Shown piece after piece: positions 1 to 64,000 of a stretch of 64,000 nucleotides of DNA (positions are counted from its first letter, which is position 1; each line of letters begins with the position of its first letter). Source of the DNA: Mactra quadrangularis. Its lineage: Eukaryota; Mollusca; Bivalvia; Venerida; Mactridae. The stretch is taken from NCBI GenBank assembly GCA_025267735.1, contig CM046304.1, positions 10,974,001 to 11,038,000 of the forward strand, read 5' to 3'. Both the position numbers and the translations under genes were made by a program. The notes under the pieces were generated by a model. The model searched no databases and was not told the DNA's origin. It saw only the letters and a list, made by a program, of their open reading frames with translations.

Positions 1-236
1 ATTGTTTAGGTTATATCGTGGCGATCAGTCAACATACTGCTCCTGAAAAGGTTAAATGTCTGGTTTAGCTGTTAACCAAATACTACGCGCAAGTCAGTGA
101 CTGACTACTGTCTTACATGATTTAGAATCAGTGGTAGGAAGCGAGGATGACCGTAAAACATATTTCATACCTAAGCTCCACGAAAATATGACCCGTCCGG
201 GAATCGAATCTGCAAACCCTCGATCAGTAGAATAAT
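1..236 (-). repeat. tRNA-derived SINE (family A), cut by window edge
   Basis: Read on the minus strand this contains a B-box-like 'gattcgattcccgg' followed by the body shared with the copies near 31.0, 45.4 and 62.8 kb ('cgtggagct', 'cctaccactgatt', 'cagtcactgac', 'ggttaacag'). The 3' tail is lost at the left edge. Copies at several unrelated sites show dispersal. Confidence 0.8.
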
Positions 237-469
237 GTGCATGTGAAATGAAATATGACACATAGTTGACAATGAATAATAAAAAGATAATGATGGATAA
301 CGAAATAGTAACTATGAACTCTTAAATTTTTAAAAAATTCCTTCCAACAGTACTTTCGTTAATTATTTGTTCTAAGTTCAACACTATACATGTACATGTA
401 TAACAACCATGCAGATTGGAGCGCACTAATACTATGCAAATTTGAGCGTACAACAATTAGGCAGATTGG

Positions 470-1555
470 CCAAAAACAAACCCGTGCATGTAATCTATTG
501 CAGTTTTTTGCTATCCTTTGGTTAGTGATGCACGCACACTTTAATTTGATAACATTTGGAGACGTATAGTTGCTCAATAAGAGAATTTAGGGTCAAAATA
601 GTCAAAATTCTGCGCACAACACTCAGGCAGATTTCAACAATACGTTATACGTGCACATATTTTATTGCTAATTTTTGGCTACTAAAGCTAGAGATCTATC
701 TACTCTTCCATTTGATACCATGCTGACGTTTGTAGCTGCATTATTGACGAATTGGTGCCAAGAAATCGTCCAATTTCTATGTACAACACTCAGTAGGATT
801 TGCACGTACAACACTCAGGCAGATTTGCCAAAAACAAACCCGTGCATGTATTCTATTGTAGTTTTTTGCTATCATTTGGTTAGTGATGCACGCACACTTT
901 AATTTGATAACATTTGGAGACGTATAGTTGCTCAATAAGAGAATTTAGGGTCAAAATAGTCAAAATTCTGCGCACAACACACATGCAGATTTCAACAATA
1001 CGTATAAGTGCACATATTTTATTGCTGAGTTATGTGCACGTATACGTATTGTTGAAATCTGCCTGAGTGTTGTACATAGAAATTGGACGATTTCTTGGCA
1101 CCATTTCGTCAATAATGCAGCTGCAAACCTCAACAAGGTATCAAATTGAAGCGTAGATTGATCTTTAGACTTTTGTAACCACAAATCAGCAATAAAGTAT
1201 GTGCACTTATACGTATTGTTGAAATCTGTCAGAGTGTTGTGCGTGGAATTTTGGCTATTTTGACCCTAAATTCTCTAATTGAACAACTACACGTCCCCAA
1301 ATGGTATCAAATTAAAGTGTGCGTGGATCACTAACCAAGGGATAGCAAAAAAACTACAATAGAATACATGCACGGGTTTGTTTTTGGCAAAACTGCCAGA
1401 GTGTTGTACGCGCAAATCTGCCTGAGTGTTGTACATAGAAATTGGACGATTTCTTGGCATCATTTCGTCAATAATGCAGCTACAAACCTCAACACGGTAT
1501 CAATGGAAGCGTAGATAGATCTCTAGCCTTAAGTAATAAAATATCAGCAATAAAA
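470..1555. repeat. Large inverted array of a ~360-bp unit
   Basis: Two units read forward (right ends near 660 and 1020) and two read reverse (from about 1025 to 1555), meeting near 1020. Shared words are 'gtcaaaattctgcgcacaac', 'caggcagatttcaacaatac' and 'agaaatcgtccaatttctat', each found again as the reverse complement. The chance translations at 675-902 (+) and 960-1184 (-) are near-identical, which confirms the inversion. The array abuts the Penelope-like coding remnant, and its 'tgcctgagtgttgtac' word returns at 3575-3600 on the far side, so it may be the pseudo-LTR of that element. Confidence 0.8.
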
Positions 1556-1559
1556 TACT

Positions 1560-2570
1560 GTTAAGAAATCAGACATTCCTCGATGGATTTGGTGTGTGGG
1601 ACGGCACTGTGAAAGAACTCGAGGCCTTTGCAGAACACGCAAATTCCATCCATGAGAACATTGAAGTGGATCTACGACACAGCAGTAAAAGTATTGAGTT
1701 CCTTGACACATTTGTACACCTGGTAGACGGTCACCTATATACAGACTTATATGTAAAACTGACTGACAAACAACTGTTCTTGCGGAAAACGTCACGTCAC
1801 CCCCCCCCCCCCAACACAAAAAAATCACGCATCCATAGAATATGCGAGAAAGAAAGTGACTATAAACGGCACAGGCTCGATTTGAAAGCTCAACTAAGAA
1901 AAGTGGTTATAGTGGCAAGTTAATTGAGTCTCAGCTGAAGAGAGTAGACCAGTTAGACAGACCCACGCTACTTTCACAAGACAGAAAGAAGTAAACATCG
2001 AATGGCAGAGTTCCGCTGGTACTAACATATTCTAGTAAACTCCCTAACGTGCATGTAATCGTTCGCAAGCATATGCACGTGCTACGTCAATCAGAGCGTA
2101 TGCAGCAGATCTTCACAGAGGCACTGCTGGTTGCATATCGCAGGGACAGTAATCTCGGGGACACCCTAGTCCACGGCAAGACCAATCGTATTACAAAACC
2201 GTTGTCCCAATTATGCAATAGTGAATGTACGTTTTGCGACAAGCTATCGACTAATGCCATCATAGACACGAAACACCACTCGTCTAACCAACCAGAAACA
2301 ATGTCTATTGTAGATTACGCAACGTAGTCTACGCAATAAGCTGCAATAAATGCAATACAATGACATACGTTGGTGAAACTGAAAGACAATTCCGCGACAG
2401 AATGGCAGAACACTTCCGTGATGTAAGACTCCGCACTGACAAGCTGATAACTGTCCATTTCGAACGTAATCACCACGAGGGCGATCTTCAGTTCACTGTT
2501 CTAGAAAAACTATATGGTGCTAGTCGTGCAGAGCGTATGATTCGAGAAGCCATATGGATAGAAAAATAGT
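1560..2570 (+). pseudogene. Penelope-like RT C-terminus plus GIY-YIG endonuclease, broken
   Basis: This is the 3' part of a retroelement polyprotein. The first stretch (about 1575-1923) reads FLDGFGVWDGTVKELEAF, then SIEFLDTFV, TDLYVKLTDKQLFL and RICEKESDYKRH, the conserved thumb region after the RT active site in Penelope-like elements. The second (about 2005-2330) has VPLVLTYSSKLPNV and LVAYRRDSNLGDTLVHGKTN, with the CxxC of 'ECTFCDK'. The third (about 2315-2569) reads VVYAISCNKCNTMTYVGET, then RMAEHFRDVRL and EKLYGASRAERMIREAIW, a GIY-YIG domain of the YVGET form. Several frame changes and a run of eleven C at ~1801 separate the pieces. The RT palm is missing, so this is a 5'-truncated dead copy. 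Confidence 0.85.
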
Positions 2571-3184
2571 GACAACGCGACCACATGGGTGTAATGTCAA
2601 GGATAGCTGGCTGCCGAACGCGCTAAAACATATGCTATAGAAAGAACTGCATGAGACTGTACACCAGTGTAACTTTCTAATGAGTCTTACGACATAGGTT
2701 ATCGTAAATATATTCTATAAATTTTGCAATTTAAAGTCGAAAGAACCATTAAACATAACCATGATAAGTAAAACAAAAGTATTCAGTATTCCAAATCACT
2801 CGAAAATAATTGTAATAGTTTGAAAAAAATGACCGGTTTCTTACTTTTGACTTATGATGATCTATTTCGTAAGATTTTTTGAGAAAAGTGTTCTATGCGC
2901 TCTATTGATTTTTGGCGCGTAACTTCACGATATAAATTTGGATGTTACGCCCGGTTTCACTTTGTAATTTCCGTTTTTAAAAACAGCTCATAATGTGAAC
3001 GTCAAAAGTTTTTCATTTTCAAAATTGCTAAAGAAGGCTTCCTAAAGCCGAAAATTTCAATAAAGAGTATTTTATTAAATATATGTTCTTATATTTCTTC
3101 CCTTCAGAGGAATATTACAAGGACATAGTATTTTTTATGTTCTTGACTTTAAATCTTATCGTCAAATACATTTAAGTTTTCAAA
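2571..3184. other. AT-rich, nothing recognised
   Basis: Non-coding tail after the GIY-YIG stretch. I see no gene, tRNA-like box or obvious repeat here. Confidence 0.5.
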
Positions 3185-3412
3185 CAATGATAAGAAGGTA
3201 CTTTTAATTAACATTTACATATTTCAACAGATTAGTTTCGGTAAATTCAAATATACAAAACAATCATAACAAGGTACCATTTATTAACATTTAAATATTT
3301 CAACATATTTGTATCGATTACTTCAAATATTCAATAAAATCATAAGATGGTACTCTTTATTAACATTTTAATAGTCCAACAGATTAGTATCGGTTAATTT
3401 AACGATTAAATT
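3185..3412 (+). repeat. Minisatellite, ~76-77 bp unit, three copies
   Basis: Units begin at about 3185 ('aatgataagaaggtac'), 3262 ('aatcataacaaggtac') and 3338 ('aatcataagatggtac'). Each continues with 'attaacattt', then 'caacagatta' or a variant. Copies are diverged, so the array is old. Confidence 0.75.
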
Positions 3413-3605
3413 CAGTTAAAATTATTCATACAGGCATTATATATAAGATAGGGCGGAGTTAAATATAATAGGGTGGAGCTATTGGATCTGCCTAATTTAT
3501 ACATACAAGCACTGTATATATACGAGTGGGTGGAGCTATGGTGGAGCTATAGGGTGGGCGGGATCTGCCTGAATGTTGTCTGCCTGAGTGTTGTACACAA
3601 AGATT

Positions 3606-5395
3606 TTACGGTGTTACCCCCCCCCCCCCCATTTAAACGGACAAATCCAAAATTAAATATGAAATTAACCCCACAAGCCTTGAAAATTGATGTCTGTAAT
3701 CTGTATCACTCAGTTAGGAACAGATGTATACGATGTACATTGTACAACTACTTCACCTCTGTACCTGTTTTATTAACACGGTTATGAAATTTTAATTGCT
3801 AATTTATTTTTGTAGATTTAAATTGCTCAAGTTTTAACACTGTATTTAAAGATATTATTTGTTTATTTTTGTTGTTTTATTTACCTATATTTGTTTTTAC
3901 AGTCGGTTATAAAATTTCCTTAAAACTTAAGTTTATTCAAATTATCAGACTTTCGGCGATTTGTCGAAAGGCATAAGTTATACCACAAATCGAAAATCAT
4001 CGACGAAAATGCCTGACCAGTTAAACCTGCGGACTGATACATGTACATGATACGTGTCTCTGTTATTCTACGCAGCCAATTTCTAGGCGATAAAAGTAGT
4101 TCCGTCATCTGTCTAGTCGTTGTTTTACTGATCAGTGACATGTGTTTACTTATATTGATAAGCGTGTGGAAGGGGTTTACATTCCATATAGAAAAGTTAA
4201 TGGAGCAATAAAATGACTGTGTCTGTAGCTTTTTAATGTAATGATACTGCGGTCATCCATTGTAATAATTGAATTTTAAGTTGTTTTACAGTTTTGTACC
4301 ATATGTATCCTACGTTGTATTAAAGTACTCTTATGAACCTAGAGAAGTTGTGTGCAAAGTTAACAGGGGAAAACTAACTGCAAGATTTTGTATGACAAGA
4401 ACAAGAAAAAATAATCTTAATAATATTTGCCGATAAAACAGGATAGAATAAACACTCCGCCCACATTTTTGCTCTGCTCGATTCGTACTTGAATCTAATG
4501 TTTCAAGGAGTAATCATTAGTATAGATTTGTTATGTTACAATCTGCACGCATGTATTTCTGTAATTCAATACTTTGATTTTTATCTGTACACTACGTGAA
4601 TTTGTAAAAATCTTTAAGGAGTACTTCAAGTGTAGTATACCATTTTAACCGATAATGCATAACGATCATTATGTACTCAAAACGTAATGCTTGTGTCTGA
4701 TAATTTATCATATAAAATGGTATTATATGTTTGAAGTGGTTTTTGTATTCATTGTGTGCAATGAATACAGACTCAGTAGAATATAACCGTATTTCTACAA
4801 TCGTTCAGTTTAACATCGCCACAAACTAACAGCACCCAAGCCAGAATATTCCGAAACAAAGTAGTTCATGATTTGCAACATCATACTGAAACTGGTACAT
4901 TATGTATATATATGCAAGAAATTGTCCAGACGCTCAGTATGACGTCACAAAAATATACTTGGAGAATATACATGAAGTGGTTAACTTGTAACAGAGATAA
5001 GAAACATTATCTGCATAATTATAAGTGCCGATTCCCGCGTATTGGGTTTGTTTCAAAGATCAGTATTTCCGGACTATAACTTTTTGGGTCGTGTGAAATT
5101 AAACCTGAATTTTACGTGGGATTGGATACAAGACGGATAATATGGTTGTACAAAACTATTATATACTATTATTAAGCAGAAATGTAAAATTCAAGTTGTA
5201 TATTGAAGTTTTTGACACGCAGAATAATTAAACAATATGAGAGTCATATTGTCACAGTAAATAACTTTGACTAATTACAACAGTAATCATAGAAATAAGT
5301 ACACTCAATCGCTCATTATTGTTAATTGACCCAAGCAGATTATTTATTGTGAAGAGTGTATGAAAAAAAACATGTAATCAACACCATTAATCATT
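3606..5395. other. Unassigned AT-rich DNA
   Basis: No long open frame with protein-like composition, no tRNA-like element and no repeat that I could match elsewhere in the window. A run of about 14 C sits at 3617-3630. Confidence 0.4.
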
Positions 5396-5605
5396 TCTAC
5401 GGCCATACTGCATCCTGTAACTGATTCTAAATCATCTAGGGCAGGAGTAAGTCACTGACGAAGTATGCACCTAGTAGTTTGTTAACATCTAAATCCAGAG
5501 ATTAAGCCTCTCCAGGAACAGTGAGTAGGTGGACTGACCGCTGTGATATAACCTATACAAGGTGTTGCTACAGCGTTAAACTCAACAAAAATGCAATAAA
5601 TCTAA
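5396..5605 (+). repeat. SINE family A, 5'-truncated copy
   Basis: Carries the SINE body without the tRNA-like head: 'aagtcactgacgaagtatg', 'gtttgttaacatctaaatcc', 'ggtggactgaccgctgtgat', then the tail 'gttgctacagcgttaaactc' followed by an A-rich end. Loss of the 5' head with an intact 3' end is the pattern expected from LINE-driven retrotransposition. Confidence 0.75.
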
Positions 5606-5808
5606 ACACAATGAATACCCCAGTACTTTTAGTACTTTGATTAAGTGTTTTAAGTGGGTTTTTTTTCTTGATTGTCTATCTATGTTTACAAATCATTGGT
5701 AGCATAGATATATAGTTATATGTTCTCGCAGTACATGAAATAGTTTAAGAAGTCAAGTATAAAATAGCTGGTGAGTTAAAATATTAAATTACTTGAATTA
5801 TTAATTTT

Positions 5809-6280
5809 TAGGGGTGTAACGGTTAACCGATAAACCGGTTGATATTGCAATACGATTTCTGACGGTTAATGATCCGTTTGTTTTTCCCTGAACCGGTTTT
5901 TGCAATTGTGTTGTACTGATTGTTGTTATCAGAATATGAAATTAAAATGTTTGATCAAATGTTGAAATGTTAAAGTCTTGAAAAAAGCTTATTGTGTTTT
6001 AAAATTTAAACATTTTGTCAAATTGGAGAAATATTTTCCTTTTTAAAATATGCATTTTTCTTACTCATTGTCCGTTTTACTCAAGAAATTCAAATATTTT
6101 GATAAAAATTATTTGAAAATAAGGTGTGTAATGTTGATCCAATGAAGACACATGCACATGCATTAATTCATACATTGCATGTCTATGCAAATACTTAAAC
6201 GAATTGCAACATATTGCAATACGGTTTTTGAATATTGCAATATATTGCAATACGGGTTTTACCGTACTGTTTCACTCCTA
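5809..6280 (+). mobile_element. hAT-like MITE (GGGGTGTAACGG family), copy 1
   Basis: Starts 'taggggtgtaacggttaacc' and ends 'accgtactgtttcactccta', giving short TIRs of the form TAGGRGTGWAAC. Flanking octamers 'ttaatttt' (5801-5808) and 'ataattat' (6281-6288) match at 6 of 8 positions, a decayed hAT-type duplication. A second copy lies in the opposite orientation at 40902-41358 with a better duplication. The 472-bp length and absence of coding mean it is non-autonomous. Confidence 0.75.
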
Positions 6281-6513
6281 ATAATTATAGACCACTTTAG
6301 ATTTAAGATTTATGTATAGTCATGTTAAAATAAACATACACCACGTTTATCAACTGCAATTGCATTCTGTACATGTCGTTTATGTAAATATTGCGACTAT
6401 AAACATGACATTTTCTAAATACTGCACTTAATTGTCAATTATTTATGATTCCTTATACATATGTAGTATATCTCTATGCTGACTAATTTCAATCATTATA
6501 ACATTCAATATTT

Positions 6514-7300
6514 AACAAATAATACATGGCCATGAGGGCAATATGTAGAGGTTATTAAACAGGGCAAGTGTGCCTTAAGGAAGATATCGGCACACTTTCT
6601 TAGGTATTGGCCCGAGGGCTTCAGCCCGAGGGCTTATGCCGAGGAAAGTGTGCCGATATCGACTTAATGCACACTTGCCCCGTTTCATAACCTTTTTATT
6701 GCATATGTTGACCAATGCATGTAATGATGATTTTTCTACAACAAAAGTACACTTTTTCTCGACGTAACGCGCTATTTTGCACGTTGACGTTACGTCACAT
6801 GTATTGTTTTGTTTTCAACGCCGAAACGTTGGAATCTAATGAACGCTTGTTATAAAACGTAAGTCTGGTTGTTGATTATCTTATTAATTTGTTATATGAA
6901 AAAACACACGTCGTAAAATTGAATAGCTTCTTGTTGCTAATTACGTACGAATTTCACGTGCGGAAAGTCTGCCGTTGTTAAACTGCAGATGCGTAATGAC
7001 CGGAAGTTGCCTCAAAATCGATTTTTGGCACACTAGGAAGTGAGCCAAATATCGATATTTTGGCACACTTGCTCAATACCGGAATGTATTGCCCACATTG
7101 AGGCTATATTGGCGCACTTTCTCGTCTATTTTGTTACTATTTATAGTAACATATGCAATAAGCAAGTTTACGGACTGCTTGGTCAGATTGAGGAAGGTAT
7201 ATGGCCCGAAGCGCAGCTGAGGGCTATATACCTTCCGAGGTCTGAACGAAGAGTCCGTAAACTTGCATATTGCCCGTAAGGCCATGTGTTATTTGTTATA
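6514..7300. mobile_element. Foldback element, long copy
   Basis: Bounded by 'aacaaataatacatggccat' on the left and its near complement 'ggccatgtgttatttgtt' on the right. It holds two inner palindromes: 6555-6695, where 'gggcaagtgtgcc' and 'gatatcggcacac' return inverted, and 7165-7275, where 'caagtttacggactg' and 'gaaggtatat' return inverted. The right-hand palindrome matches the short copy at 7521-7690. No transposase is encoded. Confidence 0.7.
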
Positions 7301-7304
7301 TTAT

Positions 7305-8062
7305 ACCGAATTTAAATCATTTCACCACTCATGTTGCTGACATTTTACTACGAGTATAATAATGTGTTTTCAAATAATAATTCGCGTTAAATAAGACTGG
7401 ATGACGTCATAAACGGTCAATATAAAAATCATGGACTGGCTAGCCGGTCAATATGCAATTTATGGACCAGATGACGTCACATTAAATATAGAGGACGTTA
7501 TGCAATGAGGCAAAATATTTAACAAATAATACATGGCCATGAGGGCAATATGCAAGTTTACGGACTGCTTGGTCAGACTGAGGAAGGTATATGGCCCGAA
7601 GCGCAGCTAAGGGCCATATACCTTCCGAGGTCTGAACAACCAGTCCGTAAACTTGCATATTGCCCTCATGGCCATGTATTATTTGTTATATTATGCAGAA
7701 TTTAAATCCTTTCACCAATCATGTTGCTGACATCTTACTACGGGTATAATAATGTGTTTTCAAATATTTTTTTTATTCTTCCGCATGTCAAATATTTAAA
7801 ACCACAGTCTGATTTTCATTTTCACGCAACGTAGCAAGATAACATGCTCCTCTTGTTGCATACTTCATCTTTTTCATCGACTTAGCCGTTTTGTCTGTTT
7901 GTGATGCCGTTTAAATAGGGCAACGTGAAGGGCGCGTTAAATAAGACTAGATGACGTCATAAACGGTCAATATAAAAATTATGGACTGGCTAGCCGGTCA
8001 ATATGCGATTTATGGACCGGATGACGTCACATTTAATATAGACGACGTTATGCAAATGAGGT
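7305..8062 (+). repeat. Duplicated flank with paired TGACGTCA palindromes
   Basis: The ~200 bp after the long foldback copy ('aatttaaatcatttcaccac' to 'gaggacgttatgcaatgagg', 7309-7510) recurs after the short copy at 7690-8062, with about 170 bp extra inserted in the second. Each copy holds two CRE-like palindromes TGACGTCA, about 60 bp apart (near 7403 and 7464, then 7952 and 8023), and 'actggctagccggtcaatat' between them. The unit 'foldback plus flank' is therefore tandemly duplicated. Confidence 0.7.
7521..7690. mobile_element. Foldback MITE, near-perfect palindrome
   Basis: About 170 bp starting 'aacaaataatacatggccat' and closing with its complement 'atggccatgtattatttgtt'. The arms pair almost throughout, with a small asymmetric centre around 7600-7615. 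A third family member with the same outer ends and a different core is at 50131-50242. Confidence 0.8.
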
Positions 8063-8216
8063 GTAATATTGGTGTATATCACAGTTTCTGTAGGAAAAGA
8101 ATAGTTTTAAATTGTAGTTAGATTGACAAGAAACAAACTATCTTACTATTCAGGTCTTATTAGGATTTTCATTATTCCTTTATTATCAATTTCTGCTTTG
8201 TAATCACGCCTAAACA

Positions 8217-8408
8217 TCAATCCATGTGATCGTAGGTTTGTTTTCTGGGGATGACCTTAATATCTTTGTAGTGTTCGGTAATGAAATACTCCCACCAGAC
8301 GATTGTCTCTTTTATTACTGAAGAATCCACTGGTCTACGTATATACTTAGTATTAACAAAACCCTCAGTCAAAAGATCAAAGTCCACGATGGACGGGGAA
8401 CATTCCAT
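8217..8408 (-). CDS. Unrecognised possible C-terminal exon
   Basis: The open frame reads MECSPSIVDFDLLTEGFVNT and later IKETIVWWEYFITEHY, and ends at a TGA. The composition is protein-like, but I do not recognise the family. A pyrimidine-AG acceptor ('tttcag') lies just upstream on this strand, yet a TAA sits in frame between it and the first Met, so a simple 3'-terminal exon does not fit unless splicing enters further in, for example at the 'gactgag' before GFVNT. It is divergent from the GDPD-like first exon at 8556. Confidence 0.2.
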   Translation of the reverse strand: MECSPSIVDFDLLTEGFVNTKYIRRPVDSSVIKETIVWWEYFITEHYKDIKVIPRKQTYDHMD

Positions 8409-8555
8409 AAGTTATCTGCCTGAAACATATATCAAAGATATCTAAAATTGAGGAAAGTAAATTCCATGTATGTATGTATTTTCAGACCGTTCCAGTAAAT
8501 GAAGCTTCCAGTATAAAACATCACGTATACATATATTATAATAGTTTAAGGAGAG

Positions 8556-11500
8556 ATGGATGAAGGCAGGGCATTGATTGTATTTCTTATACCAATCTTT
8601 CTACTGTCTGGATATATAGGTATATCATTACTGTTATGTTACTGGCCTAATATCTTATGGCCTAAGAAACAGGATTTGGATGACCATCATCACAATTGTA
8701 AGTATTTGATGTCGTTTTGTAAGTTGTTTATTTGTATAATTGGAGTTCATTCTTTTATACTGGGTTTAACTCCGTGTCAACACAATTTAGGTAATTTTAC
8801 GGCGTCCAGCGCCCCTAACCTAGCTTTCCTGGACCCTTGTCTTTAACCAGTACTCACCTACCTTTCCACAAGGTTTAAAACTTACATTATATAAAACTCC
8901 ATATTATCTAATCAGTGGAGGAAAATGGGCATTATTGTCAAAATTTCATGGAAGGGTATAACCTCCCCGGGTTGGATTCGAGCCCGTACCTCCATGTGAC
9001 ACGAGATTCCAAATCTTGGCGCGCTACCAACTGCGCTATCGACCCGGATTAGAAGTTCTTTCACGAAGTAATTAAATATATTTAAATGCAAAAACTTAGT
9101 ATTTTCCTGTTATTAACATGAATGGCATTAAATACGACTACTAGAGAAACAGTTTACTTAAAATGATTTTTTCTCTTTCTAATATTTCTACTCGACTGTT
9201 TTATAATTCTAGCTGAAGATAAATCTGAAGACAGGATAACGGAATTTGAAAAGTTTGTATTTTAGCCTTATAATCAACGTTTTCTAATTTGTTATAAACT
9301 AAAACGTAATCAAAATTTCGTTCACAAAAAAATCAGATCAATCTACAATTGCATCCATATCCGCGGCCGTGGCGTAGTAAGTAGCATGTCTGACTTCAGA
9401 TCCGGAGTTCGCGGGATCGAGCCCAGTTGCGGAAGGCCATACACTTCAGCTGTCTGCCTCGTGGTATGGTTAGTTAGTACTGGTGCTAGAAAGTGTCCGG
9501 GAAACCTTTAGTCGACGTTAAAAAATTATCCAGAGGATAACCATCCAAATTTTGAAGCTAAAATGGTTTTTTCGTTAAATAGGTATTTGCCATAATGAAA
9601 GCAGTCATATAAAATATACAAAATAATAGCTTAATATAAGACCCCGACACAGAGTTGATTACACCTAAACTGTACCATTACTGAGTTGAACGAACCACTT
9701 TTGTTTGGTGTCTACTTTCGTCTTTCGACGCATTGAAACCAGATTATCTTTTTCGAATAATAACTAATACAAAATAATCATTTCAACAAAATATTCACTG
9801 TCGGACTTGGTTGTCATACTGACTGCTTAAGTAAAGCACTTTTGGATTTTGTAAAAATTGGCTCATGCCTGAGTTAATTGAGCCTCTTATGGTGTAAGAT
9901 GGGATGCAAAACTTAAATCGAGGATGTAAATGTTAATAATCATTTGCAGAAAATTAGTTGTCAAATGGTTTAAATCGATCACCTCACACCTAAATAAGCT
10001 TTAACTAGGAGGGTAGGGAGGGGGTTGAGCCCAGCGATCAACCATGTCTTTTTACATGAACAAGTTGATACTTGCCTATGGAGGATGGTAGTATAGAACT
10101 GATGCATCTTATAGCGCACGTTTAGTCACATCGTCGGTAACCCACGGTACTCATACATTATGAATACCGTGGGCAAATCAACTAGCGAAACCGGCTCTAT
10201 CGAAATTACGACATGAATATTCATGTACAAAATTCGACCAATGAAATCCATTCTAACAAAAATTTAGAATTCTCCGCGAAGAAGAGCTCTCTATTTTCGT
10301 TTACAACGCGTCTGGGGAAAAAGCCGAACAGTTACGAATGACAAAATGGCAGCCTCCTCATCCGACGCCGCTAAAACATGCTGTAGGTGTTTTGGACTAG
10401 TTAAGGGTCGCACATACAGAAGCGTCACTTCAGATGTCTGTAAACATCAATTGGGGCCAATATTCACACAACTTGGTGCCAAACTAAACGGCTATTTGTG
10501 TAATGTTTGTGTAAACAAGTTGAACAGAGTGAGTCGTCTTGAAGACGAATCGAAAACGAAACTGCAACAAATCCTTCTTGAGAAGGAAAAGCTTATGAAT
10601 ATTCTCAGTGATATGTCGGGAGTTTAACAGTCCAGAATTGATTTTGAGCTAACTTCTAAACTACATGTACCTGCTACGACTCCCAAAGGTAAATTTTTGC
10701 TAATTTAAGTTTTAGTTAACTAACATGAAGTACAGTACACATGTGCAAAATTATTCAATATTAACATAGTCATAGCCTTAGTCACAGCAGTCTGTTTCAC
10801 AGTCACCATCTGATGTCACTTGTACTGAAAGGGATTTCATTTTGTGATGTAAATCAAGGGTCCTGTATACGTCCTTGTACAAATTAAGTAGACAATGTTT
10901 ATGTTTAAATAAAACGATAATGATGGAATAAAATGATTTACACTTTCTTCGGGTGGGGTTGATTGTTCATGTCTTGGAGTCTGGTATTGAAATGGTTCAA
11001 ACGTTGTGTGTCTGCTTATGGCTAGAAAAAGTGATCAACACAAAATAACCTACAATAGTTTTTTTGAATGCTCTCTAAGTCTAAGATTGTCCCTTTTACA
11101 TTCAAGATCCAAGAATTAGATGACAAATTCCTTTAATGAGGGGTTGTATAAAGCTGATGTATGAAAAGGCACTTGTACTCTTTTGCTTTAAAGCTAGCTT
11201 TTTATGGCAACATATGATACAGTGTCCAATGGGTTCAATCCCATTTTGGGCTATTTTTATGAGATTACAATGTATTACTAGGCAATCATTTACTAAAACA
11301 GTCTACAGTTGAGCTGATTTAGTGATTACTGAGGATTGTCAAAATATTCTTGGTAATTTTTGGTAATTACTATGTCATTATTTGGTCTCATGTTTATAAA
11401 AGAATGAGTGTAGTATTAAAGTCTTATACTAAGGCCTCTTACTTATGTATTTCTATTTCTATTATAATTTAGTGAATCATTATTGTACAAGTTTGATTTA

Positions 11501-14500
11501 ATGTAAGCAAAATCTGAATATTTTCTGCTCCTATTTACAGAAAACAAGAAGCGTCCTTTTCATGTGGCTTTGACACCAAATACTGTTACCCCTTAGAGTA
11601 AAAGAGGGCTATTTGTCACTCCAAGAAAGAATGTTACTGTAACACCAAAAGTATTGAAACAGAAACCAAATGTTGAAGATAAAAGCACGCAGACCAAAAC
11701 TATTAGTTCAGATTATGTAGTTAAGGTATGTTCTACTTAATTGTTCTGTTCTTCTTTAAGTCAATTATATTTTATTACATGATCCATTAGTGTCCTAAAT
11801 GGAGATGTGTGTCCAGTTATTTTCTCTAAAGAAAATATATTTGCAGTTCTTATAAATATGTACAGATTGTTTTGGGTTAGAATATAGATCTGTTGGTTTT
11901 TGCACCCATATAATTTTACAATAGCCTTCACATTTTATAGATGAAGTACGAAGTTAGTGGTTAGGGACCAGTGGTTAGTATGCTCTACTTTAAACGGCCA
12001 ACCAGGTTTGATTAGCATTAATGGCAAGTCAATTTTAAATGCATTATAAAGTAAACAAGTACAGGTGAAGAAAAGTGCATGCTATCTGGCTAAGTAAACT
12101 GGATCCTGTAAAAATATAAATATTAAGCATAAATGTTTCAGCATAAAACCATACAAAAAGTAAATTGTCACTCCCTCAAGGAAAATTAATATTTTATACC
12201 ATTTTTTATGGAAATGTATAACCTGCCATAGCAAAAAATTGAACCAGGAATGTCCAGATACACATTTTTCTGCTCTACTAATGCATTGTTTTTGATCTAC
12301 TAATGCAAAATGTATCATTCTTCTTATTTCAGGTTATGGTAAAATCTATTCAAAAGGAACGTACATATATTGTACATGACACACTGCAACAGAAGTTAAT
12401 TAAAGTCCTTATACACAAAGGAACTGAGTCTGCTTTTTGTAAACACTTGTCTAAGAAGCGTGCATACAGGGCAGCCATGACAGAAGTGGTCCAAAGACAG
12501 ATCATGAAAGAAATGCAGGAGATAGTGAAGAGAAGAGAAACAATTTTAAGATGTTCTAACAATGAAACTCTATTTGATTTTGACTGGAATTCAACTCACA
12601 GTTTACTTGAGAAAAAGATGCCAACAATAATGTCTATGCTCAAGTGTGCAGTCATCAGAAAGAAAAAATGTTCCCCTCACATAGTAATGGCTGCTAGTAT
12701 TCTTCTGTATGCAAGGAATCAAACAATTAACCTGATACAATATATTTTGGGCATTATCCTAGACAGCAGTGGTTTGACTAAAGAGGTAAGGATTATTATA
12801 ACATGCATTGATTCCTTATCAGTTTGTTTTCCATTGTTGCTTTGGCTCCAGTATTTAGTTCATCTTGATGTCTTATGCTTTATTTTACAACATTGAATGA
12901 CTATGTATTAAGCCACCATACTTAGGTATTTTCATTTACAGCAGCAGTTATGGAAACAGTCTACAGATATCGGAACGTGCAAGTTGTCACACGGTACGGA
13001 CGGTACACGCACGTTATACGAACACGGACTGCACGTTACACGATACACGAACACGTTAGATAGCTTGATTTGCGGTAAAATACACGATTCCGAGTCTCGA
13101 TACACGTTTGACACGATTGTTCGAAATCCTCGGCTTTTTTTCGCCCAGAGAAAAACGTTTCAACGACGATACGTTAAACGATTAATGCGTCTCAAATGTA
13201 GATTGAAAACAAAAAAAATTCTTCTGTTTCGTCGTAAATATGTAACTAAACAATATAAGTTTTGTTAAATTTATTGAAAATCGAGTTTACCTGAAACTTA
13301 AACCTCAAATTCTTAAAAACAAAATGTTACATGTTGGCTTAAAACGAATTTAAATTCACGCACACGATTGTCAACTTCGAAATCACACGATAGATAAAAC
13401 AATAAAAATTTAGATATGTTACATTGGTTCATTACACAGTTAAGCGTGATTGTAAAATATCATATTGTATCAATAAATTTATTGAATATCAACATTTTAA
13501 GTAGAAATTAAGGTACACGATAGGCGGGCAGTCAATACACGATAGACAAAAAAGAACACGATTGATAATATTTTGTATAAAACTTAAATTAGTACACGGT
13601 GTACAACAAAAATACAAACTGTATAATAAAGAATATTATTACTGTCAAAATAATTTAATGTCATTCTTAGTAAGTTTGTTTTAATCGAATTAAAAACAAC
13701 ACAAAGCCGATCAACTCACACGATTGATAAAAATACACGTTTAAAGTTTTTTTCCTTTGTTTTCTTCAAGTCATTCATTGAGAAAAGATGCCATAATTGT
13801 ATGTGTATATGTTTCAAAAGTTAAACACAGTCTTAGCTTGATTGTAAAAATATAAGCAAGTCATATAGTATAGATTATTTTATTGAATATCGTCATTTTT
13901 AGTAGAAATTAAGATACACGATAGGCGAGCCGTCATTACACAATAGACAAAGAAGAACACAATTGATATTTTTTTATCAAACAAATTATGTAAGTACTTG
14001 ATGTATAACAAAAATACAAACTGCAGAATAAAGAATAACATTACTGTCAAAAATTGTTTATGTCATTCAGATTTGAAACCACACACACGATAGCCAGCGA
14101 AACCCACACGATAGAAAAAGAAATACACGTTTCAAGTTTTTTCTCTGTTTTATTTTCAAGCCATTCATGGTGAAAAATACTTTGAATTAGTATATTTTTT
14201 CAAAACACAGTCTACGCGTGATTAAAAAATATAAGCATGTCATATTGTATAATGGTCGCCTTTTTAGTAGTATGTATACTAGATATAAACGTTTACATGC
14301 AGTGCTTGCGTGAAGACGCGGTATTAAGACAGTACACACACCGTGTTAACTTACTATTTTATGCCGACTACAAAATCGATATTTAAATAACAAGTTTTAC
14401 ATATAAATACGCGAATATGAGTGAATAATACGAATAAACTGTAAAAACTAAATTATTTAATTTACTTTAAGAATTAAAAAAATGATGACTTTTTAATCAT

Positions 14501-17500
14501 ATAGAGTCGTGATAAATGACCAAGTGAGATGTCAATTATAACAGTTTGTTTACTAAACGCTTTAGCCACTGACAAACAAAGAAAATGTTTGATGATTAAG
14601 ATAAATGAAAGCATGTGTTTACATTTTAAATATAATACAATTATAATGATTATTTTAATTTACCGTAGTAACAACATTTCGGTTGGGCCGTAATTTAATT
14701 GACCGTAGATTGGTCCGGTATGAGCCGCAGTTTATCGACGTACGGCATTTTAAACAGGAATTTCCGGTTTAAACATAGTCAACATTTATTCTAAACTCAA
14801 CTTAATGAATGGCGGTTTTTCTTTTTGTTTACGGATGATGATTTGTCGACAATGTATGAGTATTTAATATATTTATACGTATGGATTTGTCAATATCTCG
14901 GGCACACGATACACGATAATAAAACGCAAAATCACAATATCTCGGACCGATTTTTCCGTGTATTTACACGATGAGCGGTCTACACGTTACACGATTGAAA
15001 TACACGGTGAATTATACACGCACACGGTATGAATGATACACGCACGATACACGCACGATACACGCAAATTTCGGAAACTTGCACGATCCGAGATCTGTAC
15101 AACTTTAAAGCCAATTAAAAATAACAGGTTTTAGCCACTAAACAATCGTGCAAAATATTTTTCTTTCCAAGTTTAAGTAAAACAAAGTGGCCATTTCTTA
15201 AAAAGGGCGATGACTTTTGACAAAATATTATGATAAATTGATACAACATAAATCTACATCAGTTAACTGTCTTCATTTTTTTTGCTGTCCATGTATATAG
15301 TCTTGATAATGGGGCTTTAAATGATTTAAAAAAATATTTTCAGGGCCTCAATATCGTTCATCAAATAGGGCTTACAGTATCCCATACAAGTATTTACAAT
15401 AAAAAGAAGGAGTTGATCTGTAAATAAGAAGAAAATATTGAAAAAGTTGTGAAAAGCTATGTTCAAAAAAAGACTTAGTAAAGCTGATGTTAATGAACTA
15501 GTTAATGTCAGTGATGAACCAGTTCCAATTGAAGTACTTGGTGACAATCTTGATGTAACTGTGTCACCAACAAAAATGACTTTAGACCATCAGAGACAAA
15601 GTTTGCATTGGTTTTTAACAATGCGAAACAAAGACAAGTATTATATGAAAATTCTGATTTGGTCAGTGATGCCATGATGCAACCCAATATTTTGACCATG
15701 TCTACAAATAGCTGGGTTCCAGAACATTGTCAGCTAGAAGATCTCCATAAAGATATGTTGTTTCATATAGCACATGTACTTATAAAATACATAAAGCCAT
15801 TAGAATTTCTTGGCTCTTCATACCCTGAATACATAGTGCATCCATACATTGAACAGACAAAACAAAAATCTGTTATACTTAATTGTGAATTAGTGGATGC
15901 TAGTGAAAATTCATCACAAGGTATGATTGAAATACTTCAACAAGTTCACAATTTAACAGTTACTCATAAAGAAGGTACACTGATTGAAAAAGTTGTTTTT
16001 GGAGGAGATGTTTTGACAAATGAGAGGGCATTTTCTGCCCAATCTGCGATGCAGAATAACAAAAGTGATTTTGATAAACTAATGGGTGTTATCCATTGTC
16101 CAGAAGGACTTCATAGACAATTCAATTTTCTACTCGATATATTTCGTTTCTCTTGCAAGTTCACTGTTTCTGGAATAGTTGCACTGTTCTGTTCAGTTGA
16201 TGTAAGTTTGTTTTGATTTCTTTTGATTGACTTAAAAATATCTGTTTGCTAAACCAAAGAACTGCAGCTACATTCATTGTAGAATTGTTTCAGTAATGAG
16301 TCCTTGCCCATACACAAAATTTCTCTCACATATGGAGTTTCAAAGGCAAAAACACAATTTTTTTAGTGCTGTCTTGTAGATTTTCATTTTCAATGTTAAT
16401 ATTTTACTAAGTTACCTATGACAACTAATTGTTTTTAACAAAGGAGCGAAATCTTGTTTGGGAATGGGTTTAAGGAGATTTATAACATAAAGCATAGGTT
16501 ACATGTAGGCAATGACTGACTTAAAATTCACAAATGTTCTGGTAGTATGTTTGAACAGAAAGAAAAACTATGCCATATTCAGACAAATAAAAACTGCGTT
16601 ATGTTTTAACAAACAGAACTTTTCAAGTTTAGTTTTACAGCTCTTCACTTGGGTTCAAAAGTTTCTTTACACATATTTAATTTTGATGCTTTAAAGTATA
16701 CTCTGATACACTTCACATACAGTTATTAGTTTCATAACTGAAATACAGATTAACATGAACCATCAAAAATGTGTTTTTGAATTTTAAATATGAGATGAAA
16801 ATTCTGATAGAATTGTGTCTGCAATAATTTCTTCTATACAAATAAAGAGAAAGTATAAAGAATACATGTGTAAAGAAACTTTCGGACCGCAGTGTATACT
16901 CTTTTACCCATAGCAATTTCTTGTAGGGTTGGTATATTGACCGAGCCAGTGATAAATACTGATTTAACCATCCAATACAGTTTAATAGTAGAGCTGTCAC
17001 GATACGCCAGATGCATACCGCGATATATTGCAAAACACTGTCACCGTATCGCGATACGTAGCACGATATATTTTGAGCTATTAGATTTGTTGTTCCTTCT
17101 CTGTATTTAACAGAAAAAATGCAGCTATTGATAAAATCAAGCCTCTTTAGTATTTACGGTCATTCAGGACTGAGATGCGCCCCAATCGGTTAAATTCTTG
17201 CAATTTCAAGTTAAATGGAATGAACAATGGAAAAACTGGCGTGACGCTGTTTAATTTCCTTTAAGGAAAACATTTTCAATGAAGTAAAAATACAGCCAAA
17301 TACTGGTACATTACAAGTACTGCGGTACGCATTGCTTCAGCTCTGTATTGCAATATACTGGTATACCAGTATATTGTGACAGCCCTATTTAATAGTGGTC
17401 AATACTGGCCAATTGAAAAAATTCGGTGCTTTTATTAATTCTTGATAATGAAAGAAACATATTCATTGAAAAAAATATTGACCTAATCATCCAGTATTGA

Positions 17501-20500
17501 CCACTTTTAGGAGATATCACCAGGACGGTTACCCCCCCCCCCAAGTTAAGACAGTCCTGGTCAATACTTAGCCAACCCTAATTTCTTGACAAATACCCGT
17601 TAGGGGAGTATTCATATTTTTTCTTTTTTTTTAATGTCGCATTCAACACATATATAGGTCATATACATGACGGCTAGCTCTTTCTATTATAGGTTTCCTG
17701 GACACTTTTTCTATCACCAGTACTAATTTAACCTACCACCGCGACCGGGATTCGAACCCACGATCTCCGGATTCGAAGTCAGACATGCTAACCACTACGC
17801 CATGACCACGGCTTCATCATATTCAGTAATAGGCCTAGTTTGTACTTAGATAGTTTTGAGTAAAAATTTTCATAAGTACATATAAAAACAATTTACCAGT
17901 ATCTAGATAATGAAAAAGAAATTGGCAAAATGAACTCAATAAAATTAAGGTGCATTGATTTGGGTTTTGCATGCATTGTACTTTCAACTTGACTAATATT
18001 GATAGTCATGTGGAATAATCCTTCAACATAAATATTAGGGATGAGACAATACGTACATCACATAGATACGAAAGGAGAGGATATCATTATTTACAATACA
18101 GGTAGTTATTGTAAAAAGATTGTAAGCAAGCATTCAAAATATTCATATTGCTTTGGTTATGATCTCTTTGAAAATAGACTCATAAGAGACATGCTTTCAT
18201 TAGTCTGTTTGAGAACTCATTAGCAATACATATTGATATATCATTGATTTATCAGCATATTGTCTCATCCCGTATATGTTGTTGTTTGTTATACCCCCGC
18301 TTCGAAGAAGAGGGGGGGGGGTATACTGTTTTACCCGTGTCCGTCCGTCCGTCCTTTACAAAATTTCCGTCGCAGTTTTCTCAGCAACTATAACATGCAG
18401 CAGCCTAATACTTTGCATATTGCTTCATCCCATAGTCCCATGTGGTGTAAAGCGATTTCATGCTCCTTGCTCATCTACTTCCTGTTTGTTGCATTTTTTA
18501 GATTTTTGCGAGGGTATCACTAGTGAGCATTAATTCACAGATTTAGTTGTTTTCTTTGTTTGAAATTAACTTTACCCTTGCCATAAGTATATCACTAGAA
18601 AGATCCAACGTGCTGTTCTTGGACTGCTCATATTTATTTGTTTAAAAAAACAACAACAATATTCACAAAAAATCTTTACATACATTTTCAGACCATTTAT
18701 CAGCTATTCTATAAAGAAACAAGTGCTGTTGATAGGGGATCATTGTATCAGTTAAGAAACTTAATCAACCGTCGTGATGTTAGTTGACCTAAAGATGTTA
18801 CTCAGAAATTTAGGTAAGAATACTGATTTACAAATATTTTCAGTATATTTTTCTTCTTTAAATTTTACAGACTTTTAGCTTTACTTTGAGACATATTATG
18901 GCATGGCGCTTATCTATTCGTCAGTCTGTTAAAAGTTCATGTCTGCTTAACTCAACAACTATTTGTCCTACAATGATTATATTTGGTAGGAAGGTTGGTC
19001 ATGGGCAGTAGATGATCCTTATTGATTTTAGGGTCACTTATCCATCTTGTGATAAATTTGAGTCTTGTGACAACACAAACTTCGGACGTATAATGCTTAT
19101 GGAGCTCTCATACTCATATCTATCAAGAATATTGTAAGAATGTTCAAATGTGTTCTTAAAAGCTAGATATATGGCCTAACCATGAAATGATCTTACGAAC
19201 ATGTGAAAAGCCAAATCAATTATATCTACTATTTATGTAAATGTATAAAGTATAGAAAAGACCAATCAAAGGTATCTCAAAATGTCAGGACATCTGATTT
19301 ACATAATATAACTTATTTAAATATTAAGTAGCTTTGCCCAAAGCTTTCCTACTGATATTACTTAAACATTGACCCTTTTAAGACCAAGCTTGTTTTATGA
19401 AATATTTGAAAGTTATTTATTGCTTGTGATTATTTAGGTAAAAACCTATATCAGAGCTCGAATTTAACAAAAAATTGGACTTGCAAATTTTGCGAGTATA
19501 ATTTATTTAAACTCGCAAAATCAAAAAATTACTTGCATATTTTTCTCAAAATTTTAATAGCATACATAATTTATATGTCTTTATGTAATATAAAAACAAC
19601 AAATTACTATATTTAAGTGTAGATTGAACAATGGTGTTACTGTTGGATAGGCAAAGAATATCAAACATTTTTATGGTGAATCTTTGATCAATAATACCGA
19701 TCTATCTTGCCGTTTCAATGCTGATGTTAGCCTCATCAGTTTAGACAGCAATATTTTGCGTCGATTTCAACTCGCAAAAATTTGCGAGTTGAAATAAAAG
19801 TTACTCGCAATTTTTAAAATCTACTCGCATTTTGCGAATATGTGAGCTTAAATTTGAGCCCTGTATATGACAAATGTAAAACTTAAACATGCATTCCACG
19901 AGAAATAAAATCTGTTTTTTTTCTGCAATGTGGAGTGCATTAGATTGACATTTTTTTCAGACCACATCAGCACTTTATAGAAGATGTCACTGGTGCATAT
20001 ATTCTTGCATCTTTTTGGGAGGTAATGGAAGTGGAAGAAGAGGATGGTCTAACCCAGAAATTGCCAGTGTTTTCAAAAATGAATGATGAACAACTTAAAA
20101 AATGGATTAATGATCTTTCCTTAAAAATATTTGATAATTTGCATTTAAGGGAAGTTAATAATTTTGGTCAGATAAATCAAGATTTGCTCAGTTTAGGTAC
20201 AGAAGATGAACAAATAGAGAAAATGAAAGTAAACAACCAATATGTATGTCCATTTTGTAGTAATAGTTTTTCATTATTAACTTGGTTCAAGAAACATCTT
20301 AAAAGCAAACATAATTGGAATTTTCATGATTGTAACAAAAATGTTAACCCTACTTCTGCTGTAAAACACTTAGTGTTCATGTCACTAATTTTTAGAGACA
20401 CTTGTGATGCGTATACCGCTTAGCTGATGGTAATAGAATCATAAGAAATGCATATTTTGAATGGTTGTATGCTTCAGCTGTAAAACATTCGAAGTATAAA

Positions 20501-23500
20501 ATCTGGCTCTGGCGTATGATAAGTTATGTAACGTCCATTCTTAATGTTAAGGATAGCTTTGAATACAAATGGAACATGTGTGTAAATTTGAAAGGAGGTA
20601 TTGGAAATAGTATCCCAAATGATAATGCGGTGGAAATTCAAGTGTGTAATATAAAAAGAGAATTAAACACTCAAGGTGCAAATAAATCATATCAGTCGGC
20701 TAGAAAAATATGCATGACAACCCAAGTTATTGATAAGATAAAAAATGAACTCATGCGTACAACTAAGACTGCTAGGTCAAAACGAGAAAGGCCTACAAAA
20801 GATAAAACAAAAGATATTAACACCATGGTTCAATGTTTGAGACAACAAGGACCAATTAGTAAGTTTCAGTGGAATAGTTTTAGTGAATATAAAGATCCTA
20901 TAGGGTGCATTGACAGTGATAACCTCCATACATGGATAAATTCTCAAAAAATGCAAGTTTGTATCTTTAGACCAACCAGACAGGCTAGACTTAATCTTAA
21001 AGGGGTATACAGGCAAAAGTTAAACTTCATATTTCCTGATTTTGAATTATATTTTATCTGTGAATGCAACAGACACACTGTTATATTACTTGGCAAAATA
21101 TTTATTTATTTTCTCGCAATATTTCAAGCGTTTTCTAACTAGACCCATGTGGGTCAGGTTAGCTAAAAATATATTAGTGTTAAAATATGCATTTAATAAT
21201 GAGAAGATACTAGATCTTATTATTGTTCAACATAAGTATAATTCTATTTAAAAAGATATCCAAACTGCCTAAGAATGTTGAAAAGACAAGAAGTGGCCAA
21301 TGTCAATGTTTAATTTCAGCAAGTACGACATATAACTAATGTATAAATAGCTTGGTGATTTCCTCAGTATCCTACTTTCATTTTCAACAATGTGTATGCC
21401 ATATGTTTTAATTCGTTCCGTTGAACGTTATAAGTGACAAATTTTATTAGTTAATGATTTCTTACGTTCTGAATACTGTTTTAAAGACCTTACTTGGTTC
21501 TATACTTATGGCACAGTCATTTGCCTGTTTATCCCTTTTAATGTCTTGTCATGCATATTTTTCTAGCTGATATGAAAAAAATATTATTTTAGTGAAGTTC
21601 TTAATTTTCCTTGGAAATGGATTTTTATTAATGGAACATTTTTGTTTACTATTACTTCTTTATTTCTTAAGGTATCAACTTCCAACTTTATATACATGTT
21701 CCTTATCATCAACCAGGAGTCCCTTTAAAGATGATGTTTCGACACCTTTGGGGATGTATTAAGGGCCCTTTAAAGGTGATGTTTCGACACCTTTGGGGAA
21801 TTGTCTGCTTAACAGTAGCATCATGTTATACTGTTCAGGACAACTTCAAATATCAAACTAATAAAAACAAATGTAAAAATAAAGTCATATCATGAACTAA
21901 GAGGGTTTTTACTTATTTTGTTTTTATTATTTATCTTTTGTACAACGCCATTCAATATGTAATATAAAATAGGCGTTTAATCAAATGAAGAAATTTTAGT
22001 TTAAGTTTAACCACATCTCATGTGACAAGGTTCTTGACTCTAAATGCAATGTTTTAGAATCATCTCCCCTTGAACTTAGAATTTTCTTTTACATAATATT
22101 ATTTTATTGTTACTTCTCTATTTCTTAGTATCTACTTAAAACATCAAATATATGTTCCTTTTCATCACACCACATCTCTATTTGTTCATCTTCTGGCTTA
22201 AACATTTCAAAAGAAGTTTAAGTCAGTGTCAGATATTATTATCATTATCGTTAATACTATTATTATTGTATATTATTTTCTATTATTATTATTATAATTA
22301 TGACTATAATGAATATTGAGTTGAACACATTTTAGCCATTTTAAAGTATTTAAGTGTTGGTCTTTAAACTGCGTAGTGTCCGTAACCCATATAGATATAT
22401 ATTCAACTCTTTATTTTTAAAGAAACTGTGACAACTTCAGCTAAGATTTCATTTTTTTTAGCATGAAGGTGTTTACTTTTAAAATGATACAAAATTCAGC
22501 TTCTTGTAGTTTAGTTTTCAATAGATTTTACAGCCACATATTATTTAATTATGAAGAAAATCCTGAAACACTATACTTGATATTATTTTTAGACATTGAG
22601 CAAATTTTTTTGTGCATTCTTACATAAAATCATTCCCTCATTTGCTTTAACAAGAATGTTTGAATAGAGTTCACTTAAAAACTTACTTGATAGTGTTGAA
22701 ATAGAAACAGTGAAAAAAATGGTTACGGACACTACTCTGTGTATAGGTTATCATATAACTGGGCTAAAACATATCTTGATCATCTGGACAACAGTTTTTC
22801 TTTCCCTTATCTCATAGTTTAGTTATTTAGCTTGGACTTAAATGTTATAATTTAACCATTCTTTGTTTCATGTGGCATTGTTGATAGACTTGCAGGATAG
22901 TGAAAAATGCTCGAAATGTCTTCATATTTTCTTGAAATTATCTTTTTATATTTAAAAAACATATGAGATATACAAATGTGATTGTTAAAATGGTAATTTA
23001 TCAAGGGCTTTGTAGTGTTCGTAACCATCTTCAAAGCTGTCTAAAACAATAACCTGCAAATATAGGAGTTTTATATTTTGTACATTTATAAAAGGACTCT
23101 ATTCCAATTAATAAAGGCATGATAATGACTTCTCTCATGAATAATAACAGTGTATGCATCCAATGAAGTTTAGGTGGTTACAGACACTACAACTTTTTTT
23201 TATAAAAAATGTTGTAAAAAATTTTGTTGCCTGACAAATTCTAAAATCCCTTTTGTAAATTTTAGAGTTTTTCTTGAACATAAGTTCATCTTGCATATTT
23301 AAGATGAATTCAAGTTGATCTTGTTGTTACTTTTGTAATATAACCAAGCATCTATCTCTCAATTTAAGAACTCGGTGAAATTCCCTTCGATCAGGAAAAT
23401 AGCTGTAACATGGCCAAATCTTGGTATATTTCTGTTCTGTTTGCGTCAAAATTTATGAAAAGGTTGTCATCAAACATGGAACTTTACATGTGTGTCAGAA

Positions 23501-26500
23501 AAGTATGTGTTAACATTTCATACCATTGTTAAGTTTAGTGTTTTTAAGTGGGACTGCATAACGCCAATAAAAGGCCATTTTTGGAGTACATATTCTAACT
23601 TTTCTCAGTGATCTGAAAAAGATAGACGTACGAAATTTTCTGGACATCAAAACATCTTATATTTTTATACAGAGAACATCTAGTTGCTATATTTTGGACT
23701 TTACATTTTAAGAAAATAACATATAACATTAAAAAAAAACCTCTTTCCCCGAATACATTGTTTTAGCCGATACTATACTCATTTTTTAAGTTTTAAGAGG
23801 GTTCGAACACCTATAGAGCCTTAACTTTTATTTATAATGTTTATGTTAACTGTGATAGTTTCTTCATATTGCAATCATTAAATTGAACATAATTTTATCA
23901 ACGTGCTTTTGTCAAATACACAGGTGACAGACTCAAATTTTCCTAATTATAGTATGTATATATATATACTATAATAAGGAATACTTATACTACAATAAGG
24001 AAAATTTGAGTTTGTCACCTGTGGTAAAATATTGCTCTGCTCTTTTTTATTAAACAATGCAAACAAATTTAAGGGAAACAAAAGCATCGTTTAGTCCGCT
24101 TGACAAGTATGCAAACACTCAAGTGCTTCAAATCACTTTTGACATAATTTCAATTTCACACTCATAAGGAATTCCACCTAACATAATACATAAAGCAAAT
24201 TGTAATTTTGATATTTAAGCACTGTTGAGCACTTGAAGACATGAAGATAGTTAGAACTGAACATGTTTATATGAATCAGTAGAAGAAAATTCTGTCAAGC
24301 ATGTTACAGAATATTATATATTTCATCTAGAAAAGGTACACATGTGTAAATTGTATGTTTATATTATGTAATATTGTATGGGTCAAAGGCCTTTAAACAT
24401 TATTTGTAAACATTATTTGTTAAACAATATTCGTCATTGTCATTATTATATTTAAAAGCAAGGTATCTCTCTGTTTATTTAGTCCGAAAGTTAGTGTGTA
24501 CCACACCTTCAAACTTCTTTCAGAATTCTTGTCTTATGAACAGGAAAACATTTTGAAATATGTTACATTATAATATTGAAAATCCTTAACAGTCAACATG
24601 ACGATTCAACACAATGCCTTGAGTTTCATTAAGGATATAAATACTTTAGTGTTTTTTTCTTGCCGTGACAATCATGAGAATGATTTTTAGATTTGTACAT
24701 TACAGTGAATTTAGAAGTCATTTATGATATATGTCATGCTTTTTGGCTATGCAAATGACCAGGGATATAACTATATAATAAACTATGTGTATGCTTTCAT
24801 TTTATTGTTATATGCATGTCAATTATTTATGGAAGTTCTTTTTTTATTGCATCCTGTCATGTCTTTATCTTGTAGTCTTCTTCACAGATTTATTCCATAA
24901 CTTTTATATGCCCTACTATTGTCCGTTTTTTTCTAAACTGTCAAAGCTTGAATAATTTCACGGTGATTGAATGCATTGTTTTTGTACTGGCGGTCTAATT
25001 TTCATTAATAATATCTTGACAAAAACTTATAATACGGCATAAGAAGCTTTACTCAATCATATTGCACACTTTCGGTAACTCATGGATGTATTACGACGAT
25101 AATTTTAACGAACACATTCACCGTGAAATTATTTATGTTTTGACAGTTGAGAAAAAAAACGAACAATAAATGGCTTGGTAAATTTGATGTTACATGCATG
25201 CCTTTGTATTATTGCAATAAATGTTACCCAAAAGTGTTGTTTTTATTTATTTTAATGCATTGCATAATATTTCTGTAACAATACCTTGGTTACTTTTGAT
25301 TTCTAGGTATTGTTCATTTTCTCAACTGCAAACAAATAATATCATGGTGACTTGATGTTTTTTGTCTTATGCTGGTGATATTGTGATAGAGTGTATTTAA
25401 TCATCATGAAGTTATTTAATCTTTGACAGTTGAGAAAAAATGGACAATAGGTGGAGTCACACTAATGCACCATACATGTATATTCAAAAGATATACACAA
25501 TTTTTACGTACCATAATATCACTTTATTTGTTATTACATAGTTCACTATTCATGTATTCACTATTCATGTATTACAACACAAATTACAATTTAGCTGTTC
25601 ACTAAATATTGTAATAAAAAATCTCCTTAATTAGGCTACAGATGTCTATGAGCTCAATAAAACGTGGGTTACATCCAAATGTAAACAAGGCTTTCATAAA
25701 AAGTGTACTTTGAAAAAATACTGTTTTCAACAATTATAAAACAACAGTATTCAGTGGTAAATTATCATATGAAGTAATTTTACTTTTTGTTTGGAAATAT
25801 AGTTTGCCTCCTAGTTGTCTTTAACATGCATAATATTGTTTCTTTCTTGTACTTAATATCTTTCTATATCATTCTATGTTTTATTTACAAATGTTCTGCT
25901 AAAAGAAAAGATTGCACTTCATTGTGTTGTCTCTATAAGTTAAGTATTTATCACTGTATTTATTGTTTTTGTTCTTTATTTAATGACAATAATAGATAAT
26001 TTAAAAACCAGTATATCATGACTATATAACCTGTACATGAACAGCAAAATAAATGGAAACAGGTAACTGGTACAGATGTATGTTGAATCCATTAACCTAA
26101 GTCATCTTAATATTTTTCAGCATTATTAATTGCATTCCAAATTAGTGAAATTAGATCGAACCTGAAAGTTAAATGTTATTTGCGAATAAAAAATGAAACT
26201 AAAAATTGGTTGAAAAATATTAATCAAGCTAAAGCAATATAGTTTATGTAACTATTTATCATAAACGAAGAAATTTGAGCTCTTAAAAAGAACAAATGGC
26301 AACATTGTTTAACTAAACCTTTGGAAGCAAAACAGTTTTATTTAGTTATTTTCTGTATTTAAACCTTTGGAAGCGAAACAGTTTCCTTAAGTTATTTCTT
26401 GTCTTTCATCCAGTATAATCTGCATTAACAGTCACCTGCTATCAGTGGTCACCAGCTGTAAGTGGCCAATCAGGTTTCCTCCAAATGAAAATCACCTTTG

Positions 26501-29500
26501 AACTTTTTCTAAGTAGCCTTCTGCTGTATGTGGCCAATGGTTGCCCATTTCCAAACAATGGCCACAGTCAATTAGATTAAGAATCAACCAAGTATCCCCA
26601 TCATTGTATAATGGTACAGACCATTGAAAACCCACCAAGTTAAGTCGTTAACCAATCTAATTACGTCAACAAAGCATTATCACATAAAGTAAGACTTTAA
26701 GTATACAACTGACAATGTCACTTGAGTTCTTTTCTGAAGATCATTTAATAAAAAAACTACACGAATAATTAACTATTCAGATTGAACTGATCAAAGCATT
26801 TTATCAAAACCTTGTTTAAATGGTCACCAGCAGTAAGTCATTGAGTCATTTCCCCTCACTGGCTGCTTAATGCAGGTTATGCAGTATTTACTTGACTTAA
26901 CAGTTGTATATACACCATATATTCTTAAACAGCAGATAAGAAAACGGTCTTGCACTCTAGAGAATGAATGATTACAAACTTATGAACAAAAAATGTTTGT
27001 AAAACCAATAATTTATACTAAAACAAAAAACTTTTGCTGAAGTCTTGTATGAATATTTTAAACACGGAATGATGATAGCTTAAGTAAACGTCAACAATCG
27101 ATCATTGACATCAATGCATAGTTGTTATAAATGAATGTAAATACACGTACAGTAAAAACTGCATTAATGGTCACATGCTATCAGTGGTCACCTCATGTAA
27201 GTGGAGAGTTTGATTTTCTCCCAACAAAAATATTTCTAGTCCCAGCCTGCAATAAAGCGGCCACCTAATGATCTCTTCACTGTAAAATCATTAATTTACT
27301 AGTATTAAGTCTAGAGGTCAAAGTTGATGGATTTTGAAATATAAGTGTGGTAAATGCTGTAAAATGGGTTTTAGTAGTCACCAGCTTCAAGAGGCCAATC
27401 AAGTCATGTCAGGTCACTGGTGTTTTAATGCAGGTTCAACAGCAGCTTATCATACAATTTCATTGTAGAGAATGCATGGTATTTACTATTACATTGCGGC
27501 ATGTGACAAAGTATTCATAAATAATTTAAAATAACAGTTCAGGGTGTGAAATTTTGTATATAAGAACATAAAAACAAGGCTTTCCTTACCATAACTACAC
27601 GCAAGTCATACATTTAGTAAGAATTGTGAGTCTATCACAACAAATTTACAAAGTCCTACAAAACAACTTCAAGTAAATACATAATAGATTTAAACAAACA
27701 TGCCTCTATGTGTGTATGTGGAGGAAAGCCATTTTACATCATCCTATGGTGATAATTTTTAACAATGAATTTTGAGCACTACCTATGAAAGTATGAAATA
27801 GTGCAATTTATCTTTTTAAGCAAATTTGGATTATTGTACACAAAGAAAATGAAAATTTATGTCACTTTTAAGTATATTAGCCTCGATTATTAAGTATGTA
27901 AAATACACAACATAGAAGGTTAGTTATTTATTTCTTAAATAATACATTTGATTCGGATTTTAAGTTTAAGAGGTTTTCTCCCCATTTCCAATACAAACAT
28001 TTGTTCACAATAGAAGTTTTCAAACTACAGTGCCCTCGAAACGTCCTTGGACAAAATCTTGGACACCCATGCAACAAAGAATCATCTTTGTAAATTCCAA
28101 AAATCATATTTAATGCCATTCTAAAGTTTTTCGAGAAGTTAGTATTCAGAAAACAAAAAAATATTTACACATTATTAAAAGTATGTTAACCATTACTGTA
28201 AATAAAACTTGTGATATGCATGATTAGATTTCTTTCGTCCAAGAACTTTAGGAGGGCACTGTATTATACACTTACGTAAGGTTGGTTATATCAAACCAAG
28301 TTCAATATCAAAACACACAATATACTATGTAAAAAACAGTTGTCAAATACACATTCATTAAACAACCATTAATATATCTAGATAAGATTTCTTTACCTTT
28401 AATAAAGTTAATGAGGATGATACAACCCATTTAAAGTTAAAGGTCTACGACTTCTTTATCTCATAAATACCAAATTTAACAAGTTGCTAAATGCTACTCA
28501 ACTCATGTTAAATTTTTTAACATACATAATCTTAATACGTTCAGTATTTAAAGTGGATCTAAGCTTTCTGATTTGCAACTAAATCTCTCAAGCCAGATGA
28601 GTCTTTCTAAGCATTATTCCAAACTCAGATATGACAAAAAGTGGAAACAGAACTCATAATTAGAAAATTCTAAACAGCATTTGATATATGACTTTAAAAA
28701 GTAAGAGTTTGCAGACCCTAAATGTTGTTTTTACAAAGACTCGGAGAGTCAGAAAAAGATTTATTAGGTGATTCCGAAAATGAAGGAATTTCAACGTCAA
28801 AAAATAGATGATTAAAGTTTAAACAAGATGCGTCACCACAATTACAATCTCTATCACAAATATCACAGCACAAATGCTTGACTGATTGTCCAACATGAGC
28901 ATCATAAGAGTTCAGTATAAGCTGTCTTCTACAAACATTAACATTTAAAGTATACTCCTTCATATCAGCATCTATACTCTTTGTTTGTTAGCCATTGTAA
29001 AGTAACATTTCAGTAGCATACTTGCCATCTCTTCCAGCCCTTCCATACTGCTGAACAAACATATCCATGTCCTTGGGTGGGCCAAAATGAACAACATGTT
29101 TCAGTCCTTTAAAATTGACGCCCATTCCAGCAGCACTTGTGGCAATTAAAATTCTGATAGTACCATTTGGGTCATTCATGTTCTCTTTCACGTCATCCTT
29201 GACAGTTTCTGTTGTTTGAGAATGATGCATTTCAACATGTTGCATTAAGGTTTCATCTAGTTCTAACCTGAACATGGTGTAAACTTCACTACAGGTTTTT
29301 ATTGTCTGACAAAAACCAATAAATCTTTCACATGATTCCCTTTTTCTAGTAATTAAATCAATTAAGAAATAGAAGACTTCTGATAAATTACTTATAGAAC
29401 TTTTACACTTCTCCACAAATAATTTTATGTTATGTCTATCAGGTTTATCAATATCTTCATAGCAGTTTTTCATACAAAAGGTCCCTTTCAGCTTCTTTCT

Positions 29501-32500
29501 TGCAGCATTGTTGGCAGTGGCTGTTATAAGCAACAATGGACAGTTTATTAATGATCTGATTTCTCCCAATTTACTGTACCAAGGCCGAAATGGTGCCATG
29601 GAATCTTAAAATTGACCCCTGAAAGAAAACATCATACCATTAAGTTTTAGTAAACAAGTGAAATCAAATTCAAAACAAAACAGCACTTAAAATGTTAATA
29701 AAATAGCTCCAGAATATATACTAATTTCTTTTATTTTAATATTAATGAGCGGCGATCATATCATATCTATGCAAGTAGTATGATGTACTATGATATAGCC
29801 CAAGTCAACAAGTCAATTTACTTACTAATTTTTACTTACTAATTTAGGCCATTGCACATCTTAATAGGAAAGCCTTTCATTGTAATAGCAAGTGTTGTTC
29901 AGTTTATTGACTAATAGTAATACACACTGCATGTTATTATCAATTTACACAATATAAACATAGCAGCTATTTTGAGTATTATTATGTAATAATGTTCACT
30001 GATATCATTTACCCCCCCCCCCCCCCCCCCCCCGTTTGCTTTAACCTGACACAGTAGGCTTTGGTGTATAAACTATAATGGTGTACAGTATGTTATCACA
30101 ATAAGCAATATAATGGGAACTGTTTTCAGCAGACCACCTATTGACTAGCATTGACCTGTTAAAACCAGTATTGACTGCCAACCCAAGTGTGTATTCAAGT
30201 TGTAAAAAGAGCTGATACAAAATTTAGTTTAAAAACAAAGAATCAGTGCCAATGTCCGGTCGATACAATAGCCCTCACTGTACATCACTCACTACTACTG
30301 CTGCAACAATCATCCCAATGTGTATTATTAATTTACATAACCTTACCAGTGCAGAACTGTGTGAGCTTTATCAATTACAAGAAGCTTAATAGTATCTGTA
30401 CTTCTCAACATGTCATTCCATTTACTAACACCTGAAATCAAATTAAAATTTATTAATATTTTAATAATGAGATTGAATAGCAATTGCCCATATTTGTCAG
30501 TAATAGGTAATACTTATTTGTCTAAATAACTCACTAAGCATGGTTGGAAACTGCCCCTGGTATATAAATTATTCGGCTTTTTCTACACAGATTTGGAATT
30601 TGAGACAGGACCAGCTTATACCCAAGGCTAAAATTGATCAGGGGAAAATTGATGGATGATGTGATTTCAGCATTTTCAGAACATTTGCTCCGGACAAATA
30701 TCAAAACAGAAAGTATATTTTCCAAAAATCTGGCTCTTTGCAATCCGTAATAAATGCAATTCACTAGTAAACTAAAGCCTGGGATTTTCAGTCTACTTTT
30801 AATACATCTACAGACTACTTACCCAGAATGAGTTACACTGTAAATGCCATGTAAGTAATATCATGCATATAATGCAATGCTTGTAGAATGAAATTAAGGG
30901 TACACAAATACTATTGTGGTTTGTTTATAACTGATTACACCACAAATACTATTGTGGTTTATTTATAACTGATTACACTAATTATCAGCCACCAAGCTAG
31001 CTCAGTTGGTAGCACTCAAAACTACTGATCGAGGGGTCATAGGTTTGATTCCCAGGCAGGGAATACTTTTGTGGAGCTTAAGTTAGTCATGAAAATATTC
31101 TTTGTGGCCATTTTTCTTCCTACCAATGATTATTTATTATGTAGGGCAGTTGTCAGTCACGGACAACACTATGTGCTTAGTAGTTGGTTAACAGTTTAAT
31201 CCAGACAGTAGGCTGACTGACAGCCGTTATCTTACCTATACAATGTGCTGCAACGGCGTTAAACCCAACAACAAACAAACACATTAATTATTGTCGTAAT
31301 AGTCATCCTTAAGCCAATTTTTGACCCCCTGATCCTAGAGGGTAGCCTTGCCTTGAACTTTATCTGTATGAGTGGGTATACCAATTTACAAGGGAGCTCT
31401 TGAGCATCATGTCACTTGGACTTTCAAGGACTTTAGCTTGGACATTTTTGGTACGATACTAACTTTTGGATGGCAAGAATTTCAGAAATACGAACTGTTC
31501 GTGAATGTGAATGGGCATGAAAATAACGAAATTTTAATAACATTCACCTAATATACTTTCTGGAGAAGTAAACACAAATTTAAAATTCCCACTCAAAATC
31601 GTGTCATCTTCAGCACTATCTCTCCCAATGTATGTCGCCGTAAATCCAACTGAAGATAAATATTCACTTTGTTCCTTCATGATTGAAATCAGTGGACACA
31701 CGACAAGCACCTGACACATTTCACCATGTTTTAGGCTCCAACAAGGCTGAAATAACTGGTAACAGAGAGATTTCCCACCTCCTGTCTTCTTACAAAGAAA
31801 CACGTCCTCCCCTTTCAACAAATGATCCAATGTTTGTTCCTGAAACAACTTCAATTTATCTATTCCGAACTTATGTAGAATATCCATGTTGACGAGCGTG
31901 GAGGCTGCCATCTTGAATGAAACTGCCGAACGCGATATGTAAGGTGCATTTTCATTGGACGTTGTGCGCTTCATGAGTTCATGAAGAAACCAATCAAACG
32001 TCAGGATTTCGGGTTATGAATAATTCATTAGTACAAAAAATGCAGTCGTATTGCCCAGGGTATTATCGTTGACGTAATACCCTGGGTTACGGAGGATCGT
32101 TGACGTAATACCCTGGGTTACGGAGGATGGTTTAGTCATCGACTATTATACATGTAAATGTAAATAACTAAACATAGAATAATTCACGTATTTAATTAAG
32201 GTTCTAAAGCTGAAAGCTAATGCCTCACGATATATCACGATACGTCTCAACACCTATCCTTACCAAAAACAATACGACAAACACTACTGTTTGGGCGTGA
32301 GCGAGACGCGTTTATTGTACAGAAATATACATGTATTCACAATACTTATCTGCTTATTACTTATTGACAATTAATATTCATAAATATATATACATAAACA
32401 CGTATGTAAGTCAATAAGAAAAGTATTACATAATGATTTAATTATAATTCATTTCAAAAAATCCAAATAACCATAACGTTGAATGACGTACATATATATA

Positions 32501-35500
32501 AGGTAAGTGTCAGAAATACTGCGAGCCGGCTGCCCCAACACAAACCTTTTTAAAAGGAAGTGGAGGCTGAAGATAACCAAAACTCAGTCAGGGTTAACTC
32601 AAGAATAATTTCATTCACAATATTCCTTGTAAAGTTTCCTGTAAAAAGACCTTATCCGGAATCCAAATATATAGACTCTCCCGTCCGTGCACAGACTGGA
32701 AAGTTACTTGCATTATTACTGAATAGCACGCACTATAGACCAAATATATCTTTCTTCGTACGTGTACGGTTTTTCATTGTAACGGCGTAAGATCTGTCTG
32801 TATTAGGGAGGAAAACCCAAACATTTGAATTCCGTATATAGTCTTAACCGAGGGCTGCAAACAGTACAGTGTATCTTACCACTGCCTGACATTTACTAAT
32901 CTAGTAAAGATTTTTAGGAAATGTACTATATTGGAAACAAAATATTACTGATACATTTGTAAAGTATTAAAGCATTATAAAGCCAAAACATTCATAATCT
33001 AAGAATGATAATGTCTTCTATGGAATAAAGAATGGTAAATCGAAAAAGTAGAAAAAACAAAACATCATTAACAAGCGTACAATAAATGTACAACTATTAG
33101 TCAAAAATTGAATTTCCGTACAAGTGCGTTCGCTTCGTAGAATGATTCGCTTTGGCGACCTCGCCTCTATATATACCCGGACAAAAACTGACCAACCGTT
33201 TTAGTCACGTGCGTGTTAAGACAACGGTTCTCGGCTATACTATGTAACACAGAGAACAAAATATAAATAATTGCCTCTTATCATATCTTTTGATACAGAC
33301 AAGTTCTTGGTGAAGAACCAGTTCATGAAGTTAGTGTAGAAAGTTATGTTGAAACAACTGATCAGGTTGTATTCTATTTTTATCAATAATGTATTATTTC
33401 TTGATTATCTAAATATTATTATAATACAATAATGGTATCATCGACATCACATTTTTGTAATTACAACTTTTGTTAAAGAAGAATATTGCAGTTCTTAACA
33501 CAGCTACATTTTAAAGCTATATAAATCTGCATTGTAGCGTTGTTATATGTAACTGAATTAGAAATAAAAACTGATTAATGTGATTACTATAACAGTATAT
33601 TATATATTTGAAACTTTTCATGAGTTAAAGAGGGCATGCTCGAGAGGTTATACGACATTGAATAAGCTTTCCAGATAGTTATAATTAGCCTATTTCCATA
33701 ACAGCCTCGTTTTGATGTTTTCTTCTGTCAAAAAGTATGAAACTGCTTTAAACTATGACGGGAACTTAAAATTCCTAGAAATAATAGGAATGAATCTTTA
33801 TGAAATTAAGCAAGTATATACATGTACTTGTTTCATACTTAGTTATACTTGTATTCATGTTCACTAACATATATATTTTGTAAATGGCAGTTTCATGTAT
33901 CTTATACATTGTAGTTGACAAATGTGACATGGACTTTACGAAACTAGTCCTATATTAATATACATGTATATAAGTTGTGCATGTTACGTTTAATAAATTG
34001 GATCATCATTATAGGGATTATCATGTATAAATTTTTATAAACGACCCGATTGTTGTTATATTTCAGGATATAGAAACTACAGGAGCTAAAGAAATTGAGC
34101 TACTATGTCAAGGTATAAAATTATTTAATAAGCAATTTGTTGAATGATTAAAATGGCTAGGCATTTACGAAATTTTCATAAGCTGTTTTACAAATTGCCA
34201 AAAAGGGCCAGGAAAATTAATTGAGTTAATGCCAGTAAATCTTAAAAACTAATTCGAAGTTATGATACCTTGTATGGACATTATAGAAACAATAACGCCA
34301 TATTAAGTTAACTGAAAAATATCCCGAATACTGCATACATTGAAATCTATAATTGGAAGCAGTTTGGAATGTAGAATGGATCGTCCGTCTGGTTTGGTAG
34401 GCAATCTAAATAATGCATTGGGGTTGTAAATGCAAAACGGAACTTTTTATTAACTTCACTCCCTTGTACAATTATGCCACTGCATTAAGTTGGGGTAATC
34501 TAACTTCATGTTTTGTCATATCTCAATCAGATTCCGGACAAAACAAGACATTAGCTCCATGTCTTATATTGGAACTTAAGCTATCAATCGGACCTTCACA
34601 CCAGCTCGCCAGCAGTTGTGATAAAATTATCTATGGGAATTATAAGAGACACAAATTGCTACAGAGGTCGATACATTTTATGTTGTACGAAACTCTGAAG
34701 CAGATAAACCAATATGTGCTCTAAATATGTAAAATATAGCATTGAAGAAATAACCGTCTTTTATTGATGTATCCAATAGAGGTGAAACGATTCAAAAATT
34801 TTCGATTCGATTCGATTTCGATTTTTCATCAAACGATTCAATTTTTCGATTCAATTCGATTTTCTACTGGAATTATATAGGACATAACAAAAAATAAATT
34901 ATAAAAAGAATTAAGAAAGAGATACAACCCAAAGACAATAGAACATAAATATATATATATTTAAGAACAGTGCATTTTTATCTGAGGGACCTCCCTCCCG
35001 GAAGACGAAAAATTCTAATTCTAATTCTTTAATAATACCCATTTTACAGGTATTAGAGCTTGAATAGTTAAAAATATTTTACTGCATTTTAGCATATATA
35101 AATGACAAATCGTATTATTTCCAACTTTTTAATGAAAAGTAATGCCCATGGACAAATTGTTTATTTCTCCTTACCTACATGTACGTACAAACAGTATATG
35201 ACTCAAGTCATTATCAAAATAAAATTATTCATCAGTGCATCAATGCCATAATTAATGACTAGTTAAGGTTACGCTTAGACAATAAAAAATTGCAAGCATT
35301 CAGCAAATGTAGATCACTATGACCAGCTTAATTTAGTTTGTTTCCAAATATTTTCTTTTGGCTCTGGCATGATTTAAAATAATTCTCATCACATCATAAA
35401 CGTTAAATTATTTTTTATCAACTCTAGATTTATATTTATAACTTTCTTACACTAATGTTTATTTCAAAATAAAATTATTTTTGGGCTTTAATGAACGTAT

Positions 35501-38500
35501 TAGTGAAAATATACAATTGTCTTCGGACATTTCATAGAATTCATTTCCAATTTATAGTAAATAAAATCTAACCAACCACGTTTTGCCCGATTTTAATAGT
35601 TAAGAAAAACAAAAAGGATTTTCCCGAAAATAAACGTAAATAATGTCAAAACAAACAATTAAGTTTACAGTTTATCTCTAAATTACTTTATCATGCTTGA
35701 TTTAATTTTGTATCATAGGGAACGAAATCGCTTCAACCATTTCGGCGTTATGTCATTCATTTTCGCGACCCACGCTAGATAGCAGTTTCATATGAAACAT
35801 CTTTTGTGATTAAAAAACTTATTGTTTTCAATGTTTTCATCTTGATTTAACAAATGATGCTTCAGGAAACGACGATGTGAAAAGTTTAATTTGTTTTTCT
35901 TAAGAAAAATCCCCCAATATTGCCGATCGTGTAAAACTACATCGACTGGTTATATCTTGGTGGCCCCTTTATCACTATATTCTCTCTAGGTACCAGTCTT
36001 AGGTATATATGAATGATATCAAGCGTGTTAACTAACTCGACGACTCCATTATCGATTTTCTGTCAGCGAGTTAATCTCCCAGCGTGTGACCGACAATAAG
36101 GTCTAATTGACATGTACGCGTAATTAACATGTATAATTGCAGCGGGCAGTCTCACTTTTTACAACTTTTATCTGGATTAACAATCATCGGTCAAAAAGGG
36201 TACACTATTTTAGTTTACTATAAAAAAATGCTTATTTTAACCGAAAAGGGGCGTTTCATTCAACTCACAAAACTACTGAAAAAGACAGTATTTAAAAAAA
36301 GAATCGAATCGAAACTGCCTCTTCCGAATCGAATCGAACCGAACCGAATCGAGCGTTAAAAATCGCGATTCTTTGTGAACCGCGATTAATCGTTTCACCT
36401 CTAGTATCCAATGCCCTTGGATGACTAGGTTATTGACTGTTGAAATTAGTTCAGATTACAAAAGACAATCTTTTTGATGAAAACAAAAGATCATATGACT
36501 ATTCAAACACTATGATTATCGAGAAGCAGGCAATCTCCCATTTTCATGACCATTAACAACTTTAATTTTATTTGCAAAATATTCAGTAAAATTTAAGGCA
36601 CTTGAAAACTGCATTACTAAATGCCGAAAAATGCCTGACAATTAACAAATGTCTATAAAATTCACGTATCTATTTTCAACATAAAAGCATTCGGCATTAA
36701 TTTTAACTATTCACAATTTTACTGTCGTTTTCCAACGAACCATAAGTACAAAGAACTCCTCTTGATTCGATCCACATTTATTAGACAGCAAAACCTGCTT
36801 TAAGTACTTGATTGAAGTAAGCACATGACTTTTAATTTTAAAATGATTTGTTTTAGAAAACGCCGATCCAGATTTTGAAAAAGTTATGGAGGAGTCTGAA
36901 GGAAAACCAACTATTGTTCAAGTAGTGCAGAAGGATATAGATCAACTTCAAAAAGTACGTGAATAAAAATGTATACTTGTAATTACAGCGTTTTTGTCGT
37001 ATTTAAGACAAACTAGATATTGTGAAATACAAATTGACTTATCAACATGATCAGTATTCTATAATTTGTATAACAATGCTTATATTGTTGAGACATTGAC
37101 ATTGAGTAATGGGTGTTCATTTAAATTTCAAAACAAGAAATATTTTAAAAATAGATTCTGCGTAATGAAGGATAATTTTGTTTGAAGTACATTAGTCATG
37201 TTCAGTCGTTCAGTCATGCCACAAGGAGCGTACTACGGCGCATGTTTAATCAATAATTCTAGCGAGTCACCCATAACACCTAGAGAAAAAGGTCGAAAAC
37301 TACTGTCCGTGCTATCTTTTATCTAATTCTCTATACCGGGAGAGAAATTTTTTGGACACATATGTATGGTAGAGCAGCTTGTATTGATCAAAGTTGACTG
37401 CAACAGCTGCGCCTAAAAGGTCTTTTTAACATGTCAATAACGGCAGCAGTCAAAGAACACAGACATGCCACAGCAAAGAGAATAATGTTCAGATTTTTAT
37501 AATTGTAATAAAAATTAGATTAATCATTCAATATTTAGCCTGTCTGCGTAGTTAGAAAAACGTGCTACGAAATAGTGTCACATCTCTGACACATACGTTA
37601 ATACACTACCTAATAACATTTATGTTGATTACTGCATAATTATTATTATCGAGGACTTAAATTCTTTCCGCAAGTTTCATTCGACTTTTGTCCCGAAAAT
37701 TGTATTACTGCTAACAAAATTGAATGTGACGCTAAGCAAGAGAACAATCAGCATCATTTATGTTTCATTTACTCAAACTGATTGAACAAGCAATAACAAG
37801 ATAGCAAGCTTTAACTTATTCAGTGTCAGTTTTGTCCATACATTAATGAATTGTTTGATGCTTATATTTTTCAAGTGCACACATGTATTGATTGGCGCTT
37901 ATATTTGACAAATGTATACATGTATTGATTGATGCTTATATTTGTCAGATGCATACATGTATAGATTGATGCTTATATTACAATTATAATTATACTCGTT
38001 CATTTAATGAAGGGTGCTTATATTTGTCAGGTATGTGCATTTTAAAGATGGGTGCTTATATTTGTCGGGTATATGCATTTATTGATTTTTTTTGTATTTG
38101 TTAGGTATATACATGTATTGATTGGTGCTTATATTTGTCAGGTGTTTATAAGTATTGATTTGGGGCATATAAAGCGTGTGTGGGGTATTTATCCGTGTGG
38201 CTATTATACTAAAAGACAATAATAATGTTAACAATAATAGTTTTCCTAGGTTACTTGTTCTTTTGAATAGATATTAGTACAAAAAATGTAAATGATTGAA
38301 ATTGTACGGGTATCGAACAATATAAATTAAAAGAATATAATCAATATAAAACAATTATTGGCATTAAACTTAAATCACCGTTCAAATATACTCAGCTCTA
38401 ACACTCTCGCTCATTGGAGTCAGTGTCAAGAATAAATTCTTACTAAAAATCTGAATGAGACAGTATCGGGGATGACACTTATTTAGCTTTAAGGTTTCAA

Positions 38501-41500
38501 ACGAATTTGTGCATTCGATAGTTCAGCGGCAACTTGCAAAATCAGTTTTCTTGTTGTCTCCCTTGTCAATTACGACCTGCCAGTAGCCAGAACTCATATC
38601 AAGACCACAAAACCATGTTTTTCCTGCTAACTGGTCGAGTGACTCGTCTATACTAGGTAACGGATATGATATTCAATGGTTATTTCATTCAAACGACGAT
38701 AGCCTACACAGAACCTTTGCGAACAATCTTTTTTCTTTCCTAATAGATACCGCTGGCCTATGATCTATGTGATGGTGGAATTATATCTATCTTTAGCATC
38801 TTGTCTGTATGTGTATCAACCTCTCCAGTCATATGAACTGAAACACGACGTTGAAGTTGCTTGATAGGCCTGACCTTGCCAGTTGGTATCTTATGTTTTA
38901 TCATACCTCTCTTAATTGTTCGAGAGTATAGTGGTGGTCGGGAACTTGTTTGTATTAGATTGATTAGTACACTTATTAGTTGGTGTCGCACACAACTGCA
39001 GCTGCATTGGCGACATGTGTCCCTGGATAAACTGCTTGAACCTCGTCAGTGGGATTTGTACAGCGAATTGATACTTCTTGCTTTTCGTGCACTAGACATT
39101 ATGAAACGTGACATTTTCCTGTTTCTCAAAGTTTCAGCTACGGTTTGATGATGCTTAATTTCTCATACACAATCCATTAATTTTGAACTTTTCCTTTGTG
39201 ATAATTTCTGTTCGCGGAGGTATGTCAATTTTCACTAACATCTCAATTCTATATTAACCTAACTTCCCGCTCTATTATACCTACAAATATTACATTGAGA
39301 TTCAAGGTATTTTGTACAGCATCTATCTGACCTTTTTATTTCTTCAGAAAATCAAGCTCTAAAATTGCTAAACGGCAGATCAGTTACAATGGTCTCTGTC
39401 GAATATTCGATCGAGCAGATTTCAAAGTTGCAGTTATGATATCGCACGCATCACCAGTGGCTGATACAGTTTTCTTATTAAATGATCTTATTTTTGAAAT
39501 CAAATTCTCACCAAGCAATTCTCCATTAAGGTGTGTCGAAATAAGTGACAGTGTTGCACTTGTATCAACTAAACAAGCGATATTTTCTTACCATGACAGA
39601 CTTGAAGGTATTAGCCTGAACCTTTAAATGTTGTCAAGTTTACATTCGTCCTAAATAGGTATGAACACTGCTGCAAATTAATCCGTTACGAACAACCACC
39701 TCCTTGACACAAAAAAAAACTCATCTACTAATTCTCTTCGATACTTTTTATCTTTTTATATCTAATTTATCCCCAGGTTTGAGCACCGCTGCACGGTAGG
39801 TGACAACTACAAGTTGATAATTAATTGTTATTTACAATTACGACGACGACGATCTGAACAAGATTGATAAATTATGAATAAAATCGCGCCACTTTTATTA
39901 AAGCTAATCGGTGTTAACATAAATTACTTTTTAGCGGATATGTCCTATTTTTAATCAACTACCGTTATATTGTTATTAATGAATAAATAGGCCAAATACG
40001 TCACACTTATATTTCGGCTAAGCCAAGATAAAGGGTACCTCTTCAGTCTCACATAGGCCAATTTTCAGACCCCATCAGAGTGCAGATTCTTTTATAGTAA
40101 TATACAGACATGTCTATTAGGCACTAATTTCCAAAAGATCTTGGATGGAACATGTAGAACAAAAAAGTTAAGAACGGTTGAATAGATGTATCCAATGGGC
40201 CTACGGACTCTACATGGTAATTTGTATCACCCCACGAAAAATTAGAAAGATGTATATTTCTTATAAAAAATTTGTTATTTAGTTTTATGAACATATGTAC
40301 TTTAAAATTTTGAAGAGAATCCACGCCCACTCTCTCCTTGTCTGCAACATTTACCGAGGTCAAAAGTGCAAATACTCCAAAATACACAGGAAATGTTAAG
40401 TTTTAATTTGCATATAGATGAGAAAAAAGAAACAAAACTGATTTTTTTATATTTGAAAGTATTCGAAGATGTAGACAACACATTTAGAACATGTTTGATA
40501 TGAATAATATAGTTTTGCTGGCCCTAAAAAGAAAATTATATAATTGGAAGCCAGGGCTACGGACTCTACACGGTAATTTATATCACCACTAGAAAATTTA
40601 GAAAGATGTATATTTCTTATAAATGATTTATAAATAAGTTTTATATTTATGTTTTTATCAATTTGGAAATGAATCTACACTGACTCTCATTGTTTGCAAC
40701 ATTTACCAGGATCAACAGCGCAAATACCCAAAATACACAGGGAATGTAAAATTTCAATTAACATCTAAATGAGAAAAAAGAAACAAAACTGAAGTTTTTT
40801 TATATTTGAAAGTATTCGAAGATGTACACAACATATAAAGAACAAGTTTGATATGAATAATCATATGTTTCATGACCAAATATAGAAAATCATAAAATGG
40901 ATAGGGTTGTAGCAATACGGTAAAAACCGTATTGCAATATATTGCAATACACGAAACCCGTATTGCAATATATTGTAATATATCGCAATACACATTGTTC
41001 TTTGCGCATACATGCATAGCCTAAATTAATGCATGTGCATCGTCTTAATTTTAACAACATTGTACATAGATATTTGTATTTTCAAATGATCTACACGTAT
41101 TACGCAAATGTTTGAATAAGTTAGAAAAAAGGTTTTGAATGGACTTTCAAAGATAATTATTCTCTCACTTTACGAGAAATATTTCAAGTTTTCGAACACA
41201 TTTTAACATTAATTCAATCATTAAAATTCAGACTCTGATAAAAACAATCAGTATGGTACATAACTAGAAAAACCGGTTCTGAGAAAAACAAACGGTTAAA
41301 ACCGTCAGAAGTCGTATTGCAATATTAACCGATATATCGGTTAACCGTTACACCCCTAAACATGGATATCAGGGGCTACGGACTATACATACTGACTTTA
41401 TTGTATTTAGTAGATTGAAGAAAGTAGTTTGATGTAAATTGACCTGTGGAATAATATTCTTTTGATACAGTATTAATTTTCTGACTTTTGAAAAAAACGA

Positions 41501-44500
41501 GCAATAATATGAAGAAAAATTCCTTTACTTTACTTGAGAAAACACGAAAAATGTATGTTTCTTAATATTATATAAAATGTCAAAACAAAACCAAGTCCTG
41601 AATTTCTACCTGTTTCTATGTATATTTCAACAACAAAAATCTATCAAATAAGTTATCTCTATACATATACATGTGTATAAGTTTGGGAGCAAAAAATACA
41701 TAAGAATGAATATGTGAAAATTAACATGGGGCTACGGACTCTACACCACACCAGTATCTGTTTCTATCACATATTTAAAGCTGTTTGTTTGGTTTTAAGT
41801 GTAATTATCCTTTAAAAAACAATAAACTTCAACTTACAAACACTACAAATATATATTTAAGTATCTTCTGAAATGTCTAATGTATCAGTTTGACCATTAA
41901 AGAAATCCATCAGAAAATTTATAAATTACGTCAAATTTAACATTATTTTCAACAGAATGAAGATTGTCAAGACAAACAGTATTTAGATGCATAGCTAGTC
42001 AGCACGAGTACGAAACTAAGAAAATTAAAAAAGTTTTATAATTTTCCTGCGTGAAAAAAGATATAAATATATCAGGGGCTACGGACTCTACAGGGCTACG
42101 GACAGCACTTATTTGTCTTTAGATTTTTTTTGTTCTTCTTCTGATTTAATTCCTTTCCTGCATTACCTACATGGCACAACCAAAAACAGAAAACGTAATA
42201 AAACAGCAGCTATGTTTCTTTATATTAAGTCAGCACACAGTTTAAAACAGGGGCTACGGACTCTACATAAAATTTACAATGTTCAGTAGTTATTTTCCAA
42301 AAAGAAAATGCATATGCTCTGAAAAACTTCATTTGGGTTAGATAAAAATAATTATAAACTGTAATAGTAAAAAGGTGATACAAGTGAAATGAAGCAGTAA
42401 CATTGTTTTAAAGTCTATCAAAGATGGTAACGTAAAACTCTAACTTGCGTAACAAGGGTACATGTTTACTATTTCATGAATATTTTCTTAAATATTGATT
42501 ATAAATAAATTTCGTAAATAACACCGTATACCTGTATGTCAGTCAGAGATAGAAAACACATCAAAATAACTGTAACCAACAAACACTTTTCAAAACAACT
42601 GATGAAAAAAGAACAAAACCTCAGTGAGACTCAAAAACAGTGTAAAAACAGGGTTTTTAGGGAATATAATCCTAAATAATTCAAAAAATGGCAATAGAAC
42701 ATATATAAAACTATACATCATCAGAAAGCTCTCAAGATAACGTGTTGGAAAAAAATACTCTTCATTTAATTTAAAATGAACTTTTCTGAATATTTCAATG
42801 TAACATTGGAAAAATCAAAAGGTCCCATTTATCTTGGCTTAGCCGATTTGTCAGGTGTATACATGACATTGTATTGATTGATGCGTTTATTTGTCATGAT
42901 TATACATGTTTTAATTGATGCTTATATTTGTCGGGTGTGCACATGATCAATTGTTATGATATTTGTCAAATATATACATAAATTGATTGCCTTGTAAATT
43001 TTTAGTGTACTTAGATTTAATTCTTTTAAATAAATGCATGTATTATATTTGTAAAATGAACAAAATCGCCAGTAATAGCCAGTTTTATGCACATAACATT
43101 ATAGAATGGGTTTGATAGTATAAACCTCATCTTAACCTGTTATCTGTAATACAAATTAAATAGTACTTGTTTTCTCGTCAGAAAAGCTCGTGGTTGATGA
43201 ACGCACGTTAATCAATGTACATTTTTAGAAAGTCACGTGTTCATACTTTACGTCTTTTATGTTTGTTTGTATCGTGTAAATTTTTTTGTCTTGTTTTCTT
43301 CTGGCTTTCTAGCTTAACCCATGTACATGAATACCAAGTCTAGTCATTTCAAATATTTCTATGTTGATGAAATGTTTTAGTATGGTCATTCGGCACATAA
43401 ACATGGTGCGCCACATGTTGTTGTCAATGTGGGGCATAATACATAATGTCACAAGGTATAGACACCCTGATCAAGTGGGAACAGCAAAAAAGATGTCTGA
43501 CTTCAGCGGTTGATAGAAAATTAGTCTTTCTGTCATTTGAGCTACCAAGGTACCAAGGGAGAATATACTTCTTATTCCATGCCTGATGTTAACAAAGACA
43601 GAGGCTTTCTTTAAGCATAACATCTCATTTTACTGCATATACTAGATTATTTATTCGCCCTTTGATTCGTTCAGAGACGTAAATTGTCCAGCAATGCCAC
43701 ATTTGCTAAGTGATCGAGTATATATCGGCCTTCTTTCAATTTATAGACCCCCCTTCATTCTAATAATGATTGGAGCTTGACGAGTCGAAAATTTATCATT
43801 TTGAGGAAAGTGTTTGAGGTTTATACAATGCGGAATGGTTTGGATAACGTTACAACAGCGAATTTTCAGTATGACTATGTACAACCATAACCTGTATAAC
43901 ATACTGGAATTAGGATGAACGAAACGTTGGCATACTTTAGCTATGACCAATATGTATGACTAAGACACGAAATAAAAAATGGGACAAAATGAAGATTGAA
44001 AGATTTTAGCAGTTCAAATGTTTTGGCTTTAGTTCAATGGGATTTTTATATCATATTTACTGTCTGGATATGAAAGTTAACATTGTAAACTGCAAAACTG
44101 ATTTAAATGACATAAAAATATAATTGAGAAGATACTATTACCGAATATATAAAACAGGCCTATCATTATTTCATAAGCTATGTATTAGTTAGAGACTTTA
44201 CATTGATCAGATTTGTCAATGTAATTACGCTATGAGTACACTATGCCAAATAATAACACTAATAATTATTATCAATGTCCGTTTTTGCTGTAAATGGACA
44301 GTTATCAATTTATTTGATATAAGTGTGCATAAGATAACTTAAGTTTACAGTATGCTAAATTTCATGACAAAACTAATAAATACGATGTACCATCTTTCTA
44401 TCATATATACACATGTTAATATATGCTTTCAATTTATGGATGTTTTTATCTCTTTTTTAGATTATTCATTTGATCAAAGAGTATAAGAGACAAGATTCTG

Positions 44501-47454
44501 TAATAGTAGGCTCCGATTCCCAGAAGACCATTCATTCACTTTGTAAAATGGTAACTTCTTTATACCAAGATACTTTTCATTATGAACTATATTGTTAAAC
44601 GCTTTCGCGAAGTTGACTTAATGGAATGCCTGTCTTGTGGAATATGAACATTAAAGTTTGGTTTTGTTGTCTAAATCGCTGTTTTCTCAAGTTTTTAACG
44701 CAAACTTTTACAGTCAACAGTTATTGCAAGGTCTTAAAATTTATAAAGTAATGTCTTCAACAATACCTTGTATTATTATTAAAATTACATAAAACATTTT
44801 TATTAACTTTTTACATCATAACTTTCAGGATGTAGATGTACATATATACAGAGAAACAGACTGGAAATTGTACTTATCTTACTTTATTGGATTACTACCA
44901 ATGATTCCATTTGATCCATCGATTCTGTTAATAACTCACAGGTATTTAATAATTGACATACACATTTACTAAGATAATACTAGTAATATCAGTTTTGGGA
45001 CAAACACTTAGCTAACCAATATGATCAAATCATGTTTGAGCTGATTAAAGCAAAAATTGCTATGCGGTCCTGAACGTGAACATTTTGATATATAAATAAT
45101 TATCATGTAAATGAGGATGCTATCTGATACAGATTTATAATCGATTAATCAAGTCAATACTTACTATGGTTTTATACTACATATCAGATTCTACGTTATG
45201 TATTAAAACTGTTGATGAATTATATATCTTATCAAAATAGATATTGTTTGAATAAATGTATTATTTGATATAGTTTCAGTTCAAACAGTAAGACACAAAC
45301 AATGAGTGACAAACTACGACAGTGGGTGTCAAATAGGTAAACTTTTCTGCTATTGACCACCATTATGTTGTCACAAAAAGTTTCAATTGTAAGGACCAAA
45401 TGTAAAAGAACAATACTATAAAATGTATTTTAAATTCCAACCACTGGCTGAGTCGGTAGCACACAAGTTTTCTGATCGAGGGATCGTGGATTCGATTTCC
45501 GGGCGGGGCATACTTTCGTGGAGTTTGGTTATGAAGTAATTTCTATGGCCGTTCTCCATTCTACATCTAATTTCAAATCAGTTAAGCAGTTGTCAGTCAC
45601 TGAAAGAAGTATGCGCCTTGCAACTGGCACACAGTTAGATATTCAACATTTCTATGAGCAGTGGGTAGGCTCACTGACCACCGTAAAATGACGTAAACAT
45701 TGGATTGCTAGTGTACTTAATCCAACTAAAATTGTATTCTTATTCATTTTATTTTTCATTAACTTAATTAACGGACAATTTTAGGCATTGTCATAGTTAT
45801 TGAGGTGCACAATAATTTCAATCATATACCGTCTATTATTGAAACATGATAAAGATAAGTATTATGTATTTAAGGTTTCTGAGATGTCTTGGTCCAATGA
45901 TATGTCATCTAAGAAGACGAGGTATCCGTGTGAGTACAAATTATTGTTTTGTTTTCTTATTTCAGAACATAAACCACATTAAGTCCGTAATTCAAAAGCA
46001 TCTAAGACAAGGTATAATGAAATAAAACTAACATTGGATAGTATTGGCGGTAGCGATAGAGTAGTCGCAGGTGTAAAATATTGGCATCATTTTATGTGAC
46101 ACCTATGATTCATACAAAATAACATGACGTTATATGTTTTTATGTCTTTATTTTATTGTACTTATGCTCACTATGTTGAGTACTTATCTTGACCATAATC
46201 GATTGAACGCACTCTCCTCTATAATTAGGATTGGATGAATTTATGAATTTGTACACATTGTACATGTATGATTCAAAAATTAATGTATGGCAAACAGACA
46301 TTTTTTCATCATTATATTTCCATTATGTGCAAGCGCTCTGTTTGTCCAGAATTAATATAAAGTCATGTTTTACAGTACTGTGTCCAGGAGATCATTTCTG
46401 AATCATAAGTTGCAAGTCATCGTTATACATTTTCAACGAGTGTACATCATTGTCTTAAAATTGAATCAATGCGCTGTGCGCAAGCATTTTGATGTTTTTT
46501 ATCTTTACGAATTTTATCATTGCTCTGAAGCAATGACATGCTCTGAGACTGAGCATTACACTGTAATACATTTCTCTATTTTCCTGAATGTGTAATGTTA
46601 TCTTAAACATATATTTACACTGTAATTGATCTTGCAAGTCACAGTGTGTGTACGTCAAAATTTTCTTTTGAAACCTATTATATTATACAGACATTTTTTA
46701 CGTATCAATACGTTGGTTGTCTTGACAATACCGAAAGAAAGCAATATTCAGGGCCAATCTACTTAATGTTTTAGTAAAACTTATTAATAAAAAAGCTGGC
46801 CATATCAGCAACGGAAAATACCAAGCACTGATAACACTGGCGAGCTAGAGGCAACTTTTCTTCATTTGGTGTTGATGTGTATTGACGTTAAAAAGAAGTT
46901 ATAATCAGATATATGTTTTGTAATCTCACTTTCAGACATACCTTATATGTAATAATATGACTGATGAGAAGATTCTAGAGGGAATTTATTTGATTGTAAA
47001 TGGACCAACAAAGAAAGCAGTAGCTAAACTTAGGACAGGATCTGTTAGCACGAGTCAAAAAGAAATAGTATCATCGGAAGCATGTGAAGATATTGATCCA
47101 AATGAAACTACTACTAGCCAAGAGAAGGGGCAGGAAGGAGGTGAATCTTCGAATCTGAGCAAAACATTCTTCGCTAAAGCACTGAAAGCGTCTAAAGATT
47201 TCTTATTTGCCTCTCCGCCTTCTAAAGAACTAAACAAAGAAAGTGAAAATTCGCTTCATGTCGAACTTGATATGCAAGACAGGGAACGAGACTCGAGCAA
47301 AACACACATCGCTAAAGCACTGCGAGAGTCTAAAGATGTGTTATCTGCCTCTCCGCCTTCTAAAGAACTTCACAAAAAAAGTGAATCTTCGCTTTTTGCC
47401 GAACTTAATATGCAAGAGAAGGAACGAAACTCGAGACCAAATTTTCCTATCTAA
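8556..47454 (+). CDS. GDPD-like membrane protein lacking catalytic half
   Basis: Ten exons join in frame (about 408 aa): 8556-8697, 9213-9252, 33299-33365, 34067-34112, 36857-36954, 44461-44550, 44829-44941, 45280-45336, 45875-45929, 46936-47454, all with AG/GT borders and matching phases. Exon 1 encodes an N-terminal membrane anchor (FLIPIFLLSGYIGISLLLCY) then WPKK, as in GDPD1/3/4 phosphodiesterases. Later exons match that family's C-terminal half: QKDIDQLQKIIHLIKEYKRQ, SYFIGLLPMIPF, TMSDKLRQWVSN, HLRRRGIRTYL. The usual HRGG, ELD and HD residues that bind metal and cleave glycerophosphodiesters are not encoded anywhere I looked, and WVLN is replaced by LICN. I infer a pseudoenzyme or a decayed paralogue. 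The last exon adds a Ser/Lys-rich repeat tail. Introns hold the 22-kb transposon and many other elements. Confidence 0.7.
8961..9047 (-). repeat. tRNA-like sequence in intron 1
   Basis: On the minus strand, 'atagcgcagttggtagcgcg' is a good A box and 'gggctcgaatcc' a B box, enclosed by pairing CCGGGT/ACCCGG. The T-arm stem is imperfect and the variable region is long, so a SINE head or tRNA pseudogene is more likely than a working tRNA. Confidence 0.6.
9360..9535 (+). repeat. SINE family B (tRNA-Arg-like head)
   Basis: The head 'ggccgtggcgtagtaagtag', then 'catgtctgacttcagatccg' and 'gcgggatcgagccc', is followed by a body 'ttagttagtactggtgctag' and 'aaagtgtccgggaaaccttt'. The same order occurs inverted at 17690-17815, and a head-only version is at 49942-50018. 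It lies in intron 2, left of the large transposon. Confidence 0.7.
10120..10128 (+). repeat. Target-site duplication, left (GTTTAGTCA)
   Basis: Nine bases directly outside the left end of the 22-kb transposon, repeated exactly and in the same orientation at 32130-32138 directly outside the right end. This is the signature of transposase-mediated insertion. Confidence 0.9.
10129..10173 (+). repeat. Left terminal inverted repeat with hairpin
   Basis: Begins CATCGTCGGTAACCCA. CCCACGGTA (10141-10149) pairs perfectly with TACCGTGGG (10165-10173). The right end reads CATCCTCCGTAACCCA with a hairpin of the same 33-bp span. Where the stems differ (CCCAC vs CCCAG) the partner strand also differs (GTGGG vs CTGGG), so pairing is preserved. 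Confidence 0.85.
12964..15097. mobile_element. 2.1-kb Tc1/mariner-like element full of ACACG motifs
   Basis: TIRs CAGATATCGGAACGTGCAAG and, inverted at the right end, CAGATCTCGGATCGTGCAAG, flanked by TA on both sides (12962-12963 and 15098-15099). It lies wholly within intron 3 of the transposase pseudogene. There is no transposase frame. The interior is peppered with 'tacacgata' and 'acacg' words, densest within ~150 bp of each end. A ~230-bp stretch ('acacgataggcgggcagtca') is duplicated near 13512 and 13915. Confidence 0.8.
16202..16988. other. Intron 4 sequence of transposase pseudogene
   Basis: Starts with a clean donor (GAT|gtaagt). Nothing coding or repeated was recognised before the hAT MITE. 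Confidence 0.4.
16989..17387 (+). mobile_element. hAT-like MITE with perfect 8-bp duplication
   Basis: Starts 'tagagctgtcacgata' and ends 'tattgtgacagcccta', TIRs of the form TAGRGCTGTCAC. The octamer 'tttaatag' flanks it on both sides (16981-16988 and 17388-17395) with no mismatch. Length is 399 bp with no coding. Palindromic 'gcgatatattgc' and 'ggtataccagtat' stretches occupy the subterminal regions. Confidence 0.9.
17690..17815 (-). repeat. SINE family B, reverse copy
   Basis: On the minus strand the head reads 'ggtcatggcgtagtggttag', 'catgtctgacttcgaatccg' and 'gtgggttcgaatcccggtcg', followed by the family B body ('tagtactggtgatagaaaaa', 'gtgtccaggaaacct'). Confidence 0.75.
18038..18271. 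mobile_element. Small TIR element (GGGATGAGACAATA ends)
   Basis: 'gggatgagacaata' at 18038 is the exact reverse complement of 'tattgtctcatccc' at 18258-18271. Length is 234 bp with no coding. I could not find a convincing target-site duplication. Confidence 0.6.
18285..18545 (+). repeat. Dispersed repeat, 'ATACCCCCGC .. CCGTCCGTCCG' type
   Basis: Begins 'gttatacccccgcttcgaag', has a 'ggggggggg' hairpin partner and 'gtccgtccgtccgtcc', and ends 'gagggtatcactagtgagca'. Similar sequences are common in bivalve genomes as far as I recall. Open frames across it are low-complexity artefacts. Confidence 0.45.
19452..19863. mobile_element. hAT-like MITE with CTCGCAAA repeats
   Basis: Ends are 'cagagctcgaatttaa' and the inverse of 'ttaaatttgagccctg', TIRs CAGRGCTCRAATTTAA. 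The inside repeats the words 'actcgcaaa' and 'tttgcgagt' in inverted pairs. The flanks 'tatat' and 'tatatg' are too simple to score as a duplication. It lies in intron 5 of the transposase pseudogene. Confidence 0.65.
21719..21803 (+). repeat. Direct repeat, two ~34-bp copies
   Basis: 'gatgatgtttcgacaccttt' at ~21730 and 'ggtgatgtttcgacaccttt' at ~21776, each preceded by 'ccctttaaa' and followed by 'ggggga'-like sequence. The unit length is about 50 bp. Confidence 0.7.
22373..23190. repeat. Spaced motif array: GTAGTGTCCGTAACC and complement
   Basis: Forward 'gtagtgtccgtaacc' at 22373 and 'gtagtgttcgtaacc' at 23012; reverse 'ggttacggacactac' at 22721 and 'ggttacagacactac' at 23176. A 15-bp word kept at four places over 0.8 kb with unrelated DNA between them suggests constraint or a repeated protein-binding site. 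It resembles the motif of the 40-42.8 kb element. Confidence 0.55.
23919..24024. mobile_element. Short palindromic element, 106 bp
   Basis: 'caggtgacagactcaaattt' near 23921 pairs with 'aaatttgagtttgtcacctg' near 24002. The centre holds a TA-rich stretch and the repeated 'ctataataaggaa'. Confidence 0.6.
24919..25166. mobile_element. Foldback MITE with TA flanks, long copy
   Basis: Left 'ttgtccgtttttttctaaac' and right 'gttgagaaaaaaaacgaaca' are near complements, and 'aatttcacggtga' pairs with 'tcaccgtgaaatt' further in. TA flanks both ends (24917-24918, 25167-25168). Length is 248 bp. Confidence 0.65.
25310..25447. mobile_element. Foldback MITE with TA flanks, short copy
   Basis: Same ends as the 24919 element: 'ttgttcattttctcaactg' and 'cagttgagaaaaaatggaca', flanked by TA (25308-25309, 25448-25449). 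Length is 138 bp. The two family members lie 143 bp apart. Confidence 0.6.
26411..26885. mobile_element. Tc1/mariner-like non-autonomous element, copy 1
   Basis: Left end 'cagtataatctgcattaac' and right end 'cttaatgcaggttatgcag' are imperfect complements around CTGCATTAA. The word 'atcagtggtcacca' near the left end is shared with the copy at 27150. 'tggtcaccagcagtaagtca' near the right end is the same word inverted. Confidence 0.55.
27150..27441. mobile_element. Tc1/mariner-like non-autonomous element, copy 2
   Basis: Left end 'cagtaaaaactgcattaatg', preceded by TA, and right end 'ttttaatgcaggttcaacag'. It shares 'tgctatcagtggtcacc' with the 26411 element in the same orientation. Boundaries are good to a few bases only. 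Confidence 0.55.
28028..28261. mobile_element. Tc1/mariner-like MITE, CAGTGCCCTC ends
   Basis: Left 'cagtgccctcgaaacgtcct' and right 'caagaactttaggagggcac' + 'tg' form TIRs CAGTGCCCTC. TA flanks both sides (28026-28027, 28262-28263). Length is 234 bp with no coding. Confidence 0.75.
30012..30033 (+). repeat. Poly-C homopolymer, about 22 C
   Basis: An uninterrupted C run inside intron 2 of the helicase pseudogene. Shorter C runs occur at ~1801, 3617 and 17531. The length is likely to vary between individuals and assemblies. Confidence 0.8.
30903..30979 (+). repeat. 38-bp tandem duplication
   Basis: 'cacaaatactattgtggttt' plus 'tttataactgattacac' occurs twice in a row, with one G/A difference, just upstream of the SINE at 30986. 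Confidence 0.75.
30986..31282 (+). repeat. SINE family A, full-length copy
   Basis: A box 'tagctcagttggtagcac', B box 'ggtttgattccc', body 'cagttgtcagtcacggacaa' and 'gttggttaacagtttaatcc', tail 'gctgcaacggcgttaaaccc' then (AACA)n. This is the best reference copy of the family in the window. Confidence 0.85.
32052..32129 (-). repeat. Right terminal inverted repeat, tandemly doubled
   Basis: Read inward on the minus strand it begins CATCCTCCGTAACCCA. CCCAGGGTATTA pairs with TAATACCCTGGG around a 9-base loop. The outer 31 bp ('atcgttgacgtaatacc', then 'ctgggttacggagg') is duplicated in tandem (32065-32095, 32096-32126), so the hairpin partner is separated from one of the two outer copies. Confidence 0.85.
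32130..32138 (+). repeat. Target-site duplication, right (GTTTAGTCA)
   Basis: Exact repeat of 10120-10128 directly after the right end GGATG of the transposon. Confidence 0.9.
32139..33298. other. Intron 2 of host gene, right of transposon
   Basis: AT-rich. No exon-like frame with proper borders and no HRGG-coding sequence was found. A short 'cgatatatcacgatacgtc' stretch near 32228 may be a MITE scrap. Confidence 0.4.
34777..36403. mobile_element. 1.6-kb hAT-like element, perfect 8-bp duplication
   Basis: Starts 'tagaggtgaaacgattcaaa' and ends 'attaatcgtttcacctcta', TIRs TAGAGGTGAAACGATT. The octamer 'gtatccaa' flanks it exactly (34769-34776 and 36404-36411). Subterminal zones are runs of 'cgattcgatt' and 'gaatcgaatcgaa', likely transposase-binding repeats. 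I see no intact transposase frame, so it is either non-autonomous or an eroded autonomous copy. It sits in the intron after exon 4 of the GDPD-like gene. Confidence 0.9.
36955..37849. other. Intronic DNA, nothing recognised
   Basis: Follows the donor AAA|gtacgt of the fifth GDPD-like exon. No frame or repeat that I can support. Confidence 0.4.
37850..38165 (+). repeat. Minisatellite, ~40-50 bp unit, left part
   Basis: Repeats of 'tgtattgattgatgcttata' followed by 'tttgtcaggtgtatacatg', about seven or eight diverged units. The same array resumes at 42846. Confidence 0.75.
38510..39640 (-). pseudogene. Ty3/gypsy-like retroelement fragment (protease to RT)
   Basis: Minus-strand frames in the order expected of a gypsy pol gene. 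At about 39590-39400 there is a retropepsin-like stretch with LVDTSATLSLIS (DTG changed to DTS). A linker follows at 38990-38760 containing DIIPPS. The RT start at about 38740-38510 has GYRRLNEIT, YPLPSIDESLDQL and TWFCGLDMSSGYWQV. Frameshifts and stops separate the parts. No LTRs were found, and the RT catalytic YxDD region is missing. It is a relic only. Confidence 0.75.
40015..42845. mobile_element. 2.8-kb TIR element with reiterated GGCTACGGACTCTACA
   Basis: The TIRs start CGGCTAAGCCAAGATAAA on both ends and extend to nearly 30 bp with few mismatches. ATTT flanks both sides (40011-40014, 42846-42849). The right flank is minisatellite 'atttgtcaggtgtatacatg' and the left flank ends 'cttatattt', consistent with insertion into a minisatellite unit. 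Inside, 'ggggctacggactctaca' or a close variant occurs near 40197, 40553, 41372, 41728, 42074, 42092 and 42249. The first two sit in ~350-bp tandem copies. No transposase frame was seen. A hAT MITE is nested at 40902. Confidence 0.8.
40902..41358 (-). mobile_element. hAT-like MITE (GGGGTGTAACGG family), copy 2
   Basis: Reverse-orientation relative of the 5809 element, with ends 'tagggttgtagcaatacgg' and 'ggttaaccgttacacccct' + 'a'. Flanking octamers 'aaaatgga' and 'aacatgga' match at 7 of 8. The internal repeats 'gtattgcaatatattgcaat' match copy 1. It is nested inside the 2.8-kb element, so it inserted later. Confidence 0.85.
42846..42985 (+). repeat. Minisatellite, right part
   Basis: Units such as 'atttgtcaggtgtatacatg' with 'tgtattgattgatgcg' continue the array of 37850-38165 across the intervening insertions. 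Confidence 0.7.
42986..44460. other. Intronic DNA, nothing recognised
   Basis: End of the long intron before the GDPD-like exon at 44461. No supported feature; the acceptor is 'tctcttttttag'. Confidence 0.4.
45432..45735 (+). repeat. SINE family A copy in intron
   Basis: A box 'tggctgagtcggtagcac', B box 'ggattcgatttccggg', body 'cagttgtcagtcactgaaag' and 'gtgggtaggctcactgacca'. The tail is degenerate ('attgctagtgtacttaatcc'). Confidence 0.75.
47149..47430 (+). repeat. In-frame tandem repeat in last GDPD-like exon
   Basis: Two units, 47149-47292 (144 bp) and 47293-47430 (138 bp), encode AKALKASKDFLFASPPSKEL and AKALRESKDVLSASPPSKEL with flanking charged sequence. Both lengths are multiples of three, so the duplication kept the frame and lengthened the cytosolic tail. 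Confidence 0.8.
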
Positions 47455-47579
47455 CGGTTCATATCTTTAAATAATAAGACGCACATTCGCAACCTTCATG
47501 CGACTTAACATAACAATATACCTTTGACATTGTTGTTTTAAAGTCTGTCGGAATGTATGCTTGTCTCGTACTAGGCAAA

Positions 47580-47795
47580 GCACCCATTTATTGGGTGTTT
47601 TTGGTTGAGTTGGTCAATGGGTGGAATTAACCAAAAAGCACACAATTTTGGGCGGAATCAACCAAAAAACACCCATTTATTGGGTGTTTTTGGTTGAGAT
47701 GGTCAATGGGTGGAATCAACCAAAAAGCACACAATTTTGGTCGGAATCAACCAAAAAGCACCCACTTTTGGTTGATGGGCGGAAATTTAGTATAA
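47580..47795 (+). repeat. Tandem ~104-bp repeat with internal inversions
   Basis: 'acccatttattgggtgtttt' with 'tggttgag' starts each unit (47582 and 47686). Each holds 'ttttggttga' and 'tcaaccaaaa' in opposed pairs, so each unit can fold back on itself. It lies 125 bp after the GDPD-like stop codon, possibly in its 3' UTR. Confidence 0.75.
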
Positions 47796-47939
47796 ACCCC
47801 CCAGAAAACTGTTAGTTAAGCTCATTCCATCATGGTTATCGGAGGGTCAGGTTATTGTGCAAGTTCAACAATATTTATTTGCAAGATGCTTTTCTGAGCT
47901 TCAATCATTCTTATAAATGTAACATTCATAGTATACATG

Positions 47940-49640
47940 TAGTATTTATTAGTTGTATATATTTAGGTATATTTAGGGTTTTAGGAAAAACATGAGTACT
48001 ACAGATAATTTATTTATTTTACACGGACTTATCAATCATAGTTTAAATGAAAGAAAGCAATTATTTGTATGTTTCGTAGATTTTACAAAAGCGTTTGATT
48101 ACCTTGTCAGGGAAAATATTTATTACAAACTTATTAAATATGGAGTCAGGGGCAAAATGTTAAGTATAATTTAATCAATAAATAGCAACGTAAAATCTAA
48201 AGTAAAACATAACCAAACTCTTAACGATAGTTTCGAATGTTTTCTTGGGGTAAGACAAGGCGATTGCATGTCACCTTTTATTTTCTCTATGTATGTTTAA
48301 GGGTATTGATATCGGAATGCTAAAGTTATTTTTATTACTATACGCTGATGACATTGTTATTTTTGCGAAATCTAGCGACGAGCTACAAAATGGATTGAAT
48401 GTCCTTAGTAATTACTGTGACAGATGGAAACTTATAGTCAATGTTGATAAAACCAAATTAATGATATTTAAGAAGGGTACAAATCACAATCGAAATATTG
48501 AATTTAATTATAACAGAACAAAACTCGAAATTGTTTTTAAATTTACATACCTCGGTATTGTTTTTACTACAAATGGGTCGTTCACAAAAACGTTTGATAC
48601 TCTAAGCGGACAAGCCATGAAAGCTATTTATAAAATTAAAGGCTATTTATAAAAGTTCCCAGACATTTCCATTAGCCATAAACTATATCTGTTTGACAAA
48701 TTAGTATCTCTAACTACGGTGCTGAACTGTGGGGATCTTAGACGCAAAGTCAATCGAACAAGTTCATGCCAAATTTTGTAAACAAACATTAGGGTGTAGA
48801 GTTCAAACTCAAAACAATTTTATTTATGGGGAACTGGGCGCTTACCTCTTAAATGTAATAGACTAATACAAGTTGTTCGATACTGGTTAAAAATCGTAAC
48901 TGAGTCAGAAAATAAATACAGAAAATTGATATATAATATGATGCTAAATGATTTTAATCTATATCCGAACAGAAACATTGGGTGGGTAATGTAAAACATA
49001 TCTTGGAATCATTAGGATTTAATGATGTATGGTTATTACAACGTGTTGGAAATATTCCTCATTTCTTAAACATATTAAAAATACGCATTAAAGATAATTT
49101 TATTCAAAAATGGAATGAAGAGATTAATAATTCATCAAGAGCATGTACTTACAAACTTTTTTCAAACTCTGACTTTAAAATGTACTTAGACTGTATCAAA
49201 GTTAACAAATATCGTTTAGATCTCTGTAGGTTAAGAACTTTGAGTCATCATTTAGAGATTGAAACAGGCAGATGGACAAAACCTCGTAAAACACCTAGAT
49301 CCGAAAAAAAAGGTCATTTATGTAACACACTCGAAGATGAATTCCATTTTATATTAGAATGTCCACTGTACTTTGATTTAAGACAAAATTTTATAAAACA
49401 ATATTTCTGGAGAAGACCAAATATACCTAAATTTATTGAACTTATGTCATCGAAAAATCGATCTATTATTTTCAACTTATCTAAATATATATACAAGAGT
49501 TTACAACGGAGAAACAATGAATACTATGTTAGATAATCACTTTCTCCCTATATACATAAACATATTTATACACATGTACATCTATGTACTTATCTTATAT
49601 CTATATACTCATCTCCAACAATATATTATACTATTATAGA
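47940..49640 (+). pseudogene. LINE 3' half (RT palm to C-terminus), 5'-truncated
   Basis: Starts at GFRKNMSTTDN in the middle of RT, then LFVCFVDFTKAFD, FLGVRQGDCMSPFIFSMY and LLLYADDIVIFAKS (catalytic YADD), VNVDKTKLMIF and FTYLGIVFTT. The last frame (48982-49536) is a C-terminal domain with HLCNTLEDEFHFILECPLY. Stops near 48171, 48297 and 48650 break it. The 3' UTR contains 'tatgtacttatct', which is also found at the 3' end of the 51.6-54.5 kb element, so both belong to one family (L1/Tx1- or jockey-like group; clade not settled). Confidence 0.8.
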
Positions 49641-49941
49641 ACGCACATGTTTATACAAATATAAGACCATTGGAGCTTTCTAAGAAGTAATTACGAAAAT
49701 ATACTTTATAGGTAATTAGCAACTATTCATTTTTATGTATTGAGATAATGTCACCAAACTTTCATATATTCTATGGATTGATTTTGCTTATGTATTTAAT
49801 ATTAGACATTATTATACCTCACTGGAATTTCCCTATGCTAAAGCCCTATACCTTAGCGGGTGATATTTTTTGTTCGATCACATGGTAATATTACCCGCTA
49901 TCTGAGGGAGACCACTTATTAACGATTAGTAGCCGTAAATA

Positions 49942-50018
49942 GCCGCGACCGTGGCGTAGTGGTTAGCATGTCTGACTTCGAATCCGGACATCGCGGGTTC
50001 GAATCCCGGTCGCGGCGG
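49942..50018 (+). repeat. tRNA-like (Arg TCG-like) SINE head
   Basis: 'gccgcgacc' at the start pairs perfectly with 'ggtcgcggc' at the end. The A box is 'gtggcgtagtggttagcatg', the loop contains 'cttcgaa', and the B box is 'gggttcgaatccc'. D-stem pairing is weak and the anticodon loop is larger than normal, so I treat it as a SINE B head or tRNA relic rather than a working tRNA. Confidence 0.6.
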
Positions 50019-50130
50019 CGTATATTAGTGATATAATTCAGTTTTTTTATTGTACTGATTGTTTTCTTTACTGTGTTGTTATTTGTTGTTCAATAAATAT
50101 TTACATGTTACAGTTTTTTCGGTATAATAA

Positions 50131-50242
50131 AACAAATAACACATGGCAGTGAGGGTGACAGTACAGATTATCAACCCTTGAAAAATAATATCAACCTCGG
50201 GTTGATAATCTGTACTGTCACCCTCACTACCATGTGTTATTT
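50131..50242. mobile_element. Foldback MITE, third member
   Basis: 'aaataacacatggcagtgag' pairs with 'ctcactaccatgtgttattt', and 'ggtgacagtacagattatca' pairs with its complement, leaving a ~20-base centre. The outer ends match the 6514 and 7521 elements, while the inner arms are unrelated. Confidence 0.75.
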
Positions 50243-51600
50243 ATATATGATCATATATTTATGTTTAACATTGAATATTGATTTATATGCATGCCTTCAC
50301 TGGAAATGTAAATGTTGAAATGAATGTATTTTAATGTATTGTATATATATGGATCATGCCGGGTACCAGGCAAGGTTGATGTTGTGTTTATTCGGTTTTC
50401 GTTAAATTTAAGTTTTTGATGTTTTTACGCCTATTTTATTGTTCACTTATGGATAGGATTGCGCGTTAATGTTTTCTCTTTCATTTTGTAAGGTATAATT
50501 ATTTAAAGTCAGGTCAGTTGCTTTATATTAACTGAAATTTGCTGTATTTTTTCGCTTTTTTTCTATTTACTTCCGCCATTTTGGTTCCCTTTCTATTGTA
50601 TTCCTCTATAAAATTTACTAAGTCTTTTTTCGTGATTCAATCTATCAGAAATTCTCCATTCGCTATTTTATTTCTTTTCGCCGATTTTGTTTTTCATATA
50701 TATTTGGGTTCATTAAATTAAATCTTGTCGACTGCTTGAATATTACATTCCATGTACAATTTTATCCCTTGACGAGAACCAAATACACACAACCGTACTA
50801 GTATGACTACTGATTCAGACCTGTTTTATTAAAGAATATCCACTAATAGAAAACTAAACTATATTTTATTTTGATTGTATTAAATTTTGTGGATTCTAAA
50901 AAACACCAAAACAAACTTTATTGGTACCATATTATGTATATGTGTATTATGCATATATCTGGTTAACTCACAATTGTATAACGATTTAAAGCATGGACAT
51001 ACTTATTACTATGATTATGGTCTTAATTGTTGTATGTATGTATTATACTATATATTTACAATACATTCTGTAAAGTTTATATACATGTATTTTATTGTTT
51101 GTTGGATTGTAAAATTGCTTTAATACGTGTACTTTAAATCACTTAAAGTTAAACCCAACTTTACGAAATCTTACATCCAGTAGATAGTATGTGAAGCTGT
51201 TTTGATTACGGTAGTTTTATTGGAGTATTTTCAATTGTAATCATTGAATAAATATACAAAAATCTGTATCACATTTTTTATATTGTTTTTTCCCCAGTCA
51301 ATTAACGGGTCTTACCTGTATAAGGATATTTAAACATTTAAGGATACTTACGCATTTCATTTTCGTACTCTTCCCATAGATATTTAAATATTGAGTTGTT
51401 GTTTTTTTTCTCCATTCGGCGTTCGGCCCAAGTAATTTAATACATTTCATACTTAATTGCACTTATTAAATTGATAGTATTCTTAATCGTATTTATTGTG
51501 TACATCTATAAGATTTATCATCTACACATAGTATTATTGGTTTTGTTTATTAAAGTTGTATATATGTTTTACTATATATATTGCTTGAATGTACATACTG
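50243..51600. other. AT-rich spacer upstream of LINE ORF1
   Basis: No supported gene. The last few hundred bases are probably the 5' UTR of the LINE that follows, but no promoter can be shown. Confidence 0.35.
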
Positions 51601-51646
51601 TTTATATTGTAATATAGTTAAACATATTATATGTGTACTATGAACA

Positions 51647-52612
51647 TTGGGTAGGAGGAAAAGGAAGAATAGGAACAGTAGTGATGATGGATTCGTCGAG
51701 AAGTTAAACACTAGTAAACTTTCAAAGTCGGGAGGTCCTTCATCTGAATTAAATACATCTGTAAGTGATATCCTAAGCCAAGCAAATGCAGTAATATTTA
51801 ACACTGATGATAGTCTAAGTGTCTTTGATACAAGCTCTAACCCTGGTGACAATACTGAAAGTAGAGAAATGTCTTCTAATAGTGATAAAGAACCATCTAA
51901 TAGTGACTTAATGAAGTGTCTACAAAGTATAGGTAATAGACTTGGAGGTGTTGTAAAGAAACTCAGTTCACTTGATAAACTTGAAAAGAAAGTAGATGAA
52001 TTTGATAAAGAACTTAAGAATATTTGGTTGAAAGTTGATGAGAGAACAAAAAGAGTAGAAGAAAGAGTTACAAATGTAGAAGATAAAGTTGATTCTGTTG
52101 AGGTCGAGACAACATTGTTATCTAGTAAAGTTGATGATCTGATTAAGACTAGAAATAACATTCAAGACGAAGTGGCTTATCTTAAATCACAGTCTATGAG
52201 GAATAATTTATTTTTTACCAATATTCCAGAGGATAATACAAATGGTAATGAGCCCGCTGATTTAACTGAGTCAAAACTTAGACATCATCTTTATGATAAA
52301 CTTAAAGTTGCTATAGATATAGCTGATAGTATTCGTTATGAAAGGGTTCATCGTGTTCCAAGTCATCAAACGTCAGGCAAAATTCGTAATATAGTTGTTA
52401 AATTTACTTACTTCAAAGACAGAGAGTTCATAAGAAAACAGTGGAAACAACTAAGTAGTACTAACTTTAACATGTATGAACAATATCCACCTGAAGTTGT
52501 AGAAAAACGTAGAAAACTTGTTCCAAGGATGAAATCAGCTAGAGATCAGGGTAAAAGAGCTTGGATAGGATATGACACTCTGTATATTGATGGGCGTCCT
52601 GTAAGAGACTAG
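51647..52612 (+). CDS. LINE ORF1-like coiled-coil RNA-binding protein
   Basis: About 320 codons open. The N-terminus is basic (RRKRKNRN) and Ser-rich. A long coiled coil follows (LDKLEKKVDEFDKELKNIWL; VEERVTNVEDKVDSVEVETT), then an RRM/L1-ORF1-type domain (NNLFFTNIPEDN; YERVHRVPSHQ; NIVVKFTYFKDREFI; ARDQGKRAWIGYDTLYID). It would coat the LINE RNA. The codon at the expected start is TTG and the frame is closed upstream, so the start ATG may be lost; the next Met is near residue 75. It ends at a TAG about 15 bases before the endonuclease frame. Confidence 0.75.
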   Translation: MGRRKRKNRNSSDDGFVEKLNTSKLSKSGGPSSELNTSVSDILSQANAVIFNTDDSLSVFDTSSNPGDNTESREMSSNSDKEPSNSDLMKCLQSIGNRLGGVVKKLSSLDKLEKKVDEFDKELKNIWLKVDERTKRVEERVTNVEDKVDSVEVETTLLSSKVDDLIKTRNNIQDEVAYLKSQSMRNNLFFTNIPEDNTNGNEPADLTESKLRHHLYDKLKVAIDIADSIRYERVHRVPSHQTSGKIRNIVVKFTYFKDREFIRKQWKQLSSTNFNMYEQYPPEVVEKRRKLVPRMKSARDQGKRAWIGYDTLYIDGRPVRD

Positions 52613-52626
52613 GGGTACACGGGGGG

Positions 52627-54535
52627 TGAACTTTCTATTCTGTCTTGGAATGTTAATGGACTTATTCATGATAAAAAATCATGTATGGACTTTGTAAATG
52701 TTATTTCTAGTAATGATATCTGTTTTCTTTATGAATCTTGGTCTAATTCTAATAGTAATGTCAAAATTGATGGATTTGTCTCTCATAATTTTTATAGAAA
52801 GTTTCAACACCGCAATGCATGTAGATCTAGTGGTGGTCTTGTAGTGTATTATAAGGAGAACCTAGCTCCAGGTGTTGAAGTTATCAATAATCATTATGAT
52901 ACTATCATATGGCTTAAACTTTATCACAACTTCTTTAACATTGAAGAAGATATATACTTATGTGGTGCATATATATGGTGCCAAGATTCTCCTGTTTATA
53001 ATGTTATAAATGTTGATCTGTTCGAAAAATTAGAAATAGACGTTTTTAATTATAGTAATCTAGGATCTATTTATATCACTGGCGACTTTAATAGTAGAGT
53101 AGGCAATAAAAATGACTTTATTATACATGATGTAGTTAATACAAATATTGATGAGCCAGATTATGAACCTGATTGTATCTCATTTAGAGACACTTTAGAT
53201 AAGACTACTAATAGCCATGGTATTAAATTATTAGATTTTTGTAAATCGTCTTGTCTTCGTATTGTGAATGGTCGTATTGGTAACACACACAATTTTACTT
53301 TTATGTCACGTAATGGTACATCTGTTATAGATTATTTACTTTGCCATGAACGCCATTTTTCTAACATCAAAGAATTTTCTATTGGTAACTTTAATGAATG
53401 GAGTGATCATGCACCATTACATTTTGTCTTGTCATGTAACCATGTGTCTGAATCAGAAAGTAGTTATAAAGAAACCAAATTTAAATGGAATGATAATCAA
53501 AAACAAAAGTTTAGAGCAGGTGTTATTGCTAGTTTACCATTATTCAATGATATTGTTAATAATATAGATGTTAATCAAAGAATCTCTGTGAACAATGCCT
53601 TAAATAGTTTCACTGAAATATTACGTAATGTCGCTGATCCTTTGCTCTAAAAAAATTGTCATTTTAGAAATATTTCCATCTTTGATTCGGAAAGATTCTC
53701 AAAACAAGCAGACTGGTTTGATACCGACTGTATGAACGCTCGTAAAGTATATTTAGATTATCTGAGTATTTTTAATAGAGATAGATCAGACATAAACCGA
53801 ATACAGCTAAGCGAACAAAAAGCTATATACAAAAACTAATTAGAAAAAAGATTATTATAAGTTAAAAATGATTGAAATCGAAAATCTAAAAAAGGAAAAC
53901 CAAAAGATTTCTTGAAGATTTTTAAATCTAAATCCAAAAGTTCGAGCAGTTACATACCCTAAGAGGAATTCAAAGAGTTTTTTGCTAACGTAAGCAATGG
54001 TATGTTTCAATGTGAAAATGAAGATGCAGAGAATTTTTGTAATAGTAATAATTTTAACGAATGTAATGATATTTTTCCTGAATTAGATTCAGCGTTTACC
54101 ATAAACGAGATAAAATCTGCTGTCAAACTTTTAAAACGTAATAAGGCCTATGGTAGCGATTGTTTACTAAACGAATATTTTATTGAAAGTGTTGACATTT
54201 TAGCTTCGCATTTATGTGATTTATTCAATTGTATTTTAAGTTCAGGTTGTTTTCCTGAAAAGTGGACAGAAGGTTTTATTATACCGATTCATAAGAAAGG
54301 TAGTAAGTCAAACGTCAATAATTATAGGGCGATAACTCTAGTTAGTTGTTTTGCCAAACTTTTCACTACTATAATAAACAGAAGAATCGAAACTTTTTGC
54401 AATGAAAACAATACTATTTCTGATGCACAGTTTGGCTTTAGAAAAAATATGTCTACTGTTGATGCAATTTTTACATTAGCTTCTATTGTACAAAAATATT
54501 TAAGAGATTATGTACTATGTACTTATCTGAAATAA
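52627..54535 (+). pseudogene. LINE ORF2: APE endonuclease and RT N-terminus, deleted
   Basis: The endonuclease starts ELSILSWNVNGLIHDKKS, then CFLYESW, YITGDFNSRVG, SVIDYLLCHERHF and EWSDHAPLHFVLS, so the catalytic N, E, D and SDH residues are visible. Stops from about 53650 to 53990 interrupt the linker. RT resumes with IKSAVKLLKRNKAYGSDCL, WTEGFIIPIHKKG, NNYRAITLVSCFAKLFTTII and AQFGFRKNMSTVDAIFTL, and is then cut at about 54500. There it runs straight into 3'-UTR-like 'tatgtacttatctgaaataa'. The catalytic YADD region is deleted, so the copy is dead. Confidence 0.8.
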
Positions 54536-54540
54536 ATTAT

Positions 54541-54650
54541 CTGTTCTGTTCTGTTTGTTCTGTTCTGTTCTGTTCTGTATAAATGTAAAATCATGGACAT
54601 ATTGTCTCAATTTTGAAATAAATTATCTATCTATCTATCTATATTTAGTA
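54541..54650 (+). repeat. LINE tail microsatellites (TTCTG)n and (ATCT)n
   Basis: 'aataaattatctgttctgtt' leads into (TTCTG)n, then after about 45 bp 'gaaataaattatctatctat' leads into (ATCT)n. Two stacked copies of the same tail suggest one element inserted next to the tail of another. Confidence 0.65.
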
Positions 54651-54904
54651 TACTTTTTTAACGTAAAATAAAATGTTGAGTTGAAACTTTACCAACGAGT
54701 TGTCATTGTGTTCACCCTTGTGTAGCTGGTACGCTAACAGTTGTGACGAGAGCGTCGAGTGAGCAACCTCCGTTCACTCTACCAAACGAACAACGTATGT
54801 AAGAAAACCACTCGAAAGGCCTCTCAACCCCAGCACAAACAAGTTCACCTTGGAGAAACCTCCATTGACGAAGATCGACTCAGGCTGTACAGATCGATAC
54901 ATTT

Positions 54905-55156
54905 ATGTACGTAGATCTATACACGCGTCCACAGTCGTCCGGGGTGATCTCGTTACAATATTGCTGCCCGGTTATGGATTCAACAGCGTGGCAAAATTTG
55001 GTAGTGTCATTGGTAAGAGGACTTGCGGCGTCCGACGAGTATGGGCTTAACTTATTTATAGCATATCTGGGTACAGAAGAGAATCAAAGCGCCATAAGTT
55101 CAATTCGTTCCGGTTTGGTAGAGCGGAGAACCACAGAAAAGTGGAAACGGTTTTAG
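54905..55156 (+). CDS. Unrecognised 83-codon frame in a GC-richer patch
   Basis: Reads MYVDLYTRPQSSGVISLQYC, SLVRGLAASDEYGLNLFIAY and SSIRSGLVERRTTEKWKRF. It lies in a ~450-bp patch (54690-55160) less AT-rich than its surroundings, between LINE debris. An overlapping frame starts at 54850. I recognise no domain; it may belong to a mobile element or be spurious. Confidence 0.2.
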   Translation: MYVDLYTRPQSSGVISLQYCCPVMDSTAWQNLVVSLVRGLAASDEYGLNLFIAYLGTEENQSAISSIRSGLVERRTTEKWKRF

Positions 55157-55164
55157 TCTCTTTG

Positions 55165-55535
55165 TAAACATGTCAGCTTTAATTTATACACAATATCCAG
55201 TTCCTCAACAAAGATTTTATCTTGTGGCTGAACCTATTCCTATCTGTGACAAATACGTGTATCTTGGTATTGAATGCAATTCGTGTGTGACATCTAATTA
55301 TATCATTCATGATGCATAAGTGAAACTTAGAGAAACGTACTTGTCTTTGTGCGAAAGGAATTTGACCAAATAGACTTAGCCCATCTACTTTGATGACTAA
55401 ATTTTGTTCAATTGTGCTATCTAAATCTTTTTACGGTGGTGAGCTTTGGTGTAATTACTAGATAAGTGACCTAGCACGCCTGTCCAAAGAACAGAAATGT
55501 TGTAATAAACACATGCAAGGTTCCATAGATGTATT
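55165..55535 (+). pseudogene. LINE RT C-terminal fragment
   Basis: Reads QQRFYLVAEPIPICDKYVYL then GIECN, a typical post-palm YLGI motif, and further on VLSKSFYGGELWCNY and LARLSKEQKC. Several stops. Only this C-terminal scrap is present; the clade is not settled. Confidence 0.6.
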
Positions 55536-57812
55536 AGTATAGATTTTGTATGACTATCAATTCTGTTTCAATAAGAGGCTTTAGTCAGTTATTTCCCCTG
55601 TGTACCTTTCAAATAGGTTGGTCCAATTAGTTGTATTACTCGAACTTACCCTTACTTTTCAATATCAATTTGCCAAAATTAATCTTTAATTACCTTTTTT
55701 AAATCATTTAATTAGTTTGAAATTCACGCTAAGTATTTTTAAGGAAAAGAACTACATATTTTGTTTCCCTTAGATTTAAGGAAATTTAATGATAAAATCC
55801 GAGGATTCCAACCTACTTACCAATCGGATTGCTTTAGTTTTTATCAGAGAAAGATAACTGACTAAAGTCCCTAATTGATACAATCTCCGTAAACAGAGAT
55901 CCTGTTCTACTCGCGTTTTCGTACTGGATCTCTACTTAGTCAATGCAAGGTCACGTCGAGATGATTTTTGTGTCGACCAATCAATGCGTAGCTTTCATCT
56001 AGACGAAAACACTATTAATCATATTTTGATTTCGTAATTTCTATTTTTAGACCAAGGTTTGCATGCAAATTTAACAGCGGTATTATTCACAGTCTGCGAT
56101 TGGAAGGCTCATTTCAAATTGCGAGACGTAGACGATGTAAACAAGTTACGTATCATAACAATTTCGTCATGAATAGTATGATGAGAAAAGGTCACCTGAA
56201 CGTGACCTTCGTTTGGAAAAGGCCAGATCTAAATTAGCGAGTATGCGAGCGGTAAAATTTTAGATCGGATTTAAATCAGATTGTAATTTATACAATACTA
56301 GAAACTTAAATGCTTTGGTCAGATTTGTCGAATAAAACCGCATTATCTTGTACAAAAAATCTTTTATGATAGACTTTTAAGGTGAATCCAGATATCACCT
56401 CTATACTAAGACGCACAACGCTTCCCAGAATTCGGCGTTTTGGTACGCAATAGAATATAGTACAGCGCATGAAGACAAAATCGTTGGATTTTTTCGTTTT
56501 TGACAAAATCATTGTTAAAATGTGAAATAAATGATCACTTATAGCTACAGGAATATGAATCCATGGATACAAAGTACTTTTAAACCATCTAGGTATAGAT
56601 GCATAGTTACTGTAATAAAACCGTGTATTCTACTTTCGATTTCAAATGTCTGTGTAAAGAATGACAAATGAAAACACATTATGATGGAGGTTTAACTACC
56701 GGTTAAAAAGTTTAATTTAATGAGGATAGTTGGTTGGATAGTTAAATTTTATTGAATTGACACAAAATACATACTCTATTTGTTCAGTATACTTGAAGGG
56801 GGGAACAATTAGAATGTAAACATTGCCACGTGTTTTAAGGTAAGTAAACAATTTTACCCATGATGCTGGGCGTCTCAGTACAAAGGTCAGGCAGACCGTT
56901 TGTGTACAGAATGAGGTAAATCGGCATTGATGATCAATGTCTAGGATTTATGCCTAGTGTATACAAACTTTTCAAGAGATATAATCTTGTTATTTACCTA
57001 GAATAATATATTGAAAATGTAACAATACCCTAAAAGAGGCAATGGAAATAATTATCAGTTCAAGGTGTTCTAGCGCGTAAAAAGAATGATTCATTGCGTC
57101 GTCTTATAAACTGGGACAATTGGGTGTGACTGAGAATGAGAATGTTGTTAACGATTACTCCCCTTTTTGCGAGTCGCGAAATCCAAAAACTATATCTGTA
57201 ATATTCCTAAATGATGTAGGGATATTTATTTCAAGACAGTTGTTTACAACATTGTAAATTTATTAATTATACAACAGATAATATGGTTGTTTATGACATA
57301 CATTTATGTCATTGTCTGATGAAAGTGTCAAGACAATATAATGTATTGTCTCGTTAAATTAATTGTAATGGAGTTGATAAATACAAAATTATGTATTCAC
57401 ATATATTTATTCATATATACATATTAAATTTAGGCCGAATAAGATACTATAAAACATTACTTTGACACGTTCAAAGGTTCCTACGTTACAGGTCAATGTT
57501 CTATCTATCTGTAATAAAACAGAAAGATATACTATCTGGATGTCTTGTAACATGTACCTCATTGATCAATCTTTTTAAGATGTGTTCATTTGTCATTTCC
57601 GAAGATGTGCTACATTTTGTATAGATGTGCGAAAAATCATACTTTCCATTAAATTAAATTCATGTTTATTTCACATTTTAAATGTAGTTAAAATTGCTAT
57701 TTGTTAAAATTCATAAAATGTAGCTATTATACGAATAAAAAAACCACAACATATTATTGGATATTGTAAATAGGACTTTGTTTTAAAAATAATTGTGGGA
57801 GACATATATATC
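55536..57812. other. Unassigned DNA
   Basis: No exon with credible borders and protein-like content on either strand. The minus-strand frame at 56306-56572 has no recognisable motif. Confidence 0.4.
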
Positions 57813-58652
57813 TAAAGGCCGGGCTTCAACTATAAAAGAGAGAGAATCTGGAAAATGGCCACTTCTCTCTGATTCTCTGAGCAGTAAACATGTTAAACCA
57901 GAGAAAGAAAATCTAGAACTGTGACAAATTTACCCATCAGATTTCAATGAAATTTTACTAATTGATAGTTCAATACATTTTCAGCTTTATTTGAAATTTT
58001 CAGTTTTATATGTTACTTAAAAATAGCACTTTCAAAAGAAAAATTGATAAACAGTTTTAAAAAATTCAAATTTGACTGACAGGTGATTAGGGGTTCATAA
58101 CCTTCACTTAGCCAATCGAAAGAGAGTTCACGACCTACTCTTAGCCAGTAATAATATCTTCTCACTGACCCTAATAAAAAATTCCCACAACTGTTGATTC
58201 ATAGATTATTCCTGTAGTGCAGTGTTACATTTATATACATGTATAATCTATTTTAGTATCGATCATGAAATAATTCCAGGATGACCAGTTACTGTATTTG
58301 AATGTAATTGTAGTAGTAAATAAACAAAATCAGATGTTTTAGTGTCAAATAATTCTTGAAGTATTTGAAAAGAAATTTGATAATGAAATATTGTTACACT
58401 ATAAAAATATTTAGTAGTTTACAACACTAGATGGTTCAATACAAATATGATATCTAACTTTTCTTATATTCTTAGATTAGAAACACATGTTGGAGTTTTC
58501 TCTGTATAAACATGTAGTATATTTTGTTTACAATCTTGAAAATTCCAGCCGTTGGTAACCTCTGATAACGTAGGTCAAACCCTCCCCCTCTCTCCTTATC
58601 GGCTTAATTGCTAACCACCCGGTTTTTTTCAAGAAATGAAGTCCGGCCTTTA
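57813..58652. mobile_element. TIR element (TAAAGGCCGG ends), 840 bp
   Basis: Left 'taaaggccgggcttca' and right 'tgaagtccggccttta' are complements with one mismatch. No coding inside and no clear target-site duplication. Superfamily not assigned. Confidence 0.6.
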
Positions 58653-58918
58653 AATTTAGGCAGATACAAAGCATTACGGGGTTACACTGTATTATAGCTT
58701 TTTTATAGCACGCTACCTACATTCACCTGATTCACTGAGGAAATCTGTGGATTTCAAAAGATCAAATCATTACTAGAGTCAGATTAATAGGTTAATACAT
58801 ACAACAGAGTTCAACCGGCCTCGCTTTGAAAAAGACATTCTAGAATCCTGCACAAGCAGGGAAAGCTCAATTTTACTACAGACTACTACAAAAACAACAA
58901 ACAATCCTTAATATAGTT

Positions 58919-59142
58919 CTGTTATATTAACCTGTCACAACTTAAATAGTCACTGAAATTGTTAATTTTTACTTCTTTCGAACTTGTTATTTCAACGGTA
59001 TTCAAAATTGCTACATATACATGTATAGTCAGATCATCAATAATTAATATGGATCAGTGGCTCAATGGATTAAAAAAGATAAATACTAACACATTAGCTG
59101 TGACCGTGTAATTATTCAAGTTGTGACAGGTTAATATAACAG
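58919..59142. mobile_element. 224-bp element with 25-bp perfect TIRs
   Basis: The 25 bases from 58919 ('ctgttatattaacctgtcac', then 'aactt') are the exact reverse complement of 59118-59142. The interior is AT-rich and non-coding. It sits directly before the degenerate LINE. Confidence 0.7.
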
Positions 59143-59149
59143 CATTATA

Positions 59150-60900
59150 CCACCTCTTAAAGACATCACAATTGATACAGTGGGCGACATTGAAAAAAGC
59201 AAGCTTACTCAATCAATATTTTTAATCACAAACTACTAAATGATAACTATATGACTTCAGACATTTCTTCAAGACATCTACCCAATATATATAACATATG
59301 AAGATGTCTCTTCAGTCTTTAAATCGGTACCTGTTAGGAAAGATTGAAGACTAGATAATATCAATAGTAGAATCTTAAAAAGATTTGCATGTTGAAATTA
59401 TTCAACCACTTGGCAAACTATTTAACTATTTCCACTCTATTAGTCAAATGCCATTTTAATAAAAAACAGCAAATGTATGTGCGTTTTTAAGAAAAATGAT
59501 GCTAGTGAAGTCAGTAATTATTGCACTATATGACTCGTTTAAGCTAATGTTTTGAGAAATATTTTTGCATTTCCAAACAACTTAATAACCTCTCTGCAAT
59601 CAGGTATAAAACTTTTGAAAAAATGAATCCATTTTGAACCAACTTACAGCATTATATCATACTTTTTGTGAAGCGCTTGATCAGAGGAAAGTCGTAAGAG
59701 TCATATTTTGTGATATTTCCAAAGCTGTCGACCGAGTATGGCATGAAGGTCTCATACACAAACTAAAATTAGAAGGCGTATCTGGCCCCCTCATTCTTTG
59801 GTTTGAAAATTACCTAACAGACAAGTTTTAACAAGTTGTTGTAAATGGCAAATCATCCACACCTTTCCGTTTAAAGGTTTGCGTCCCTCAAGGTCAATAC
59901 TGTGACCATTACTGTTTATAATATACATAAATGACATAGTTGACAATATTCAATCATCCCTAAGTCTCAGTAGCTCTTAACTCAGACATTCAAACAATTT
60001 TAAATTGGGCAGAAAAATAGCTTGTTTTTAAAATCCTCAAAACAAATCAGAATCACTTATGAGAAAACACAATAAGCCTATACATCTGCCCGGGTTAATG
60101 AATGATACGAATATCTATGAAGTAACGATTTATAAACATCTAGTAATCGAGTAATTCTAGCCTCAGATGGCACATGGCATCGACATATTCTGAATTAGAC
60201 CCGTGCTTGCATATGATGATGTTATATAATCAAATCGTGTATCCCAAAAAATGTTTGCTTGAAAACGTTCAACTAGAAGCTCTAAGAATAATGTCTGGCA
60301 CTACTAAACTAGTCTCAATCGATAAACTATACCAAGAAACTGGTTTTATTCCTTAAATCATCGACGAGGCAAACCATAGACTTATTCATGTTTCAAGATA
60401 AAGCACGGTCTCTCTCTCTATAGAGCTCGGCGCGATATGACCTTTTTGTGTTGGTGCGCCGTAAATCCCAAACAAACAAACTCTCTCCATAGAGCTTTTT
60501 GATCTAATCCCTTATACAATATCTGAAACATCTTCTCACAACATGAGAAATGCTTCACAAACTTATAACGTCTTCTGTAATACTAATCTCTATGCAAAAT
60601 CATTTACACCAGAAACCATAGCAGCATAAAATGCACATCCAAATGAACTAAGAAAGCCACAATCTCTCTTTAAACAGTTCTTTAAACGTAGTTTGGCTAT
60701 TTAAGTTCACAACAAACAATTTCGAAATACTCTTATGAAGTTGACAGTTCAACGTCAATAATACATACTAGAATACTAAGAAGACACTGTAGTAATCTCT
60801 GTGAGCATCTTTTCTCAAAAACAAAACATTTTGAATAACTCTTACTGTTAATGCGGCAAATTAGAAACAACGGAGCATTTTTCCTAGCATGTCACTTATT
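59150..60900 (+). pseudogene. CR1/jockey-like LINE RT, heavily degenerate
   Basis: Order of remnants: PLKDITIDTVGDIEKSKL, EDVSSVFKSVPV, INSRILK, FKKNDASEVSNY, MNQLTALYHTFCEALDQRKV, VIFCDISKAVDRVWHEGLI, LILWFENYLT, VVNGKSSTPF, CVPQGQ (for GVPQGS), then LENVQLEALRIMSGTTKL, IDKLYQETGF and a closing C-rich segment near 60850 (CGKLETTEHFSLACHL). Many stops and deletions, and the YADD region is not recognisable. A SINE scrap with target duplication is inserted at 60404. The 3' end is replaced by a reverse SINE. Confidence 0.75.
60404..60485 (+). repeat. SINE 3'-end insertion with target duplication
   Basis: 'ggcgcgatatgaccttttg', 'tgttggtgcgccgtaaatcc' and an (AAAC)n tail sit between 'ctctctctatagagct' and 'ctctctccatagagct'. 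The ~15-bp flanking repeat and A-rich tail indicate LINE-driven insertion of a severely 5'-truncated SINE. Confidence 0.7.
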
Positions 60901-60902
60901 CG

Positions 60903-61062
60903 TTTGTTTGTTTGTTTGTTGGGTTTAACGCCGTAGCAACACATTGTTTAGGTCATATAACGGCAGCCAGTCAACCTACTCACTCCTCCTGGAAAGGCTA
61001 AATCTGTAGATTTAGATGTTAACTTCAATGCGCACCATTTCGTTCTATTCTCATGTCATGGA
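60903..61062 (-). repeat. SINE family A, 3' portion
   Basis: Minus-strand tail (AACA)n, 'gttgctacggcgttaaaccc', 'ggttgactggctgccgttat', 'ccaggaggagtgagtaggtt'. It breaks off near 61062 within the body. Confidence 0.7.
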
Positions 61063-62339
61063 GTTTATTTTTTTCTGGTTTTTTTTTCATTTTTTTTTTT
61101 CATTTTCTATTTATTCAATCTTAATACAATATTACCAGTGTAGCAGGAATGAATTGTAATTGACATAATACCTTAAAATCTATGTTTATTTTAGTGTCTT
61201 TTCTAATTGTACATACCACCTTATTTCCTTATATGGTAATAGAGTTGGAGTTTCCTTGTGTTTTCACAAGATACATCAAGTTTTACTTCATGAATTCAAT
61301 GAATACACATTGATTAGTGTAGTGAAATTTATATGAACAGTAGCGTAGCTGTTCTATGTTTCATTTTACATATTGTCTGCCATATTTTACTTAGTATTGT
61401 AAATTTTGTCATTTAATACGTTAAAATCAGTCAGTATATATGGTTTAATTGTAGTTTTGTACACCTATTACTGTACATGATTAAAAGCTTTAGTTGTGTT
61501 TGTGTTGTGCATTTTATAATTGTCAGTAGCAATCACCCCTTAGCGTGCGGTTAGATCCGCCCAGGAAGATTTGGTAGTTGCACTGACTCACTGTGTAGGC
61601 AAACACTATAAATACAGGGCAAAATGACTGATACTTGGCCAGTGTCTCTGGACATATAGGTAAGCTTTACCTCGGCCAATTGCTCTTTCTTTTCATCATG
61701 ATTTAAGCTGACTTTCAAGGAAAAGATGTAAATACTTTGTATATAAAACTGTTGTTTAAATCATGTTTTGTTGAAAGAACTTAATAATATAATTAAAAGT
61801 ATAATTTGAATTGAATTGGCTTTGTTTCTTCAATAAATATAACTTAAGATCTACAGAGAACCACATACTGAAAAAAGTAGATTCGAACCTGGGTTTATAG
61901 AGCCAAGAGTAAGGCTCCTGTTACACGAGTTACAACCGGTACAAACATTTTGTATTTTAAAGGGAAGCTTATGATCGAAAAAGCGGTTTAAACCCCATAA
62001 GTATAGCTTTGCCTAAAATGTCTGAGGAGAGAAGTTTAAAATCAGCTGTGATATCTCTTCTTTAATCCTCAATCTCTTACGATCATGCTACTGTATAATC
62101 AGTTTTCAAAACATGGCGTGTTATTTTAATTTTGAAATCATCCGTTTTTGGGAGTAACACATGAGTCAACACTATTGTGTAGCGGTTTCAAAGTATTTAT
62201 TCGTGTGAAAACAAAATTAAGTATTCAGTACGAGTGGTACAGTGTATAAGAATGTAGATATAACTCACTCGTTCTTATATAAATAATAAAAGAACATTTC
62301 TGAATATATTCACTCATCCCTATTTTTTGCCAGTTAGAC
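61063..62339. other. Unassigned DNA
   Basis: No supported gene. 'ctataaatacagggc' near 61607 resembles a TATA box but has no clear transcript. A weak tRNA-like B box ('agattcgaacctggg') is on the minus strand near 61880. Confidence 0.35.
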
Positions 62340-62476
62340 TATTCTTGAGTTAAATCGACGCACCAATTACAAAAACACATAACCAAGCTCAACAAAAGTA
62401 TGCCCAGTCCGGGAATCAAACCCACGACCGCTCGATCAGTAGACTTGCGTGTTACTAACAGAGCTAGCCGTTTTAA
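62340..62476 (-). repeat. SINE family A, 5' half
   Basis: Minus strand: 'ggctagctctgttagtaaca', 'gatcgagcggtcgtgggttt', 'gattcccggactgggcatac'. The 3' part is missing. Confidence 0.7.
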
Positions 62477-62508
62477 CTTCTCTTGTCGGTCAATCAAATA
62501 TCATATGA

Positions 62509-62709
62509 TTATGATGCTGGTTCAGTGTAATCATTAAGACGTATATTTTGTGCACTAGACTGTTCATTAGTCACTTCTATTGAAATACAGGCATGTTTTC
62601 TGGCCCATGGTTGTAAATGAATATCACAACATACGAAAAAAACAATAGCACCAAATACATCAATAGCTGCTGCTAAATAAAATACTTGTCTCCATTCTTC
62701 TTGTAGCCC
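62509..62709 (-). CDS. C-terminal exon of an SLC17-type anion transporter
   Basis: A 'ttttttccag' acceptor is followed by an open frame to a TAA: GLQEEWRQVFYLAAAIDVF, then GAIVFFVCCDIHLQPWA and a short hydrophilic tail ending DYTEPAS. EEWR.VFY.AA....GA....F and QPWA are hallmarks of the last membrane helix and tail of the SLC17 family (sialin and vesicular glutamate transporter relatives), which move organic anions with phosphate, proton or sodium coupling. Other SLC17 members often have GS.E before QPWA; here it is CDIHL. Upstream exons must lie beyond 62710 on this strand; none was recognised to 64000. A SINE begins 50 bp into the intron. Confidence 0.8.
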   Translation of the reverse strand, partial: GLQEEWRQVFYLAAAIDVFGAIVFFVCCDIHLQPWARKHACISIEVTNEQSSAQNIRLNDYTEPAS

Positions 62710-62760
62710 CTGGAAAAAATAAAGATTTCAATAAATCAAAGCTTAATAAATGTAGCTTGT

Positions 62761-62998
62761 AGCCTGGAAAGGCTAAATCTCTAGATTTAACTGTTAACCA
62801 ACTATTAAGCACATACTTTCGCCAGTGACTGACAACTGCCCTACATAATTAAAAATCATTGGTAGGAGGGAGAATGACCGTAGAAATAATTTCATGACCA
62901 AGCTCCACGAAAGTATTCCCCACCCGGGAATCGAACACACGACCCCTCGATTAGAAGACTTGCGTGCTTCCAAGTGAGCTAGCCGGGTGGCTTCGAGA
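62761..62998 (-). repeat. SINE family A, near full length
   Basis: Minus strand: 'cggctagctcacttggaagc', 'gaggggtcgtgtgttcgatt', 'cccgggtggggaatactttc', body 'cagttgtcagtcactggcga', 'gttggttaacagttaaatct'. It lies in the SLC17 intron. Confidence 0.85.
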
Positions 62999-63032
62999 AC
63001 ATACATTACCTGGCATGATATTGCTACATATA

Positions 63033-63112
63033 TTAGCCGCCCGGCTAGTATCAGTTGGTAGCACGCAAGTCTACTGGCCGAAGGGTCGTGGGTTTGATTC
63101 CCGGGTGGTATA
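63033..63112 (+). repeat. SINE family A, head only
   Basis: 'ccggctagtatcagttggta', 'gcacgcaagtctactggccg' and 'gtgggtttgattcccgggtg', then unrelated DNA. It is head-to-head with the copy at 62761-62998, 35 bp away. Confidence 0.75.
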
Positions 63113-64000
63113 TGTTCTAAAATAAGAAAGGTCGTAAATGAAACAGATCAATCCTTATATATTTGTGTTTAACTACACTCATTTCCAGACATTTATATAA
63201 GAAAAGGGCGTATGAAAAATTAAAAATAAGGCCCGATTGTCACATGAAGAGCGTGCGCGCGAAACCGGAGTTCTCAAGCTGGCATGTCAGTAAGATAAGT
63301 ACGAGTTTATCGATTTTGTTTGAACAAATTTTGACAAAACTATCTAAAAATGTTTGAAAATGCTGTCTTCATCGAATTCGATTAGGAAAAAAGAATGTCC
63401 ACTGGTACATTGATAATGCGTTACGTCATATAGATTTATGTTCGTTTCGACGTTACTGGCATTAATGCTCGAGCCTGTTGCATTGCTTTGTTCAATTCTA
63501 TTTCTCTTTCAATATCTATTATTGAAATTTAATTTTAAAGGAGCCAAACTGAATTTTTAAAGTGGCTTTTGCGTGGTTTTTTCTCCGAATTACTATTACA
63601 TATTTACATGCAAACAAAAAAATCACAGTAATTAGCGCATTTTCATTAAGCGTGTCGACATGCGTGATAAATTCTTTATGCTTCTTCTAACTGAATTAGG
63701 TGATGTTCTTGTGAGTCGGGCGTGCAGATTAAATAGTTTGTTATATTGACCCCTTAGGTTTTACTAGTAAATTATGCCCAATAAGACTAGTACATTGTTT
63801 CTTCCTACCGACTTTCGTCTGACAGGTAGTTCATATTCTTCACCTAGGCAACATCGATTGTGTAGACAATGTTAAATCTTAACATGGATTTGACTAAGTT
63901 AATGTATATTTTAATCATTTAATATAAAATGATCCAGTGTATTTGCATAGCTATATCTAATAAACAAACTTTCATTTGAAATAGCATGATTGTTAGCTTC
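63113..64000. other. Unassigned DNA at right edge
   Basis: I see no further SLC17 exon on the minus strand and no plus-strand gene. Probably intronic. Confidence 0.35.

Follow-up and report, generated by a model that had tools for sequence, protein, structure and literature searches.

A decayed helicase-bearing DNA transposon, very probably of the AcademH type, in Mactra quadrangularis

Positions 10129-32129 of the window (the whole 64-kb stretch of DNA analysed here, C12:10974001-11038000 of a 979-Mb assembly) are very probably a decayed copy of an AcademH-type DNA transposon, set in AcademH by description and not by a tree. A plus-strand transposase gene of six exons converges on a minus-strand helicase gene, between inverted ends that are flanked by an exact 9-bp target-site duplication. 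Both genes are broken and this copy is dead. The element type is already known, and the window copy would be another AcademH-type element.

Termini and genes of the window copy

The features are as follows, where "the C11 copy" is the open family member at C11:14.69M.

10120-10128, plus strand: left target-site duplication GTTTAGTCA, exact match to 32130-32138
10129-10173, plus strand: left terminal repeat, inverted match to the right end
10346-10688, plus strand: transposase exon 1, N-terminal CxxC...CxxC region; stop TAA at 10625; extent taken from relative P0001 and the open C11 copy
11541-11725, plus strand: transposase exon 2; stop TAG at 11594
12333-12785, plus strand: transposase exon 3
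12966-15097, no strand: 2.1-kb stretch in intron 3, absent from the C11 copy
15344-16135, plus strand: transposase exon 4, N-terminal half of DUF6589, GDNLD and GGD motifs; stop TAA at 15425
18692-18811, plus strand: transposase exon 5; stop TGA at 18785
19961-20970, plus strand: transposase exon 6, zinc finger and C-terminal half of DUF6589; frameshift near 20413; end taken from the C11 copy
21344-23835, no strand: 2.5 kb between the two genes, absent from the C11 copy
28718-29618, minus strand: helicase exon 3, Helicase_C and Cys cluster; stops at 29608-29606 and 28990-28988
30347-30431, minus strand: helicase exon 2, DEAH motif reading DKAH (codon 30369-30367)
31548-31911, minus strand: helicase exon 1, N-terminal part of DEAD
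32054-32129, minus strand: right terminal repeat with 31-bp tandem duplication, inverted match to the left end
32130-32138, plus strand: right target-site duplication GTTTAGTCA, exact match to 10120-10128, with paired copies as further evidence

The original prediction, made from this sequence, had placed GTTTAGTCA directly outside both ends of an element with inverted termini. Both are present: the inverted ends adjoin GTTTAGTCA, reading CATCGTCGGTAACCCA from 10129 onward and CATCCTCCGTAACCCA from 32129 backward, and the same termini bound 15 other paired copies. GTTTAGTCA occurs exactly twice in the window and its reverse complement 0 times, and a 9-mer is shared by two random window positions in 11 per million trials. 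The 50-bp ends, compared after a script had collapsed the right-end tandem duplication (32065-32132; one extra T remaining), gave a score of 21, a level attained by 1 of 20,000 random pairs (best random score 24). With the duplication collapsed, end-to-end similarity extends over ~45 bp. A subterminal palindrome lies in both ends: CCCACGGTA...TACCGTGGG in the left one (33 bp, ~10141-10173) and CCCAGGGTATTA...TAATACCCTGGG in the right one (~32054-32086). Fold z scores against shuffles are -5.6 for the left end, -3.8 for the right end and -6.0 for the hand-collapsed right end. Just upstream of the left end, TTGCCTATGGAGGATG (10072-10087) resembles the right terminus of the element with 4 mismatches in 16, which may be chance.

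Two convergent split genes had been predicted and are present. The transposase opens with an ATG at 10346, 217 bp inside the left end as foreseen; the proposed helicase start 155 bp inside the right end fits an upstream in-frame ATG, but relatives favour 31911, 218 bp inside. Eight lesions break the transposase: four in-frame stops, three frameshifts (two of them in exon 4) and the loss of the GT donor at 16136, which is present in the C11 copy. The stop at 10625 is also found in the C5 copy. The helicase has three lesions, namely two stops and DKAH replacing DEAH.

The transposase matches Pfam DUF6589 at E 7.8e-28 in the open C11 copy and at E 8.5e-20 in the broken window version, the latter value obtained with a version differing at the exon-1 donor from the final model. 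A structure model of a transposase relative aligned best with the P-element and Hermes transposases and contains an RNase H core with a helical insertion, a structure comparison that the tool flagged as cautionary; Foldseek returned 274 matches for this model at E<=10 and 0 at E<=0.001. The fold and the conserved D/D/E of the relative's model predict a DDD/E transposase, as expected of AcademH. A first protein search, which used query residues 170-860 and scored only the 7992 candidates sharing most words, found 6 relatives at E<=1e-3, the best from Mactra antiquata (88% identical across 58% of the query). Among 4336 candidates limited to 0.55-1.75 times the query length, a profile search recovered 101 relatives, and 0 of these 101 list a helicase domain in the same protein. 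In viral contigs, 413 stretches matched the search pattern and 0 encoded a relative.

The helicase has DEAD and Helicase_C domains and is RecQ-like, in keeping with the helicase that AcademH encodes. By sequence, the PDB entries closest to it are helicases of the RecQ family (E 6.6e-33). At E<=1e-20, 3623 proteins match it, 120 of which were listed; the named ones among the best 47 come from bivalves, one Haliotis and one annelid, and the first bacterial name in the matches listed comes after these 47, at E 6.9e-33. A helicase fragment (query residues 261-408, 34-35% identity, two TAG stops) is repeated at six places in the genome (C7:1550149, C15:61278773, C13:35604582, C16:38943621, C15:24736572 and C11:10670916) and is probably carried by another repeat family.

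The C11 copy is 16,507 bp long, has the target duplication AAAGTGAAT and reads open across GT-AG junctions: its six spliced transposase exons give 966 aa, and the three exons of its helicase give 444 aa. Between it and the window copy, 668 of 16,028 aligned positions differ (4.2%, gaps not counted), and ~5.8 kb of the 22-kb window copy is absent from this one open copy. The 2.1-kb stretch in intron 3 is bounded by 24-bp inverted arms (12962-12985 and 15076-15099, 92% complementary) and is probably a nested insertion.

Around the element, 10 chosen flanking ORFs were searched and yielded matches to GIY-YIG, Exo_endo_phos and RVT_1, and to no host-gene family. The GIY-YIG domain lies in an ORF at 2288-2566, Penelope-like as a guess, and the Exo_endo_phos ORF, of a LINE-like element, at 52613-53647. 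A tRNA-like repeat, probably a SINE, occurs at 49945-50014 (Rfam RF00005) and, by self-match, at 9357-9432 and 17739-17802, one copy thus lying inside the transposon.

Family copies, gene pairing and mini-elements

All counts from the genome searches are lower bounds. The left 217 bp matched at least 43 places, 20 of them long and 94-100% identical; 19 of these 20 long left ends start at query base 1, and the exception has a duplicated end. The right 365-bp query matched at least 20 places. Sixteen left-right pairs were obtained, window included. Twelve of them have a 9-bp duplication, two a 10-bp one and two an 8-bp one, at target sites without consensus. Comparison of copies, as the original prediction had proposed, returned one set of termini and a duplication of 8-10 bp, mostly 9. 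Among the remaining long left ends, L021 is an element of 205 bp whose duplication is 8 bp long, and L007, L016 and L020 are unpaired, as are the right ends L035, L037, L050 and L051. The palindrome is intact in 20/20 long left ends (L002-L021) and in 18/19 right ends (L032-L050, excluding the 76% right end L051). In three of the 16 paired copies a terminus is tandemly duplicated with the target duplication outside it: the window copy at 32065-32132, the right end at C8:15.94M (L042) and the left end at C15:38.87M (L017). At C9:44279626-44306205 (L012, L035, L036), two outer right ends, a single left end among the matches listed and mirrored helicase matches form what looks like an inverted duplication.

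At least six family copies contain transposase exons (the window, C8:15.94M, C8:6.15M, C11:14.69M, C15:38.87M and C10:22.0M), and helicase exons were found in 6/6 of them. In both C8 copies the matches to exons 4 and 6 of the transposase and to exons 1 and 3 of the helicase are open. Their exon-5 matches contain stops, as does that of the C11 copy, where the stops fall outside the spliced exon. The transposase at C15:38.87M has one stop and that at C10:22.0M is partial, with stops. Two shorter copies (9,359 and 9,553 bp) have a common internal deletion breakpoint and have lost the transposase core.

Outside the family, six divergent PF20231 (DUF6589) loci were found, and at four of them (C2:37.51M, C3:27.22M, C10:8.36M and C8:51.33M) a convergent RecQ-like match lies within ~15 kb. 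Both genes were read in sequence at C8:51.33M and C3:27.22M. No RecQ-like neighbour was among the matches listed for C7:34.74M and C17:48.03M, and a search for terminal repeats of two divergent DUF6589 and helicase loci gave no convincing pair within 9.9-kb stretches. The four paired loci probably represent further lineages with a helicase in this genome. The pairing within the family and at these loci supports the prediction that the two genes form one mobile unit. We give almost no weight to the reading of two host genes lying by chance within a repeat-flanked stretch: introns split both genes, but the same pair stands between the same termini in the six transposase-bearing copies found, and neither gene is intact in the window copy.

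When up to 3 mismatches are allowed, the left 37-mer is matched at 194 or more places in the genome and its reversed control at 0. Of the 100 places listed among these 194, 59 matched exactly, and 40 of the 59 were sampled, leaving out 9 at long copies, C12:40597942, 7 already examined and 2 others. All 40 sampled are mini-elements of 64-90 bp with a right end (at most 2 mismatches in the last 12 bases), and 17 are an identical 74-mer. Of these 40, 27 are flanked by a 9-bp duplication and 7 by an 8-bp one, and 6 have no duplication. For the 12 loci L020-L031, the script found a right end in 8, two of which have a 9-bp duplication, two an 8-bp duplication and four no duplication. Six of the 40 (L064, L066, L068, L073, L095 and L096) are a 90-bp mini-element in one common flank, probably multiplied inside a larger repeat. 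A flank is likewise common to L063 and L031. Therefore, the mini-elements are not all independent insertions.

Movement and the role of the helicase

We infer that ~37 bp from each end is enough in cis, and the 74-bp elements appear to be sufficient substrates. In the mechanism we propose, the DDE transposase would recognise approximately the outer 37 bp of both ends and would excise or copy the element, which would then be joined to the target with a stagger of 9-10 bp, filled in by host repair. The helicase would probably work on the DNA of the ends, or on the target once strand transfer has taken place, or in post-insertion repair. For dead copies and mini-elements we assume movement in trans.

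The helicase might instead be a passenger gene without a part in movement, which we regard as unlikely. Two derivatives without the transposase core retain a broken helicase, and mini-elements without both genes have spread, as a passenger would allow; this spread only shows, however, that neither gene is needed in cis. Four of the divergent DUF6589 lineages in this genome have a convergent RecQ-like gene close by (two seen in sequence), and nine aligned helicase relatives are 41-60% identical to P0008; both points count against the passenger reading.

A more specific proposal is that the helicase is an active part and that the AcademH route is helicase-assisted, departing from plain cut-and-paste by, for example, limited end replication. 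This is speculative and, in our estimate, a long shot. It is hinted at by the terminal tandem duplications inside target duplications in 3/16 copies, and by palindromic ends that a RecQ-type enzyme could unwind.

Relation to known transposon groups

The AcademH lineage of Academ DNA transposons was reportedly described by Kojima in 2020 (Mob DNA 11:15). In the excerpted text of PMC10045372, AcademH has duplications of 9 or 10 bp and is linked to a helicase, and AcademX has 3 or 4 bp and is linked to a nuclease. Excerpts of PMC10045372 and PMC10799480 describe AcademH as encoding a helicase and name animals and fungi as its hosts, the finds in fungi coming from PMC10799480. Moreover, an expansion of Academ in bivalves is reported in part of PMC10294476, and Academ-1 appears in a table for a clam genome in the available section of PMC8905726.

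The element described here resembles AcademH in its helicase and in its duplications, which are 9 or 10 bp in 14 of 16 paired copies. It may differ in its two separate convergent genes, and it differs in the 8-bp duplications of the other 2 copies, AcademH being known here from partial published description. The predicted assignment to the helicase-bearing Academ lineage or a relative is thus supported, helicase plus 9-10 bp being AcademH as PMC10045372 presents it in excerpt. The same prediction had taken the 9-bp duplication as a possible mark of a distinct group. This did not hold: 9 bp argues for AcademH and not for a new group, because 9 or 10 bp is the AcademH hallmark in that excerpt, and a distinct group on 9-bp grounds was accordingly rejected. 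AcademX belongs to the same superfamily by name, but its 3-4 bp duplication and nuclease (PMC10045372, in part) contrast with the 8-10 bp in 16/16 paired copies here. At E<=0.01, the two proteins spliced from the open copy gave no nuclease families other than the helicase-type ResIII and Cas3-like_C_2, with the rest of the element scanned in part.

A distinct, undescribed superfamily that pairs a DDE transposase with a RecQ-like helicase by chance and makes 9-bp duplications is very improbable. It would run against the published combination of helicase and 9-10 bp (PMC10045372, excerpt) and the Academ expansion in bivalves (PMC10294476, in part). In its favour, our assignment was made by description and not by Academ reference sequences, DUF6589 is not named in the literature searched, and the two genes are separate and convergent.

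P and hAT elements make 8-bp duplications, close to 9, and the relative's structure model, with the caution given above, suggests an RNase H core with helical insertion in common with the P element, hAT (Hermes) and Transib/RAG1 transposases. These belong to another sequence family, and to our knowledge P element, hAT and Transib/RAG1-type elements carry no helicase. Kolobok elements duplicate TTAA; no TTAA duplication was found here, where sites of 8-10 bp lack a consensus. A KolobokH-like element would share the DDE transposase and RecQ helicase, and excerpts of PMC9587614 describe RecQ-bearing Kolobok lineages, one red-alga family having the helicase on the complementary strand, but the same excerpts record KolobokH from fungi alone, and we set this reading aside as scarcely credible.

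Pfam DUF6589, a "family of unknown function", may thus be linked, through a structure model, to a transposase fold of the P-element/hAT kind. The mini-copies of ~74 bases hint at how little DNA movement requires. With an open copy, exact ends, measured duplications and 74-bp elements, the family offers a natural system for a little-studied transposon type, and the role of the helicase is therefore directly testable.
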